A stretch of 64,000 bases of DNA from Sulfurospirillum sp. UCH001. Its GTDB lineage: Bacteria > Campylobacterota > Campylobacteria > Campylobacterales > Sulfurospirillaceae. The notes under the pieces were generated by a model that was given only the letters and a program-made list of their open reading frames with translations, searched no databases and was not told the origin of the DNA. The stretch spans positions 62,001 to 126,000 of the forward strand of contig NZ_AP014723.1 of assembly GCF_001548035.1 (NCBI RefSeq). The letters run 5' to 3'. Of this stretch, positions 1-64,000 are shown in pieces. The translations under genes and the position numbers were made by a program. The number at the start of each line of letters is the position of its first letter. The first letter of the stretch is position 1.

Positions 1-176
1 TGGTTATTTTTTGGTTAAAATTTTCGGTAGGTGTAGTGCTTGCAAGAGAGTTAAAAATCGTTTCTGAGCCTTGGTTTATTCTAGGGATTAGTCTGTGTTA
101 TGGTTTGCTTAGTGGTATTTTTTTAGTACGTGTGATTATTTTATGGAAAATCAAAAGCATACAGGTAAAACATTAA
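1..176 (+). CDS. 3' end of a small integral membrane protein (truncated by window start)
   Basis: The third frame (first full codon at base 3) is open from the window edge to a TAA at 174-176 and encodes 57 residues. Two hydrophobic stretches are visible, one at the start and one ending in a basic tail (IILWKIKSIQVKH). This is the look of the last two transmembrane helices of a small inner-membrane protein, with the C terminus cytoplasmic by the positive-inside rule. The family cannot be named from this fragment. The lipoprotein gene starts 43 bases downstream on the same strand. Confidence 0.5.
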   Translation, partial: VIFWLKFSVGVVLARELKIVSEPWFILGISLCYGLLSGIFLVRVIILWKIKSIQVKH

Positions 177-219
177 CACTGTTTTGCTAGACTAACGTAT
201 GATTTTTAAGGAGTAGTGG

Positions 220-621
220 ATGAAACAATGGATAGTGGCAATTCTAAGTATAGGGCTTTTTTCAGGCTGTAGCATGAGTTTTAATTATAATTTTTGGAGC
301 CAGAAAGCACCCGAAACGCCATCTCCTGCTGCGGTAAAAGAAGTCAAAATAGCGCTTCCTAGTACAGTTTTGATGTATGATTTAGATATTACCGATCGTC
401 CTTATACTAGCCTTGGTGAAGTAAGTGCAAGTCTGACAAAGCTCAATCCATGGGGTGAAGAGCCAACACAAGCTCAAGTAGAAGCTAAACTCAAAGAAGA
501 AGCGGTGAAAAAAGGAGCGGATGCACTGATCTTTGTGCGTTACACCAAACTGGGTGCTTCATGGAACCGCCTCAGTGGCATCGAAGGCAAAGCTCAAGCC
601 GTTAAATTCACACGATATTAA
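220..621 (+). CDS. Predicted outer-envelope lipoprotein, function unknown
   Basis: This 133-residue protein begins with a type II signal peptide: a basic start (MKQW), a hydrophobic core, and the lipobox LFSGC with the lipidated Cys at about residue 17. It should therefore be a membrane-anchored lipoprotein facing the periplasm. The mature part is a small mixed alpha/beta domain ending in KFTRY. I do not recognise the family. An AAGGAG-like ribosome site (positions 209-214) precedes the ATG. The transporter gene follows after 2 bases, so the two are probably co-transcribed. Confidence 0.75.
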   Translation: MKQWIVAILSIGLFSGCSMSFNYNFWSQKAPETPSPAAVKEVKIALPSTVLMYDLDITDRPYTSLGEVSASLTKLNPWGEEPTQAQVEAKLKEEAVKKGADALIFVRYTKLGASWNRLSGIEGKAQAVKFTRY

Positions 622-623
622 TC

Positions 624-1520
624 ATGACCAATAAAAATCTTTTTTTCTTTTTACTCTTTTTAGCGATGGTTGCATGGGGTGGTTCATGGGTCAATGTGAA
701 AGTTTTAGGGCATTATGTCAGTGCTTTTGAGATGATCTTTTTGCGTTTTGGCATTACTGCTATTACGATGGTGCCGATTATCATATGGTTGAAGCATTCA
801 TTTAAAATTGACCTGAAAAGCTTTGGCTTAGTGATCTTAGTAGCGCTTGCATTGATTTTTTACAACAAATACTACTACCTCGGCACAAAATTTGGTACAG
901 CCTCTTTAGGCGGAGCGATGGTAACAACGATGATTCCGATCTTAACCTTCATTTTACTTGCATTGATGGGAGTAAAGAAGGTGAGTTCTAAAGACCTGTT
1001 TGCCCTTGGTTTAGGCGCTGTGGGCGTTTTGACGATGTTGCACATCTGGACGTTTGATTTAGCGCACATCTTGGTTATTCAAAATCTTTACTTTTTTCTA
1101 GCGGCTATTTTATGGGCTATTTTGACGATTATCAGCTCAAAATCAACGAAAATTTCACCCATAGTTTTTACGTTTTATATGTATATTGTTACCGTTGTGC
1201 TGGATTGGGCATTGTTTGTAGATGTGAGTGCCATCCCTTTTGCATCGTTTGATAGTATCTTTTGGATTAACACGATTTTGATCTCCCTCGCTGCTTCCAC
1301 CTTTTCCAATACGATCTATTTCTTAGGGATTGAAAAATTAGGTGCAGCAGAGGTAAGTTCATTTGTCTTTTTAGTCCCATTTTCAGCCATAGGACTAAGT
1401 GCTATCTTCTTAAATGAAAAAGTTGATTTTTTTATTATTATTGGAACAGTTTTAACGCTTTATGCGGTCAAACTGCTCAATAACATTACAATTTTAAAGC
1501 GACGCCAAAAAAGCGTTTGA
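624..1520 (+). CDS. EamA/DMT-superfamily transporter
   Basis: This 298-residue protein is almost entirely hydrophobic, with about ten predicted transmembrane helices in two halves, which is the drug/metabolite transporter (EamA) architecture. The first helix carries the family-typical MVAWGGSWVNVK segment. The second half has the conserved LVPFSAIGLSAIFLNEK segment near residues 250-266. The substrate cannot be read from sequence; the family includes exporters of amino acids and metabolites. It starts 2 bases after the lipoprotein stop. Its 3' end overlaps the convergent esterase gene by 35 bases. Confidence 0.88.
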   Translation: MTNKNLFFFLLFLAMVAWGGSWVNVKVLGHYVSAFEMIFLRFGITAITMVPIIIWLKHSFKIDLKSFGLVILVALALIFYNKYYYLGTKFGTASLGGAMVTTMIPILTFILLALMGVKKVSSKDLFALGLGAVGVLTMLHIWTFDLAHILVIQNLYFFLAAILWAILTIISSKSTKISPIVFTFYMYIVTVVLDWALFVDVSAIPFASFDSIFWINTILISLAASTFSNTIYFLGIEKLGAAEVSSFVFLVPFSAIGLSAIFLNEKVDFFIIIGTVLTLYAVKLLNNITILKRRQKSV

Positions 1521-2058
1521 TACTCTCTAAATGGCGATCCAGCCCTTCAAAGCTGTGGTTGCCACCCTCTTCTACGACCATCTTGGCACCTTCTAAAACA
1601 TCTTGTGCTTCTTCATAGTCTAAGACTTCATCCCCTTTTTGAAGTAGTACAAGCAGGTTATCAAGGTTTGGCTCTTCAATTTCATAGCTTTCTAACATAT
1701 CAAGATGGGATTCATTCCATTCATAGGTTGAGTTGTCATAATAACTCACACCATGCCCAATGGCTCTCTTAAGTGTTTCAGGAGCATTGATGGCTGGGTT
1801 GATAAGGACAGCTTTGAGGTTGTATTTATCGCTCAGGTAGAGTGAATAATATCCACCAAGGGATGAGCCCATAAGATAAACAGGTTCATTGTCTTGATAC
1901 GATTCGATGAGCTCACTGAGTGTTTTAATCGCAAGATCAGGAATAGTAGGGAGTGAAGGTGCAATAAAACGAATCTTATTTTCTTGACAATACGCACGAA
2001 GCATTTTTGCTTTGCTTGCCTCGCCACTCGAGCCAAATCCGTGAATATAGATAATCAT
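1486..2058 (-). CDS. YqiA-like alpha/beta-hydrolase (esterase)
   Basis: This 190-residue protein belongs to the small YqiA/YcfP esterase group. It starts IIYIHGFGSS (oxyanion-hole HGF motif) and has the nucleophile elbow GSSLGG (Ser near residue 72), an Asp in the GDEVLDY segment, and the catalytic His in the GGNHSF segment near the C terminus. I chose the ATG at 2058 because AAAGGT lies just upstream and the hydrolase fold begins there; an upstream ATG at 2118 adds 20 unrelated residues. The natural substrate is unknown. The gene is convergent with, and overlaps, the EamA transporter. Confidence 0.8.
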   Translation of the reverse strand: MIIYIHGFGSSGEASKAKMLRAYCQENKIRFIAPSLPTIPDLAIKTLSELIESYQDNEPVYLMGSSLGGYYSLYLSDKYNLKAVLINPAINAPETLKRAIGHGVSYYDNSTYEWNESHLDMLESYEIEEPNLDNLLVLLQKGDEVLDYEEAQDVLEGAKMVVEEGGNHSFEGLDRHLESIKRFFGVALKL

Positions 2059-2130
2059 GATTTTACCTTTTAATGAATAAGTTAAGCACCAAAGGTGCGC
2101 GGGCTTTGTGCCGAACAAAACCCAGTGTTA

Positions 2131-2187
2131 ACGTAGTTTTCGGAGCTTTGCTTTGAAAACGTGAGTAGAGTTCTATGAAGAACTCTA
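2131..2187. repeat. Two adjacent intergenic hairpins, the first with an AGC-TTT-GCT cap
   Basis: The region 2059-2251 between divergent genes holds two palindromes. The first spans 2136-2160: an 11-bp stem (GTTTTC paired with GAAAAC, two G-T pairs, then AGC paired with GCT) closed by a TTT loop and flanked by ACGTA and GT. The second (2166-2187) pairs TAGAGTTC with GAACTCTA around a 6-base loop. The first shares its cap and flanks with a hairpin at 28188-28212, so it may belong to a dispersed family. The function is unknown. Confidence 0.6.
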
Positions 2188-2219
2188 TTAAATGGAGTAT
2201 AGCAAAAGTTTCGTTAGGC

Positions 2220-2225
2220 TATAAT
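2220..2225 (+). promoter_or_regulatory. -10 promoter element for the formate dehydrogenase operon
   Basis: A TATAAT hexamer lies 26 bases before the ATG of the 94-residue gene. It is the only good -10 box in this intergenic region. No strong -35 is seen, which is usual in Campylobacterota. Confidence 0.5.
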
Positions 2226-2251
2226 ACGCGTAATTACTAAACGAGGTTTAC

Positions 2252-2536
2252 ATGAAATTACAAGAATTAGAAGCACGAAAAATTATCTTGATGGTCATGG
2301 GTGACAAGCGACCCCTTACAAAAACAGATGAAGAGTTGGCACTGCTTCTTAAAAAAAGATTGACTAAAAAAGAGTGTGAAGTGCTCAATACAGAAGTTTC
2401 TGGCAAAGATAAAGAAGTAACCATGCATGAACAAAAAATCGATGCAGTACGTTATGAAGCACTCAAAGCAAGTGCGATTAAAAAGATGAAAAATGAGTCT
2501 GTACATGGGGACTTTTTCTATACGAAAGGTGAATAA
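2252..2536 (+). CDS. Small charged protein encoded directly upstream of formate dehydrogenase
   Basis: This 94-residue, Lys/Glu-rich soluble protein has no signal peptide or membrane segment, and its N-terminal half looks helical. The ATG is preceded by ACGAGG. It ends 3 bases before the formate dehydrogenase ATG, so the two are surely co-transcribed and may be translationally coupled. I do not recognise the family. Position alone suggests a role in maturation, assembly or partner binding of the molybdoenzyme, which is inference. Confidence 0.7.
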   Translation: MKLQELEARKIILMVMGDKRPLTKTDEELALLLKKRLTKKECEVLNTEVSGKDKEVTMHEQKIDAVRYEALKASAIKKMKNESVHGDFFYTKGE

Positions 2537-2539
2537 ACG

Positions 2540-4603
2540 ATGGAACATTTTGAAGTCATTGACAGTGTGTGTACCTACTGTGGCGTTGGTTGCGATATTG
2601 CTGCGAATGTTAAAGACAATAAAATTCACAGCATTTTTGCGCACCCTGAAGGCGTAGTATCTGAGGGAAACTTATGTGTGAAAGGCAAATACGGTTATGA
2701 ATTTGTTGATGCGCCAGATCGTCTTAGAATTCCACGTATTCGTAAAAGCTTTTTAGCGAAAAATCCAGCTATTCAAGCACAGATTGCTTCAACACTGGTC
2801 GATCTTGATGAAACATGGGTTGAAACAACCCTAGATGGCGCTACCACAGCTGCCGCGATGAAACTTCAAGAGATTCAGTCAACGTATGGACGAACCAGCG
2901 TCTGCTCCATCGGAGGAGCAAGAACCTCATGTGAAAGTTCCTATTTGCTTCAAAAATTCACCCGCCATACCCTTAATTCTCCACATGTCGATAACTGTGC
3001 ACGTATTTGCCACTCTCCAAGCCTTAAAGGTATGCGAACGACCATCGGTGAAGGTGCGGCAACCAACCCGTACAATGATATTTATAATGCCGAGTTTATG
3101 ATTGTTTTTGGCTCGAATACGACTGAAGCGCATCCGATTATCTCCAATCGTATTGTCGATGTGGCAGGTAAGCACGATAATCTAGCTGTGTTTGATGTGC
3201 GCGAAATCACCTTGCACCGCTTTGCCAAGTACAAAGGTATTATCCCGCATGAATCAAATCTGTTAGTGCTGAATATGATGGCGTATGTCATCATCACTGA
3301 AGAGCTTTACAATGAGCATTTTTTGGCAGATCGTACCAAAGGATTTGAGGCATTTAAAGAGAAGATTTTAAATGATCCGTATGCCAATCCGAAGTATTTT
3401 GAGCACATAGAAGGCTATGAATACCTAAGCAAACTCATCCCAAAAGTAGCACGTGAATATGCCCTTAAAAAGTCGATGATTTTCTGGGGACTAGGAGTTA
3501 CTGAACATATCGATGGCTCCTACGCGGTAATGGCGATTACGCATTTAGCGCTTATGACAGGGAATGTAGGAAAAACAGGTGCTGGTCTTATGCCACTTCG
3601 TGGGCAAAATAACGTTCAGGGTGCTTGCGATATGGGCATGCTTCCTTATTACGACCCTGATTATCAAACACCAAAAGAGATCGGTTTGATGACACCACAG
3701 CTCGTGGATGAAATGATTGATGGTCGTATTAAAGCGGTGATCAATATGGGCGAAGATCTCACGCATGTTCACCCTAACAGCAATAAAGTCAACCGTGCGC
3801 TTGATAATGTTGAGTTCATTATGGTGCAAGAGCTGTTTATGACTGAAATTGCCAATCGTGCTGACATTGTCATTGGCGTAAAGTCTGCTTATGAAAAAAC
3901 AGGTGTTTATGTGAATGCTATGCGTCGTCTTCACCTCTCTCAACCGCTTGTGAAGTCTGATTTACCCGACGATTGGGAAGTCATCAAACTACTCGATAAC
4001 AAATTAGGCGGAAATTATACTTATGAAGATTCCAAACAGATTTGGGATGAAGTACGAGAAGTAGCCTACAGACGTTTTTCAGGAGCAAGCTACAACAGAC
4101 TAGAGCGCCACCGCGTTCGTGGACTACAATGGCCTGTACATACTGAAGATACACCTATTTTGCATCAACTCGATTTTAGAACTGAAGATGGCTATGGTGA
4201 ATTTCATTACCACCAGTATGAGCTCCGCGGTATGGTGGAAGAGATACGTGAAAAAAGACTCACAGGTTATCATCTTACTACGGGAAGAACCCTTGCACAG
4301 TATAACAATGCCTCTCAAACCAGTCGTAGCGAAAGACTCAATAAGCGTTATGATGAAACGGTTTTACTCGTGCATGAAGATGACGCAGCCGACTTTACCA
4401 GTGAAAAAGTTATCTTAAAAACAGCATTTGGGCAAAGTGAACCGCTAACAGTAAAATTGACTGACAAAGTTCAACCTAAAACACTTTTCTGTACTTTTCA
4501 CCATGCTAAATCGAAAATAAACAATCTTTTTGGTGATAGATGTGATGAATTTGTTTTAACTGCAGCATTCAAGTCGATCAAAGTAGAGGTTATAAACGTT
4601 TAA
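2540..4603 (+). CDS. Formate dehydrogenase catalytic (molybdopterin) subunit, Cys type
   Basis: This 687-residue protein of the FdhF-like molybdopterin oxidoreductase group should oxidise formate to CO2. The [4Fe-4S] ligands are C11, C14, C18 and C46, followed by K48 that relays electrons in the family. The molybdenum ligand position is Cys157 followed by His158 (NCARICH), where E. coli FdhF has selenocysteine. The active-site Arg segment is PLRGQNNVQGACDMG near residue 350. The C-terminal cofactor-binding domain starts near LTGYHLTTGR. It lacks the extra ferredoxin domains and Tat signal of membrane FdhA/FdnG enzymes, so it is probably cytoplasmic. The electron acceptor is not evident nearby. 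Confidence 0.85.
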   Translation: MEHFEVIDSVCTYCGVGCDIAANVKDNKIHSIFAHPEGVVSEGNLCVKGKYGYEFVDAPDRLRIPRIRKSFLAKNPAIQAQIASTLVDLDETWVETTLDGATTAAAMKLQEIQSTYGRTSVCSIGGARTSCESSYLLQKFTRHTLNSPHVDNCARICHSPSLKGMRTTIGEGAATNPYNDIYNAEFMIVFGSNTTEAHPIISNRIVDVAGKHDNLAVFDVREITLHRFAKYKGIIPHESNLLVLNMMAYVIITEELYNEHFLADRTKGFEAFKEKILNDPYANPKYFEHIEGYEYLSKLIPKVAREYALKKSMIFWGLGVTEHIDGSYAVMAITHLALMTGNVGKTGAGLMPLRGQNNVQGACDMGMLPYYDPDYQTPKEIGLMTPQLVDEMIDGRIKAVINMGEDLTHVHPNSNKVNRALDNVEFIMVQELFMTEIANRADIVIGVKSAYEKTGVYVNAMRRLHLSQPLVKSDLPDDWEVIKLLDNKLGGNYTYEDSKQIWDEVREVAYRRFSGASYNRLERHRVRGLQWPVHTEDTPILHQLDFRTEDGYGEFHYHQYELRGMVEEIREKRLTGYHLTTGRTLAQYNNASQTSRSERLNKRYDETVLLVHEDDAADFTSEKVILKTAFGQSEPLTVKLTDKVQPKTLFCTFHHAKSKINNLFGDRCDEFVLTAAFKSIKVEVINV

Positions 4604-4626
4604 AGTGGCTAGATTCTAGCTGCTTT
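4602..4626 (+). terminator. Hairpin at the end of the formate dehydrogenase operon
   Basis: AAAGTGGCTAGA pairs with TCTAGCTGCTTT (two G-T pairs), starting inside the stop codon. It is not followed by a clear T-run, so it may act as a weak terminator or an mRNA 3' stabiliser. Confidence 0.45.
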
Positions 4627-4648
4627 AAATGATAAGTTAGGGGATAAT

Positions 4649-4702
4649 TTATAAAGAAGTGGCCGGGAGAGAGGGATTCTTGATGGGGGTGATTTCATAC
4701 AT
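4649..4702 (-). other. Detached integrase start codon and leader at the left end (attL)
   Basis: On the minus strand, GAGG (4710-4713) sits 7 bases before an ATG at 4702-4700. The frame reads MYEITPIKNPSLPATSL and stops at 4649-4651 in the chromosome. In the excised circle the same frame crosses the 22-bp att core and continues in register into the integrase body at 16172. An in-frame TGA just upstream of the ATG shows this is where translation would begin. Here, in the integrated state, it can only make a 17-residue peptide. Confidence 0.65.
4657..4678. repeat. attL: left copy of the 22-bp att core
   Basis: These 22 bases are identical to 16151-16172 and contain the last 19 bases of tRNA-Ser(UGA), including the encoded CCA. 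Here the remainder of the tRNA is missing. Together the two copies define the ends of the integrated element. Confidence 0.9.
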
Positions 4703-4764
4703 TTTAAAACCTCAAAAGTCCTAAATTTAGGGATTTTAACTCTTCTAAAAACGATTAAAATAAA

Positions 4765-4791
4765 CTTAAAAGTTGTAAAAAAGTTGTAAAA
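4765..4791. repeat. Left arm-type repeat pair (candidate integrase arm site)
   Basis: This 27-base segment contains AGTTGTAAA twice, 11 bases apart. It matches 16075-16101 at 26 of 27 bases and in the same orientation. It lies 86 bases inside the left core. Position near the attachment core and duplication at both ends fit arm-type binding sites of a lambda-class integrase. The rest of 4627-4977 contains no gene apart from the detached integrase leader. Confidence 0.55.
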
Positions 4792-4977
4792 GCATTGTAC
4801 TAAAAAACAGGTTTTTTGCCAAGATTTTTATATGTATTAGGTTTGTATTTAGTCCATGTTTTGCGATTCCAATTTTCTTTATTATTAGGGATTTCAAACA
4901 CTTTTATGAAAAGTTAGATTAATAAAAGAAATAGCTCTTATTTTGTAAAATAAAAGACAATCATAAAGTTTGGTAAA

Positions 4978-7014
4978 ATGGAAAAAATGAATACACAACA
5001 ACTGACGTACATAGATTTATTTTGTGGTGCAGGAGGATTTTCACTAGGGTTTACAGATGCTGGATTCAAAAACATATTTTCAATAGATATAGAGCCAGAG
5101 TTTTGCGAAACATATAAAGCGAATTTCCCGAATCATAGATTAATAATCAAAGACATTAGCCAGCTTTCAGAGATTGAAATTAAATCTATCATTGGCAATA
5201 ATCATGTAGACGTAATTATTGGAGGACCTCCTTGCCAAGGTTTTAGTATAGCTGGAAATATTGGGCGAAAGTTTATTGATGATCCTCGGAATAGTTTATT
5301 TAGGGAGTTTGCAAGAATCGTAGAAATAGTTAAACCAAGATTTTTTATAATGGAAAATGTCGCAAGATTATTTACCCATAACAATGGTCAAACAAAAAAT
5401 GAAATTATTGATACATTTGAAAAAATGGGATATTTTGTTAATTGTAAAGTTTTAAATTCTGCAGATTATAGTGTCGCTCAAATTCGAAGAAGAATAATTT
5501 TTATAGGAAGTTTGGGTGGATCTAAGATAGTTTTTCCGAAAAAAAACTCTGAAAAATTTTTGACAATCAAAGATGCTATTGATAGTCTGCCCCCATTAGC
5601 ATCTGGGGAAAAATCAAATATACCAAATCATGAAGCAATGTCTCATTCATTTCAGATGCTCACAAAAATGAGTTTTATAAAAGATGGTGGCAATCGAACA
5701 CAGATACCTGAAGATTTAAGACCAAAAGCTGGAGATGTGCGTAAATATATACGCTACAAGAGTGAAGAACCTGCTATATGTATCACTGGAGATATGAGAA
5801 AAGTTTTTCATTATTCTCAAAATAGAGCATTATCTGTCAGGGAGTTGGCGAGTATCCAATCATTTCCAAATAGTTTTATTTTTAAAGGTAAAAGTATTTC
5901 TCAACAACAACAAGTTGGAAACTCTGTGCCTCCAAATATGGCTAAGGCACTTGCAAAGTCTATAGAGTTAATGTCAAGACACTATAAATACCCAAAAGTT
6001 AATTATATTGGAAATAAAGAAAAATTAGCAAGCTTAATATGTGATTATTTTCCAGAAGATGCTAATTCTGTTTTGGATGCTTTTTCTGGGGGGTGCTCGG
6101 TTAGTTTTGAAGCAAAAAAACGAGGTTATAAAGTTATTTCTAATGATGTATTGAAAATCAATTACTATTTAGCAAAAGCATTAATAGAAAATGAAGAAGT
6201 TACATTACAAGCACATGATGTTGAAATAATTTTTAATGGTAAGCCTAAAAAAGGATTTATGACTCGCAATTATGCAAATAAATATTTTTTTGAGCAAGAG
6301 TGTAAAGAGCTTGATAATTACAGAGAAAATATTAATAAACTTGATTCGGAATATAAAAAAGCACTTGCATACTCATTGATGAGAAGAGCCATGATTAGAA
6401 AAATGCCATATTCTAGATTTACCATTCCGTGGGAGCAGATAAAACAATTACGTGATGAAGATTATAGTTATCAAAAGTATAAACGTAAAAGAGCATATCA
6501 TAACGAATCAATAAAATATCATTTTTTAGACAACTTGAATGAGTATAATAAGGCAGTTTTTAGTAACTGCCAAATAAATAAAGCATATAATGAAGATATT
6601 TTCTATTTGGTGGATGAAGTTAAAGCAGATATTGTTTATTTAGATCCTCCATATGCTGGTACAATGAATAATTATTTTAGTTTCTATGGACTTATTGATG
6701 AGTATATTGAATCTAAAAAAATACAACCATTTATAAATAACTTTATTGAAAAATCAGAAGTTTTTATGTTGTTTGATTTATTGTTTAGTAAATTAAAGAA
6801 TTTTAAATATTGGATTTTGAGCTATAATAATGCTTCTTATCCATCAAAAGAAGATTTAATAATGTTATTAAAAAAGTACTCAGATGATGTTCAGTTTATA
6901 GAAATTGATCATGTTTATAAAATTACAGGAAAAGATAAAAAGCAAACACATTCTGAGTTTTTATTTATTGTAAAAAATAAAAACCATGATTCCGATAAGA
7001 GGATCAGAGGATAG
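4978..7014 (+). CDS. Fused C5-cytosine / D12-class N6-adenine DNA methyltransferase
   Basis: This 678-residue protein combines two complete methyltransferases. Residues 1-335 are a C5-cytosine enzyme: motif I DLFCGAGGFSLGF, catalytic C86 in GGPPCQGF, ENV in FIMENVARL, the QxRxR motif in AQIRRRIIF, and C-terminal motifs QSFPNSF and QQVGNSVPP. From about residue 340 a D12-class enzyme begins with NYIGNKEKL, then a DAFSGGCSVSF loop and catalytic DPPY at 556-559. It should protect DNA on two different bases for one restriction system. The partner nuclease gene starts 69 bases downstream. Codon use is very AT-rich, as in the rest of this module. Confidence 0.9.
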   Translation: MEKMNTQQLTYIDLFCGAGGFSLGFTDAGFKNIFSIDIEPEFCETYKANFPNHRLIIKDISQLSEIEIKSIIGNNHVDVIIGGPPCQGFSIAGNIGRKFIDDPRNSLFREFARIVEIVKPRFFIMENVARLFTHNNGQTKNEIIDTFEKMGYFVNCKVLNSADYSVAQIRRRIIFIGSLGGSKIVFPKKNSEKFLTIKDAIDSLPPLASGEKSNIPNHEAMSHSFQMLTKMSFIKDGGNRTQIPEDLRPKAGDVRKYIRYKSEEPAICITGDMRKVFHYSQNRALSVRELASIQSFPNSFIFKGKSISQQQQVGNSVPPNMAKALAKSIELMSRHYKYPKVNYIGNKEKLASLICDYFPEDANSVLDAFSGGCSVSFEAKKRGYKVISNDVLKINYYLAKALIENEEVTLQAHDVEIIFNGKPKKGFMTRNYANKYFFEQECKELDNYRENINKLDSEYKKALAYSLMRRAMIRKMPYSRFTIPWEQIKQLRDEDYSYQKYKRKRAYHNESIKYHFLDNLNEYNKAVFSNCQINKAYNEDIFYLVDEVKADIVYLDPPYAGTMNNYFSFYGLIDEYIESKKIQPFINNFIEKSEVFMLFDLLFSKLKNFKYWILSYNNASYPSKEDLIMLLKKYSDDVQFIEIDHVYKITGKDKKQTHSEFLFIVKNKNHDSDKRIRG

Positions 7015-7083
7015 TAATACAAGTGAGAAATATCAAAAAGTTGAAATAGTAAAATATTTTTCTTGAAGGGAGAGTTGTTTTAT

Positions 7084-8151
7084 ATGCCTCAAACTATACA
7101 AATATACGAAGAATATTGGCAACTAACAAATGCTTTTACAGACTATAATGGTGAAAAATTTTTAACAACGCTAAGGGTGTGTATTCAATTCATTGATCAA
7201 TATAAGATTGAAGAATATAGTGAAGAAAAATATAAAAGGTTGCAAGATACCTTAGAACCTCATTTGCAAATAAATAAAATTTCAATTCGAAAAGCAATTA
7301 ACCAATTAGTTAAGCTTGGCTTTATTAATTCTTTTCTTGTCTCTTACCACCCTGATTCTGTGGAGTATTCAAAAAACACTACAAGCAATAAAAAGCGTGA
7401 GTCTTTGCTCTCTAAAATTGTATATTCCAATTCTAGTTTTAATCGAGCAGTTAATAGAAATTCAGACTTGCATCAAATTAACTTTCTCATTAAAACATTA
7501 ATCGAAAATAGTCCTTTGAGTCAAGAAGAAATTATTGCTTTAATGTTGGTAGATATTTCTTCAATACAAAAGGGGTATTTAGAAAAAAATGAGATTTTAA
7601 AGTATGTAAATGAGGCAAAAGAAATTGATTTTATATCACGTAAGTATAATCAAATTGGTTATTTGATTAATTTGCTAAGTAAGTTAGATGAATTAAAATT
7701 TGTTGATGATAAGTTATACTTTCAAGAAGATGCTAAAAGAATTTTTGGTGAAGATGTTTTCTACAAGGAAACGACAAAAAAACGTGATCCTTATTTACAT
7801 AGGATATATAAGAACCAGCTCCAAGAAGAATCCATTGAATTGTTTAATAAGCCTGTTTGTATGATTGAAAAATTAGATTATCCAGTACTAATAGCTAGCC
7901 ATATTAAGCCTTTTATAGATTCTAACAATGATGAAGCTTATGATCCTAATAATGGGCTTTTGTTGAGCAGGTCAATAGATGCTTTATTTGATTTAAAATA
8001 TATAAGTTTTAATCAAGAAGGGTCAATTATTTTTTCAAGTGAATTAAGTGATGAAGTTAAAGAGGCTTGGAAAGACTATAAACTGGATGCAAGGGTTTTA
8101 AATCCTACACGATTAACTTATTTGCTCTACCATAATGATTTATTGAGATGA
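7084..8151 (+). CDS. HNH-family restriction endonuclease (putative), atypical third His
   Basis: This 355-residue protein has a C-terminal HNH_2-type nuclease domain: ASHIKPF with His273, then DPNNGLLLS with Asn290, and a SIDALFDLKYISF helix. In typical relatives the helix starts S-P-H-[IL]-D; here it reads S-R-S-I-D, so the last His is Ser297. The N-terminal 230 residues are probably target recognition. I chose the ATG at 7084 after GGGAGAG; an in-frame TTG at 7063 is possible. Placement straight after the dual methyltransferase makes it the cognate nuclease, whose activity is uncertain because of the substitution. Confidence 0.75.
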   Translation: MPQTIQIYEEYWQLTNAFTDYNGEKFLTTLRVCIQFIDQYKIEEYSEEKYKRLQDTLEPHLQINKISIRKAINQLVKLGFINSFLVSYHPDSVEYSKNTTSNKKRESLLSKIVYSNSSFNRAVNRNSDLHQINFLIKTLIENSPLSQEEIIALMLVDISSIQKGYLEKNEILKYVNEAKEIDFISRKYNQIGYLINLLSKLDELKFVDDKLYFQEDAKRIFGEDVFYKETTKKRDPYLHRIYKNQLQEESIELFNKPVCMIEKLDYPVLIASHIKPFIDSNNDEAYDPNNGLLLSRSIDALFDLKYISFNQEGSIIFSSELSDEVKEAWKDYKLDARVLNPTRLTYLLYHNDLLR

Positions 8152-8153
8152 GA

Positions 8154-8196
8154 AATCCAAATTCTATGATACTTTTTGTACCATAGAATTTGGATT
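8154..8196. terminator. Bidirectional terminator between convergent element genes
   Basis: A perfect 15-bp inverted repeat (AATCCAAATTCTATG at 8154-8168 with its complement at 8182-8196) separates the HNH gene from the convergent methyltransferase, overlapping the latter's stop codon. The loop contains a T-run on the plus strand. Confidence 0.75.
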
Positions 8197-9882
8197 GATA
8201 TAATTGATATTGTTGGATATTTGGGTTGAGTTCTGTGAGCATAGAGCAGTTCTAACCCTTCTCCTAGTCATAAAAACTTCCTCTTTCATTGGAATAGGGG
8301 TTCCAGAGGTATTTTTACTATTGGTTGTTCTTCTCTCTAAATATTGGATAGTCAATCCGTATTTTTTAGAGTATTTTTCAATCAAAGGGTGTCTGTAGTT
8401 AAAGTAAGTCAATTCCCCTTTAATCAATTTTAAATCCCTCAAAAGTTGTTCATGAGGGAAATCGTCCCCAAAATTTCCATAGTTAAAAGAACACCCACAC
8501 GTCAGACTTAGAATCTCTTTGTGAGTGGTTTTATACTCTTGTGTTCCAATGGTTTGAGTGGCAAGTGTTTGATTTAAATGTTCTATTTTCTTGTCAAACT
8601 CTTCAATACTCATCATATTTGTCTGAAAATATGGAGGATCCATTGTCGTATAGGTGTCACTATGTCCACTATACTTTTTCAAAATTGTCTTATAGTCTTT
8701 GTTGTGAAACGTTACCTTTGCAGTGTTGTAAAGATAGTGGTATAGTCCTATCTTTCCCACAAAGTTGAAAAACCTTTTCACTTTCTTGGTGTCCGTTGAT
8801 GCGGAGATGTAAGAGCCTGAATCTTTCATCTCGTAGTTTCCTCCAAAACCATTATTTAACAGAAAAAGAAGTATTGAACTTCCCTCGATGGTGTTTTTGG
8901 CTGTTCTGTTTTTCTCTATCCCATTCAGTTTTTGTAAAAGAGTGCTGTGGTACTCTTTGTATTGTTCTGACGTTGGTTGACATGTTTGGTATTGTTTAAA
9001 CATGTCTTGAATGATATTTGAGATAAATACCATCATCTTTTTGTGCCCATTTTTATTTTGAACATTCTTGCTCAGAGTGTAAATTGATGGGTTTAAGTCA
9101 TTCAAAATTACCGATGTATCTTTTGGAATATGGGTAAATAGTGAATAAAATGTTCCAAGACCACCCATGAACGGGTCAATAATGGTGGATATCTCTTGGC
9201 TGTCAACCACCTCTTTAAAATGAGTGTTGATAGTTTCATAAAACTTTTGTTTGCCCCCAGCGTATGGATAAAGATTTCCAAGATGTGGGCTGTTGAATGA
9301 AAAATACGGATAGTTTCTCAAAACATAGTCAGTCAAAACAGAATGGCTGATATCGCCCCTATCCAACAAGGCGTTAATTCTTTTAATGACTTGTGCATCT
9401 TTGGTATAGGTTAGTAAGGACAAAGCAAAAAAGATTTTAAAAAACTTCTTTGGGGATGCGTCTTTGTATGAAAATAAAACCTTACTCATTGTATCTCTGT
9501 TGATGCTCCTTGCCTCTGTTGTTTCCTCATGAGGGATAGACAAGATGGCATCATTTGTCGGTTTGACAAGATTTTTCAGTTTGATACTGATTAATTTCAA
9601 TGTCGCTTTTAACTCTTTTAAATGGCTTATCTTGCCAATCGATTTGACAAGATAGTCAATCTCGTCAATTTTTTTGTCAGGGTTTAACTTACACAATGAT
9701 TGCAAAATGGTATTTATCAACTTTTGGCATATGCCGTCAATCGTGTTGATACTCGTGATTTTTTTCTCTAAATCTTTGATGTAATCTGTTTTATGATAAC
9801 TCTCTGCTTGATACATTTGAATCGGTTTCTTTGTTTCCATTTTATCTCCTTGGGTTTGATTTTGAGTAGCTGTTGTGTCCAT
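8164..9882 (-). CDS. D12-class adenine-specific DNA methyltransferase with long N-terminal extension
   Basis: This 572-residue protein has a C-terminal D12-family (Dam-like) methyltransferase: PYAGGK at 206-211 and DPFMGGLGTFY at 236-246 for S-adenosylmethionine binding, NDLNPSIY, and catalytic DPPY at 415-418. The first 200 residues are mostly helical and match nothing I recognise. Two starts are credible: ATG at 9882 after AAGG, and ATG at 9840 after AAGGAG. No nuclease gene faces it, so it is probably solitary, either an anti-restriction or a regulatory methylase of the element. Its upstream region is the repeat array at 9951-10135. Confidence 0.82.
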   Translation of the reverse strand: MDTTATQNQTQGDKMETKKPIQMYQAESYHKTDYIKDLEKKITSINTIDGICQKLINTILQSLCKLNPDKKIDEIDYLVKSIGKISHLKELKATLKLISIKLKNLVKPTNDAILSIPHEETTEARSINRDTMSKVLFSYKDASPKKFFKIFFALSLLTYTKDAQVIKRINALLDRGDISHSVLTDYVLRNYPYFSFNSPHLGNLYPYAGGKQKFYETINTHFKEVVDSQEISTIIDPFMGGLGTFYSLFTHIPKDTSVILNDLNPSIYTLSKNVQNKNGHKKMMVFISNIIQDMFKQYQTCQPTSEQYKEYHSTLLQKLNGIEKNRTAKNTIEGSSILLFLLNNGFGGNYEMKDSGSYISASTDTKKVKRFFNFVGKIGLYHYLYNTAKVTFHNKDYKTILKKYSGHSDTYTTMDPPYFQTNMMSIEEFDKKIEHLNQTLATQTIGTQEYKTTHKEILSLTCGCSFNYGNFGDDFPHEQLLRDLKLIKGELTYFNYRHPLIEKYSKKYGLTIQYLERRTTNSKNTSGTPIPMKEEVFMTRRRVRTALCSQNSTQISNNINYINPNSMVQKVS

Positions 9883-9950
9883 CTTTTTTCCTTTTTTTGA
9901 ATTTGTGATGACATCATAACAGGAGATAAAACTCTTTAAAAGTGCTATTT

Positions 9951-10135
9951 TATGGGTATTTGTATGGGGTTTAAGATTTAATTTATAAATAATTTATGGG
10001 ATGAAAAATAGAGAGGTTTTTAATGTATGGGATAAAAATAGAATGAAAAAAATATCAAATTAATTTATGGGGTATGAGTGGATGGGTGGTGTATAAACTA
10101 TGGGGTTTCAGTTAGAATTAAATGAAATTTATGGG
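9951..10135. repeat. Iteron-like array: seven TATGGG repeats
   Basis: Seven copies of TATGGG(A/G) on the plus strand start at 9951, 9963, 9995, 10026, 10066, 10099 and 10130. After the first pair the spacing is 32, 31, 40, 33 and 31 bases, close to three helical turns. Most copies are preceded by T-rich and followed by A-rich sequence. The block fills the 324-base gap between two minus-strand genes, where no coding sequence is seen. It could be a replication origin, a partition site or an operator for the methyltransferase gene that begins 69 bases away. Confidence 0.65.
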
Positions 10136-10206
10136 ATAAAGTTTTGAAAGAGAAAAAATAAATAATCTCTATTTTTTCTCAAATTGGCATAAAAAAGAGG
10201 AAATTA

Positions 10207-10836
10207 TCAAAAAATAGTTATATGAGGGTCATTAAAGCGTTTCTTTTTAGCATTGTTTTTTCTTCTATCGACAATACCTTGGGCTAAATTTTCCTTTCGT
10301 TGCTTATCCGTTAATTCCATTAAATGGATACATTCATATGTGAGATGCTTTAAAATATTGTTGTACCACTTCTTGGATTGTTTTTCATTGTCATTAAGAA
10401 GTGTTAGAATGAACGCTAAAATCTCATTAGCATTTTCAGTAAAATGATAAGACTGATGCTTGCCCATAAACTCTATCAACTTTTTCTTATCTTCAAAAGA
10501 AACGCTGAAAGAACTTTTCTCTATAGCTTCTTTGATAGAACGATAGTCGCAACATCTATCTTCATAAACCACCCTTCTAAAAATTAATACATCATTACGA
10601 GAACAATCAGCACAACCTCTTGAATCAAGATAATCGGCTTCATTTTTAAGTTCTCTAAATGCTTTTAATTCTTGTGTTGTTTTATCAAACGTAATGAAAT
10701 CTACTTCAACATAGTTCACAACTTTTTTCATTTGATTGTCAATCAATTCATTTTTCTTGCGTTGTGCATAAATTTGTGTGAGAGATTCTAATTTTAAAAA
10801 AGTATGACGAGTCATAAGCGGTGTATGTTTTGGCAT
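10207..10836 (-). CDS. Element protein of unknown function with a Cys cluster
   Basis: This 209-residue soluble protein is rich in Lys and Glu, with a central Cys cluster (GCADC, then RCCDY about 20 residues on) that could bind a metal, and a long basic C-terminal tail (RRKNNAKKKR). I chose the ATG at 10836, preceded by AAAAAGG; a start at 10911 would add 25 residues lacking a ribosome site. I do not recognise the family. It is divergent from the possible ssDNA-binding protein gene and shares a promoter region with it, so a DNA-binding regulatory role is possible but unproven. Confidence 0.65.
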   Translation of the reverse strand: MPKHTPLMTRHTFLKLESLTQIYAQRKKNELIDNQMKKVVNYVEVDFITFDKTTQELKAFRELKNEADYLDSRGCADCSRNDVLIFRRVVYEDRCCDYRSIKEAIEKSSFSVSFEDKKKLIEFMGKHQSYHFTENANEILAFILTLLNDNEKQSKKWYNNILKHLTYECIHLMELTDKQRKENLAQGIVDRRKNNAKKKRFNDPHITIF

Positions 10837-10890
10837 GAATATTCCTTTTTGGGCAAACAAAAATAAAATTTTGTCTGATTTTTCTTTACT

Positions 10891-10920
10891 TATAATGTAA
10901 TAGATAAGCAAAATCTTATC
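10891..10920. promoter_or_regulatory. Promoter -10 and palindrome in divergent region of the element
   Basis: TATAAT (10891-10896) points to the gene at 10947. It is followed by an inverted repeat, GATAAG (10903-10908) and CTTATC (10915-10920), at the expected transcription start. The palindrome could be an operator for a regulator of the replication/transfer genes. Confidence 0.45.
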
Positions 10921-10946
10921 ACATTTTATTTCAAAGGAGTGTCACG

Positions 10947-11201
10947 ATGAACACGCAATTAATGATTATGGGTGAAATCAGTTTTATAAAAACTGGCGAG
11001 TATAAAGGTGAGGTGGTTAATAAACTTCAATTTTTTAATGAGGACGAGGCAAAAGGTATTTCAATTTTAGAAGTTAAATTGGATTCTACGCAAGATATGT
11101 CGGTTTTGAAAAAAGGTGTTAAAGTTCAAGTTCCAGTCACAATTTCAACTATGGATAGAGCTATTTTCTATAAACAACGAGGAAAAATTTTAACCAAATA
11201 A
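10947..11201 (+). CDS. Small beta-rich protein, possible ssDNA-binding protein of the element
   Basis: This 84-residue protein has a strong ribosome site (AAAGGAG). Its alternating hydrophobic pattern and lack of long helices suggest a single five-strand OB-like barrel, comparable in size to the gene V ssDNA-binding proteins of filamentous phages. No family signature can be named. It is the first gene of a plus-strand run that goes on to the 54-aa membrane protein, the FtsK-like ATPase and the HUH initiator, where a ssDNA-binding protein would be expected in a rolling-circle element. The function is therefore inferred from context. Confidence 0.6.
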   Translation: MNTQLMIMGEISFIKTGEYKGEVVNKLQFFNEDEAKGISILEVKLDSTQDMSVLKKGVKVQVPVTISTMDRAIFYKQRGKILTK

Positions 11202-11278
11202 GCGTTTTTAATCTTCTTGCTCAAGGGTGTCACTTCTTGGGCTTCTTCTTTCTTTTATAAATTTTCAAAGGATGTATC

Positions 11279-11443
11279 ATGGTAGACAATAATCAAAACG
11301 ATGGTTTAGTGGAATATGTATTGGAGCAGATGTTTTATAATGAAACATGGTTATCTGTTGTTTTAGTGGTTGATAGTGCGATGGTTTTATGGGTGGCTCA
11401 TCACTTCTTTGGTTTGAATATCTTTCAACTATTGGGGAAGTAA
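11279..11443 (+). CDS. 54-aa single-pass membrane protein of the element
   Basis: This short gene has its own ribosome site (AAAGGATG) and a TAA at 11441-11443, three bases before the ATPase ATG. The product has an acidic N-terminal half (MVDNNQNDGL) and one hydrophobic helix (WLSVVLVVDSAMVLWVAHHF), ending in a Lys. Size and position resemble small membrane partners of transfer ATPases (Spd proteins of actinomycete elements) or a minor coat protein of filamentous phages. The sequence does not decide between these. Confidence 0.65.
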   Translation: MVDNNQNDGLVEYVLEQMFYNETWLSVVLVVDSAMVLWVAHHFFGLNIFQLLGK

Positions 11444-11446
11444 TCA

Positions 11447-13180
11447 ATGAATAAAGACATCATTTTTTTTCATTGCAAAAAAGTTATAAAAATGGGTGGT
11501 TACGCATTTATTGTGTTTATCTTTGTGGGGTTTTTAGAAGTCATTCACATTGATATTAAAAACAACAGCTATATTTCAAGCGTTACGAATGAAAAGGTGC
11601 CGTCAGGTTTTATTGTGAAAGATACACATCAAAATGTTCAATTTATTCGGCAAGAGCATGGGGAGTTGGTAAAAAATAGCCCATTCTTTCAAAAGCACGA
11701 ACAACTTTATCAGTCTATTGATAAAAATGAATTTGTCTTTTCATTTATTGAGTATGTGAAAAATCTATTTCACTACTCTTTTAAAAATTCATACGCAAGC
11801 GAAGTCTATCAGGCTGATTTTTTCATGCGTATTTTGGTAGGTGGGTTGTTTTTTATATGGTTAATTTATAGGTATCTATTGAGGGCTAAATTTGAAATAT
11901 TGCCTGTACGCTTCAACTTATACAATCAAATTGGAGAACAAAATGCACAATCTAAAAAAGTGTATGACATCTTTTCAAAAAAGAGCGATAATCAAATCAT
12001 TTATAAAAACGCTTCTAAAATCAACTATGACAATTATGTCAAAGGATTAGAGGACATCAAGCAATTTCTTGGAATGGAAAATTTAGAAGTTCAAAGATTT
12101 AAAAAGGCTTCTGTTGCATTGGTGGTTTCTAAAATTCCCTCATCGGTAAAGTTTGATGTATCAAAACTAAAAAAGGGATTGATTTACATGGGGGTAGATA
12201 AATATTTAAAAGATTTCTATTTATCCATTAAAAATATGACACATACCATCGTGGTGGCTGAAACGGGTGCGGGAAAGTCTGTCTTTGTTCAAAATTTTTT
12301 AGTTTCTTTGTTTTTTAATCATGAAGAGATTGAGCAGTTCTATTTGATTGACCCAAAAAAAGCCGAATTTGGAAGGTATCAAAAATTAAAAAAAGTGACG
12401 TATGTTGAAAATGATATTGACATTTTGGAAACATTAAAAACGCTTCAATCAGTAATGTACCAAAGATATGAAACTATGAAGCGTGATGACTTAGATAATG
12501 GGGATGTCATTTATGGTGGAAAATTCATTATTTTAGTGATGGATGAGTTTGGAACTCTTGGAACGATTGCCGATACAAAAATGAAAAGCGAGGTGGAGAG
12601 AATTTTAATAGATTTGGCGCAAAAGAGTAGACGCGCAAAAATTAGAATGGTTTTCATAGGACAAAAAGCAACGCGTGAAAGTATTTCATCCAATGTCTTG
12701 GCAAATATCAGTACCAGAGGTGTTATGAAAACAGAGGATGGGGACAATATTATCAAAATGGTGGGCAATAAAGAAGAGTTAGAAGAGCGAGGGGTAAATC
12801 CTAAAAAATTTGTAAAGGGTAGGCTTTATTTCAAAGATGGGGCAAGTGGAGTCAATACTTTAATACAATCGCCCTTTTTTAACTTATCGGATAAAACCCA
12901 TATTGAGTATTTAAAAACCATTGTGAAAGATTTAATCCCTCTAAAAAATGAAACGATTAAACAACCTTTGAGCGATGCAAGTATCAAAAGTATAAAAAGT
13001 GCTGATTTTTATGAAAAAAATTTAAAAAATTTGTGGGAGCGTGTTAAAAATATTCAGGATCAAAGTAAGGCAACAGAACTTAGAAAAGCAATTCAGAGCT
13101 GTAAAAGAGATTTGAAGCGTCAAAAAATCGATGATTTAGATATAAGGATAGAAACTCTTAACAAACAACTTTCCATTTAA
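11447..13180 (+). CDS. FtsK/SpoIIIE-like DNA translocase with N-terminal membrane anchor
   Basis: This 577-residue protein has one transmembrane helix at about 18-34, an extracytoplasmic stretch of 90 residues, a second helix at about 127-144, then a cytoplasmic motor domain. The Walker A motif is ETGAGKS at 272-278, Walker B is IILVMDEF at 361-368, and a further conserved segment reads RRAKIRMVFIGQKATRES. This is the FtsK/HerA/TcpA group of hexameric DNA pumps. In integrative elements such proteins act as the conjugative coupling protein, or pump double-stranded DNA (TraB of AICEs). It is much shorter than chromosomal FtsK and lacks a gamma domain. Confidence 0.85.
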   Translation: MNKDIIFFHCKKVIKMGGYAFIVFIFVGFLEVIHIDIKNNSYISSVTNEKVPSGFIVKDTHQNVQFIRQEHGELVKNSPFFQKHEQLYQSIDKNEFVFSFIEYVKNLFHYSFKNSYASEVYQADFFMRILVGGLFFIWLIYRYLLRAKFEILPVRFNLYNQIGEQNAQSKKVYDIFSKKSDNQIIYKNASKINYDNYVKGLEDIKQFLGMENLEVQRFKKASVALVVSKIPSSVKFDVSKLKKGLIYMGVDKYLKDFYLSIKNMTHTIVVAETGAGKSVFVQNFLVSLFFNHEEIEQFYLIDPKKAEFGRYQKLKKVTYVENDIDILETLKTLQSVMYQRYETMKRDDLDNGDVIYGGKFIILVMDEFGTLGTIADTKMKSEVERILIDLAQKSRRAKIRMVFIGQKATRESISSNVLANISTRGVMKTEDGDNIIKMVGNKEELEERGVNPKKFVKGRLYFKDGASGVNTLIQSPFFNLSDKTHIEYLKTIVKDLIPLKNETIKQPLSDASIKSIKSADFYEKNLKNLWERVKNIQDQSKATELRKAIQSCKRDLKRQKIDDLDIRIETLNKQLSI

Positions 13181-13245
13181 AAACAAGGTTATTGGGGTTC
13201 TCCGTGGTGGCTTGCCACAACGGAGGTTCTCAATGTTCTTGTTTT
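13180..13245. other. 66-base composite hairpin upstream of the replication initiator
   Basis: From outside inwards, AAAACAAG pairs with CTTGTTTT, ATTG with CAAT, CTCCGT with ACGGAG, and GTGG with CCAC around a CTTG loop. Short, matched internal loops (GTT against GTT; TT against GTT) separate the helices. It begins in the last base of the translocase stop and ends 80 bases before the initiator ATG. It could be the nick site or single-strand origin of a rolling-circle replicon, or a transcription terminator; there is no T-run beyond TTTT. Confidence 0.6.
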
Positions 13246-13324
13246 CCACACAATCAATTTCAAAATTTGGCTTTCCCCCTTGTTTACTTAAAATATAGGT
13301 AAATAAAAAAGTGTGGTATGGAAA

Positions 13325-14746
13325 ATGATAATAGACAAATACATTCAAGAGGCACAATCTTTATACGAGCAGAAGGAATTGAAAAAAAGACTTTTTGCTC
13401 AAAAGGTGCTTTTTACTCGAAAAGACAATTCAAGGGCGTTTAGCCTTGAAGATGTGAATACCTATAAGGAAAAAACAAAATCGGCATTGGTACAAAATGA
13501 AATCCGTTCCATCGCCAAGGTTATGGAAAAAAAGATAGTCATTTTTCAAACACGCACGATAAATCCCGTCTTGAATGTTCCATTACTAAATACAACGATT
13601 GAGAAGATTGATGTTGATATTAAAAAACAGTACGAACATTTCAAACGATTTCATAGACACATGAAGCAGTTTAAATATGAAGATAGAAAACTAAACTATA
13701 AATTTGTCAGGATGTATGAACTAACGAAGTCTTTAAATATTCATTCGCATTGTTTAGACATTTTGGATGACGCTTTGGATTTGGAGCATTATTTAAAATC
13801 AATCGTCCATGCAAGGAAAAATCACGACATTGGAAGAATTGAATTAGCCGTGAATGTTCCGACATTTCGACACATTGAAAAACTTTTTAAAAAAGGTTTT
13901 GTGGTAAGAGTGAATAATCAATACATCACTTTGAAACTGCATAGAAAATTTGGCTTTTATGTGATTTCAGATTTTGTGACAAGACAAAAAGGGAATTTCA
14001 TTTATATCAGAGTTTTGCAAGAGAAGCAAAATGACGGCAAAGCCATCACAAAATACGCGTTTAAGTACCTATTGAAAACAACTAAAAAAACATCAAAAGA
14101 ACAAGCCATTTTTTCAAAGTTAAAAATCAGGCAACAACAATTTTCAAAAGACTTTTTTAGCTGTGGGATTAGAAAAGACATCTTATATAGGACATCAAGC
14201 AAAATTTATACAATGGTTAAAAGAAAACGTGAGGGTATTTTTTTAAAGCCAACATTGGAAGATTTGAAAGGGTGTATTTTTTATACGTCACATCTTTTCA
14301 AAAGAAAGGTGGTGTTTCAACTTGAAAATTATGTTTTTTATCGTAAAAGCAAAAGAGCCAGTGAAAAATGGATTGAGTTATTGGATACCCAAAAATATGC
14401 GATTGAAGTTTATGAAGATAGATTTTCAGACGCTTCTTTATATGAGGACAAAGAAACCATCAATGGGTATTCCTCTTTGAGCGATTGGGTTAAAAAAGCC
14501 AATGACGTTATTAGAGCACTTTTTTATTCTGACATTGAATATCGTACCGACAAAGAGGAATTTGAAAAATGGTTTGAGGCTGAAAAGCCCTATTTGAGCT
14601 CTTTGATTACGATTGAAGAGATTCAATATGAAAACCAAAAAGCTCGAGAAGAGTATTTACACTATATAGACAAAATGGAGCAAAAAATCGCTGATTATTA
14701 TGAGCGAGGTTGTCCTTATGTTATTGAATTGCGTTCTGATTTTTAG
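13325..14746 (+). CDS. HUH-type rolling-circle replication initiator (putative)
   Basis: This 473-residue protein (477 if started at GTG 13313) shows three HUH-endonuclease motifs in order, numbered from the longer form: motif I IFQTRTINP at about 77-85, the metal-binding HSH at 144-146 (LNIHSHCLDI), and a two-tyrosine motif III at 247-255 (KYAFKYLLK). Such enzymes nick one strand and become linked to it through Tyr, starting rolling-circle replication or transfer. The C-terminal 200 residues are unassigned. It follows the composite hairpin, a likely target, and converges with the integrase gene, overlapping its 3' end by 26 bases. Confidence 0.65.
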   Translation: MIIDKYIQEAQSLYEQKELKKRLFAQKVLFTRKDNSRAFSLEDVNTYKEKTKSALVQNEIRSIAKVMEKKIVIFQTRTINPVLNVPLLNTTIEKIDVDIKKQYEHFKRFHRHMKQFKYEDRKLNYKFVRMYELTKSLNIHSHCLDILDDALDLEHYLKSIVHARKNHDIGRIELAVNVPTFRHIEKLFKKGFVVRVNNQYITLKLHRKFGFYVISDFVTRQKGNFIYIRVLQEKQNDGKAITKYAFKYLLKTTKKTSKEQAIFSKLKIRQQQFSKDFFSCGIRKDILYRTSSKIYTMVKRKREGIFLKPTLEDLKGCIFYTSHLFKRKVVFQLENYVFYRKSKRASEKWIELLDTQKYAIEVYEDRFSDASLYEDKETINGYSSLSDWVKKANDVIRALFYSDIEYRTDKEEFEKWFEAEKPYLSSLITIEEIQYENQKAREEYLHYIDKMEQKIADYYERGCPYVIELRSDF

Positions 14747-16172
14747 ATGTATCCTCTGCAAAATCAAATGAAATTTTTGCAAGGTGTTTATACAAAATTT
14801 CGATTTTTGTCTGTGTCTTATAGTGGGTTTCTGTAATGTCGTCATTGAGGCTATGCCCGACAAGTTTTTTAATAATATCTGCAGGTGCTTCCACGTCATC
14901 TAATTTTTGTGTAAAGTTTTTTCTGAAACTATGTAGGCTTTTTAGTTCTTGATTTTCAGGGGTTAAAACAGATTTAATGGCTCTATTGAGGCGTTTTCCT
15001 ATTTGATTATCTTCCCCATTGAAAAATAAAAATTCTGTCTCATTGGTTGCTAATTGATGTTTTACAAGTTCTAAAATATCGGGGTGGATAGGAACTCTTC
15101 TAATTGAACTTTTTGTTTTGAGAGTGCGTTCTCCCGATTCTTCGATGTTAAAATAGGGGATATTGTCCTCATATAAAATATCTATTTTTTTAAGCTCAAT
15201 CAGTTCTTTTCTTCTAAGTCCTGTATATACAAATACTTTAAACATATTGCGGATGGTTTCGTCTTTGTAGTTTAAAAGCTCTTTGAGTTCATTATCGTCA
15301 AATTGGGTTTTATCAGACATCGCTTCCTCTAAATATTTTATTTTCATATTATTGGTTTTGATATAGTCATTACGCTCTAAATACTCAATAAGATTTTTGA
15401 TATAAACAAACATATTATTGATAGTTTTGTTGGTAAGTTTGGGGAGTTGGTTAAATGCTTGTTTTTCTTTTTCGTCTTTAAATTTCATAATCTCATCAAA
15501 GGTTTTACCCTCAAATTGTTTGAATTTGAAAATATTGGATGGCAGTTGCTTGAGATTAGATTGTAAGGTGTTAAAAAATTTCTTTTTATTGATTTGGTGG
15601 ATGTCCGTACTTTCATGGGCAAATAATAAAAGGTATCTGTACACATTATTAATTTTCTTGATGGTGTCAGCACTTTTGTTTTCAGTATCTTTTTTGTATG
15701 CCATAAACATAGTGAACGCTTCTTTGAGCGTAACGGGTTTAATTTCATCGGAATCTATAATGCGAACATTAGAGATTTTTTTCTGTCGTTTTTTCCCCAT
15801 TAAAATACGCTCTATTTTATCGTTAAGCTCTTGGATAAGGGCTATATCTTCAGGGGTGTCGCCTTCATCTACTTGAATTTTATTAAATGTAAAATTGGGG
15901 TCAAGTTTTTTAAACATTGTCTGGCTCTTGTAAAGTTTGATTTTTAAAAGATTAGCACATAGTAGGTTATCCGTTCTTAAAGTCTGTTTAACGATGCTCC
16001 CATGAACTTTAATAACGAAATAGTAGGTGTTTCCAATCTTCTGTAAGTGCTTAGTGTTAGAATATAAAAAATTCCTTAAAAGTTGTAAAGAAGTTGTAAA
16101 AATCTCTCTGCGAAGTTGGTAAAGTGTCGGTTTTGTGGGGTGTTTTAATAAAGTGGCCGGGAGAGAGGGATT
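14721..16172 (-). CDS. Tyrosine recombinase (integrase), start codon absent in the integrated form
   Basis: The C-terminal domain has all catalytic residues: Arg in YTGLRRKEL, HSFR with His and Arg, GH in LVGHS, and the nucleophile Tyr in THYKT. An N-terminal arm-binding domain (KIGNTYYFVIKV) and a SAM-like core-binding domain precede it. Between the arm domain and the tRNA there is no ATG, GTG or TTG in frame; the open frame simply runs on through tRNA-Ser. In the circular form the frame joins, across the att core, a GAGG-preceded ATG at 4702, giving about 491 residues. It should catalyse integration into, and excision from, tRNA-Ser. Confidence 0.85.
   Translation of the reverse strand, partial: NPSLPATLLKHPTKPTLYQLRREIFTTSLQLLRNFLYSNTKHLQKIGNTYYFVIKVHGSIVKQTLRTDNLLCANLLKIKLYKSQTMFKKLDPNFTFNKIQVDEGDTPEDIALIQELNDKIERILMGKKRQKKISNVRIIDSDEIKPVTLKEAFTMFMAYKKDTENKSADTIKKINNVYRYLLLFAHESTDIHQINKKKFFNTLQSNLKQLPSNIFKFKQFEGKTFDEIMKFKDEKEKQAFNQLPKLTNKTINNMFVYIKNLIEYLERNDYIKTNNMKIKYLEEAMSDKTQFDDNELKELLNYKDETIRNMFKVFVYTGLRRKELIELKKIDILYEDNIPYFNIEESGERTLKTKSSIRRVPIHPDILELVKHQLATNETEFLFFNGEDNQIGKRLNRAIKSVLTPENQELKSLHSFRKNFTQKLDDVEAPADIIKKLVGHSLNDDITETHYKTQTKIEILYKHLAKISFDFAEDTSKNQNAIQ
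16075..16101. repeat. Right arm-type repeat pair (candidate integrase arm site)
   Basis: This is the second copy of the 27-base AGTTGTAAA double repeat (one mismatch to 4765-4791), 49 bases inside the right core and within the 5' part of the integrase frame. Candidate integrase or excisionase binding site. Confidence 0.55.
16151..16172. repeat. attR: right copy of the 22-bp att core
   Basis: Identical to 4657-4678. It covers the last 19 bases of tRNA-Ser(UGA) and three bases beyond, so insertion keeps the tRNA intact on this side. Confidence 0.9.
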
Positions 16173-16241
16173 TGAACCCCCGGAAGTGTTACCTTCAACG
16201 GTTTTCAAGACCGCCGCATTAAGCCGCTCTGCCATCTCCCG
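16154..16241 (-). tRNA. tRNA-Ser(UGA), element integration site
   Basis: The sequence folds as a class II tRNA of 88 bases with a long variable arm, anticodon TGA in the CTTGAAA loop, T-loop TTCAAAT, a 7-bp acceptor (CGGGAGA with TCTCCCG), discriminator G and an encoded CCA. It is the first of four minus-strand tRNAs by coordinate (last transcribed), and its 3' end is the att core. Confidence 0.96.
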
Positions 16242-16272
16242 ACAGAAATTTTGTAGATAATAAATATAAAGG

Positions 16273-16346
16273 TGGAGGCGACACCCGGATTCGAACCGGG
16301 GATCAAGGCTTTGCAGGCCCATGCCTTACCGCTTGGCTATATCGCC
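16273..16346 (-). tRNA. tRNA-Cys(GCA)
   Basis: This is a 74-base tRNA with acceptor GGCGATA/TGTCGCC, anticodon GCA in CTGCAAA, T-loop TTCGAAT and encoded CCA. It lies 31 bases from tRNA-Ser on the same strand. Confidence 0.96.
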
Positions 16347-16363
16347 ACCGAATCTTCATCAGG

Positions 16364-16451
16364 TGGTGCCCGGAGCCGGACTCGAACCGGCACAGGAAAA
16401 ACTCCCGAGGGATTTTAAGTCCCTTGCGTCTACCAATTTCGCCATCCGGGC
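16364..16451 (-). tRNA. tRNA-Leu(UAA)
   Basis: This is an 88-base class II tRNA with acceptor GCCCGGA/TCCGGGC, anticodon TAA in CTTAAAA, a long variable arm, T-loop TTCGAGT and encoded CCA. Confidence 0.96.
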
Positions 16452-16480
16452 AACGCATTTCTTTTCTAAACAAAACTAAA

Positions 16481-16555
16481 TGGAGCGGGAAACGAGGTTC
16501 GAACTCGCGACCCCAACCTTGGCAAGGTTGTGCTCTACCACTGAGCTATTCCCGC
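16481..16555 (-). tRNA. tRNA-Gly(GCC)
   Basis: This is a 75-base tRNA with acceptor GCGGGAA, anticodon GCC in TTGCCAA, T-loop TTCGAAC and encoded CCA. It is the promoter-proximal member of the four-tRNA cluster; TATACT at 16573-16578 on the minus strand is a fitting -10 box. Confidence 0.96.
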
Positions 16556-16652
16556 GTCTAAAAAAGAGATGAGAGTATAGCAGTTTTTTTTTGAAATGTA
16601 AAGGTGTTTTGAGAAAATTCTTCAGATATAAGCTTTTTTAGAGTGGTTTTGC

Positions 16653-16658
16653 TATAAT
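16653..16658 (+). promoter_or_regulatory. -10 promoter element of ilvD
   Basis: An extended -10 box (TTGCTATAAT) lies 26 bases before the ilvD ATG, with AAGGA as the ribosome site between them. Confidence 0.6.
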
Positions 16659-16683
16659 TTAAAAAAATTTTTAAGGAAGATTG

Positions 16684-18366
16684 ATGCGTAGTGATCAAGT
16701 CAAAAAAGGGTACAACAGAGCGCCACATCGAAGTTTGTTTCGTGCGACAGGTTTAAAAGATGAAGATTTTAACAAACCATTTATTGGAGTAGCCAACTCT
16801 TATATCGATATTATCCCTGGTCACTTCTTTTTACATGAGTATGCGCAAATCATTAAAGATGAGATTCGCAAAAATGGTTGTGTGCCATTTGAGTTCAATA
16901 CAATTGGTGTTGATGATGGTATCGCTATGGGCCATGATGGTATGCTTTATTCGCTTCCAAGTCGTGAGCTTATCGCTAACTCTATTGAAACAATGATGAA
17001 TGCGCATATGCTTGACGCAATGATTTGTATCCCTAACTGCGATAAAATCGTACCAGGTATGATTATGGGTGCGCTTCGTGTCAATGTTCCAACCGTTTTT
17101 GTGAGTGGTGGACCAATGAAAAAAGGTTATACAAAAGAAGGAACACCAATTGACTTAACGACAGCATTTGAAGCGGTAGGCAAATTTGAAAAAGGCGACA
17201 TTAACGAAGCTGAGCTTAAAGACATCGAGTGTAACGCTTGTCCAAGTGGCGGTTCATGTTCAGGTATGTTTACTGCTAATAGTATGAATACTCTAATGGA
17301 AGCTATGGGAATTGCACTTCCAGGCAATGGCACCATCCCAGCATTAACTCCAGAGCGTGAAGTGCTTTTGCGTGCTGCGGCAAAACGTGTGTGTGAAATT
17401 GCTATCGACGATCGCTTTAAAATCCGTAACATCCTTAATGAAAAAGCAGTTCGTAATGCCTTTGCCGTAGACATGGCAATGGGTGGAAGTTCCAATACCG
17501 TTTTACATATGTTAGCGATTGCAAAAGAAGCAGGCGTTAATTTTGCGATTAAAGACATTAATGAGATTAGCAAAAATGTTTCACATATTGCAAAAATTGC
17601 CCCTTCCCTCTCAACAGTTCATATGGAAGACATTAACCGTGCTGGTGGTGTGAGTGCTGTTATGAAAGAAGTTAGCAGACGCGATAATGGTATTTTATTT
17701 TTAGATAATTTAACGGTGACTGGTGAGAGTGTTGGTGAACGTATTGCCAATGCAGAGATTAAAGATACTACGATTATTCATACATTAGATAATCCTTACT
17801 CAAAAGTAGGTGGACTTGCAATTTTATTTGGAAATTTAGCCGAAGAAGGTTGTGTTATCAAAACAGCAGGTATCGTAGGTGGACGCCAATTTGTAGGTAA
17901 AGCAGTTTGTTTTGACTCTCAACAAGAAGCACTTTCTGGTATTGTTGGTGGCAAAGTAAAAAAAGGTGATGTTGTTGTTATTCGTTATGAAGGACCACGT
18001 GGCGGACCTGGTATGCAAGAGATGCTCTCCCCTACGAGTTTAATCATGGGAATGGGATTAGGCGCAGACGTAGCACTCATTACTGATGGTCGTTTTTCAG
18101 GTGCAACAAGAGGTCTTAGTATTGGTCACGTAAGCCCTGAAGCAGCAGAAGGTGGACTTATAGGATTGCTTGAAGATGGTGATACTATTCAGATCGATGT
18201 TGATGCCTATACTATCGAAGCAATCATTGATGAAGCAGAGCTTGCTAAAAGAAAAGCAGCATTTAAACCAAAAGTCAAAACGATTCACGGTAGCTGGTTG
18301 AAACAGTACCGTCAATTAGTAACCAATGCAAGCAGTGGCGCGGTACTTCGTACTGAAGAGGCATAA
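16684..18366 (+). CDS. ilvD: Dihydroxy-acid dehydratase
   Basis: This 560-residue protein of the IlvD/Edd family dehydrates dihydroxy-acids to 2-oxo-acids in valine, leucine and isoleucine synthesis. The iron-sulfur and active-site segments are present: [31 protein letters not shown], and the C-terminal [11 protein letters not shown] and GHVSPEA motifs. Length and start ([19 protein letters not shown]) are standard. I chose the ATG at 16684, six bases after AAGGA, over the adjacent TTG. Its TAA overlaps the marC ATG by one base, so the two are co-translated. Confidence 0.97.
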
Positions 18367-19004
18367 TGACAGATTTTCTTAATCTATTGTTACAACATAC
18401 CATTACTATGTTTGCGATCGTAGATCCGTTAGGAGTGAGTGCTATTATGCTCTCGCTTCTGCCTCAAAGTGCTACAAAAGAGCATATTGATAAAATAGCA
18501 TGGAAAGCAACGATGACTATTATTGTTGCTTTTTTTGTTGTCCTATTGACGGGTAATTTTCTACTCAATTTATTTGGTATTGAAATTGATTCACTCAAAG
18601 TCATGGGTGGTATTATTCTACTCTTAACAGCTATCAAAATGGTACAAGGCTCAATGGAATCCAAAGATCAGACAGAGGAGGAGCGAGAAGAAGCCATCAG
18701 AAATGATGAATTTTCTGTCATCCCCTTAGGTGTTCCTATTACATTTGGACCAGGTATTTTTGCAACTATTATTATTTTACGTGGCCACAGCGAAGGAGTG
18801 ACTTCGATTGCTGCATTGATTATCGCTTATTTGCTTGTTGCACTGAGTGTGTACTTAGCTTTTAAAAATAGTATTTATATTCGCCACTACCTCGGCATTA
18901 CGGGGCAAAAAATCGTCAGTCGTTTGATGGGACTTATTGTTGGTGCAATTGCTGTACAGTTTATTGTTGGTGGTGTGAGCGTACTTGCAAAACATTATAT
19001 GTAA
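18366..19004 (+). CDS. MarC-family integral membrane protein
   Basis: This 212-residue protein has six predicted transmembrane helices. It begins with the family-typical TITMFAIVDPLGVSAIML and has a VPITFGPG motif after the charged central loop. MarC proteins are widespread inner-membrane proteins with no settled transport function; the old link to antibiotic resistance has not held up. The start overlaps the ilvD stop. Confidence 0.9.
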   Translation: MTDFLNLLLQHTITMFAIVDPLGVSAIMLSLLPQSATKEHIDKIAWKATMTIIVAFFVVLLTGNFLLNLFGIEIDSLKVMGGIILLLTAIKMVQGSMESKDQTEEEREEAIRNDEFSVIPLGVPITFGPGIFATIIILRGHSEGVTSIAALIIAYLLVALSVYLAFKNSIYIRHYLGITGQKIVSRLMGLIVGAIAVQFIVGGVSVLAKHYM

Positions 19005-19010
19005 GGATGT

Positions 19011-19214
19011 ATGATGAATCAAGGTGGTTGGACATGCCCTCACGATGTTGAAGGGATTTGCGATATTATTAAAAAAGAGTGCGATCCTGGAGATCGTGGT
19101 TGTGTTTTATATGGAAAAGCAAAATTTTCCTGTGAAGATTCACCATCTAACGAAGCATTTGAAAAACGTATGGAACGTAAAATGCGTGAAATGTTAGGCG
19201 AAAACGAGAAGTAA
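19011..19214 (+). CDS. Small Cys-rich cytoplasmic protein
   Basis: This 67-residue protein has five Cys in its first 45 residues (WTCPHD, GICD, KKECD, GCVLY, FSCED), a pattern suggesting a small metal-binding site, followed by a charged helix. Two adjacent ATGs (19011, 19014) follow AAGGATG, and the second has better spacing. It is 6 bases after marC and probably in the same transcript. I cannot name the family. The ordered Cys spacing and good ribosome site support a real gene. Confidence 0.7.
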   Translation: MMNQGGWTCPHDVEGICDIIKKECDPGDRGCVLYGKAKFSCEDSPSNEAFEKRMERKMREMLGENEK

Positions 19215-19242
19215 TTTCGAGAATATTTTAAGAGTAAAACTC

Positions 19243-19270
19243 ATTTTGGAGTCATTGCTGACTCCAAAAT
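19243..19270. terminator. Hairpin between convergent small genes
   Basis: An 11-bp perfect inverted repeat (ATTTTGGAGTC with GACTCCAAAAT, 6-base loop) lies between the end of the plus-strand Cys-rich gene and the end of the minus-strand 34-aa gene. This fits a shared bidirectional terminator. Confidence 0.6.
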
Positions 19271-19290
19271 CTATAACTGAAGATCGCTTT

Positions 19291-19395
19291 TTAAAGTGAT
19301 TGAGACTGCGCTAAATATACAAAACCTAGAGCGAATAAAACAGCATTAATAAGGGTCATAGTTAATCCAGCTTTTACAACATTTAACTTTTTCAT
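19291..19395 (-). CDS. 34-aa single-pass membrane protein
   Basis: This short frame has a near-perfect ribosome site (AAAAGGAGC, 6 bases before the ATG at 19395). It encodes 34 residues: a basic start (MKKLNVVK), one hydrophobic helix (LTMTLINAVLFALGFVYLA), and the tail QSQSL. It sits between two hairpins in a 357-base gap and is transcribed opposite to marC. Composition and signals make it very likely a translated membrane microprotein of unknown partner. Confidence 0.65.
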   Translation of the reverse strand: MKKLNVVKAGLTMTLINAVLFALGFVYLAQSQSL

Positions 19396-19571
19396 CTTTA
19401 AGCTCCTTTTGCATTTTCGGAATTATACGCATTTAAAACTTAAAAAACAATAAATTAAATTTTATCTATTTATTTTTATTTTCATTTGGTAACATTTTTA
19501 CACCTTAATAAGAATAAAAAATATTAATATTAAATATATAAATTAAGTTAAAAATAAGTTAATTACTTGGA

Positions 19572-21242
19572 TTAGGCTTTTGGTCTATACCCTATTCTAA
19601 AGCCACCCCAATGACGGCCTTTTACATAGATAGGGATTGAGATATCATGCATGACATCGCCATTTTCTCTACGATACGTTTGAAGAAGAACACGCTTCTC
19701 ATGGTTTGCTCCTCTGACACCACTATCTGTAAAAATGCGTTTTGAGCGGTTACCGAAGAGGTCTTTTTCATAATTGCCTGTTAATGGCGCACGTGCATTG
19801 TGTGTAGAGATGTAACCTGATTTATGCATGGCAACAGCATAAAAAAGATTTTGTGCATTCTCTTTCATTAAGGTATCAACGATATCTGGAAAGGTTTGAT
19901 CTGTAAAAGTATCATACGCAGTGGTATATTTTTGTGGATTTGTGTTAGCAATAGGTTTGAAATTAGTATCAAAAATAGCTTCAACAGTAAGTTTGCCGGT
20001 ATTAATGGCATTCTCAAATAAGGTTTCCACACGTGACTTTGCGTTAAGACAGAGTTGATACATCTTTTCATGGTATTCATCCATTGCAAAAGCACTGAGG
20101 TTCTCATGGGCTTCTTCTGCACCAGAAATGATGGCTTGTGTTTGACCAGAAATGGCTTTCATCTCTTTTGTACCTGCTTCGAGCTGGTCACTGATTTTTG
20201 AAATAGCCTCTTTAATAGTAAGAAGCTGATCACTATTATAATCAGCACTTTTTGCAATCGTGTCAATTTGATCTTCTATTTTTTCAGCATTATTGATAAA
20301 GTGTTTGATTTCATCACCTACATGCTGAACCGTATGCGTAGCACGTTCTATTTCATTGCGCAATGTTTCGATACTTGCATAAACATCGTTTGTATCTTGT
20401 TGGATTTGTTTTACAATAATAGTAACTTCACTGGTTGATTTTGAAGTACGCTCAGCAAGATTTCGTACCTCATCAGCGACAACAGCAAATCCACGTCCAT
20501 GCTCACCTGCGCGTGCCGCTTCAATAGCAGCATTTAAAGCTAAAAGATTGGTTTGATCTGCGATATCATCAATGACCGTTGTGACATTTTGAATCGTGAT
20601 AGATTTTTCTTTTAGATCATTGACTTTTGATGAGGCATCGGCAGATTGTACATTGATGCTGTTCATTCGTGTGATAATTTCATTGAGCTCAGCAATACTT
20701 TGTTGACTCTCTTTCATTGATATTTTGGCAAATGTAGATGCTTCTTGTGCATTTGAGCTTACCAAATTCACTTGCTCGAAAATATTTTGTGTTGAGCTTG
20801 AAATCTCAGAAATAGAATGTGCTTTTTCTTCTAACTTTTTAGACATTGTGTCTATAGAATACATGAGTTGTGCCGTAGCAATAGAATTTTTCCCTGCACT
20901 TTGTGAGTAATTTTCACTCAAGTATGTTAAGAGTGTCACAAGACGATAAATTCTTGGAAAAAGAGAGTGAAGTAATGTATGCTTTTCTGTTACGTGTAGA
21001 AACTCTTTTTGATGGGCTTCACGTACATTTTTATCACGGGAGTCAAACTCGCTTAGAAGTTCTACTGCATGGGAAAAAGGTTGAATAATAACTTTATTGA
21101 GCGTAAGTGTTGCAATTATAAAAAGAACAAATGAAATGATTGCAATGACAAAAGGTTCTGTAATAAACCATGCAACGCCAAATAAGCCTACTCCTAACAG
21201 TATAAAAATACTACTGATTTTAAAAAAATAACGTTGAAGCAT
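19572..21242 (-). CDS. Methyl-accepting chemotaxis protein with C-terminal sensor domain
   Basis: This 556-residue chemoreceptor begins with two closely spaced transmembrane helices (residues 9-48) and almost no periplasmic domain. A long coiled coil carries the signalling hairpin tip, including [20 protein letters not shown]. After the coiled coil comes a C-terminal domain of about 150 residues ([10 protein letters not shown] to the end) with a PAS/Cache-like look, so sensing is probably cytoplasmic. I chose the ATG at 21242 after GAGG; the open frame extends 38 residues further without support. It should signal to CheA/CheW. The ligand is unknown. Confidence 0.88.
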
Positions 21243-21418
21243 TTTTTTCCTCGACTCTATAAAGATTAATGTATCAGAGTAACACATTAAGATGATAAAG
21301 TCATGAAAAAAATGATTGTGACAAAAAAATAACTTTATTGTGTTTAGATTTGACACTCATAGAAAAAAGAGCAAAATTAAGATAAAATTTCACATTTAAA
21401 ATTTTTAGGAGCGATACA

Positions 21419-22288
21419 GTGTCGAGTATCTCAAAATATAGCAAAATCAATAGTTTGAAATCTGTTAAAAAATGTCTTTTCCCTGCTGCTGGGTATGGTA
21501 CACACTTCCTCCCTGCAACAAAAGCGATGCCAAAAGAGATGTTACCTGTTCTTACAAAGCCTTTGATTCAATATGGTGTTGAAGAGGCGGTTAGTGCAGG
21601 TATTGACACTATGGCGATTGTCACAGGTCGTGGTAAGCGTGCGATTGAAGACCATTTTGACGTGAGTTATGAGCTTGAGCACCAAATTAAAGGTACCTCA
21701 AAAGAGAGCTACCTTACTGAAATTCGTAATCTCATTGATAATTGTACCTTCAGTTATACCAGACAAGTGGAGATGAAAGGCTTGGGTCACGCAATTCTAA
21801 CAGGTAAAACATTGATTGGAGATGAGCCATTTGCTGTTATTTTAGCGGATGACTTGTGTGACAACAATGATGATGACCCAGTACTTAAACAAATGGTAGA
21901 AGTGTATGAAAAATACCGCTGCTGTGTTGTTGCTATCGAAGAAGTTCCAAAAGAAGAAACCAATAAATACGGTGTAATCGATGGTAAAATTGTAGACGGC
22001 AATGAGTCGGTACTTCGCGTGTCTAACATGGTAGAAAAACCAGATCCAAAAGATGCTCCAACCAATTTGGCGATTATTGGTCGTTATATCCTTACCCCAG
22101 ATATTTTTGAAGTCATTGAAAATACAAAACCAGGTAAAGGTGGAGAAATTCAAATTACCGATGCTCTTTTAGAGCTTGCAAAACAAGGTAAAGTTATCGC
22201 GTATAAATTCCAAGGAAGACGTTTTGACTGTGGTTCTATCGAGGGCTTTGTTGAAGCGACAAACTACTTCCACGATAAAGTAAAATAA
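21419..22288 (+). CDS. galU: UTP-glucose-1-phosphate uridylyltransferase
   Basis: This 289-residue nucleotidyltransferase makes UDP-glucose for surface polysaccharide synthesis. The GalU hallmarks are FPAAGYGTHFLPATKAMPKE, the uridine-binding region with LGHAI, LADDL, EKP and the FDCGSIEGF motif. The start is GTG at 21419 after TAGGAGC, the only initiator near the domain start. The motif normally reads G-T-R-F; here Arg is His, a change at a residue that usually touches the nucleotide phosphates. It is a single-gene unit with its own terminator. Confidence 0.95.
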   Translation: MSSISKYSKINSLKSVKKCLFPAAGYGTHFLPATKAMPKEMLPVLTKPLIQYGVEEAVSAGIDTMAIVTGRGKRAIEDHFDVSYELEHQIKGTSKESYLTEIRNLIDNCTFSYTRQVEMKGLGHAILTGKTLIGDEPFAVILADDLCDNNDDDPVLKQMVEVYEKYRCCVVAIEEVPKEETNKYGVIDGKIVDGNESVLRVSNMVEKPDPKDAPTNLAIIGRYILTPDIFEVIENTKPGKGGEIQITDALLELAKQGKVIAYKFQGRRFDCGSIEGFVEATNYFHDKVK

Positions 22289-22318
22289 ATCTTCAGTAGC
22301 CTATTTTAGGGCTTTTCC

Positions 22319-22351
22319 CCTCTTGCATTTCTAAAGTGCAAGAGGTTTTTT
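22319..22351 (+). terminator. Rho-independent terminator of galU
   Basis: CCTCTTGCA (22319-22327) pairs with TGCAAGAGG (22337-22345), followed by TTTTTT. Confidence 0.9.
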
Positions 22352-22408
22352 CCATTTTCATTCTACTGCATAAACTCCAAGATAAACCCTTTATTAGCTT
22401 TGCTTAGC

Positions 22409-22414
22409 TATAAT
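22409..22414 (+). promoter_or_regulatory. -10 promoter element of pyrG
   Basis: TATAAT lies 31 bases before the pyrG ATG. Confidence 0.5.
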
Positions 22415-22435
22415 CTTGCCATTAAATAATAATGA

Positions 22436-25661
<3,226 letters not shown>

Positions 25662-25672
25662 GTTTTAAAACG

Positions 25673-25703
25673 TTTAACGGAGTTTTATAAGAACTCCGTT
25701 AAA
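25673..25703. terminator. Bidirectional terminator between recJ and pcm
   Basis: TTTAACGGAGTT pairs with AACTCCGTTAAA around a 7-base loop. It overlaps the pcm stop codon and lies between convergent genes. Confidence 0.75.
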
Positions 25704-26358
25704 ACTCACGTCCATCTTTTACAGGTACAAAAAGACAATCACCGATGGTTTCTTTGCGTATGCCCTCTTCTGTTTTTATAAAACGAGTAATGATCTGTTT
25801 GTCGCCTTTTTCAATAGGTGCGACCAAAATTCCCCCAACCTTTAACTGTTCAAAGAGTTTTTGAGGAACTTCAGGGGTTGAGGCTGAAAAAAGGATACGA
25901 TCATAAGGCGCAAACTCTCTCCATCCATTTTGACCATCATCAAAGCGTGTATGAATGTTTGTAATTCCTAGTATTTTAAAGCGTTCACGTGCCTCTTTAA
26001 GCAATCTTTCAATGCGTTCAATGGTAAAGACTCTACGAATGATTTTACTTAAAATAAGTGCTTGGTAACCACTACCACATCCTATTTCTAAAACACTATC
26101 TGCCCCTTTGGGACTTAATGCTTCGGTCATCTTCGCAACGGTTAACGGTGAGCTAATCCATTGGTTAGCGGCGAGTGGAAGAGCATCGAGTTTGTATGCG
26201 TGCAAACTCATCCCTTGTGGTACAAAGAGTTCACGCTCACTTTGGCAAAAAGCTTCATAGACATTAGGACTCATAGGGCATATTTTGGCGATTTCATCTG
26301 CCATTTTTTTATGTTTTTGAAAACGAATTTTTTCTTTAAAATGAGCCGTTTGCGGCAT
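25699..26358 (-). CDS. pcm: Protein-L-isoaspartate O-methyltransferase
   Basis: This 219-residue enzyme repairs damaged proteins by methylating L-isoaspartyl residues with S-adenosylmethionine. Family motifs: the substrate-facing PLAANQWISSP segment, SAM motif I VLEIGCGSGYQA, a second motif around DDGQNGW, and a DRILFSAS strand. Length is typical. The start overlaps the 3' end of the upstream nitrilase-family gene by 23 bases, placing it in the nrdB operon. Confidence 0.92.
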   Translation of the reverse strand: MPQTAHFKEKIRFQKHKKMADEIAKICPMSPNVYEAFCQSERELFVPQGMSLHAYKLDALPLAANQWISSPLTVAKMTEALSPKGADSVLEIGCGSGYQALILSKIIRRVFTIERIERLLKEARERFKILGITNIHTRFDDGQNGWREFAPYDRILFSASTPEVPQKLFEQLKVGGILVAPIEKGDKQIITRFIKTEEGIRKETIGDCLFVPVKDGREF

Positions 26359-27091
26359 TATAGTCTAATCCTATGTCAAGATATCGTCGCATTTTTTTGA
26401 TCTCATGAAAATCAAATGTTTGCATTATAAGCTTACTGTTATCATCGCTAGTGACATCACCAAATGGAGAGATAATGGCACTACTTTTAGCCATGCTCTC
26501 ATCAGCACCATTTGCACAAAGTACATAGGCTTGATTGCTGATAGCAAGGGCTGTGGTAAGTACCTCAAAGTGCTTTTTGCGAAGTTTTCCCCAATACGCA
26601 GGCACTAAGATAAGATCTGCCCCTTTGATTTGCTCCCATAATGTGGGAAAGCGAAGTTCAAAGCAGATAAGTACAGCAATTTTTATTCCATTAACTTCAA
26701 TAAGGCGGATATCTTCGTCTTTTCCTGCGCTAAAGTAGTGTTCTTCTTCCCCTAATGTGAACAGTTTAGCTTTTGCACGCGTACAAATCAGCTTTCCATG
26801 ATGAAAAAGCTTGAAGTTATTCATATAGCCTAAATCTGTTTTTTCAATTAAGGTGAGTCCAAATGTTTTATTGGAAGAGAGTTTTTCAAGAGATGGAAGC
26901 ACATGTGCGGAAAATGCGGCAGCTGCTTCCATGTTATCGTAGCTATAAGCACTTAAACAGAGCTCTGGTGCTAAAACAATGCTATGAGAAGGTGTTTGCT
27001 CAAGAAGCATTTGCAAGGTTGCAAAATTCTCCTCAAAGCTTCGGCCTTCATAGGCAAATTGTAAAGCACAAAGCGTCGGTTTAGAAGTCAT
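26336..27091 (-). CDS. Carbon-nitrogen hydrolase (nitrilase superfamily)
   Basis: This 251-residue member of the nitrilase superfamily has its catalytic triad in order: Glu in [10 protein letters not shown], Lys in RAKAKLF, and Cys in [10 protein letters not shown]. The family hydrolyses amides or nitriles; the substrate is not evident. I chose the ATG at 27091, where the domain begins (TLCALQF) and where it overlaps the nrdB stop by 11 bases. Longer frames read into nrdB. Co-transcribed with nrdB and pcm. Confidence 0.85.
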
Positions 27092-28103
27092 CGAATGAGA
27101 GACTTCCTTTACTGTAATTTGAGACATTTCCTTCAAAGAAGTTTGTTTTTTGGTCATTAAATTTTGAAAAATCATCGACCCATTTAATTGGATGATTTGC
27201 ATTATAGAGTTTTTCAAAGCCAACAGCCGTTAAACGATCATCAATGAGGTAGTGGATATATGTTTCAATGATATCATCGGTGAAGCCCATAATTTGATTT
27301 TGAGTGATGTATTTACCCCACTCTATTTCAAGTTCACCTGCTTTTTGGAACATATCATAGACTTTTGCTTTAAGTGCAGCAGTAAAGAGTTCTGGACGTT
27401 CTTTTTGAACCGAATTAATCATGTTTTGGAAAATGAGAAGGTGTGTGATTTCATCACGCTGGATAAAACGAATCATCTGTGCACTTCCAAGCATCCTTCC
27501 CGCGCGTGCAAGGGCGTAAATCGCCGTAAAGCCTGAGTAGAAGTAAATGCCCTCTAAAATTTGGTTTGCAAACATCGCAAGAACTAGTTTTTCATCGGTG
27601 ACATCACCTGCAAGCTCTTCATAAACGCTTGAAATGTAGTCGTTTTTACGACGTAAAACCTCATCATGCTTTTCCATTTCGTAGATAAGGTCGGTATTAT
27701 CGCAAATGGCTTCAACCATTACAGCATACGATTTAGAATGATTTGCTTCTTCATAAGCTTGTCTAGAGAGACATGCATTGATTTCTGGAGCTGTAATATA
27801 GGGATTGATATTGTCAGCAAGGTTATTGGTTTGGAAACTATCCATGCTAATGAGTTGTGACCAAACAAGATCGTACATACGTTTTTCAGCATCGGTAAGA
27901 TTACGATTATAGTCAATAACATCTTTTGTGGTGTCAACTTCTTTAGGAAACCATGTATTTGCTTCCATCATATCCCACAGTTTAAGTGCCCACGTGTATT
28001 TTGCTTTAGTAAAATTTAAAATTCCATGAGGATTTCCACCAAAGACTCTGCGATCATTTAAGCTCTCATATGAGTTTGGATTATAGATTTTTTTGCGCTC
28101 CAC
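27081..28103 (-). CDS. nrdB: Ribonucleoside-diphosphate reductase beta subunit (class I)
   Basis: This 340-residue protein is the radical-generating subunit of the aerobic ribonucleotide reductase. The di-iron ligands lie on the expected helices ([35 protein letters not shown] and RDEITHL), and the C-terminal tail (GSLSFDDF) can dock to NrdA. Its partner nrdA is 4 kb away in a separate operon. A ribosome site (GGAAAC) precedes the ATG. Confidence 0.95.
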
Positions 28104-28143
28104 TACTGTTTCCTTGTTTCATTTTTTGTTTTAAAATAGGTTC

Positions 28144-28214
28144 TGCCAACTCTGTTGGCAAGCTTTAGTGCCATAGCGGCAAGCGTAGTCAAATTAGCTT
28201 TGCTAGTTTGACGT
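28144..28214. terminator. Two hairpins downstream of nrdG, the second with an AGC-TTT-GCT cap
   Basis: TGCCAAC pairs with GTTGGCA (28144-28160). GTCAAATTAGC pairs with GCTAGTTTGAC (28188-28212, one G-T pair) around TTT, flanked by CGTA and GTA. The second has the same cap and flanks as the hairpin at 2136-2160. The hairpins lie 20-90 bases beyond the nrdG stop, so they may terminate or stabilise the nrdD-nrdG transcript. Confidence 0.55.
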
Positions 28215-28230
28215 ATAAGAGATTATTGTA

Positions 28231-28950
28231 TCAAAAATTTCTTAATTCTATGGGCAAAAGTGGGGTTAATTGGCTCAAATCAAACTGATTTTGTTGCTTT
28301 TTTGTTGCGCCAAGTGTGGGCTCAACATGCAAATAGTTTTGAAGATAATACGTCCCAAGATACTCTTTTTTATGCAAATCTTCAATAATAGCATTGATGT
28401 CAGCAGGTGTGAGTAAATCACTGTGTAATGTAGTTCGTACTTCAAAAGGCAAATAACTTCGAATAAGAAGATTCAAACTTTGTTCGAACCTCTCAAAATG
28501 CCGATAATGAGTGAGTTCAGTATATTTATAATGAGGTGCTTTATAGTCCAATGCTATGTAGTCCACAAGACCATTTTCTATTAATGTTCTCAATAACTCA
28601 GGATTCGATCCATTGGTATCAATTTTGATTTTATAGTCTAAGGCTTTGATGGCTTCACAAAATGCTTCAAGATGGGGATATAATGTACATTCTCCACCAC
28701 TTAAAACAACACTATCAAGTCGCCCTTGTCTATTTTGTAAAAATTCGAGTGCTTCGTCTAAGCTAATGTTTCCATTATCTCTGACAATGTGAGGATTGTA
28801 GCAATAAGGACATGCCATATTGCATTTAGCAAACCAAAAAATAGACGCTAGATGATGGGGATAATCTAGCGTCGTAAATTTGGTAATGCTGTGGATTGGT
28901 TTATTTATGGCAGCATCTTTCAATAAACTGTGTTCGTTCTTTGTGCTCAC
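28231..28950 (-). CDS. nrdG: Anaerobic ribonucleotide reductase activating protein (radical SAM)
   Basis: This 239-residue radical-SAM protein carries the cluster motif CNMACPYC (Cys43, 47 and 50). It is expected to install the glycyl radical of class III ribonucleotide reductase; a further SGGECTLYP motif lies near residue 85. The start is GTG at 28950 after AGGA, 50 bases inside the small glycyl-radical gene. Location directly behind nrdD and its detached radical domain identifies the target. Confidence 0.9.
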   Translation of the reverse strand: MSTKNEHSLLKDAAINKPIHSITKFTTLDYPHHLASIFWFAKCNMACPYCYNPHIVRDNGNISLDEALEFLQNRQGRLDSVVLSGGECTLYPHLEAFCEAIKALDYKIKIDTNGSNPELLRTLIENGLVDYIALDYKAPHYKYTELTHYRHFERFEQSLNLLIRSYLPFEVRTTLHSDLLTPADINAIIEDLHKKEYLGTYYLQNYLHVEPTLGATKKQQNQFDLSQLTPLLPIELRNF

Positions 28951-29065
28951 CTGTTTTTCCTACGTTAAAGGATTCAACTGGGCGATGATAACCCATAACA
29001 CGCGTGTAAACGATACATTTAGTACGTTTTTCTTTTAATTTTTCTAAGATTTCTGTTTTGCTCAT
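28901..29065 (-). CDS. Detached glycyl-radical domain of NrdD (54 aa)
   Basis: This 54-residue frame starts in an ATGA overlap with the nrdD stop and has its own ribosome site (AAAAGGAG, 7 bases before the ATG). After a helical lead of about 16 residues it reads KCIVYTRVMGYHRPV, which is the end of a standard NrdD: Cys17 as the last zinc ligand, then the R-V-x-G-Y glycyl-radical motif with Gly25, then FNVGKTGEHKERTQF. The preceding nrdD product stops before this point, so the working enzyme needs both polypeptides. It overlaps nrdG by 50 bases. Confidence 0.85.
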   Translation of the reverse strand: MSKTEILEKLKEKRTKCIVYTRVMGYHRPVESFNVGKTGEHKERTQFIERCCHK

Positions 29066-31167
29066 GATGCTTCTCCTTTTTTGTATTGTTCAACGAGTTC
29101 TTCGTCACATTTAGGGCAAAATTCATGCTCACCACTGATATAACCATGCTTTTCACACACTGAGAAGACAGGTGTGATAGTAAGGTACGGCATACGGTAG
29201 TTCGTTATGACATTTTTTACCAACTTTTTACACGCTTCGCTTGAACTGATACGCTCTTTCATATAAAGATGCAGTACGGTTCCACCTGTGTATGAGCATT
29301 GAAGATCATCTTGTAAATCCAATGCTTCAAATGGATCATCGGTAAAATTCGCAGGAAGTTGAGAGGAATTGGTGTAATAAACATTTTTTCCTGATCCTGC
29401 TTGGATGATCTCAGGGTAGCGCTTCTTATCTTCTTTAGCAAAACGGTATGTTGTGCCCTCTGCTGGGGTTGCTTCAAGGTTGTAGAGATTACCTGTCTCT
29501 TCTTGATAAGCGACCATTTTGTTGCGCATAAATTCTAAGATTTCATGAGCAAATTCCATTCCATACTCATCCGCAATATTGTGTTTATCGTCTGTAAAAT
29601 TGCGGATCATTTCGTTGATTCCATTAACACCAATGGTTGAGAAGTGACTGTTAAATCCTGGTAAATAACGTGCTGTATAAGGATAGAGGCCACGATTATA
29701 CATCTCTTGAACAAACACACGTTTTTTTTCTAATGTTGACTTGGCGAGATCCATTAGGTATTCAAAACGCTCCATAAGTGCAGCTTTATTACCTTTGTAG
29801 AGATAACCAAGACGTGCCATATTGAGTGTTACAACACCAATACTTCCTGTCATTTCTGCACTTCCGAAAAGTCCACCACCACGTTTTAGTAGCTCTCTTA
29901 GATCGAGTTGTAAACGGCAGCACATCGAACGTACATGTCCTGGCTTATACGCTTTTGGATTTTCGACAAGTTTTCCATCAGCGTCTCTCACGTATTGGCT
30001 TCCAATAAAATTTTGGAAATAAGATGAACCAATTTTCGCTGTATTTTCAAATAGAAGGTCTGTATTTTCGCCATCCCAGTCAAAATCTTCAGTGATGTTA
30101 ACCGTAGGAATTGGGAATGTAAAAGGTTGACCTGTTTTATCGCCCTCAGTCATCACTTCGTAGTAAGCTCTGTTTATGAGATTCATCTCTTTTTGGAAAT
30201 GCTTGTAGGTCATAGCTTCAAGTGAAGTCACACCACGTTTTTTTGCCTCTTCAAGAAGTTCTGTATCGTTAATATCTTTGAAAAGATGGCGCTGACTTGA
30301 TGTTGGAATTTGATCAGCTAAGTCTTTAGGCACAGTCCAATCAATCGTAATGTTGGTAAATGGGCTCTGTCCCCAACGAGCTGGTACATTAAGATTGTAA
30401 ATAAAGCTACGAATCGCTTTTTTGATCTCTTTATACGAAATTTTATCTTTAAACGCATACGGTGCTAAGTAGGTATCAAATGAGCTAAACGCTTGCGCTC
30501 CTGCCCATTCGCTCTGAAGTATTCCTAAAAAGTTAGCCATTTGTCCCAGTGCTTCTCTAAAGTGCATCGGAGGACGGCTTTCAACACGACCACGAACGCC
30601 ATTAAAGCCTTCATCTAAAAGAACTCTAAGGCTCCAACCTGCACAATAAGCTGTTAAACAGTCAAGATCGTGGATATGATAATCACCATTTCTGTGTGCT
30701 AATCCCTCTTCTTTAGAATAAATTTTATCAAGCCAGTAGTTTGCAATGACTTTTCCTGCTGTATTGTTAACAAGACCCGCATTAGAGTAGCCTGTATTGG
30801 AGTTTGCTTTGATTCTCCAATCGCTTTTGCCAATATATTCTTCAATGGTTTGACTTGAGTTTACATAGGTTGTATCTTCATTGAGTCCGTAAATATGCTC
30901 ACGTTGCATTTTATGTGTATGACGATAGAGAATGAAAGAGCGCATAACATCGAAATAACGTGATTTATAGAGCTCTTGTTCGATCATATCTTGGAAGTCT
31001 TCGACCGCTGCTACACGTTTTTTCTCAATACGCTTAAGAATCTCTTTAAAGATACTTTCGTCGTACGTTACACCTTCACTTTTGAATGCTTTTTTGATTG
31101 CATCTTCGATTTTAAAAGGTTGAAATTCTTCTGTTGTGCCGTCACGTTTGAGTACTTTGGTTAGCAT
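29062..31167 (-). CDS. nrdD: Anaerobic (class III) ribonucleoside-triphosphate reductase, main subunit lacking the radical glycine
   Basis: This 701-residue protein has an N-terminal ATP-cone (KVLKRDGTTEEFQPFKIEDA) followed by the catalytic ten-strand barrel domain (segments such as GFNSHFSTIGVNGINE). The C terminus contains three zinc-site Cys (671, 684, 687; CEKHGYISGEHEFCPKC) and then ends at GEAS. The fourth Cys and the glycyl-radical motif normally found in the next 40 residues are encoded by the overlapping gene at 28901-29065. A minus-strand -10 box (TATAAT, 31196-31201) and a CTTAAT/ATTAAG palindrome (31224-31236) lie upstream. Confidence 0.93.
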   Translation of the reverse strand: MLTKVLKRDGTTEEFQPFKIEDAIKKAFKSEGVTYDESIFKEILKRIEKKRVAAVEDFQDMIEQELYKSRYFDVMRSFILYRHTHKMQREHIYGLNEDTTYVNSSQTIEEYIGKSDWRIKANSNTGYSNAGLVNNTAGKVIANYWLDKIYSKEEGLAHRNGDYHIHDLDCLTAYCAGWSLRVLLDEGFNGVRGRVESRPPMHFREALGQMANFLGILQSEWAGAQAFSSFDTYLAPYAFKDKISYKEIKKAIRSFIYNLNVPARWGQSPFTNITIDWTVPKDLADQIPTSSQRHLFKDINDTELLEEAKKRGVTSLEAMTYKHFQKEMNLINRAYYEVMTEGDKTGQPFTFPIPTVNITEDFDWDGENTDLLFENTAKIGSSYFQNFIGSQYVRDADGKLVENPKAYKPGHVRSMCCRLQLDLRELLKRGGGLFGSAEMTGSIGVVTLNMARLGYLYKGNKAALMERFEYLMDLAKSTLEKKRVFVQEMYNRGLYPYTARYLPGFNSHFSTIGVNGINEMIRNFTDDKHNIADEYGMEFAHEILEFMRNKMVAYQEETGNLYNLEATPAEGTTYRFAKEDKKRYPEIIQAGSGKNVYYTNSSQLPANFTDDPFEALDLQDDLQCSYTGGTVLHLYMKERISSSEACKKLVKNVITNYRMPYLTITPVFSVCEKHGYISGEHEFCPKCDEELVEQYKKGEAS

Positions 31168-31261
31168 GGTTATCCTAGATTTAAAAGTAGTGAAGATTAT
31201 AGTAAGTGTAAAATTTAAAGAAACTTAATAATTAAGCTGAAACAAATATGTCACAGGCTCT

Positions 31262-31286
31262 AAAAAACTAGATTTTATAGTTTTTT
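31262..31286. terminator. Terminator downstream of the racemase gene
   Basis: AAAAAACTA and TAGTTTTTT form a 9-bp stem around 7 bases, with A/T runs giving bidirectional character. It lies in the 210-base AT-rich gap between the racemase gene end and the nrdD promoter. Confidence 0.5.
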
Positions 31287-31377
31287 CTTAATGATTTTAA
31301 ATGCTTATTTTAAGTGCTTTTATTCATATTTTGAATAAAAAATATTATATAAAAAAATTAATATTATTTTTTAAAAA

Positions 31378-32088
31378 TTAGAAAGAAGTTTCTTGTTCTA
31401 GTGCGTGTTTAATTGCTTCGTTCACATGTAAAACAGTCGTGTCAAATAGCGCAAGATTGGAACTTCTTTGATCTAGTAAAAGCCCAATTTCAGTACATCC
31501 TAGAATAACGGAATCAATACGTTCATCACCTTTTTTCAAATCATCAATAATGTGTAAAAACTTTCTTCTTGAGTCTGTTTCAATTTTACCAATACAAAGT
31601 TCATTGAAGATAATCTGATTGATTGTCTCAATGGATTTTTCATCAGGAACAATCACATTAATCTTATGTGCATTTAAAATATCTTTGTAAAAAGATTCTT
31701 GCATGGTAAATTTTGTACCTAGTAAAATTGCATTGCGTTTTTCTTGAGTCAGTAATGCAGTGGCTGTGGCTTCGGCGATATGAAGAAAAGGAATGTTAAC
31801 AAAAGGGGTAACTAGAGGAAGAATTTTGTGCATGGTATTTGTACATAGAAGAATGAAATCTGCTCCTGCACGTTGTAGTGAAAGGGCTGCTTCTTTAATA
31901 ATTAAAGCAGCCTCTTTCCAATTTCCTTCATTTTGTAACCGTGCTATAGGTGCAAAATCAACAGAATAGAGAATAATCTTAGCGCTATGAAGGCCTCCGA
32001 GCTTTGCTTTTACACCTTCATTGAGAAGTTTGTAATAACTCGTTGTGGATTCCCAACTCATACCACCAATTAATCCTATCGTTTTCAT
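31378..32088 (-). CDS. Aspartate/glutamate racemase-family protein
   Basis: This 236-residue cofactor-independent racemase has both catalytic Cys in context: LLCTNTMHK and LGCTEIGLLL. It begins with the family start KTIGLIGGMSWEST. It probably interconverts aspartate (or another acidic amino acid) enantiomers in the cytoplasm. I chose the ATG at 32088 after AAGGGTG; an upstream ATG adds 13 residues overlapping nrdA. It is the last gene of the purB-nrdA operon. Confidence 0.88.
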   Translation of the reverse strand: MKTIGLIGGMSWESTTSYYKLLNEGVKAKLGGLHSAKIILYSVDFAPIARLQNEGNWKEAALIIKEAALSLQRAGADFILLCTNTMHKILPLVTPFVNIPFLHIAEATATALLTQEKRNAILLGTKFTMQESFYKDILNAHKINVIVPDEKSIETINQIIFNELCIGKIETDSRRKFLHIIDDLKKGDERIDSVILGCTEIGLLLDQRSSNLALFDTTVLHVNEAIKHALEQETSF

Positions 32089-32110
32089 GCTCACCCTTGC
32101 GTCATTATGG

Positions 32111-34477
32111 TTACTGGCACCCTTCACATTCGATACTTCTATCCGCTACTTCGAGCTTGTTTTCAGGCGATTGTGAACGTAGATAATACGTTGATTTAAT
32201 ACCCAGTTTCCAGCCTAACATGTAAATGTCATTGAGGTATTTACCACTGGCTTTATCTAAGGTGATAAAGATGTTAAGGCTTTGTCCTTGATCGATCCAT
32301 TTTTGTCTAATTGCCCCCGCCTTAATCAGTACTCTTTGATCGAGTTCATACGCAGGCGTGTAAAATCCCCATGTATCAGGATTGAGGTCTGGAGCAACGA
32401 CAGGAATCATGCCAGAGAGATTCTCTTCAAACCATTTACGTTTATACACAGGTTCAATCGTTTGAGTTGTTCCTACAAGGATAGAAATTGAGCTGGTTGG
32501 TGCAATTGCCATTAGATAGCCATTGCGCATACCATTTTGTTTTACTTTTTCTTTTAAGTTGTCCCAGTCATACATGTAACCAAAAAGTCCACCACGGTCT
32601 ACTAATTTTTTTGCTTCTTCATTAGCTGTATCGATAGGGAATATACCTTTACTCCATTTTGAACCTGAAAATTCAGGATAAGCGCCTTTTTCAATGGCAA
32701 GATTAGAAGATGCAAGAATAGCGTTATAACTGATTGCTTCCATGACTTCATCAATTTTACTGAAGTGCTCGTAACTTCCCCATGCAATGTGTTGTTCTGC
32801 AAGCATTTGTGCTTCACCCATCACGCCTAAACCAATAGCACGTGATTTGAGGTTTGTATGTTTTACTTTTGCATGTGGATAGAAATTAAGATCGATAACA
32901 TTATCGAGCATTCTAATAGCGACAGGTATCGTTCGTTCAATATCTTCTTTGGTATTGATTTTAGAAAGGTTGACACTTGCTAAATTACATACAGCCGTTT
33001 TTCCTTCTATCATCTCTTTTTCAACAATGAAAATATCTTTGCCATCGATGCTATCAAGAGCTGTTACCTTTTTAGCCTCTTTGGTAATGCCACTATCTAC
33101 TTTAACTAAATCACTCTCTTCATAAGTAATATATGTTTGATCATTAAAAACGATTTTAATTTTATAGTGATTTGGTTGTGTATTTTGGAAAATCTCTGTA
33201 CATAGGTTTGAACTTCGAATAATGCCGGTATGGTCATTTGGATTAGCCTTATTGGCGTTATCTTTAAAGCATAAAAAAGGACTTCCGCTCTCAAAATAAC
33301 TGGTAAGGATTTTTTTCCATAATTCTTTCGCAGGTACATACTCTTTTGCAACATTTTCATTTTGTTCATATGCGATATAACGTCTCTCAAACTCTTCGCC
33401 AAATACTTCACAAAGATCGCCTGTCTCTGCTGGGTCAAAAAGTGTCCAAATGGCGTTTTCTTCTACACGCTTCATAAACAAGTCATTGATCCATAATGCT
33501 GGGAAAAGTTCATGTGCACGACGTCTCTCTTCGCCTGAGTTTTTCTTTAGATCTAGGAAGTCAGAAATGTCCATATGCCACGGTTCTAAATAAACAGCAA
33601 TAGCACCTTTTCGTGTTCCCAATTGGTCAACAGCGACAGCAATGTCATTGGTAATTTTCAAAAATGGAATAACGCCACCAGCAGCATTCTTATGTCCATC
33701 GATCATTCCGCCCATTGAACGTACTAAGTTCCAATCCCAACCAATGCCACCGCCAAATTTACTAAGGAGTGACATCTCTTTGTAAGAGTCAAAAATACCT
33801 TCGATATTATCTGGAGTACTTCCGATGTAGCAAGAGCTTAATTGATGGCGTGTTGTTCGTGCGTTTGATAGGGTTGGAGTTGCAAGCATCACTTCAAACT
33901 TACTGATAACATCATAGAACTTCTTAGCCCAATCTTGTGAATTAAGCTCATTTTGTGCTAAAAACATTGCGATTGCCATGAACATATGTTGTGGCAATTC
34001 AATAGGCTTACCTTGTCTGTTTTTAATCAAATAACGATCATGTAATGTTTTGACACCAAGGTAAGTAAACTGGAGGTCACGCTCTGGTCTTATATAGGCT
34101 TCGAGATCTTTTAGATCATATTTTTCTTTTAGGCCTAAAGCGATGCGTCCCTCTTTTTCTCCACGTTCCAAATATTCTGCAAAGTTTCCATAACCTGTAA
34201 AACCATTTACTTTGTGATAGAGGTCATACAAGAAAAGACGTGCAGCAACATAGGTCCAATTTGGACGGTCAATGTCGATTTTATCAACCGCTGTTTTGAT
34301 CAATGTTTTTTGAATTTCTTCTGTAGTGATTTGATCACGAAATTGAATTTTTGCATCGACTTCAAGCTCACTTTGAGAAACGTTATCTAAACCTTTGATG
34401 GCTGAGCTAGTATATTTTTGTATTTTAGAGATATCTAGTGGCTCAATGCGACCATTACGCTTTTGAACGGTTAACAT
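32111..34477 (-). CDS. nrdA: Ribonucleoside-diphosphate reductase alpha subunit (class I)
   Basis: This 788-residue protein is the catalytic subunit of aerobic ribonucleotide reductase. It has an N-terminal ATP-cone (KRNGRIEPLDISKIQKY). The active-site Cys appear in order: SSCYIG, NLCTEI and AVCNLASVNLS. The redox pair is at the C terminus (ECEGCQ). The ATG overlaps the purB stop by one base, so the pair is translated together. Confidence 0.96.
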   Translation of the reverse strand: MLTVQKRNGRIEPLDISKIQKYTSSAIKGLDNVSQSELEVDAKIQFRDQITTEEIQKTLIKTAVDKIDIDRPNWTYVAARLFLYDLYHKVNGFTGYGNFAEYLERGEKEGRIALGLKEKYDLKDLEAYIRPERDLQFTYLGVKTLHDRYLIKNRQGKPIELPQHMFMAIAMFLAQNELNSQDWAKKFYDVISKFEVMLATPTLSNARTTRHQLSSCYIGSTPDNIEGIFDSYKEMSLLSKFGGGIGWDWNLVRSMGGMIDGHKNAAGGVIPFLKITNDIAVAVDQLGTRKGAIAVYLEPWHMDISDFLDLKKNSGEERRRAHELFPALWINDLFMKRVEENAIWTLFDPAETGDLCEVFGEEFERRYIAYEQNENVAKEYVPAKELWKKILTSYFESGSPFLCFKDNANKANPNDHTGIIRSSNLCTEIFQNTQPNHYKIKIVFNDQTYITYEESDLVKVDSGITKEAKKVTALDSIDGKDIFIVEKEMIEGKTAVCNLASVNLSKINTKEDIERTIPVAIRMLDNVIDLNFYPHAKVKHTNLKSRAIGLGVMGEAQMLAEQHIAWGSYEHFSKIDEVMEAISYNAILASSNLAIEKGAYPEFSGSKWSKGIFPIDTANEEAKKLVDRGGLFGYMYDWDNLKEKVKQNGMRNGYLMAIAPTSSISILVGTTQTIEPVYKRKWFEENLSGMIPVVAPDLNPDTWGFYTPAYELDQRVLIKAGAIRQKWIDQGQSLNIFITLDKASGKYLNDIYMLGWKLGIKSTYYLRSQSPENKLEVADRSIECEGCQ

Positions 34478-35805
34478 TATTTAAACACCCTTTGAAAGAT
34501 TTTATCAACATTTTTTGTATAGTAGCCATAGTCAAAACACTCTCTGATTTCTGCTTCACTAAGTTTTGCTCTTAAGTCCTCATCTGCTAATAAGTTTTGA
34601 AGGTATAAGCTCTCTCCCTCAGCATTAAGGGCAGGTTTTCCTTGTTGTAGGTCTTCCCAAACTTTCATCGCATTACGTTGAACAATTTTGTAAGCATCTT
34701 CACGTGAAACATTTTTAAGAGGGAGTTCTAGAAGAATTCTTTGTGAAAAGACAAGTCCACCTGTAAGGTTAAGGTTTCTCATCATATTTTCAGGGTAAAC
34801 CACAAGTTTAGAGATAACGCTGTTAAGACGGTTAAGCATAAAGTCTGTTGTGATAAAACCATCTGGTAAAATAAAACGTTCAACTGAACTGTGACTGATA
34901 TCTCTTTCATGCCACAATGCAACGTTTTCCATAGCAGGGATAGCATAAGAGCGAATCATACGGCAAAGACCAGTGATATTCTCACTTAAGACTGGATTGC
35001 GTTTGTGAGGCATTGCAGAGCTGCCCTTTTGTCCTTTTTCAAAGAACTCTTCACATTCATAAACTTCTGTACGTTGATAGTGACGAACAGCCACAGCAAT
35101 TTTTTCACAACTTGATGCTAAGAGTGCTAGAGCATTCATCAAAGCAGCATAACGATCACGTTGAATCACTTGGTTTGAAACAGGTGCAGGAGTGAGTCCT
35201 AAATCTTCACAAACAAGTTCTTCAAGCTCAATAGGTGAATGAGCCATATTCCCCATAGCTCCACTGATTTGTCCAACAGAAATTACTTCCATTACATTTT
35301 CAAGATTTTTGAGGTTTCGTTTGATCTCTTCATACCAAATTGCAAGAACGAGACCGAACGTAATAGGCTCACCATGAATTCCATGACTTCTTCCGACCAT
35401 CAAAGTCATTTTATGTTCCATAGCTCTCGTTTTCAAAGATTCCATAAGCACTTTAACATCATCAATAATAACGGCTAAAGAGTCACGCATTTGAAGTGCT
35501 ACAGCAGTATCGATACAATCAGAACTTGTCATACCATAATGTACCCATCTGCTCTCTTCACCAAGGCTATCGGCAACACTTGTCAAGAAAGCGATAACAT
35601 CATGGCGTGTCACTTTTTCAATTTCATCAATTCGTTCAATATTGAACTTTGCATTTTTAACGATTTTCTCACAATCAGCATCTGGAATGAGGCCTAGTTT
35701 ATTCCACGCTTTTGTTGCAGCTTTTTCAACTTTGAGCCATGCGTCATATTTTGCCTCAATTGTCCAATGCTTTTTCATCTCTTCTCTTGCGTAGCGCTCT
35801 ACCAT
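34477..35805 (-). CDS. purB: Adenylosuccinate lyase
   Basis: This 442-residue member of the fumarase/aspartase superfamily acts twice in purine synthesis, cleaving SAICAR and adenylosuccinate. The signature loop GSSAMPHKRNP is present, along with the GRSHGIHGEP and MTSSDCIDTA segments. I chose the ATG at 35805 (MVERYAREEM), six bases after AAGGA. An ATG two codons earlier abuts the ribosome site. Confidence 0.96.
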   Translation of the reverse strand: MVERYAREEMKKHWTIEAKYDAWLKVEKAATKAWNKLGLIPDADCEKIVKNAKFNIERIDEIEKVTRHDVIAFLTSVADSLGEESRWVHYGMTSSDCIDTAVALQMRDSLAVIIDDVKVLMESLKTRAMEHKMTLMVGRSHGIHGEPITFGLVLAIWYEEIKRNLKNLENVMEVISVGQISGAMGNMAHSPIELEELVCEDLGLTPAPVSNQVIQRDRYAALMNALALLASSCEKIAVAVRHYQRTEVYECEEFFEKGQKGSSAMPHKRNPVLSENITGLCRMIRSYAIPAMENVALWHERDISHSSVERFILPDGFITTDFMLNRLNSVISKLVVYPENMMRNLNLTGGLVFSQRILLELPLKNVSREDAYKIVQRNAMKVWEDLQQGKPALNAEGESLYLQNLLADEDLRAKLSEAEIRECFDYGYYTKNVDKIFQRVFK

Positions 35806-35923
35806 TTTCATTCCTTGTCTGTTTTGTGATTTTTCTGTGATAAAATACTGTGAATTTATCTATAGAATCGTGTTTTATTTGATTCTTTATTTTAACAATA
35901 TCGGACTAAAAAAGGGTTGAATT

Positions 35924-36832
35924 TTGGCGTATACTTTCAAAAAATTTGTTCTTGAAAAACCAACACTGGCCTTTCGTTTTTTAATGGATACCTTTAACAT
36001 TAGTATGGGTGAAGCACAAAAAATGATTGACAAACGAAGAGTCTTTGTTGAGGATGAACAACTTCTCAAAAAATCAGCGCTGATTGTAGGCAACATTAGT
36101 GTTGTTGTTTTTGAAGGTTCTCCTAAAGGGCTACAACCCATTTTTGAAACTGAAGATTTTGCAGTTTTCGAAAAACCAAGTGGTGTAATGATGCATCCAC
36201 GAAAACGCAGTGATGGTTATACTCTAAATGATGAAATAAAATCACTCTATGGGAAAGATGCAAATGCGGCTCATCGCATTGATAAAAGTACAAGTGGTTT
36301 AGTTTTGGTTGGCAAACACAAGCAAGCAGAAATTGAACTTAAACATATCTTTGCTACTAGGCAAGTTCAAAAAAGTTATATTGCCTTGGTTCATGGAAAA
36401 ATTGATAGTGTTTTGATGATAGATGAAAAATTAAAACGTGATGTTGAGACAAGTCAAATTCGTTTGAAAGTTCATGTTGATGAACGAGGAAAAGCTTCTC
36501 AAACTAAAATTTCCCCCCTGCACTATTTTGCGGATAAAGATGCAACGTTGGTTGAGGCTATTCCTTACACTGGAAGACAGCACCAAATTAGAGTTCATTT
36601 GTTCCACGTGAAACATCACATTGTGGGCGATCCACTTTATGGAATTGATGAAATGGCTGCCGAAAAATTTTTAGATGGATTGATGAGCAAAGAAGAACAA
36701 TTTGAATTAACAAAAAGCTCAAGATTACTTTTACATGCACAATCACTCTCTTTTGAATACAAAGGTATACCTTACAAGATAGAATCTACATTTGATGCAA
36801 AAACAATATTTTATAATTTAATGAAAGGATAG
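35924..36832 (+). CDS. RluA-family 23S rRNA pseudouridine synthase
   Basis: This 302-residue protein has an N-terminal S4 RNA-binding domain (residues 15-60) and a catalytic pseudouridine-synthase domain with the Asp-containing motif HRIDKSTSGLVLV, then IPYTGRQHQIRVHL. It belongs to the RluA/RluC/RluD group; which uridine it modifies cannot be read. The start is TTG at 35924, ten bases after AAGGG. A parS-type 16-mer lies inside the gene at 36600. The FAH-family gene follows after 2 bases. Confidence 0.9.
   Translation: MAYTFKKFVLEKPTLAFRFLMDTFNISMGEAQKMIDKRRVFVEDEQLLKKSALIVGNISVVVFEGSPKGLQPIFETEDFAVFEKPSGVMMHPRKRSDGYTLNDEIKSLYGKDANAAHRIDKSTSGLVLVGKHKQAEIELKHIFATRQVQKSYIALVHGKIDSVLMIDEKLKRDVETSQIRLKVHVDERGKASQTKISPLHYFADKDATLVEAIPYTGRQHQIRVHLFHVKHHIVGDPLYGIDEMAAEKFLDGLMSKEEQFELTKSSRLLLHAQSLSFEYKGIPYKIESTFDAKTIFYNLMKG
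36600..36615. other. parS-type chromosome partition site
   Basis: TGTTCCACGTGAAACA matches the ParB-binding consensus (TGTTNCACGTGAAACA) exactly. It lies within the pseudouridine synthase gene. An identical copy is at 38908-38923. Confidence 0.75.
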
Positions 36833-36834
36833 AA

Positions 36835-37449
36835 ATGAAAACAGTTATAGTTGATGGTTCAAGAGTTGCACCTAGCAAAGTTGTTTGTGTTGGAAGAAAT
36901 TATGTTGAGCATATCAAAGAGCTAAATAATGAAGTTCCTACTTCAATGGTTTTGTTTATGAAACCTAACTCTGCATTAAGTAGTGAGTTAATAACAGGAG
37001 CACAAACACCATTGCATTATGAAGGTGAAATTTCATTTTTGATTAGAGAAGGGAAGCTTTTTGCTGTTGGTTTTGGGCTTGATTTAACTAACCGTGAACT
37101 TCAAAGTGAGCTGAAAGCAAAAGGTTTACCATGGGAGAGATCTAAAGCTTTTAATGGTGCAGCTGTTATGAGTCAGTTTGTCAGTATAGAAGAATCTGAT
37201 ATAGCTAATCTCTCAATGCAATTATGGATTAATGGTGCGTTAGTTCAAGAAGGAAATAGTGACCTTATGATTTATAAACCACTCACTGTTATTGATGAAA
37301 TTAACTCTTTTTCAACTCTTGTTGATAACGATATCGTTATGACAGGAACACCAAAAGGTGTTGGAAGCTATGTAAAGGGTGATAGATTTGTAGGAAAGAT
37401 TTTTCTTGGAGATAGTGAAATTATATCACATGAATGGGTAGCTAAATAA
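36835..37449 (+). CDS. Fumarylacetoacetate hydrolase-family protein
   Basis: This 204-residue protein of the YcgM-like FAH group has the metal-binding acidic residues: Glu in HYEGEISFLI and Asp in SDLMIYKP, plus the closing GTPKGVG motif. Relatives act as acylpyruvases or oxaloacetate decarboxylases; the substrate here is not known. It starts 2 bases after the pseudouridine synthase. Confidence 0.88.
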   Translation: MKTVIVDGSRVAPSKVVCVGRNYVEHIKELNNEVPTSMVLFMKPNSALSSELITGAQTPLHYEGEISFLIREGKLFAVGFGLDLTNRELQSELKAKGLPWERSKAFNGAAVMSQFVSIEESDIANLSMQLWINGALVQEGNSDLMIYKPLTVIDEINSFSTLVDNDIVMTGTPKGVGSYVKGDRFVGKIFLGDSEIISHEWVAK

Positions 37450-37472
37450 AAAGAGCTTGATAGGATAAGCCC

Positions 37473-37571
37473 TTATTTTTCTTTTTTAAAGAGGACTGTA
37501 ACGAGTCCTCCTACTCCTATAATTACAACAATAATTAAAAATCCTAATTGAAAAAGATCAAGCATTGTCAT
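37473..37571 (-). CDS. 32-aa single-pass membrane protein overlapping the end of rlmN
   Basis: This short frame begins at ATG 37571 (or 37565), inside the last codons of rlmN, and ends at 37473. It encodes [10 protein letters not shown], then one hydrophobic helix ([18 protein letters not shown]) and a basic tail KKEK. The overlapping start suggests translation coupled to rlmN. No ribosome site of its own is strong. It occupies the 108-base gap between convergent genes. The function is unknown. Confidence 0.5.
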
Positions 37572-38634
37572 GTTTCTCTTCCTTATCTTTTAATTGTCCA
37601 CACGCTGCACTGATGTCCAATCCTTTTGACTGGCGAATGGTACACAACACACCATGATCAACAAGATATTGTTGAAATGCAACCATATCTTTCTCTAAAG
37701 GTCTACCAAAATCACTTCCTGGATGAGGATTGAAATAAATCAAATTAACTTTCGATTTTATGCCATGTAGCAGCTTCACCAGCTTCTTTGCACTCTTTTG
37801 GTCATCATTGACTCCTTTCATGACCAAATATTCAAACATGACCCGTTTACGAGCATCTATTGGGAATGCTTTTACCGCATTGATGATGGATTCAATATTA
37901 TAGGCTTTGTTAATTGGCATAAGTGTTTGTCTAAGTTCATCATCAACAGCATGAAGTGAAATAGCTAGTAAAACGCCTAAATCCATCTTACCCAACTTTT
38001 CAATTTGAGAACTGAGTCCACTCGTAGAAATCGTTTGCCTGCGCGGTGAGATAGAAAGACCATCTAAATCATTAAAGATACGTACAGCCTTACTCACGTT
38101 AGTGAGGTTGTCTAATGGTTCACCCATGCCCATATAAACAATGTTAACTCGCCTATTTTCTGCAATTGCGTTATCTCGTTTGATCATTAAAATTTGAGAT
38201 GTTATTTCACCTACTGTGAGATTTCGTTTAAAACCACTTTTACCAGTTAAACAAAATGCGCAGCCAATTTTACAGCCTACCTGTGAAGAGATACAGATGG
38301 TGTAACGTGTATGATGCACAAGCTTACCATCTTCATCAGTTTGTTCTTGTTTCATAGGTAGAAGAACAGATTCCACTGTGCTCCCATCTTTAAGTGCAAA
38401 AAGATATTTTTTACTACCATCCCTACTCTCTTCAACTTTTACAATTCGAAGTGGATCAAGATAGTATGTAGCATTGAGCTGCTCTTTTAAATCTTTTGGC
38501 AAATTTTTCATTTCATCAAACGACGTAACGTATTTTTGATAGAGCCATTGATAGATTTGTTTAGCTCTAAAAGAAGGTTTTATAACTTCAGATAGTTCTT
38601 CTTTTGAAAGATCAAATATATTTTGTTTTTCCAT
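37558..38634 (-). CDS. rlmN: 23S rRNA (adenine-2503-C2)-methyltransferase, radical SAM
   Basis: This 358-residue radical-SAM enzyme methylates A2503 of 23S rRNA, and in known cases A37 of some tRNAs. The cluster motif is CKIGCAFC, with [10 protein letters not shown] and the methyl-carrier Cys near the C terminus (ISAACGQL). Length is standard. The gene is transcribed with the phosphorylase and hisF genes upstream. Confidence 0.95.
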
Positions 38635-38640
38635 AATTCC

Positions 38641-39189
38641 TCAAATTTTCATATTTTTTTCTACATGCAATATAATAAGTTCTTTTGCTTTTGCATGGTT
38701 TTTTATAAAATCAGTATGGGCATTTTCGTTGCAATAATTTGTTACAACAAAAAGACCAGAACAGGGAATTTTAAATTGATTGGCAACACTAATAACCGAA
38801 AAAAATTCCATGTTTTCAAGTTCAATACTCTTTTCAATCATTTTATTGGCGATTGATGTATCAACGGTAATGTAATTGCTTGAATTAACAATAGGAGAAA
38901 GATAATTTGTTCCACGTGAAACATATGGAATCTCTGAATCAATTTGATTCTTTAAAGGGGTATAGCACTGATTTTGTAAATAGCCTAGCTCAATATTGGC
39001 AGCACTATGGCTATGAACAATTTCAAATGGTTGATAATTACCATAGCTACCTGCTGTTCCAACAAAAAATAAAAAAGCTGGTTTTTCTTCAAGAATCAAT
39101 TTTGTAAGATTGATAGCACTTTCTATAAGACCAACACCAATTGGTTTTGCAAAATCGAACGTTTCATTACGTCCTGCACAGAGAATCAT
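38641..39189 (-). CDS. Nucleoside phosphorylase / nucleosidase-family protein (short)
   Basis: This 182-residue protein has the PNP/UDP phosphorylase fold: a GVGLIESA loop and [10 protein letters not shown] core near the start, an acidic substrate-site stretch ([10 protein letters not shown]), and a closing [10 protein letters not shown] strand. It is shorter than MTA/SAH nucleosidase (about 230), so the exact substrate is open. It overlaps hisF by 4 bases. It contains a parS-type site at 38908. Confidence 0.7.
38908..38923. other. parS-type chromosome partition site (second copy)
   Basis: This is the same 16 bases as 36600-36615, 2.3 kb away, inside the phosphorylase-family gene. Two exact copies this close are unlikely by chance. 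Confidence 0.75.
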
Positions 39190-39944
39190 AATCTTACTGC
39201 AATTCCCTCATGTGCGAGGTAGCGTTTTAAATCCATAATATCAATTTCTTTAAAGTGGAAAATGGAAGCAGCAAGTGCAGCATCAGCACCATTTAAAAAT
39301 GCATCTTTGATATGTTCCATCGTCCCCGCTCCACCACTTGCAATGACAGGAATGTTAAGCATATTGCTCATTTGAGAGGTTAATGGGATATCATAACCAT
39401 TTTTTGCGCCATCACAGTCCATAGAAGTTAAAAGTATTTCTCCTGCTCCACGTTCTTGCGCTTCTTTAGCCCAAGCAAGAGCATCAAGACCAGTATCAAT
39501 CCTTCCACCATTGATAAAAACATGCCACGAATCACCCATACGTTTAGCATCAATTGCGACAACAATACACTGTGAACCAAAACGTTTTGATGACTCATCA
39601 ATAAAATGCGGATTTGCAATAGCAGGAGAATTGATGCTTACTTTATCGCATCCTACATTTAAAAGACGGTAAATATCATCCAGTGTTCGAATACCCCCTC
39701 CAACAGTGAGTGGTATAAAAACTTCTCGTGCAACTTTTTCAACAATATCTACAATCGTTCCACGACCTTCATGACTCGCTGTAATATCTAAAAAAGTGAG
39801 TTCATCTGCACCCTCTTCATTATAGCGTTTTGCTATTTCAACAGGATCTCCTGCATCTTTGAGTCCAACAAAATTAACACCCTTTACAACACGTCCATTT
39901 TTAACATCGAGACAAGGGATAATACGTTTAGCAAAATGCTCCAT
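39186..39944 (-). CDS. hisF: Imidazole glycerol phosphate synthase, cyclase subunit
   Basis: This 252-residue (beta/alpha)8 barrel makes imidazole glycerol phosphate with HisH in histidine synthesis. Both catalytic Asp are present: [15 protein letters not shown] and [15 protein letters not shown]; phosphate-binding loops are VGGGIRT and [11 protein letters not shown] chose the ATG at 39944 ([13 protein letters not shown]); a GTG two codons upstream is possible. No hisH is present in this window. Confidence 0.95.
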
Positions 39945-40092
39945 AAACACTCTTTTTTAGATAAATTATAGAGTCAAATGATAGCGAAAGAATTAAAAAA
40001 AACTTCTGAATAGGGAGATTAATTAAGACTATAACTCTTTTATAAGTAAAGATTAGCTACAATCGGATAAATTTTAGAAAACAGGGTACAAA

Positions 40093-40944
40093 TTGATAGA
40101 GGCAAAAAAGAAATTTGGCCAAAATTTTTTAAAAGATAGTACTGTTCTGAATAAAATCATCCAAGCGATGCCCCGAAACGATCGTAAACTCGTTGAAATA
40201 GGGCCTGGCTTAGGTGATTTGACGCAAGAACTGCTAAAGGTTAAGTCTTTAGTAGCATACGAGGTCGATGAAGACTTGTGCGTTTATTTGAGAAAAAAAT
40301 TCTCAAAAGAGATAGATATGGGGAGCCTAACATTGGTCCACACCGATGTTTTAAGCCAATTTGAAAAAGGGTCACTGCTCAATGAACCCTATGATTTGGT
40401 GGCGAATTTACCCTACTATATTGCGACAACTATTATTTTGGAAGCTTTAGAAGACCCTTATTGTAAATCAATAGAGGTAATGGTTCAAAAAGAGGTTGCA
40501 GAGAAATTTGCAGCAGTTCCTAAAACCAAAGAGTTTACTTCTTTAGCTATTTTAGCTCAAAGTATTGGTTCCGCAGAACTACTTTTTGATGTCGATCCAA
40601 CATCGTTTGATCCACAGCCTAAAGTTGTCTCTTCTATTCTCAAAATTGACAAACAAAAAGAGTTTGTTGAGGGGTCATTCTCAGGTATCTTTGAAAATAA
40701 AGAGCAATTGCAAAGCTTTAAAAAATATTTGCGCAGCTCTTTTCAAAGTCCAAGAAAGACTTGGTTGAAAAATATTTCATCTGAGTTTGATAAGCAATCT
40801 GTAAAAAATTTGATGCAGATGCATAATCTCCCTGAAACCATTCGTCCTCATGAAATAAGCGTCTTGTCTCATCATCTACTATTTAAACATTTAAGGTTGA
40901 ATGATGCAAGAAAACGAAGTAACGCAACAACAGAACAACAGTAA
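40093..40944 (+). CDS. rsmA: 16S rRNA dimethyladenosine transferase
   Basis: This 283-residue enzyme (KsgA) dimethylates two adjacent adenines near the 3' end of 16S rRNA. Motifs: KKKFGQNFLKD, SAM motif LVEIGPGLGDLT, catalytic NLPYYI. The start is TTG at 40093 after AGGG; the N-terminal motif begins at residue 5, so no later start fits. The 3' end overlaps the RNase J gene by 44 bases. Confidence 0.95.
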   Translation: MIEAKKKFGQNFLKDSTVLNKIIQAMPRNDRKLVEIGPGLGDLTQELLKVKSLVAYEVDEDLCVYLRKKFSKEIDMGSLTLVHTDVLSQFEKGSLLNEPYDLVANLPYYIATTIILEALEDPYCKSIEVMVQKEVAEKFAAVPKTKEFTSLAILAQSIGSAELLFDVDPTSFDPQPKVVSSILKIDKQKEFVEGSFSGIFENKEQLQSFKKYLRSSFQSPRKTWLKNISSEFDKQSVKNLMQMHNLPETIRPHEISVLSHHLLFKHLRLNDARKRSNATTEQQ

Positions 40945-42895
40945 TCCAAAGCCCAAAGAACATACACCAAAAGCTTCAGGACAATCCAAACAAACGCATA
41001 CTAACACTAAAAAACAAGTGAGTCAAAACTCACAAACAAATCCTCCTAAAGACGCATCAAGCGAACCTAGCGAGAAAAAACCGCGCAATAACAGACGACG
41101 AAAAGGTAACAAATCTCCTACAGCATCAATTGAAGGTAATGAGCCTTGGCAAAGAGATATGAAAAAGGCGATTGAAGCCAACCAAAAAATGCACAGAGAG
41201 AGACTCAATCGCTCAAACTTGATCGACCAGACTTCAAAGGGAAAGATTAAGATCACACCACTGGGTGGACTGGGTGAAATTGGTGGAAATATCTGTGTAT
41301 TTGAAACCGATACCTCAGCGATTGTATTGGATGTAGGTATGAGTTTTCCGAGTGAAGATATGCACGGTGTTGATATTTTAGTACCAGATTTTAGCTATTT
41401 ACGTCAAATTAAGAAAAAAATAGCTGGAATTATTATTTCACATGCTCATGAAGATCATATTGGGGCAATCTCTTATCTTTTCAAAGAGATGCAATTTCCT
41501 CTTTATGCAACGCCACTGCCACTGGGTATGATTTCAAATAAATTCGATGAACACGGTCTTAAAGTGCACAAAAAATACTTTAGACCTGTTGAAAAACGTA
41601 AAATCTATAAAATTGGGGAGTTTGAAATAGAGTGGATTCACATTACGCACTCTATCATTGATGCATCCTCACTTGCTATTACAACAGATGCTGGAACGAT
41701 TATTCACACAGGTGATTTTAAAATTGACCACACACCAATTGATGGTTATGTGACTGACCTCAATCGTTTTGCGCATTACGGCGAGAAAGGTGTTTTGTGT
41801 TTGATGAGTGACAGTACAAACTCTTATAAAGAGGGTATTACACGTTCTGAAAGCACCGTTGGAAAGACGTTTGATTCAATCTTCGCAAAATCAAAAGGAC
41901 GTGTCATTATGTCTACGTTCTCTTCCAATATTCACAGGGTTTACCAAGCAATTGATTATGGTTTGAAATATGGGCGAAAAGTATGTGTTATTGGGCGTTC
42001 AATGGAGAGAAACCTTTTTACAGCGATAGATTTAGGTTACATTCAATTGGATAAAAGTATTTTTATTGATCCGCATGAAGTAAATAAGCATAATGATAAA
42101 GATGTTCTTATCGTAACGACAGGAAGCCAAGGTGAAACGATGAGCGCGTTGTATCGTATGGCTACAGATGAGCATAGACATATTAAAATTAAGCCAACTG
42201 ATCAAATTATTATTTCCGCAAAAGCAATTCCTGGTAATGAAGGCAGTGTTTCTAAAGTACTAAACTTCTTACTAAAAAGTGGAGCTAACGTAGCATACCA
42301 AGATTTTAGTGAAATTCACGTTAGTGGTCATGCTGCACAAGAAGAGCAAAAGTTGATTTTACGCCTTGTAAAACCACGATTTTTCTTGCCAGTACACGGT
42401 GAGTATAATCATATTTCAAAACATAAAGAAACTGCTATGCAGTGTGGTATTCCTGAGCGTAATATTTATCTGATGAGCGATGGCGATCAGGTTGAAGTAT
42501 GTGCAAAATATATGAAAAAAATTAAAACCATTAAAACAGGAAAAGTGTTTATCGATAATCAAATTAATGAACAAATTGCAGATGATGTTGTTATTGATCG
42601 TCAAAAGTTAGCAGATTCTGGTTTAGTCATGTTAGTGATTCAGATTGATAAGAGTGAGCATAAATTGATTTCAAAGCCAAAAATTATCAGCTATGGGTTA
42701 GTACCAGATCGTGATGATAAAGCTTTCTCTATTGAGATGGAGGGCGTTATTGATCAGTTTATTGTTAATGCAAAAGCAGAACTTCTTGAAAATGCGAGAG
42801 CATTGGAAAATGAGGTTCGACAGGTAGTTCGCAAGCATATCTATCGCCAAATGAAAAAATACCCAACGATCGTACCGACGATCTTTATGATGTAG
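40901..42895 (+). CDS. rnj: Ribonuclease J
   Basis: This 664-residue metallo-beta-lactamase/beta-CASP nuclease has the metal-binding HAHEDHIG, later GDFKIDH and HVSGHA. It acts as an endo- and 5'-exoribonuclease in mRNA decay and rRNA processing. The first 110 residues are a low-complexity tail rich in Gln, Asn, Lys and Pro, ending in a basic patch (NNRRRKGNK), as known for Helicobacter RNase J, where the tail supports RNA binding and association with the RhpA helicase. It starts at paired ATGs after AAGG. Confidence 0.95.
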   Translation: MMQENEVTQQQNNSNPKPKEHTPKASGQSKQTHTNTKKQVSQNSQTNPPKDASSEPSEKKPRNNRRRKGNKSPTASIEGNEPWQRDMKKAIEANQKMHRERLNRSNLIDQTSKGKIKITPLGGLGEIGGNICVFETDTSAIVLDVGMSFPSEDMHGVDILVPDFSYLRQIKKKIAGIIISHAHEDHIGAISYLFKEMQFPLYATPLPLGMISNKFDEHGLKVHKKYFRPVEKRKIYKIGEFEIEWIHITHSIIDASSLAITTDAGTIIHTGDFKIDHTPIDGYVTDLNRFAHYGEKGVLCLMSDSTNSYKEGITRSESTVGKTFDSIFAKSKGRVIMSTFSSNIHRVYQAIDYGLKYGRKVCVIGRSMERNLFTAIDLGYIQLDKSIFIDPHEVNKHNDKDVLIVTTGSQGETMSALYRMATDEHRHIKIKPTDQIIISAKAIPGNEGSVSKVLNFLLKSGANVAYQDFSEIHVSGHAAQEEQKLILRLVKPRFFLPVHGEYNHISKHKETAMQCGIPERNIYLMSDGDQVEVCAKYMKKIKTIKTGKVFIDNQINEQIADDVVIDRQKLADSGLVMLVIQIDKSEHKLISKPKIISYGLVPDRDDKAFSIEMEGVIDQFIVNAKAELLENARALENEVRQVVRKHIYRQMKKYPTIVPTIFMM

Positions 42896-42900
42896 GAAAT

Positions 42901-43869
42901 ATGATGCAAGATTTTAAAGCAATAGCCAAAGAAGTATTAGAACTAGAAGCAAAAGAGCTCTTAAATGCAGCTCATATGATTGGTGATGAGATAAGCGAAG
43001 CAACCAATGTTATCGCTAACATTAAAGGGAAACTGATTGTAACAGGCGTAGGTAAAAGTGGTTTAATTGGAGCTAAAATTGCAGCAACATTAGCAAGTAC
43101 AGGTACCAGTAGCTTTTTTCTCCATCCGACAGAAGCAATGCACGGTGATCTTGGAATGGTAGGAAAAGATGATGCTGTGTTAGCGATTAGTTATAGTGGT
43201 GAAAGTGAAGAGCTTATTAAAATATTGCCACATATCAAACGTTTTGATATTCCTTTAATTGGCATGGCACGCAGCAAAGAGTCTTCTTTAGGGCATTACA
43301 GCGATATCTTCTTGCCATTGCACATTGAAAAAGAAGCGTGTCCACTTGATGCAGCACCAACATGTTCAACTACACTCACACTTGCTCTTGGTGATGCGTT
43401 AGCAGTTTGTTTGATGAAAAAGAAAAATTTTCAAAAAGAGGATTTTGCATCATTCCATCCTGGTGGTAGTTTAGGTAAGCGTTTGTTTGTCAAAGTGAAG
43501 GATTTGATGCTCACGCAATCACTTCCAATTGTCCATGAGACAACTAAACTCAAAGATGCCATCATAACCATGAGTGAAGGCAGACTAGGTAATGTTCTCA
43601 TTACAGATAAAGACAATAAACTCTTAGCAATTTTAAGCGATGGAGATTTGCGTAGAGCGCTCATGAGAGATGATTTTAGCATGGATGCAACAGCATACGA
43701 ATATGCTACAAAAAATCCAAAAAAACTAGACGATGAAACGCTTTTAGCGAGTGATGCATTGGCGTTCATTGAAACATATAAAATACAGCTTTTAGCGATC
43801 ACTGATAAAGTAGGGACGCTTAGAGGTGTTTTACATATCCACCATTTAGTGGAAGCAGGAATAAAATAA
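42901..43869 (+). CDS. kdsD: Arabinose-5-phosphate isomerase (KpsF/GutQ family)
   Basis: This 322-residue protein has an N-terminal SIS sugar-isomerase domain (TGVGKSGLIGAKIAATLASTG; ISYSGESEELI) followed by a pair of CBS domains from residue 200. It converts ribulose-5-phosphate to arabinose-5-phosphate, the first step to KDO for lipopolysaccharide or capsule. It starts 5 bases after the RNase J stop. Confidence 0.93.
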   Translation: MMQDFKAIAKEVLELEAKELLNAAHMIGDEISEATNVIANIKGKLIVTGVGKSGLIGAKIAATLASTGTSSFFLHPTEAMHGDLGMVGKDDAVLAISYSGESEELIKILPHIKRFDIPLIGMARSKESSLGHYSDIFLPLHIEKEACPLDAAPTCSTTLTLALGDALAVCLMKKKNFQKEDFASFHPGGSLGKRLFVKVKDLMLTQSLPIVHETTKLKDAIITMSEGRLGNVLITDKDNKLLAILSDGDLRRALMRDDFSMDATAYEYATKNPKKLDDETLLASDALAFIETYKIQLLAITDKVGTLRGVLHIHHLVEAGIK

Positions 43870-43870
43870 T

Positions 43871-44692
43871 ATGGAATTAATGAGACTAAACAAAATGATT
43901 TCGCATAACACGCATTATTCAAGACGTGAGGCGGATGAACTTATCAAAACAGGACAGGTCAAAGTAGATGGAAAAGTCGTTCAAGACCTTTCCACGCAAG
44001 TGAGTTTTAAAAATAAAATTGAATTAAATGGCAAAGCCCTTTTTGAAAAACATGGATATTCAGTGATTGTATATCACAAACAAAAAGGTGAGTTAGTAAG
44101 TAAAAAAGATGATCGTGGTCGTAAAACGATTTACGATACCCTCCCCTCAAAATTTGGACATTATCTTAGTGTAGGAAGACTAGACTTTGCAAGTGAAGGA
44201 CTCCTTCTTTTATGTGATTCTCCTTCAGTCGTTTCAGCACTGATGCATGGTGATTTAGAACGTGTGTATTATGTCAAAATCAACGGCATGGTAACACCGG
44301 CAATGGAAAAAGCAATGCAAGAGGGACTCTCCTTAGAAGATGCTCGTAAAGGTGGACATGCGAAAAGTGAAATTCGTGCAATGGACTTTGCACCGTTTCT
44401 TTCCTATCGAATTATCAAAAATAGCCCAACGTTTTCAACGATTAAAGTGATGATTAACGAAGGCAAAAACAGAGAGCTTCGACGCTTCTTTGGTTATTTT
44501 GATGTAGATGTTGTCGATCTAAAACGTGTAAGCTATGGCAAAATTGATTTAGGTATGCTCAAACCTGGCAAGCATCGCTTTTTTACAGGAAGCGAATACT
44601 CTGCACTAAGAGATTATCTTGAATATATGAAAAAAGATAACGGCAAAGAAGCTAAGAGTGCTGATTGGGATGAAGAGGACGATGATCAATAA
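43871..44692 (+). CDS. RsuA/RluB-family pseudouridine synthase
   Basis: This 273-residue protein has an N-terminal S4 domain (RLNKMISHNTHYSRREADEL) and a pseudouridine-synthase domain with the catalytic Asp in GRLDFASEGLLLL, then EGKNRELRRFF. This is the RluB/RluE/RluF/RsuA group, and length favours RluB. Its acidic C terminus overlaps the rarA start by 11 bases. Confidence 0.9.
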   Translation: MELMRLNKMISHNTHYSRREADELIKTGQVKVDGKVVQDLSTQVSFKNKIELNGKALFEKHGYSVIVYHKQKGELVSKKDDRGRKTIYDTLPSKFGHYLSVGRLDFASEGLLLLCDSPSVVSALMHGDLERVYYVKINGMVTPAMEKAMQEGLSLEDARKGGHAKSEIRAMDFAPFLSYRIIKNSPTFSTIKVMINEGKNRELRRFFGYFDVDVVDLKRVSYGKIDLGMLKPGKHRFFTGSEYSALRDYLEYMKKDNGKEAKSADWDEEDDDQ

Positions 44693-45881
44693 CTTCGCCC
44701 TCTTCTTTCGCCCAAAAGCGATTGAAGAGTTAGCAGGACAAAAGCACCTTAGTGGTGAAAGTAGCCCTTTTCGTAAGCTTTTAAAGTCTGGCTCTATGAG
44801 CCACTCTCTTTTCTTCGGTCCTGCTGGCGTGGGAAAAACGACATTAGCACGCATTGTAGCTAGCGAATTAGGACTTCCGTTTTATGAACTTGATGCAACC
44901 AGTGTCAAAGTAGAAGAGATTCGCAAAATCCTCTCCCAGCATCGAGGTGCTTTACAAAAACCGCTTATATTTATTGATGAAATTCATCGTCTCTCAAAAA
45001 CGCAGCAAGAGGTACTGTTGTTGCCTATGGAAAATCATGAAGCGATTGTGATTGGAGCTTCAACAGAAAACCCCTACTTTGTGCTAAGTTCTGGTATACG
45101 TTCACGCATGATGCTTTTTGAGTTTTATCCACTCGAATATCAAGATCTGAAAGCAATTGTTGGGCGTGTACGTGAAAAAGTGACATTTGAAATTGATGAA
45201 GATGCGTTAGCGTATTTGATAAGCTCAAGTGCGGGTGATAGCAGAGCGTTATTAAATCTACTTGAGTTCTCGCTCAAAGTTGATTTACATGTTACGCTTG
45301 AAATGCTCAAAACTTTACGACCTAGTGCTTTAAAAGATGGTGTTAGTTCTGATAACACGCATTATAACTTGATTAGTGCCATGATTAAGAGTGTTAGAGG
45401 TTCCGATGTTGATGCGGCTCTATATTATCTAGCGCGTTTGATTGATGGAGGAGAAAGCCCTGATTTTATTGCTAGACGCCTTGTTATTCTTGCAAGTGAA
45501 GATATTGGCAATGCCAATCCCAATGCATTAAATCTTGCCTCTAGTACACTCTTAAGCGTGAGTAAAATAGGTTATCCAGAAGCACGTATTATCCTCTCAC
45601 AATGCCTTATCTATTTAGCGTGTAGTCCAAAGTCTAATAGCGCTTATTTAGCTATAAATAGTGCCTTAGACTATGTGAAAAACGAAAAAGCACTTAAAGT
45701 ACCATCTCATCTTAAAAGCCCTTCTCCTAAAGGGTATCTTTATCCTCATGATTTTGGTGGTTGGGTCGAACAAAAATATCTTGAAAAACCACTTCATTTT
45801 TACAATAATTTGCCGATAGGGTATGAGAAAACACTTTCTGAGTGGCTTGTTAAAATTAAAACAAAAGATAAATTATCCTAA
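44682..45881 (+). CDS. rarA: Replication-associated recombination ATPase RarA
   Basis: This 399-residue AAA+ protein (MgsA/RarA) acts at stalled replication forks and is related to clamp-loader subunits. Walker A is GPAGVGKTT, Walker B is LIFIDEIHRLSK, sensor 1 lies in IVIGASTENP, and the C-terminal tetramerisation domain contains RGSDVDAALYYLARLIDGGE. I chose the ATG at 44682 (MINNFALFFRP), preceded by GAGG; a longer frame begins inside the preceding gene. Confidence 0.94.
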   Translation: MINNFALFFRPKAIEELAGQKHLSGESSPFRKLLKSGSMSHSLFFGPAGVGKTTLARIVASELGLPFYELDATSVKVEEIRKILSQHRGALQKPLIFIDEIHRLSKTQQEVLLLPMENHEAIVIGASTENPYFVLSSGIRSRMMLFEFYPLEYQDLKAIVGRVREKVTFEIDEDALAYLISSSAGDSRALLNLLEFSLKVDLHVTLEMLKTLRPSALKDGVSSDNTHYNLISAMIKSVRGSDVDAALYYLARLIDGGESPDFIARRLVILASEDIGNANPNALNLASSTLLSVSKIGYPEARIILSQCLIYLACSPKSNSAYLAINSALDYVKNEKALKVPSHLKSPSPKGYLYPHDFGGWVEQKYLEKPLHFYNNLPIGYEKTLSEWLVKIKTKDKLS

Positions 45882-45920
45882 AAAGGTACGTACCATGATG
45901 TGCGGTATAGAGGTATTTTG

Positions 45921-47759
45921 ATGGACGTTACAACGGCTTCACTGCTTGCTAATCAGCTTCAGACACTGGATCCAAAAGCAACAGCCAAAGAAAATGCTAC
46001 CAAAATTATCCAAGATAGTGCTGATATTCCCTTATCACTCAGTGCACAAAAAAGTACAACAACACCCAATAATGCACAAGAAGTTGTTGGGCAGCTTTTA
46101 AGCACTGCTGTCAGTGAAGCAAAATCTAAAAGTGCCATTTTTGAAATTTTGCAAAATAACCAATTGTTTAAAAATATGGGTAATTTTGCAGAAGATATCA
46201 AGAGTTTAACGTCTCTTATTAAACTTGATTCATCGATTACTAAGCCACTAGCTCTCTTACAACTTTTTTCTAAAAATATTGAGCAAGTAGATGTCAAGAT
46301 GCTTCAAGAACAAATAAAGAATTCAGGTATTTTTTTTGAATCAAAGTTAGCTAACATTGTTACTCAAAAAGGTGTTGCAGAAACAATTCAGACACTTACA
46401 TTAGAGCTAAAAGAGCATTTTAGTAGTACCAGTACAGCAGTGAGCCCTATTGCCAAAGAAATTACTGTAATTATGGATCGACTCAATACTTTGCAAGAAC
46501 TTTCATCAAAAGAGGCTCAAATAAGCCTTAAAAGCCTACTTGACCTTTTTCGTCAAAGCATTAAAAAAGAGCTTACATCTGAGACTATTCCTATGTTTAA
46601 AGAGGTCTATCAAACGGTTCAAAAGCTTGATTATGCCATTGAACAGATGGATCTTATTAACTCAAAAATTGATAATTATCCTCCGAGTATGAAAGTAGAA
46701 GAACATTTTACGACACAGGTAAAAGTGTTGTTAGAGCAGATAAAAGAGAATTTGAGTACTTTACAGTTAGATGACTTACAACCGAAGATTGATCAATTAC
46801 TTACTAAAGAAACGTTATTAAAACAAGGCAATACTACAACTCCTCTTCTAACAAACGATGCGTTAGAAAGTGTTACTAACGAAGTTAAACAAGAAATTGT
46901 TCATTCCCCTACTCAATCACTGTTAAAGAATGATAATTCGATTGATGAAACACATTTACTCACTAAAGAAGCGATCAAAGCACCAGAACAAAGTATATCT
47001 CCTACTTCATTAGCGACAGCACTAAGCAGCAATACAAATTTTCAGAAATCTTCTGAAACAGTCGAAGAAGCGCTTAAGATGGTTGTAAATCGCCTTAAGC
47101 AGCAGATCGAAATTTTGGATACTAAAACAATTCAGCAGGCTAATTTTGTCGATAAAAGTGCAATTTTGGAACAAAAAATTCATAGCTTGATTAAACCAGA
47201 GCTTTTTGTAGGTAAAGCTATGACGCAGAAACTTTCACTGGACCCAACAGATGTTGAACTATTGAGTGACATGAAAGGTGTCTTAACAAAGTTGAATGAT
47301 TCTTTGGCTCCAACACCTCAGAATCGAGAGGCATTGGAGATTACCAACCGATTATTGACACAAATTGAGTACCATCAACTTTTTTCTTATGTGAGTAGCT
47401 CAACGCATCTTTACATTCCTTTTAGCTGGGATGGGCTAAATGGAGGCTCGATGATGATGAAACAAACGAGCGATGAGAAGTTTCATTGTCAGATTGATCT
47501 TGATTTAGAACAGTATGGGAAGCTTAATATGATGCTTTTGCTTTCAGGAGAAAAGTATATTGATATTTCTATTGCAGCTCAAAAAAAAGAGTTAGGCGAA
47601 AAAATTACACAACAATTAGTTGAACTTAAGCGTGCTTTAAATGAGGTAGGACTCATTACGGGTACTGTAAAAATGTTAGAATATAAAGACGTAAGTGCCG
47701 TTAAAAATGACTATTTTAGTGGCGAGAAGCTTCAATTTGGGATTAATATTAAGATATGA
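45921..47759 (+). CDS. FliK-like flagellar hook-length control protein (putative)
   Basis: This 612-residue protein is low-complexity, rich in Gln, Lys, Ser and Thr, mostly helical in the first 480 residues. A more compact C-terminal domain follows (HLYIPFSWDGLNGGS; EKYIDISIAAQKKELGEKI). A disordered, exported-looking body with a folded C-terminal switch domain is the FliK plan. The next gene is the free FlhB C-terminal homologue, and FliK-type proteins act on FlhB, which supports the assignment. I chose the ATG at 45921 after AGAGG. It overlaps flhX by 4 bases. Confidence 0.65.
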   Translation: MDVTTASLLANQLQTLDPKATAKENATKIIQDSADIPLSLSAQKSTTTPNNAQEVVGQLLSTAVSEAKSKSAIFEILQNNQLFKNMGNFAEDIKSLTSLIKLDSSITKPLALLQLFSKNIEQVDVKMLQEQIKNSGIFFESKLANIVTQKGVAETIQTLTLELKEHFSSTSTAVSPIAKEITVIMDRLNTLQELSSKEAQISLKSLLDLFRQSIKKELTSETIPMFKEVYQTVQKLDYAIEQMDLINSKIDNYPPSMKVEEHFTTQVKVLLEQIKENLSTLQLDDLQPKIDQLLTKETLLKQGNTTTPLLTNDALESVTNEVKQEIVHSPTQSLLKNDNSIDETHLLTKEAIKAPEQSISPTSLATALSSNTNFQKSSETVEEALKMVVNRLKQQIEILDTKTIQQANFVDKSAILEQKIHSLIKPELFVGKAMTQKLSLDPTDVELLSDMKGVLTKLNDSLAPTPQNREALEITNRLLTQIEYHQLFSYVSSSTHLYIPFSWDGLNGGSMMMKQTSDEKFHCQIDLDLEQYGKLNMMLLLSGEKYIDISIAAQKKELGEKITQQLVELKRALNEVGLITGTVKMLEYKDVSAVKNDYFSGEKLQFGINIKI

Positions 47760-48034
47760 ATACACCAACACCAAAACCTCAAAAAGCTGTTGCTCTTAAA
47801 TACGATCGTGAAAAAAGTGGTGCACCCAAAGTGATTGCTTCTGGTAAAGGCGAGGTAGCCAATAATATTATCAAGTTAGCGCAAGAACACGATATTTTTA
47901 TTAAAAAAGACGCAGATTTGGTGGAACTTCTCTCCAAGATAGAGCTTAACAAGGAAATCCCACCGATGTTGTATAAAGCGGTTGCCGAGGTTTTTAGCTT
48001 CATCTACAAAATTACAGATGATAAGCGCAAATAA
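47756..48034 (+). CDS. flhX: FlhX: free-standing homologue of the FlhB cytoplasmic C-terminal domain
   Basis: This 92-residue protein matches the part of FlhB that follows autocleavage: KAVALKYDREKSGAPKVIASG, then LSKIELNKEIPPMLYKAVAEV. In FlhB this sequence follows N-P-T-H; here the corresponding residues are PKPQ, so no self-cleavage would occur. In Helicobacter and Campylobacter, FlhX can partly substitute for the cleaved FlhB domain in flagellar export. No membrane segment is present. Its location after a FliK-like gene matches the known pairing. Confidence 0.88.
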   Translation: MNTPTPKPQKAVALKYDREKSGAPKVIASGKGEVANNIIKLAQEHDIFIKKDADLVELLSKIELNKEIPPMLYKAVAEVFSFIYKITDDKRK

Positions 48035-48037
48035 AAG

Positions 48038-48823
48038 CTAAATACCTCGTACTTTTAGACTTAAGAGCCCTACATACTCATGCAGTGCAATATAGCTTTT
48101 GTAAAGTGAATGTGCATTAGGAAGATAATCCCACATATCTTTAGCTCTGTGATTGATTTTAAAATTAGTTGCTGCAGGAATCACTTTAAATCCAAAGTGT
48201 TCATAAAGCCTAATTGAGCGTTTCATGTGATACGCAGATGTCACAAGATAGATAGTCGGCTCTTTAAGCCCTGCTTTTTCAAAAGCAACTTTACTGAATT
48301 CAGCATTTTGGTAAGTGTCGAGACTTTTGTCTTCTACATGCAAAGAAAACTCTTTGGTACTTAGACTTTTTGAAGTTGGTGTAGCAATTTCAAGATAGAG
48401 TTTCAACTCTTTGAGACTATCTAAAAAAGCATCACTCTCTAAATACTCTTTTTGCGTTCCACCACCACTAAAAAGTAATGGAAGATTGTTAGATTTTGCA
48501 ACCATGAGTCCCCACATCATACGCTTATATGCATCACTACTAAGTGGTAGATTCGCAACACCTTGCGTATGCCCTCCTCCAAGCACAATAACAGCATCTA
48601 CAGGTGTCTTGACAATGTTTTGGTTAAAAGGATCTTCCAATGGCCTTAAAAGCCAATCTGAGACATAAGAGTTGCTTAAAAGATAAAAAATAATGGCATT
48701 GGCTATAAAAAAGAGTCGAAAACGTTTTGCATAGAAAGCAGCAAGGAGAAAAAGAATAATAAAAATACCTGGTGGTAGCACCAGGTATGTAAAAAGCTTT
48801 GAGAGAATATAAACGCTACTCAT
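48038..48823 (-). CDS. DUF218 (ElyC/SanA/YdcF-type) membrane protein
   Basis: This 261-residue protein has two N-terminal transmembrane helices (residues 6-28 and 38-56), then a soluble DUF218 domain with the motif DAVIVLGGGHTQG, an SGGGTQKEYLESDAFLD region, and the YLVTSAYHMKRSIRLYEHFGF signature. ElyC and SanA relatives affect peptidoglycan precursor metabolism and envelope integrity. It abuts purM, sharing one base, and converges with flhX three bases away. Confidence 0.88.
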   Translation of the reverse strand: MSSVYILSKLFTYLVLPPGIFIILFLLAAFYAKRFRLFFIANAIIFYLLSNSYVSDWLLRPLEDPFNQNIVKTPVDAVIVLGGGHTQGVANLPLSSDAYKRMMWGLMVAKSNNLPLLFSGGGTQKEYLESDAFLDSLKELKLYLEIATPTSKSLSTKEFSLHVEDKSLDTYQNAEFSKVAFEKAGLKEPTIYLVTSAYHMKRSIRLYEHFGFKVIPAATNFKINHRAKDMWDYLPNAHSLYKSYIALHEYVGLLSLKVRGI

Positions 48824-49818
48824 TAGAGCATAATGGCACTACGTTCGCCAGCTTTAAGCTCACCGATGACATAGCCATCACTGTTTGCAAGTACATCATC
48901 GACATTTTCAGGGCTAACAACGAGGATCATGCCTACGCCCATATTGAAGGTACGATGCATTTCGCTTTCTTCTACGTATTGGCTCATAAAGTCAAAGACA
49001 GGGAGTGTTTGGATTTTTGATTTATAGACGTGTGCTTGTAAGCCTTCAGGAAGAACACGAGGAAGGTTTTCAACGATACCACCGCCTGTGATGTGTGCTA
49101 AAGCGTTGATTTTAGATTTAAGTGCTTTAAAAAGCTTAACATAGATGCGTGTTGGAGTTAAAAGGGTTTCAATGAGTGGCTTACCATTGAACTCTGTCTC
49201 AAATGTATAACCTAACTTATCAAAGAAGAGTTTACGTACCAGTGAAAAACCATTAGAGTGAACGCCAGAACTTGGAAGAGCAATGAGAACATCACCAGCT
49301 TTGACGTGTGGTAAGCGGTTCATTTCATCTTTTTCAGCAATACCAACAGCAAAACCTGCAAGATCAAAATCTTTACCGTGGTACATACCTGGCATTTCAG
49401 CAGTCTCTCCACCAATGAGTGAACACTCTGCTTGAATACAACCTTCTGCAATACCTTTAACAATGTTTACAGCAGCATCAATTTCGAGTTTACTCATAGC
49501 ATAGTAATCAAGGAAGAAAAGTGGTGTACCGAAGTTACAGATAAGATCATTTGCACACATAGCAACAAGGTCAATACCAACAGTCTCATAAATTCCTGAA
49601 TCAATAGCAAGTTTAAGTTTTGTTCCAACACCATCCGTTGCACCTAAAATAACAGGTTTTTGATACCCTGTAGGTAACTCATAGGCACCTGCAAAAGAGC
49701 CAATGCCTCCGATGACATTTTTATCAAAAGTAGATTTGACTAGTGGTTTAATATTTTCGACAAATTGGTTTCCCGCGTCTATATCGACACCAGCGTCTTT
49801 GTAGCTGACAGTGCTCAT
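48823..49818 (-). CDS. purM: Phosphoribosylformylglycinamidine cyclo-ligase
   Basis: This 331-residue AIR synthetase carries out the fifth step of purine synthesis. It starts SYKDAGVDIDAGN and includes DGVGTKLKLAI, the ATP-site segment IGGETAEMPGMY, and the ITGGGIVENLPRVLP motif. Length is standard. Confidence 0.96.
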   Translation of the reverse strand: MSTVSYKDAGVDIDAGNQFVENIKPLVKSTFDKNVIGGIGSFAGAYELPTGYQKPVILGATDGVGTKLKLAIDSGIYETVGIDLVAMCANDLICNFGTPLFFLDYYAMSKLEIDAAVNIVKGIAEGCIQAECSLIGGETAEMPGMYHGKDFDLAGFAVGIAEKDEMNRLPHVKAGDVLIALPSSGVHSNGFSLVRKLFFDKLGYTFETEFNGKPLIETLLTPTRIYVKLFKALKSKINALAHITGGGIVENLPRVLPEGLQAHVYKSKIQTLPVFDFMSQYVEESEMHRTFNMGVGMILVVSPENVDDVLANSDGYVIGELKAGERSAIML

Positions 49819-49908
49819 GGATATGCCTTTAGTGAGGTTATTGTTTAATAGATTTTAACAAAACTATGTTAAAATCGTTATAAAAATAGCAGAAGGTATT
49901 AAGATTAG

Positions 49909-50514
49909 ATGGCGTATGAACATGCAATCGTTCTTACAGGCAGTATTGGAACAGGAAAGAGCACAGTTTCATCCATGTTGCAACATCATGGATTTGAAGT
50001 CATTGATGCCGATAAAATTTCAAAAGAGATTTTGCCTTTACACGTAGAAGAAGTAAGAGCGCTGTTTGGTGAGAATGTGATTGTCGATGGGCGTATTGAT
50101 AGAAAAGCCCTCGGTGAAATTATTTTTAATGATAAAAATGAGCGTGAAAAGCTTAATGCTCTGATGCGACCATTGATTCGCGAAGAGATTTTTCGTCGAA
50201 GTGAACTTTTAGAAGTGAAACAGAAGCCTTACATTATCGATATACCTCTTTATTACGAGAGTGAAGGATACGACTGCAAATTGGTCGTTGTTGTTTATGC
50301 ACCTGTTGAGGTTCAGCGTAAGCGATTAATGGTACGAGAGAATTTCACTAAAGAAGAAGCACAAAAGCGAATTGATGCGCAGATTAGTATTGAAGAGAAG
50401 AAGATCTTAGCCGATTTTCTTATTAATAACTCTTTTGATATGAAATTTCTAGAGAGTGAAATCGAAAAATTTATCAAATTTGTACGGGGAAAATATGCAA
50501 ATTGCAAAATATAA
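49909..50514 (+). CDS. coaE: Dephospho-CoA kinase
   Basis: This 201-residue kinase carries out the last step of coenzyme A synthesis. The P-loop is GSIGTGKST (usually GG.GSGKS), followed by DADKISKEI, the lid/LID region RKRLMVREN and IDIPLYYE. The ATG follows AGAAGG. Its end overlaps dapF by 20 bases. Confidence 0.94.
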   Translation: MAYEHAIVLTGSIGTGKSTVSSMLQHHGFEVIDADKISKEILPLHVEEVRALFGENVIVDGRIDRKALGEIIFNDKNEREKLNALMRPLIREEIFRRSELLEVKQKPYIIDIPLYYESEGYDCKLVVVVYAPVEVQRKRLMVRENFTKEEAQKRIDAQISIEEKKILADFLINNSFDMKFLESEIEKFIKFVRGKYANCKI

Positions 50515-51238
50515 TGCAAATGGAAATGATTTTATTATTTTTCATACGTTTATCGAAAAAGATAGAAGTGCACTAGCGCAACAATTGTGCCATAGACAAC
50601 GAGGTATTGGCGCAGATGGACTCATTGTTTTACTTCCGCATACAGAATATGACTTCAAATGGCAATTTTACAATAGTGATGGAAGCGTAGCCTCTATGTG
50701 TGGAAATGGTACACGTGCCTGCGCTCATTATGCATTTACACACCAATTGGCTGGTTCATCTATGCGCTTTTTAACAGGAGCGGGTGTTATTGCTTCTGTT
50801 GTAGAAAATGATAGTGTTGAGACAGAGTTAACAACGCCCAAAGTACTCAGTGAATCGTTTGAAGAGAATGGACTAACATGGCACTTTTGTGATACGGGAG
50901 TTCCACATTTAGTAACATTTGTTGATGATACAGCATGCTTTGATAAAATGATTGCTCGTCAAATGCGCTATAAGTATAATGCTAATGTTAATTATGCAAA
51001 ACTTTCAAACAATGCATTACATGTCAGAACCTATGAACGTGGTGTTGAAGATGAAACACTCGCTTGTGGAACTGGTATGGCAGCATGTTTTTACAGTGCA
51101 TATCGTCAAAAACTAGTGGGTGAGAGTGCTAATGTTTATCCAACCAGCGGAGACGAACTTGGATTACGCATTGAAGATCAAAGACTCTTTTTTAAAGGAA
51201 GAGTTCAAAAAGTCTTTGAGATGACTCTGGAACTTTAA
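50495..51238 (+). CDS. dapF: Diaminopimelate epimerase
   Basis: This 247-residue enzyme converts LL- to meso-diaminopimelate for peptidoglycan and lysine. Both catalytic Cys are present: MCGNGTRAC and LACGTGMAAC. It begins with KYNANGNDF. I chose the ATG at 50495 after GGGGA; a longer frame reads into coaE. Confidence 0.96.
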   Translation: MQIAKYNANGNDFIIFHTFIEKDRSALAQQLCHRQRGIGADGLIVLLPHTEYDFKWQFYNSDGSVASMCGNGTRACAHYAFTHQLAGSSMRFLTGAGVIASVVENDSVETELTTPKVLSESFEENGLTWHFCDTGVPHLVTFVDDTACFDKMIARQMRYKYNANVNYAKLSNNALHVRTYERGVEDETLACGTGMAACFYSAYRQKLVGESANVYPTSGDELGLRIEDQRLFFKGRVQKVFEMTLEL

Positions 51239-51242
51239 TTTC

Positions 51243-51962
51243 GTGAAGTTTTTCTCTACTCTTCTTATCGCCTCTTGTATGCTCATCCAGAGCTCTTTAT
51301 ATGCAGGAGGTTTATCTTCAGAGTACTACCAAATTGAAGATAATGCAAAACAAAAAGAGGAATTTATTCGCGAATTAAAAGTGTTGGTCGATAAAGGTAA
51401 TGATGAGATTAAAAAAGATCGAGAATTCATTACCAATTTCTTTGCAAAAGCAATGCCGGATGCTTTTCGCGGTCTTAATCAACAAAATGTAGGCTATTTA
51501 ATCTCTTTACGTAATAAATATGGCATAGAATCGCTTTTTGATCGAGATGAGTATTTTAAGCGAATTGATGTAATTCCTACTTCATTAGCATTAGCCCAAG
51601 CGGCACTTGAGAGTGGTTGGGGGAAAAGTCGTTTTGCACGAGAAGCAAATAATCTTTTTGGGCACTGGACCTATTCAGGTGTTGGTTTAATGCCACAAAA
51701 TCGAACGATTGGTAAAACCCATATGATTCGTATCTTCGGATCACTTCAAAAATCCGTGAATTCGTATATGCTAAATCTCAATACTAATGATGCGTATATT
51801 GCATTTCGAGAAAAAAGACTACAAGCACGAAATAATGGGAAAATATATACTGGCATGGAAGCTGCAAAAACAATGATCAATTATTCTGAGCTAAAAGAAG
51901 AGTACATTAAAATGATCAGAGAGATGATCGAACAAAATAACCTACTCATCTATGACAAATAG
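51243..51962 (+). CDS. Secreted Bax-like glucosaminidase (peptidoglycan hydrolase)
   Basis: This 239-residue protein has a Sec signal peptide (KFFSTLLIASCMLIQSSLYA, cleavage near residue 21) and a mannosyl-glycoprotein endo-beta-N-acetylglucosaminidase-type domain: catalytic Glu in AQAALESGWGKSRFA, then EANNLFGHWTYSG. This Bax-like group cleaves peptidoglycan in the periplasm. The start is GTG at 51243; the ribosome site is weak, so expression may depend on coupling to dapF, which ends 4 bases upstream. Confidence 0.87.
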   Translation: MKFFSTLLIASCMLIQSSLYAGGLSSEYYQIEDNAKQKEEFIRELKVLVDKGNDEIKKDREFITNFFAKAMPDAFRGLNQQNVGYLISLRNKYGIESLFDRDEYFKRIDVIPTSLALAQAALESGWGKSRFAREANNLFGHWTYSGVGLMPQNRTIGKTHMIRIFGSLQKSVNSYMLNLNTNDAYIAFREKRLQARNNGKIYTGMEAAKTMINYSELKEEYIKMIREMIEQNNLLIYDK

Positions 51963-51974
51963 GCTATTATTAAA

Positions 51975-53042
51975 TTAGAGGTTAGCCTCTTTCATAAGTT
52001 CTGCTTGGTAGTGTGTAATAATAGGCTCAATAATCTCATCAAACAAACCACCTTCCATAATTGCATCTAAACGGTACAACGTAAGCCCTACTCTGTGGTC
52101 TGTGATACGATTTTGTGGGAAGTTATAGGTACGAATACGAGCACTTCTATCACCTGAGCCTACTTGCGTTTTTCGAGCTTCACTCTCTTTTGCATTGCGC
52201 TCTTGCATTTGCATATCATAGAGTTTTGCTTTGAGGATTTTCATAGCAGCATCTTTGTTTTTATGCTGCGATTTTCCATCTTGGTTTACAACAACAAGTC
52301 CTGTCGGTAAGTGAGTTATCCTAACGGCACTATCAGTCGTGTTAACTGATTGTCCACCGTTACCTGATGATCTCATGACATCAATTTTGAGATCTTTTTC
52401 TTGTATGTCGATTTCAACATCATCAACTTCAGGCATAACCGCCACTGTAACAGCTGAAGTATGTACACGACCTTGTGATTCAGTGAGTGGAACACGTTGA
52501 ACTCTGTGTACACCACCTTCATATTTAAGACGAGAAAAAGCACCCTGCCCTTTAACAAGCGCGATAACCTCTTTAAATCCGTTGAGTACACCTTCGCTGA
52601 GAGAAACGACTTCTACTTTCCAGCCACGATTTTCGGCATAACGAAGATAAGATTTAAAAAGATCTGCAGCAAAAATAGCAGCTTCATCACCACCTGTACC
52701 TGCACGAATTTCTAAAAAGATATTACGTTCATCATTTGGATCAGTCGGTAAAAGGAGAACTTTGATCTCTTCTTCAATCTCCTCTTTACGTGGTTCAAGA
52801 GTTTTAAGTTCTTCTTTTGCAAGTTCACCTAACTCTTCATCCTCTAATAGGAGTTTGTTTTCTTCAATTTGCTCCAATGTTGAAAAATATTCAAGCGTTT
52901 TATCTTTAATTTTCTCTAATCCAGATTGTTCTTTTGAAAGTGCAGTCATCTTTTTAATATCAGTAGCGATATTAGGATCACTTAATAGTGTAGAAAGTTC
53001 ATTATAACGTTCGAGAAATGGGAGTAATTTATCTTTTAACAT
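51975..53042 (-). CDS. prfA: Peptide chain release factor 1
   Basis: This 355-residue factor recognises UAA and UAG. The catalytic GGQ is in [18 protein letters not shown], and the codon-recognition region [21 protein letters not shown] precedes it. Length is standard. It follows rpsT by 35 bases in the same operon. Confidence 0.97.
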
Positions 53043-53077
53043 GGGAAGAAACTAAATAAAGAGGGAGTTGCCGCAAG

Positions 53078-53353
53078 TTATGCAGCAACACTACCTAGCG
53101 TATTAACGAGTTGTGCTAATCTGCTTACACGACGAGCAGCTGTATTTTTAGTTAAAATACCTTTGCCTGCATAAGAGTGAAAGCTTTTATTCACATTTTT
53201 CAACGCAGTTTCAGCTGCCGCTTGATCACCAGCTTCAACAGCCTCTCTCACAGCTCTTGTAAGATTTTTGATTCTAGTTTTATAAAATCTATTTCTTTCT
53301 GTGCGTTTTTTCGTTTGTCTAATACGCTTTTCTGCTGACTTGTGGTTTGCCAT
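53078..53353 (-). CDS. rpsT: 30S ribosomal protein S20
   Basis: This 91-residue basic protein has the S20 start [12 protein letters not shown] and helical pattern through [18 protein letters not shown]. Confidence 0.97.
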
Positions 53354-53464
53354 AGATAAGCCTTTCGTTTTTAAATTTAGGCGTAGATTATATAAAAATA
53401 AAGATTAAATAGAACTTATTTTAAGGGCATTTTAAAATAGAAAAAGCAATCTTTTGAACTCATT

Positions 53465-55177
53465 TCATAGGTTTTGAGCTGATATGGACTCTTTTTTCCA
53501 GAGTTTATTAAAAAAACTTTTTTCTTCTCCATAATAAGCATAATGAAATTCATAAAAATTATTGGCAATATATTCGAGATGATTTTGCGCATTGGCATCA
53601 CCTACAAATAAAAAGAGATCATTTTTTTCTAATGTACTTTCCCAGCTTGGAAGAAGCTCAACCTTTTTATTGCGTACACGCATTAAAGGAATAAGATTAT
53701 TCGTTGAATTTCTATTTTTAAGTGAGGTCTTCAATAATGAGAGCTGCACGGTTAAAGTTTGAAGATTTTGAACTAACATAGGTGCTTGCGCATCATCAAT
53801 TTTAAGAGTGAAGAGAAGAGGGTGTAAATTGATTTCAAGAAGCTTTTTGGTTAAAAGTATGACATCTTCTTCATTAAGGTCGTGAACATGTCGAATAAAA
53901 AGATCTAATGCTGGATTTAAAATGGCATTCACTGTTTTATGAATAAGAACTTTTGCTGGTATAAAGATAGTATCAATGTTTGAACTTTCAAAAATAGAAA
54001 AATCTTCTAACTCATTTTCTCGCGCGATGGTAATGATATTGGGGTTTAATTTTTTTGCCGTTGCTAGGATGGAAAGGTTATTGGTGTCATCATCTGTACC
54101 TGCAATAATGGCAACAGAAGTATCAATACCGAGTTGTTTTAGCATCTCTTTATCATCACCATCACCAATAAGAATCATTGGTTGATTGGTAATAGTATGA
54201 TTATGGTTCATTTTTTGAGGATCAATTTCTGCAAAAGCAATCTCAAAATGATTTTGTTTAAGGACTTCATAAATACTTTTTCCCATACGACCGTATCCGC
54301 AAACAATGTATTTACCACGAGGAAGCATTAAAAGAGGATCATAAAGATTGCAAAGACCATAAATCCAACGTACCAGTCGTAACCTATGAGGTGTATTGAT
54401 AGCCATATGGATGTGCTCGGCAATAATTTCAAAAGGGTTTTCAACAACTTGTACACCGACATCAATGAGATTTTCAGTCTGATTCTTGGTTGTAGATTTT
54501 ATTGCCATAAAGATATTAGGATTCAAAACTTTAGAAGTCAGCGCAATGCGAAGATTAAGGGCATCATTTTCAAATAAACTGACAATAGCCCTACAATAAG
54601 GTGATTTTATACCTGCAAGTTCAAGTGCTTCAGGATTATAGGCATCAGCATTTAAACAAAAAACAGGCGGAGTAAAATTTTCTAGAAGAAGATGGTCTCT
54701 TTTTTCTTCTTCTTTCTCAATCACAACAGCTCTCAATCCATATTCATTCGCTTTTTTAATAATTTCACTTGTAATAGTGTTATAGCCTAAAATGATGATA
54801 TATTTTTCTTTGAGATAAGCTACTTTTCGTGCAAATTTTGCTCTCTCAAACTCTTCTAAAAAAAGTTTATTTTGTAAAAGAGCTATGAGTGTACCTATAC
54901 TGTAGAACCACCCTGTAACAGTGAAAAAAATTGACATAGAGACCCAGATACGTTGAGGGTAGGTAAAGGTGAAGGGTGTTTCCCCGAAGCCAATCGTTGT
55001 GGCAGTATAACTAATGAAATAAAAAGCATCAAAAATAGTGAGGTGGTAGGTTTTGCCTTCACTATCAACACCATCAATAATTAAAAGTCCAATAATAGAA
55101 ATCGTATATGTAAAAATAATCACCAAAAATGGTGTACGCATTTTTTGCAAAATAAGCCATAAAGAACTGTGTTTCAC
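53465..55177 (-). CDS. Potassium channel protein with two RCK (TrkA-N) domains
   Basis: This 570-residue protein has a two-helix pore with selectivity filter TIGFGE at 61-66, two further membrane segments around it, then a tandem of Rossmann-type RCK domains. The second has a standard nucleotide loop, CGYGRMGKS (near residue 282). The first reads LGYNTITSEI (near residue 129), missing the usual glycines, so it may not bind nucleotide. The start is GTG at 55177. The protein should control K+ flux across the inner membrane. Confidence 0.88.
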   Translation of the reverse strand: MKHSSLWLILQKMRTPFLVIIFTYTISIIGLLIIDGVDSEGKTYHLTIFDAFYFISYTATTIGFGETPFTFTYPQRIWVSMSIFFTVTGWFYSIGTLIALLQNKLFLEEFERAKFARKVAYLKEKYIIILGYNTITSEIIKKANEYGLRAVVIEKEEEKRDHLLLENFTPPVFCLNADAYNPEALELAGIKSPYCRAIVSLFENDALNLRIALTSKVLNPNIFMAIKSTTKNQTENLIDVGVQVVENPFEIIAEHIHMAINTPHRLRLVRWIYGLCNLYDPLLMLPRGKYIVCGYGRMGKSIYEVLKQNHFEIAFAEIDPQKMNHNHTITNQPMILIGDGDDKEMLKQLGIDTSVAIIAGTDDDTNNLSILATAKKLNPNIITIARENELEDFSIFESSNIDTIFIPAKVLIHKTVNAILNPALDLFIRHVHDLNEEDVILLTKKLLEINLHPLLFTLKIDDAQAPMLVQNLQTLTVQLSLLKTSLKNRNSTNNLIPLMRVRNKKVELLPSWESTLEKNDLFLFVGDANAQNHLEYIANNFYEFHYAYYGEEKSFFNKLWKKESISAQNL

Positions 55178-55189
55178 GTGTTTATTCTC

Positions 55190-55567
55190 TTAACGTTTTG
55201 ATTTGAGTGTATCGCCAATATAGAGTAAGACACTGGTTATATTGGCCAATAACGCTCCTCCACTTAAACTAATGATCATAGATGTAATTTCACGGTCAAT
55301 ACTATAAGCATAAGTAGCAACTGTCCAAATCGTTGCAGAGGCAATAAGTTGGATATCAGCTACAAGGCTTGTTGCTAATAAGACTGAGCCTAGTTGGGTT
55401 TTATCTCCAATTTTGAGTGTTGTCGCAATAATGTTTACTATAAGTGCTGCAAACAGTTCATATTTGCTATGTAGTTCAATATCCGTTAAATCACCGTAAA
55501 AAAATCCAAAATTAAGTGTCATTGCTAATATAAAAAAGAATCCTGAGATTACTTTGTCTAAATTCAT
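55190..55567 (-). CDS. Conserved four-helix membrane protein
   Basis: This 125-residue protein has four predicted transmembrane helices and short charged loops (GYNT-free; FGFFYGDLTDIELHSKYEL, SIDREITSM). A good ribosome site (AGGAG) precedes the ATG. It lies 12 bases upstream of the K+ channel gene on the same strand, so the two are likely co-transcribed and may be functionally linked. I do not recognise a named function. Confidence 0.72.
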   Translation of the reverse strand: MNLDKVISGFFFILAMTLNFGFFYGDLTDIELHSKYELFAALIVNIIATTLKIGDKTQLGSVLLATSLVADIQLIASATIWTVATYAYSIDREITSMIISLSGGALLANITSVLLYIGDTLKSKR

Positions 55568-55686
55568 CTATGCTCTCCTGCGGTTATATGTCATCTATAC
55601 ATTATATCCTTTAGATACAAAGATTAAAAAAGTTTTGTTACAATTTGCAAATCATTTTACAATGTAAAGAGAAAATAGGAAAAAAA

Positions 55687-57027
55687 ATGAAACTTTTTGG
55701 AACAGATGGCGTAAGAGGCAAAGCAGGTAAAAAACTAAGTGCTTTTATGGCAATGCGCTTGGCAATGGCAGCAGGAATCTATTTTCGAAAAAATTCTATT
55801 ACAAATAAAATATTAGTAGGTAAAGATACAAGACGTAGCGGTTATATGATTGAAAATGCCATTGTATCGGGATTAACGGCTGTAGGATATGATGTAAGGC
55901 AAATTGGCCCTATGCCAACACCAGCGATTGCATTTTTAACGGAAGACATGCGTTGTGATGCAGGTATTATGATTAGTGCTTCACATAACCCCTATTTTGA
56001 TAATGGAATTAAATTTTTCGATAGCTTTGGCAATAAATTAGGCGAAAAAGAAGAAGCAGAAATTGAAAAAATCTATTTTGATGATGCACTTATTGAAGCA
56101 AATCAAAAAATAGAATTTGATATAGGTCGTTCTAAAAGAGTTGATGATGTTATTGGACGTTATATTGTACAGATAAAAAATTCATTTCCAAAAACGCTGA
56201 CACTCAAAGGATTACGCATTGTCCTTGATACGGCAAATGGTGCTGCATATAAAGTCGCTCCAACGATTTTCAATGAACTTGGTGCAGATGTTATTATTAT
56301 TAATGATGAGCCAAATGGAAGTAATATTAATCTAAATTGTGGAGCTTTGCATCCTGAAGAATTAGGTGAAGAGGTAAGACGTTTAAGGGCAGATATTGGT
56401 TTTGCTTTTGATGGAGATGCAGATCGTTTAGTTGTTGTAGATGAAAATGGCAATCCAATACACGGTGATAAGCTTTTAGGCAAAATTGCAACCTTTTTAC
56501 AAAGCCAAAACAGACTTCCTAACAAAGGTGTGTGTGTTACTGTTATGAGTAATCAAGCGTTAGAAGATTATTTGGCTAAAACGAGTATAAAAACCTACCG
56601 TTGTGATGTAGGTGATAAAAACGTCTTAGAGTGTTTGTATAAAGAGAAAATAAACTTTGGCGGTGAACAGAGTGGGCACATTATTCTTTCAGATTTTGCT
56701 AAAACAGGAGATGCGTTAGTAGCTGCCCTTGCTGTTATGCACTGTTTGCTCACAGAAAAACAAAAAGTGAGTCAATTATTCAACCCTTTTGAACTTTATC
56801 CTCAATTGCAACAAAATATTAAAATTGATAATAAAATCCCTCTAGATGAACTCAAGGGCTACACTGCTCTTGTCTCAGAATTAGAAGATAAGAAAATTAG
56901 AGTTCTCATTCGCTATTCTGGAACTGAAAATTTATTGCGTATTTTACTTGAAGGACAAGATGAAAAACTGCTTGAAGAGTCCATGGAAAAAACAGTTAAA
57001 TTTTTCAAAAGTGCTTTAAATGAATAA
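55687..57027 (+). CDS. glmM: Phosphoglucosamine mutase
   Basis: This 446-residue phosphohexomutase converts glucosamine-6-phosphate to glucosamine-1-phosphate for UDP-GlcNAc. Motifs: [10 protein letters not shown], phospho-Ser loop [13 protein letters not shown], metal loop DGDADR, sugar loop GEQSGH, phosphate loop [11 protein letters not shown] chose the ATG at 55687 after AGGA, since GTDGVRG follows at residue 5. It overlaps lspA by 8 bases. Confidence 0.97.
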
Positions 57028-57466
57028 AAAATGGATGAGTATCGTCACTTCACTCTGTTTCATTTTTTTTGTTGACCAAATGATAAAAGCCTTTTTTTTA
57101 GAAGGTTTCCGTTGGAAAGGTGAATTTTTCTCATTGATATTGACCTACAATAAAGGTGTAGCATTTTCAATGTTTGCTTTCTTGGAAGAGTATCTGAAAT
57201 ATATTCAATTGCTTCTCGTAGGTGGCTTAGGTGCATATTTATTGTTTCATAAAGAAGTACTTCATCTTTATGCACTGCCTATAGGTATTATTGCAGGTGC
57301 TGCTCTTAGCAATATTTATGATCGTTTTATTCACGGTGGAGTTGTTGATTATTTTTTCTGGCATTATGGATTTGAATTTGCTGTTTTCAATTTTGCCGAC
57401 GTAATGATCGATTTTGGTGTATTATTAATTTTATACCGTTCATGGAAAGCACCTAAAGAGGCTTAA
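57020..57466 (+). CDS. lspA: Lipoprotein signal peptidase
   Basis: This 148-residue inner-membrane aspartyl protease cleaves the signal peptides of lipoproteins. It has four transmembrane helices; the catalytic Asp lie in [18 protein letters not shown] and [13 protein letters not shown]. It overlaps glmM, indicating co-translation. Confidence 0.95.
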
Positions 57467-57500
57467 AAGGTCTATTTTGCCTCTTATGATTTAAAAATTG

Positions 57501-57528
57501 TTGCATTTTTATTTTTTTTTGGTATAAT
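57501..57528 (+). promoter_or_regulatory. Promoter of tRNA-Val / thrS transcript
   Basis: TTGCAT (57501-57506) and TATAAT (57523-57528) are 16 bases apart, with a T-rich spacer, ending 19 bases before the tRNA. Confidence 0.7.
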
Positions 57529-57547
57529 CTCAGCTCTTAAATTGTGT

Positions 57548-57623
57548 GGTCGCGTAGCTCAGTTGGTAGAGCACTACCTTGACATGGTAGTGGTCGGAGG
57601 TTCGAATCCTCTCGTGGCCACCA
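57548..57623 (+). tRNA. tRNA-Val(GAC)
   Basis: This is a 76-base tRNA with acceptor GGTCGCG, anticodon GAC in TTGACAT, T-loop TTCGAAT and encoded CCA. Seven T follow the 3' end directly. thrS starts 54 bases downstream, after a small CTCCC/GGGAG hairpin. Confidence 0.96.
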
Positions 57624-57676
57624 TTTTTTTGTTCTCCCGTCTGTTTGGGAGTTCATACAAGTAAAAGGATCTTATC

Positions 57677-59494
57677 ATGATGAATGATGTTATAGCCTAC
57701 AAAGAAGGCGCTCTCGTCATCGACACCCAAACTGCTGTTGCTTCCTCAAAGACTTACGAAGACAAAATCCTATTTGACAATTCTAAAGATTCCCTTGAAG
57801 TGATTCGTCACTCGTGTGCTCACTTAATGGCTCAGGCGATTAAAGCGTTGTACAAAGATGCACAATTTTTTGTTGGACCAGTTATTGAAGATGGTTTTTA
57901 CTACGATTTTCGTGTCAATGAAAAGATTGGCGATGCTGATCTTAAAGAGATAGAAAAAAAGATGGCAGAACTCGCAAATGCCAAGTTGCCGATTGAAAAA
58001 ATTTATACGACTAAAGCGGCTGTTATCAAACATTTTGAACACGACGATCTTAAGCAAGAAGTATTGCTTAGAATTCCTGATGGTGAAGTTTCCATCTATA
58101 AACAAGGGGATTTTGAGGATTTATGCCGTGGCCCTCATGTTCCAAATACAAAATATCTTCGATTTTTTAAACTGATTAAAGTAGCAGGTGCATATCTTGG
58201 TGGAGATGAGAAACGAGAAATGCTTACTCGCATTTACGGTATCGCGTTTGCAGATAAAGAGAGTCTCAAAGATTATGTTACTATGATTGAAGAGGCAAAA
58301 AAACGAGATCACCGTAAAATTGGCAATGAACTGAAACTCTTTACTTTTGATGATGAAGTAGGGGCGGGTCTTCCTATTTGGTTACCAAATGGTGGAAGAC
58401 TAAGAAGTAAATTAGAACAACTTTTATTTAAAGCACATCGTAAACGTGGTTATCAACCAGTACGTGGACCTGAGATTTTAAAATCAGAGGCATGGAAAGT
58501 TAGTGGTCACTATCAAAATTACGGTGAAAATATGTACTTTACTGTGATTGATGAAGCAGAATACGGTATTAAACCAATGAACTGTTTAGGGCACATTAAA
58601 GTGTTCCAAAATGAGGTCAGAAGTTATCGTGATTTACCACTTAAATTTTTTGAGTATGGTGTTGTACATCGTCATGAAAAAAGTGGTGTTTTACATGGAC
58701 TATTCCGTGTGCGCGAATTTACTCAAGATGATGCACATATTTTCTGTACACCAGATCAAATTAAAGAGAATGTTTTAGAAATTTTAAGTTTTGTCGATTC
58801 TATTATGAAAACGTTTGGATTTAAGTATGAGATGGAAATCTCAACGCGTCCAGAAAAATCAATTGGCGATGAAAAATACTGGGAAGCAGCGACTGAAGGG
58901 CTTAAACGTGCACTGGATGAAAATGGCATTAAGTATGGCATTGATGAAGGTGGCGGAGCGTTCTATGGTCCAAAAATTGATATCAAAATTACTGATGCAT
59001 TGAAGCGAAAATGGCAATGTGGAACTATACAGGTTGATTTTAACCTACCTGAACGTTTTGATATTTCGTATGTTGATGCAAACAATGAACATGCACGTCC
59101 AGTAATGCTCCATCGTGCAATTTTAGGTTCTTTTGAACGCTTTATTGGTATTTTAATTGAACATACTTCTGGTGAGTTCCCATTCTTTATTGCACCAATT
59201 CAAGCAGTGATTGTACCAATTTCAGATGCACATTTGGATTATGCTAAGACATTAGCGAATGAGTTGTTAGCAGAAGGAATTGATGTTGAAATTTCATCTA
59301 AAAATGAAAGTCTCAACAAACGTATTCGTAACGCGGAGACCATGCGTGTACCGATGATTTTAGTGATTGGTGACGCAGAAGTTGAAGAACAAAGCGTTGC
59401 AGTAAGAGATAGAAGAGAAAGAACACAGTATAATTTGACAAAAGAAGCATTACTACTAAAAATGAAGGAGAAACTTAGTGAGGTACACTTTTGA
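57677..59494 (+). CDS. thrS: Threonyl-tRNA synthetase
   Basis: This 605-residue class II synthetase carries a short N-terminal region (reduced compared with the E. coli TGS domain), an editing domain with [11 protein letters not shown], and a catalytic core with zinc ligands in [10 protein letters not shown] and later [13 protein letters not shown] (class II motif 3). The C-terminal domain is an anticodon-binding domain ([11 protein letters not shown]). It begins at paired ATGs. The TGA overlaps the infC TTG start. Confidence 0.96.
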
Positions 59495-60006
59495 GTAAAG
59501 AGAAAGACGTTATTTTAAATGACGAAATCAGGGCAGCTGAGGTAAGATGTGTTGGTGATGATGGCACACAATATGGCATCATTTCCAGAAGTGAGGCTCT
59601 TGCAAAAGCAGATGAGCTAGGATTAGATCTCGTTTTAATTGCACCTGATGCGAAGCCACCAGTTTGTAAAATTATGAACTATGGCAAGTTTAAGTACCAG
59701 CAAGAAAAGAAGTTAAAAGAGGCACGTAAAAATCAGAAAATTATTGAGATTAAAGAGATCAAGCTTTCTGTGAAAATTGCTGCCAATGATATTAACTACA
59801 AAGTCAAGCATGCTAGAGAGTTTTTGGAAGAAGGAAAACATGTACGTTTTAGAGTCTTTTTAAAAGGTCGTGAGATGTCTAATCCAGAGATTGGAGAGCA
59901 AGTGTTAGAGAGCCTTTGGCCGATGTTAGAAGATATTGCTGAGCGTGAAAAAACACCAAAGCTTGAAGGACGTTATATCAATATGCTGGTAACGCCTAAA
60001 AAATAA
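59491..60006 (+). CDS. infC: Translation initiation factor IF-3
   Basis: This 171-residue factor has the N domain ([32 protein letters not shown]), a basic linker helix and a C domain ([22 protein letters not shown]-type loop). The start is TTG at 59491 in a TTGA overlap with the thrS stop, with AAGGAG 20 bases upstream. Non-AUG starts are typical of infC, because IF-3 discriminates against them and so limits its own synthesis. Confidence 0.96.
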
Positions 60007-60040
60007 CCTGAAGTTTTCAGAACCTTTCACTAGTTTTAAT

Positions 60041-60100
60041 CCCCTCTAAGGAAAATTAAGCTATTATAGCCATTTTCTAATGCTAGAGGGGTCTTCCCCT
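60041..60100 (+). promoter_or_regulatory. Structured infC-rpmI intergenic leader with two exclusive hairpins
   Basis: A long hairpin pairs CCCCTCTA (60041-60048) with TAGAGGGG (60084-60091), then GAAAAT with ATTTTC and GCTA with TAGC. Its 3' strand can instead form AGGGG-TCTT-CCCCT (60087-60100). The two folds exclude each other, as expected of an attenuator or r-protein-responsive leader. In E. coli, L20 represses this operon by binding the infC-rpmI region. Confidence 0.55.
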
Positions 60101-60133
60101 GTTTAGATTTTAGAATAAATACAAGGAGTAAGC

Positions 60134-60328
60134 ATGCCGAAAATGAAAACGGTACGCGGTGCAGCTAAACGTTTTAGATGTGCAAAGAATAAGATCAAAA
60201 GAGGGGCAGCCTTCAGAAGTCATATTCTTACTAAAAAACCAACGAAAAGAATGCGTGGTTTGAAAGTCGCTAAAACAGTTGATGCACGCGATGAGAAGTC
60301 CGTTAAATTAATGCTTTGTAAAGCGTAA
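60134..60328 (+). CDS. rpmI: 50S ribosomal protein L35
   Basis: This 64-residue basic protein has the L35 start [14 protein letters not shown] and the [14 protein letters not shown] motif. The ribosome site is AAGGAG. Confidence 0.97.
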
Positions 60329-60376
60329 TTTAAAAAGAGTTTTTGACAAGAGTCATTCACCCTACATGTAATGTTC

Positions 60377-60408
60377 CCCTCATAATGAGGGCAAGTTCCC
60401 CAGCGGGA
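60377..60408 (+). promoter_or_regulatory. Two small hairpins between rpmI and rplT
   Basis: CCCTCA pairs with TGAGGG (60377-60391), and TCCC with GGGA around CAGC (60397-60408), in the 114-base rpmI-rplT spacer. Possible L20 binding or processing site. Confidence 0.35.
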
Positions 60409-60442
60409 CACCGACATTGATTTATTTGGTCAAGGAGACACC

Positions 60443-60796
60443 ATGGCAAGAGTAAAAACAGGTATCGTCAGAAGAAGACGTCACAAGAAAATTTTAAAGA
60501 TGGCTAGAGGCTTCTTTAGTGGAAGAAGAAAACACTTTAGAAAAGCAAAAGAGCAATTAGAGAGAAGTTTAGTTTACGCATTCCGTGATAGAAGACAAAA
60601 GAAAAGAGATTTTAGAAGACTTTGGATTACACGTATCAATGCAGCATGTAGACTTAACGACATCAGCTATTCACGTTTCATTAATGCTCTAAACAAAGCA
60701 AACATCGATTTAGATAGAAAAATTCTTGCTGATATGGCGATGAATGACCCTGAAGCATTTGCAACTGTTGTAAAACAAGCAAAAGCAGCGCTTTAA
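60443..60796 (+). CDS. rplT: 50S ribosomal protein L20
   Basis: This 117-residue basic protein starts [15 protein letters not shown] and has the [14 protein letters not shown] motif in its C-terminal domain, the part that in E. coli binds its own mRNA. The ribosome site is AAGGAGA. Confidence 0.97.
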
Positions 60797-60808
60797 TAAT
60801 ATCCCTTA

Positions 60809-60834
60809 GCATGATGATTTAACAATCATCATGC
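60809..60834 (+). terminator. Terminator of the thrS-infC-rpmI-rplT operon
   Basis: GCATGATGATT pairs with AATCATCATGC around TAAC, followed by a T-rich stretch. Confidence 0.75.
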
Positions 60835-60940
60835 AACTTTTCTACATTATTTCTTTCCGTTTTAAAATATATCCAATATATATGTAATTTTATGTATATT
60901 TAAGTAGTATCAAAATAGAAGATTTGTAATTTGTAAGATA

Positions 60941-60969
60941 TGTGCAAGAAGATTCTTTCTTCTTGCACA
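60941..60969 (-). terminator. Terminator of the ccoG transcript
   Basis: TGTGCAAGAAG pairs with CTTCTTGCACA around 7 bases, nine bases beyond the ccoG stop on the minus strand. Confidence 0.7.
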
Positions 60970-60977
60970 TTAATATT

Positions 60978-62348
60978 TTATGGTTGAATATCACTTTTTT
61001 TAGGATAGATAAAAATTGTTTGACGATCAACAATAATTTTATCTTTTGCATCTGTAGCAAAAGCCTTAATAGTAATCGGAAGATCTTCGCCTTCTACTTT
61101 AAGCTCTTTTGGAATAGAAGAAAGAATGACTACTTTTTTTACTTTTTCTCCTGCTTTTAGTAAGAAAGGCTCATTTGGCTTATCAATTTTTATATCGTTA
61201 TTTGAGACTTCAAAGTAATAAAGGTGATCTTTTGTATCGGTATTTTGGAATAAGAAAGTATATACATTCTCAACAGTTTTGCCATCATCAGCCATTTTAT
61301 ATAATTGACTTGTACGATTAATGTTCAAAAGCATATATTCTTTTTGAGTTCCCATTGCAAAAAGACCAATGAGCGCTATGGTCAGGGCAACCATATAAGC
61401 GATTGTTCTGAAACGAAAATATTCTGTTGGTGTTCCTTTTTCTGCTGCATTTGAACTTGTCCACGTAATCAATGAAGGTTTACCAAGTTTTTCCATAACA
61501 GGAGTACATGCATCGGCACATTCTAAACAGTTAATACATTCTAATTGCATACCTTTACGAATATCGATATGTGTAGGGCATACACGAACACAAGCTTCAC
61601 AACCTGTACAGTCATCTGTTGCTAGAGGAGGTTTACTACCAAGTTTTACACCTTTAGCATCGTAGATTTTACCTCCGCGTTTTTCATCATAGATCGTTTG
61701 AATAGTGTTTTCATCGAAAAGTGCAGATTGTATACGTGCATAAGGGCAAATATAAACACAAAAATTTTCTTTCAGCGAAACAATGTCATAGACTAAAAAG
61801 CCAGTAATACAAATCAAAAAGCCATACATTACACTGTTTTCAAGAGGATCTTTTAGATAAACAAAAAAATCTTCAGGCGGAATGAAATACCATAAGAAGT
61901 TAGATGCTGCTAGAAAGGCCAATGCTGCCCAAATAAGAACAGCAAGAACACGTTTACCTAGTTGACCATCTTCTGGTTCTTTCTGTTTATTATTGATGCT
62001 TTTACGAATTCTTAAAAGTTTAGTTTGAATAAGATCACGAAAAATGACTCTAAAGATTGTTTGCGGGCATGACCATCCACACCAAACGCGACCACCAAGT
62101 GTCGTAATAAAAAAGATACTTAAGAAAAAGAGCATAATGACAAAAGGCATTAAATAGAGCTCTTGCATATCAAAGGTTGTGAAAAGAAGATGGAGCTGTT
62201 TTTTATCAAAACTGAGTAAAAAGAAATGATTTCCTTCGATACGAATAAATGGCAATATAAGAGCAATAAGCGTAATAATGCCAAAACTAATGTAACGTTT
62301 CGGCCTATAATAAGTAGGCTGAACAGAACAATTGCTATTACAATTCAT
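60978..62348 (-). CDS. ccoG: Cytochrome c oxidase accessory protein CcoG (FixG)
   Basis: This 456-residue membrane-bound iron-sulfur protein has five or so transmembrane helices, a WCGWSCPQT motif, a YICPYAR motif and two [4Fe-4S] clusters (CTGCEACVRVCP and CINCLECADACTP), ending in an Ig-like periplasmic domain. In other bacteria CcoG assists copper delivery for cbb3 oxidase assembly. The ccoNOPQ genes are not in this window. It overlaps the upstream recombinase-like gene by 11 bases. Confidence 0.93.
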   Translation of the reverse strand: MNCNSNCSVQPTYYRPKRYISFGIITLIALILPFIRIEGNHFFLLSFDKKQLHLLFTTFDMQELYLMPFVIMLFFLSIFFITTLGGRVWCGWSCPQTIFRVIFRDLIQTKLLRIRKSINNKQKEPEDGQLGKRVLAVLIWAALAFLAASNFLWYFIPPEDFFVYLKDPLENSVMYGFLICITGFLVYDIVSLKENFCVYICPYARIQSALFDENTIQTIYDEKRGGKIYDAKGVKLGSKPPLATDDCTGCEACVRVCPTHIDIRKGMQLECINCLECADACTPVMEKLGKPSLITWTSSNAAEKGTPTEYFRFRTIAYMVALTIALIGLFAMGTQKEYMLLNINRTSQLYKMADDGKTVENVYTFLFQNTDTKDHLYYFEVSNNDIKIDKPNEPFLLKAGEKVKKVVILSSIPKELKVEGEDLPITIKAFATDAKDKIIVDRQTIFIYPKKSDIQP

Positions 62349-63036
62349 GATGTATTCCTTCTATATGATCTGTTGGTTGTTTAATGAGTGAGCACTCTTT
62401 TGCAACATTAGATTTAGTAGTTATTAATGGTTGTTTATGAGTCGATTGAAGTAGATTGATTTTTGCTTTGACAAGCTCTTTAAGGCCTCTTGAGTTGACG
62501 TAATCTTTTAAAGAAGTACGACTGACTTGTAATATTTTCGCTATTTCACTGATAGAAGTGCGATTTTCAAGAAACTCAATAATTTGAGGACGATAGGCAT
62601 CAAATTTTGATTTTGACATTCGCCCTTTAGGTCTTCCTTGTGCTTTTTCTTTATCTAACTTTTTGTTCAATTCTCTTTGTTTGACAAGAAGTTCAAGAAG
62701 CACTAGTGGTTTTGATTCAACATGAATGCAGACGTTGACATCAGCAATATGAACCGAAATAGAACGTTTGAGTAAACATTCAAAGACTTTAACTAACTCT
62801 TCAACATTGTTTGAAAACGTAAGAAGATCAAAGATAATCACATGATCATGTTTTGAAAGAGATCGTAGAAAACCTTTAAATTCTTTGCGCTCTTCAAGTT
62901 CAAGCGTAGGATCAGAGTTTTCAATCTCTGTCGTATCTATCTTGAGATCATGATGATGTGCGTATTTTAAAATCTGTTTCTGCTGAACGATGATTGGAGC
63001 ATTATCGCTTCTGCTTTTTAAAAGGACAATATTCAT
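62338..63036 (-). CDS. Serine-recombinase-like DNA-binding protein with degenerate active site (probable regulator)
   Basis: This 232-residue protein has an N-terminal resolvase/invertase fold and a C-terminal Hin-type helix-turn-helix (residues 148-186, ISEIAKILQVSRTSLKDYV) with a basic GRPKGRMSKSK linker. The catalytic L-D-R-L-G-R-S motif is replaced by LLTFSNN at 71-77, and the N-terminal R-V-S is KSRSD, so it should not recombine DNA. It is co-transcribed with ccoG and has an inverted repeat over its own promoter, suggesting an autoregulated transcription factor for ccoG or respiratory genes. Confidence 0.8.
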   Translation of the reverse strand: MNIVLLKSRSDNAPIIVQQKQILKYAHHHDLKIDTTEIENSDPTLELEERKEFKGFLRSLSKHDHVIIFDLLTFSNNVEELVKVFECLLKRSISVHIADVNVCIHVESKPLVLLELLVKQRELNKKLDKEKAQGRPKGRMSKSKFDAYRPQIIEFLENRTSISEIAKILQVSRTSLKDYVNSRGLKELVKAKINLLQSTHKQPLITTKSNVAKECSLIKQPTDHIEGIHHEL

Positions 63037-63071
63037 AAAAATGTCACCTTTTTATCATTTTGATAAATAGA

Positions 63072-63127
63072 AGTATACAGATATTGACGTAGAAAGTCAA
63101 TATTAAATTACATTTTTACGTCAATAT
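63072..63127 (-). promoter_or_regulatory. Promoter and palindromic operator of the recombinase-like regulator
   Basis: On the minus strand, TTGACT (63095-63100) and TATACT (63072-63077) form a -35/-10 pair with 17-bp spacing. An 11-bp perfect inverted repeat, ATATTGACGTA (63081-63091) and TACGTCAATAT (63117-63127), has one arm in the spacer and the other upstream of -35. A third half-site (AGTCAATAT) overlaps -35. Confidence 0.7.
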
Positions 63128-63199
63128 GAGTAAATAAAGCTTATACAGTAAAGAAGTAGTCATACTTTTTAAGCTAATATGTAAAAGGAGTTAGGTACA

Positions 63200-63211
63200 A
63201 TGCATGCCTAA
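63200..63211 (+). other. Three-codon leader frame upstream of rpsU
   Basis: AAGGAG is followed nine bases later by ATG CAT GCC TAA, ending 27 bases before the rpsU ATG. It could be a translated leader or simply chance. Confidence 0.3.
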
Positions 63212-63238
63212 ATTCATCAGAAAGGTGGTGGATAGAGT

Positions 63239-63451
63239 ATGCCAGGAATTAAAGTACATCCTAACGATTCATTTGATGAAGCGTATAGAAAGTTTAAAAA
63301 ACAAGTTGATCGTAACCTAGTTGTAACGGAAGTGCGTGCAAGACGTTTCTATGAAACAGCAACAGAAAAACGCAAAAAAGATAAAATTAGTGCGCGCAAA
63401 AAACAGTTGAAAAGACTTTATATGCTTCGCCGTTACGAGTCGAGACTCTAA
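63239..63451 (+). CDS. rpsU: 30S ribosomal protein S21
   Basis: This 70-residue basic protein has the S21 start [20 protein letters not shown] and closing RRYESRL. The ribosome site is GGTGG. Confidence 0.96.
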
Positions 63452-63459
63452 CACACACG

Positions 63460-63487
63460 GCCAAGAAGTTAGCTTCTTGGCTTTTCT
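63460..63487 (+). terminator. Rho-independent terminator of rpsU
   Basis: GCCAAGAAG pairs with CTTCTTGGC around TTAG, followed by TTTTCTT. Confidence 0.9.
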
Positions 63488-63585
63488 TCTTAACCCCTCA
63501 AAAAACTTTCTCAAAATAAACTAATCAAAGCTGTGATAACATAAGAGCAAATATATTTCTCTTTGTTAGCAAAAAGGGTCACAAG

Positions 63586-64000
63586 ATGGATAAAAAACTA
63601 ACGGTTATTGAGGCGGCAAAACTTTTAGGTGTGAGTAAAGAGGCTATCTACAATCGTTTGCGAAGAGGCTCCTTACAAAGTGTTATCGAGAATGGTGTCA
63701 AGTACATTTTACTAACAAAAAGCAGTCTAAAAGAAGGACCATCTGCACGCAAAATTGAACATGCTACCAATGAAAGTGCTTATGTAGAACTCTTAAAGAT
63801 TCAGCTTGAAGAGATGAAGCTAAAGAATGAAAAATTAGAAGCAGACAAAGAGCGTCTCATTGCCGATAAAGAACGTCTACTCATTGAATCTAAAGAAAAA
63901 ATAGAGATGATTTATAAAGAAAGAGATGAACAGCTTAAAGCGATTTTGTCACTTGCAAATAGACAAATAACACATACCAATAGTGAGACGATGACATCTT
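63586..64000 (+). CDS. HTH and coiled-coil DNA-binding protein (truncated by window end)
   Basis: The frame is open from the ATG at 63586 (after AAAAGGG) to the window edge, 138 residues. Residues 5-50 form an excisionase/MerR-type helix-turn-helix (LTVIEAAKLLGVSKEAIYNRL) with a wing. Residues 65-125 form a charged coiled coil with a short internal repeat (ADKERL twice). The fold suggests a DNA-binding oligomer. The biological role is unknown. Confidence 0.7.
   Translation, partial: MDKKLTVIEAAKLLGVSKEAIYNRLRRGSLQSVIENGVKYILLTKSSLKEGPSARKIEHATNESAYVELLKIQLEEMKLKNEKLEADKERLIADKERLLIESKEKIEMIYKERDEQLKAILSLANRQITHTNSETMTS

Follow-up and report, generated by a model that had tools for sequence, protein, structure and literature searches.

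The resolvase TnpR of Tn3 is known to repress its own promoter at res (PMC7157771). Persulfide-sensing repressors of a different kind, SqrR/BigR of the ArsR family and CstR of the CsoR family, have sulfide-oxidation-type targets, and SqrR and CstR sense by means of two conserved thiols (PMC9774590). CcoG, in turn, is the cupric reductase in cbb3 oxidase assembly, and deletion of ccoG halves the oxidase activity of Campylobacter jejuni (PMC8267372). No recombinase-type regulator is mentioned in a 2019 review of respiratory regulation, and our literature search for a domesticated serine recombinase acting as a transcription factor, or for the present gene beside ccoG, found nothing relevant. Here we describe such a gene, which we call REC, in a window of 64,000 nucleotides (the whole stretch of DNA that was analysed) from the one-contig, 2.6-Mb genome of Sulfurospirillum sp. 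UCH001. In our reading, to which we give a probability of roughly 0.85, an early domestication in the Campylobacterales turned a serine recombinase of the resolvase/invertase fold into REC, a dedicated repressor of the operon that it heads and, elsewhere in the order, of an oxidase and sulfur regulon.

REC is a resolvase-like ORF of 232 aa (ORF list and translation) and the first gene of its operon. The genes of the locus and the protein features of REC are as follows.

60978..62348, minus strand: ccoG, the operon's second gene, cupric reductase for cbb3 oxidase assembly (ORF, TIGR02745 over cutoff, conserved adjacency)
62338..63036, minus strand: REC, predicted serine-recombinase-like regulator without catalytic residues (ORF, Pfam Resolvase, Foldseek, orthologs)
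62713..63036, minus strand: Resolvase-fold N-terminal domain, residues 1-108, active-site residues gone (Pfam, alignment, AF2 model, Foldseek)
62806..62826, minus strand: LLTFSNN, residues 71-77, at the position of L-D-R-L-G-R-S (alignment to the active paralog L002 and others)
62776..62778, minus strand: codon of Cys87, near-invariant, 56/58 orthologs (ortholog alignment; also in named loci)
62623..62637, minus strand: GRPKG hook, residues 134-138, expected minor-groove contact (ortholog alignment)
62491..62601, minus strand: helix-turn-helix, residues 146-182, the most conserved part of REC (Pfam, alignment, AF2 model)
62392..62394, minus strand: codon of Cys215, near-invariant (56/58), in the C-terminal tail, ECSL (ortholog alignment; named loci)
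63239..63451, plus strand: rpsU, divergent neighbour (ORF; neighbourhood in relatives)

With TnpR of Tn3 and gamma-delta, and also with Hin, Gin and Sin, REC shares the fold and the C-terminal helix-turn-helix. The first-pass annotation had proposed a recombinase fold with an intact helix-turn-helix for 62338-63127, and both proposals are upheld: beside the ORF itself, REC passes the Pfam Resolvase model PF00239 (24.9 bits, cutoff 23.3) and falls just under the cutoff for the resolvase HTH_7 (20.8 bits, cutoff 23.8). An AlphaFold2 model built from 36 orthologs has a mean pLDDT of 83.9, with helix-turn-helix helices at residues 146-157, 162-169 and 173-182 and low confidence in the C-terminal tail that carries C215. 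Its closest structures by Foldseek are of the gamma-delta, Tn3, Sin and Hin types, the best PDB matches being a gamma-delta/Hin chimaera and Tn3 resolvase (E 2e-7 to 5e-7), and Pfam and Foldseek pointed to resolvases alone, neither giving an ArsR or CsoR family fold. A sequence search of the PDB returned weak matches only, the best being a designed repeat protein (E 0.0013). The resolvase fold is thus a sound assignment despite the low sequence similarity.

What distinguishes REC from TnpR is the loss of the serine nucleophile and of the DR..R arginines, together with a shortened helix E. In an alignment of 58 REC orthologs and 10 recombinase paralogs, one of which (L002) is encoded in the window's genome too, L71-L-T-F-S-N-N77 takes the place of L-D-R-L-G-R-S, as the first-pass annotation had read it, and the loss of Asp and of both Arg that it noted extends to the family: Arg is found at neither the R68 nor the R71 position in any ortholog (0/58 each), and D67 is kept in 1/58. 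Missing from that annotation was a further loss, that of the catalytic Ser, which 0/58 orthologs have in the aligned column; R45 is kept in 5/58. About 13 residues of helix E, which the active paralogs keep, are absent from all REC orthologs, the R125 column is a gap in 58/58, and the model has at this position a single helix of 24 residues (110-133) rather than a long helix E. The alignment demonstrates that catalysis has been lost throughout the family, and REC would be unable to cut DNA. Conservation lies elsewhere: G134-R-P-x-G138, S141, S143, D146, R173, S175, D178, S182, R183 and L185 are invariant, so that most invariant positions fall in the GRPKG hook, where G, R, P and the final G are kept in 58/58 and K in 56/58, and in the helix-turn-helix. 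C87 and C215 were not found in the paralogs; the two orthologs that lack both, from family f18, carry a CEILC motif instead, and REC is not beside ccoG there. The paralog L002 (C1:1366218) resembles REC in its Resolvase domain and its GKPKG and helix-turn-helix region, at about 30% identity, and differs in keeping R7-V-S9 (YIRVS), RLGR and the full helix E. At 1471-2106 of its locus, it looks like an intact serine recombinase, and an integrase-type transposase ORF lies nearby.

Another difference from TnpR is that REC is chromosomal and vertically inherited beside ccoG. The operonic join of the two genes noticed at first reading proved correct, since the two ORFs overlap by 11 bp, from the ccoG start at 62348 to the REC end at 62338, which places the REC stop inside ccoG, and the adjacency is kept in relatives. 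A profile search at E <= 1e-20 found REC in 169/399 Campylobacterales genomes, which became about 157/399 after 12 weak matches near 1e-21 (families f9 and f14) had been set aside. Among the 80 best named loci, ccoG lies directly 3' of REC in 78, the other two meeting a contig end; in the first ortholog set the two genes adjoin in 55/58 loci. REC is placed away from ccoG in two f18 genomes, in one of them beside SCO1-like and PCuAC-like genes (by eye), and in G081 the gene downstream of REC is a divergent ccoG-like gene of 29% identity. REC similarity follows ccoG similarity with a Spearman coefficient of 0.70 over 139 loci, some of them mutual duplicates, and in a set of 100 genomes every genome with REC has ccoG and many ccoG genomes are without REC. 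Vertical inheritance with repeated loss would give such a distribution. In G024, G031 and G003 (L070, L071 and L069) stops interrupt REC or the gene is split, and in G024 and G031 ccoG is intact, pointing to recent losses of the regulator.

The promoter of REC on the minus strand is a good sigma-70 promoter, near consensus, and its elements are interleaved with those of a putative operator.

63117..63127, minus strand: operator half-site A, ATATTGACGTA on this strand (TACGTCAATAT as numbered), upstream of the -35 (sequence; relatives)
63081..63091, plus strand: operator half-site C, ATATTGACGTA, inverted, in the -35/-10 spacer (sequence; relatives)
63093..63103, minus strand: third half-site, imperfect, AAAGTCAATAT / ATATTGACTTT, overlapping the -35 (sequence)
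63095..63100, minus strand: -35 hexamer TTGACT (sequence; conserved in relatives)
63072..63077, minus strand: -10 hexamer TATACT, 17 bp from the -35 (sequence; conserved in relatives)
63085..63123, no strand: 39-bp operator core TGACG-N29-CGTCA (genome-unique at <=1 mismatch to the extended pattern)

The outer two half-sites are the perfect 11-bp inverted repeat described around the -35, and the third half-site reported on the -35 is present too, in imperfect form. By its sequence the repeat is more than chance, because TATTGACGTA is scarce genome-wide (3 copies in 2.6 Mb, two of them at the REC promoter) and the pair is unique at <=1 mismatch. The operator TGACGATAAA-N19-TTTATCGTCA recurs in REC promoters across the order, its arms being TGACGATAAA and the inverse of this, with starts 33-35 bp apart and variable DNA in between, and the same architecture of promoter and operator is kept down to about 32% identity of the REC protein. 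Exact-core pairs with a gap of 28-30 bp occur in 47/80 named REC promoters, and in 0/20 regions upstream of ccoG where the genome or the gene copy has no REC; Sulfurovum-type REC promoters have degenerate arms without exact cores, which the pattern search misses. The autoregulated look of the gene, already remarked on from the sequence, is thus reinforced by an operator that is kept in its own promoter along with the gene. The TTGAC at the -35 probably belongs to the promoter as such, which would leave the outer two as the conserved recognition arms. Two loci (L032 and L039) have, upstream of the main operator, extra direct TGACGA half-sites at intervals of about 20 bp, which suggests cooperative binding along one DNA face. 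In the REC-rpsU intergenic region of Sulfurospirillum-type loci (L004-L023) there is a second conserved element, TTACATGTAAGCTTAA, nearer rpsU, possibly the rpsU promoter region or a site of another regulator.

Like TnpR, REC would bind inverted half-sites that overlap its own promoter; its half-sites differ in lying 34 bp apart with no crossover site, and the shortening of helix E fits half-sites far wider apart than those of a crossover site. The half-site of res, which we take to be TGTCYGATAATT, resembles the REC half-site TGACGATAAAA in order and polarity, with TGAC outer and the A/T tract inner. Since the resolvase TnpR represses itself, autorepression by REC may be an ancestral trait that has outlasted catalysis.

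The regulon in relatives was sought with a deliberately strict site, TGACGAWWWA-N18-20-TWWWTCGTCA, in 399 Campylobacterales genomes. It has 36 copies in 25/399 genomes, and a control pattern has 0. All 25 of these genomes carry REC, vs about 157/399 overall (Fisher p 2e-11, without correction for phylogeny and so ignoring shared ancestry); with the count restricted to the 14 genomes that have a site elsewhere than in the REC promoter, p is 1.5e-6, shared ancestry again being ignored. Strict sites are seen in just 25 of the about 157 REC genomes. Fourteen of the 36 lie in REC promoters and 22 elsewhere, and every one of the 22 stands a short distance 5' of a gene start. The genes concerned are NifX-like genes (PF02579, some with His-rich tails), DUF4492-cydAB (DUF4492, then cydA), a small membrane protein of 65-72 aa, an SQR-like flavoprotein that is below NCBIfam cutoffs, rhodanese, SLAC1 and DUF6858, with f17/g71 supplying targets of both the SQR-like and the rhodanese kind. 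Of the families, f17, f18 and f6 have the widest regulon. When the pattern was loosened, three genomes from the family of the window also showed a site before NifX-like genes, and G067 one before DUF4492-cydA; the latter match had been held to be due to chance, an explanation that was dropped once the site was placed directly before DUF4492. Six NifX-like promoters share the geometry of the REC promoter, with TTGACT inside the site and the -10 downstream, at a 17-bp spacer in five, and in L261 the site stands 12 bp before the NifX ATG. In family f19 an operon reads REC-ccoG-NifX-like-small membrane protein-SQR-like flavoprotein (L247, L248 and L233), with DUF4492 next in L248; its small membrane protein has no Pfam match. 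Independent lineages therefore converge on one gene set. Both the co-occurrence of site and gene and the identity of the regulon are established at the level of sequence. The control of cbb3 assembly envisaged in the first-pass annotation agrees with the operator at REC-ccoG and proved too narrow for the relatives, in which the regulon takes in cytochrome bd, NifX-like, SQR-like and rhodanese genes.

For the window's own gene, a regulon of such breadth would be an extrapolation from these relatives. Genome-wide site scans, which were pattern searches, place a site with <=1 mismatch only at the REC-ccoG promoter. In the window's genome the strict pattern gave the REC promoter and one GC-rich chance site, nothing more, and TGACG-N28-30-CGYCA gave 8 forward matches vs 10 for the control, no signal beyond the REC promoter. 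A two-mismatch search gave 25 places vs 8 for the control; the only good half-site recognised among the 25 was rejected, being inside a helicase-like ORF. A single half-site near 1535415 has no partner that we could find, and no site was detected by eye or pattern search at the NifX-like gene of this genome (L243) or at most PF02579 genes in relatives. The recommended search for palindromes upstream of genes was hence rewarded in relatives and gave no second target in the window's genome, where REC looks like a one-operon regulator.

The domestication as a transcription factor proposed at first reading is well borne out by catalysis lost family-wide, by a helix-turn-helix and hook that are the most conserved parts and by an operator that tracks REC. 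We infer the DNA binding of REC, the sign of regulation, the geometry of the dimer and the signal from the same comparisons, as follows. A REC monomer would read one TGACGATAAA half-site, its helix-turn-helix contacting the outer TGACG and its GRPKG hook the A/T tract further in. A pair of molecules on inverted half-sites 34 bp apart would straddle the -35, one of them sitting in the -35/-10 spacer, and bound REC would exclude RNA polymerase, so that negative feedback would set the level of the REC-ccoG operon. The site would also control cydAB, NifX-like, SQR-like, rhodanese and related genes in other lineages. The ancestral job may have been to match terminal oxidases and their assembly to a signal of respiratory poison or metal supply, probably received by the two conserved cysteines.

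Repression is read from the promoter geometry, and one arm in the spacer is typical of repressors and compatible with an activator too. Activation of its own promoter, for example by a MerR-like distortion of the spacer, would accommodate an arm in the -35/-10 spacer with another upstream of the -35, as well as the upstream direct half-sites about 20 bp apart in some relatives; we consider it unlikely, because near-consensus -35 and -10 hexamers at the optimal 17-bp spacing need no activator, other targets (L261 among them) carry the site on the start site or RBS region, and the resolvase precedent is repression. That REC is an unused remnant, carried along by its position upstream of ccoG, would agree with the disappearance of every catalytic residue and with the broken copies in a few genomes (G024, G031), and is very improbable for a gene that is intact in many families with an invariant helix-turn-helix and a co-conserved operator, matching sites elsewhere being found solely in REC-bearing genomes. 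An active or decaying recombinase is ruled out by the residue loss, the vertical inheritance and the operator evidence together.

Within the preferred reading of REC as a repressor, the nature of the signal allows tentative ranking only. Reactive sulfur is placed first, as a possibility rather than an expectation, because a cell facing sulfide would have use for cytochrome bd, SQR and rhodanese, and possibly for a SLAC1-type anion exporter, and because SqrR and CstR sense through two conserved thiols. Regulon and cysteines together fit reactive sulfur at least as well as copper or oxygen. Cu(I) or another oxidant comes a close second. A REC that senses copper (or oxygen/redox), low copper or oxygen derepressing ccoG and the copper-free bd oxidase, is compatible with a repressor and a serious if uncertain candidate: it draws on the universal linkage to ccoG, given that CcoG is a cupric reductase (PMC8267372), on the His-rich tails of NifX-like targets, on the SCO1-like and PCuAC-like neighbours in f18 and on two Cys that could bind Cu(I). 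Against it, the SQR-like, rhodanese and SLAC1 targets are harder to account for, and known copper-binding motifs were not found. The full proposal, a once-only early conversion of a serine recombinase into a Cys-based reactive-sulfur sensor, acting as a repressor of genes for cbb3 assembly, cytochrome bd and sulfide handling and so playing the role of SqrR/BigR or CstR with an unrelated fold, is speculative. To those repressors the likeness would be functional only (a repressor, two conserved Cys, targets of the sulfide-oxidation type; PMC9774590), the REC targets featuring CcoG and cydAB and the thiol chemistry in REC being conjecture.

Profile searches label REC a recombinase, which hides a likely transcription factor common to much of a sulfur- and oxygen-cycling order. 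For Campylobacterota it would offer a candidate regulator of cytochrome bd and of the maturation of cbb3, with a defined operator and regulon, and an example of a mobile-element enzyme turned housekeeping switch, in which ancestral autorepression may have been retained and catalysis dropped. A second degenerate recombinase, of Arcobacter type (L060-L063, family f9), has likewise lost the catalytic Ser and one Arg of the conserved two and holds a fixed chromosomal place at ubiX-rplI, with ubiX as neighbour in 4/4 loci and rplI in 3/4. It differs from REC in keeping the long helix E and one Arg, in its neighbourhood and in its TGTATAA-like upstream repeats, and is perhaps an independent domestication. 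Beyond rpsU, an ORF at 63586-63999 runs off the end of the window, with an excisionase-like helix-turn-helix start followed by a long charged, coiled-coil-like region.
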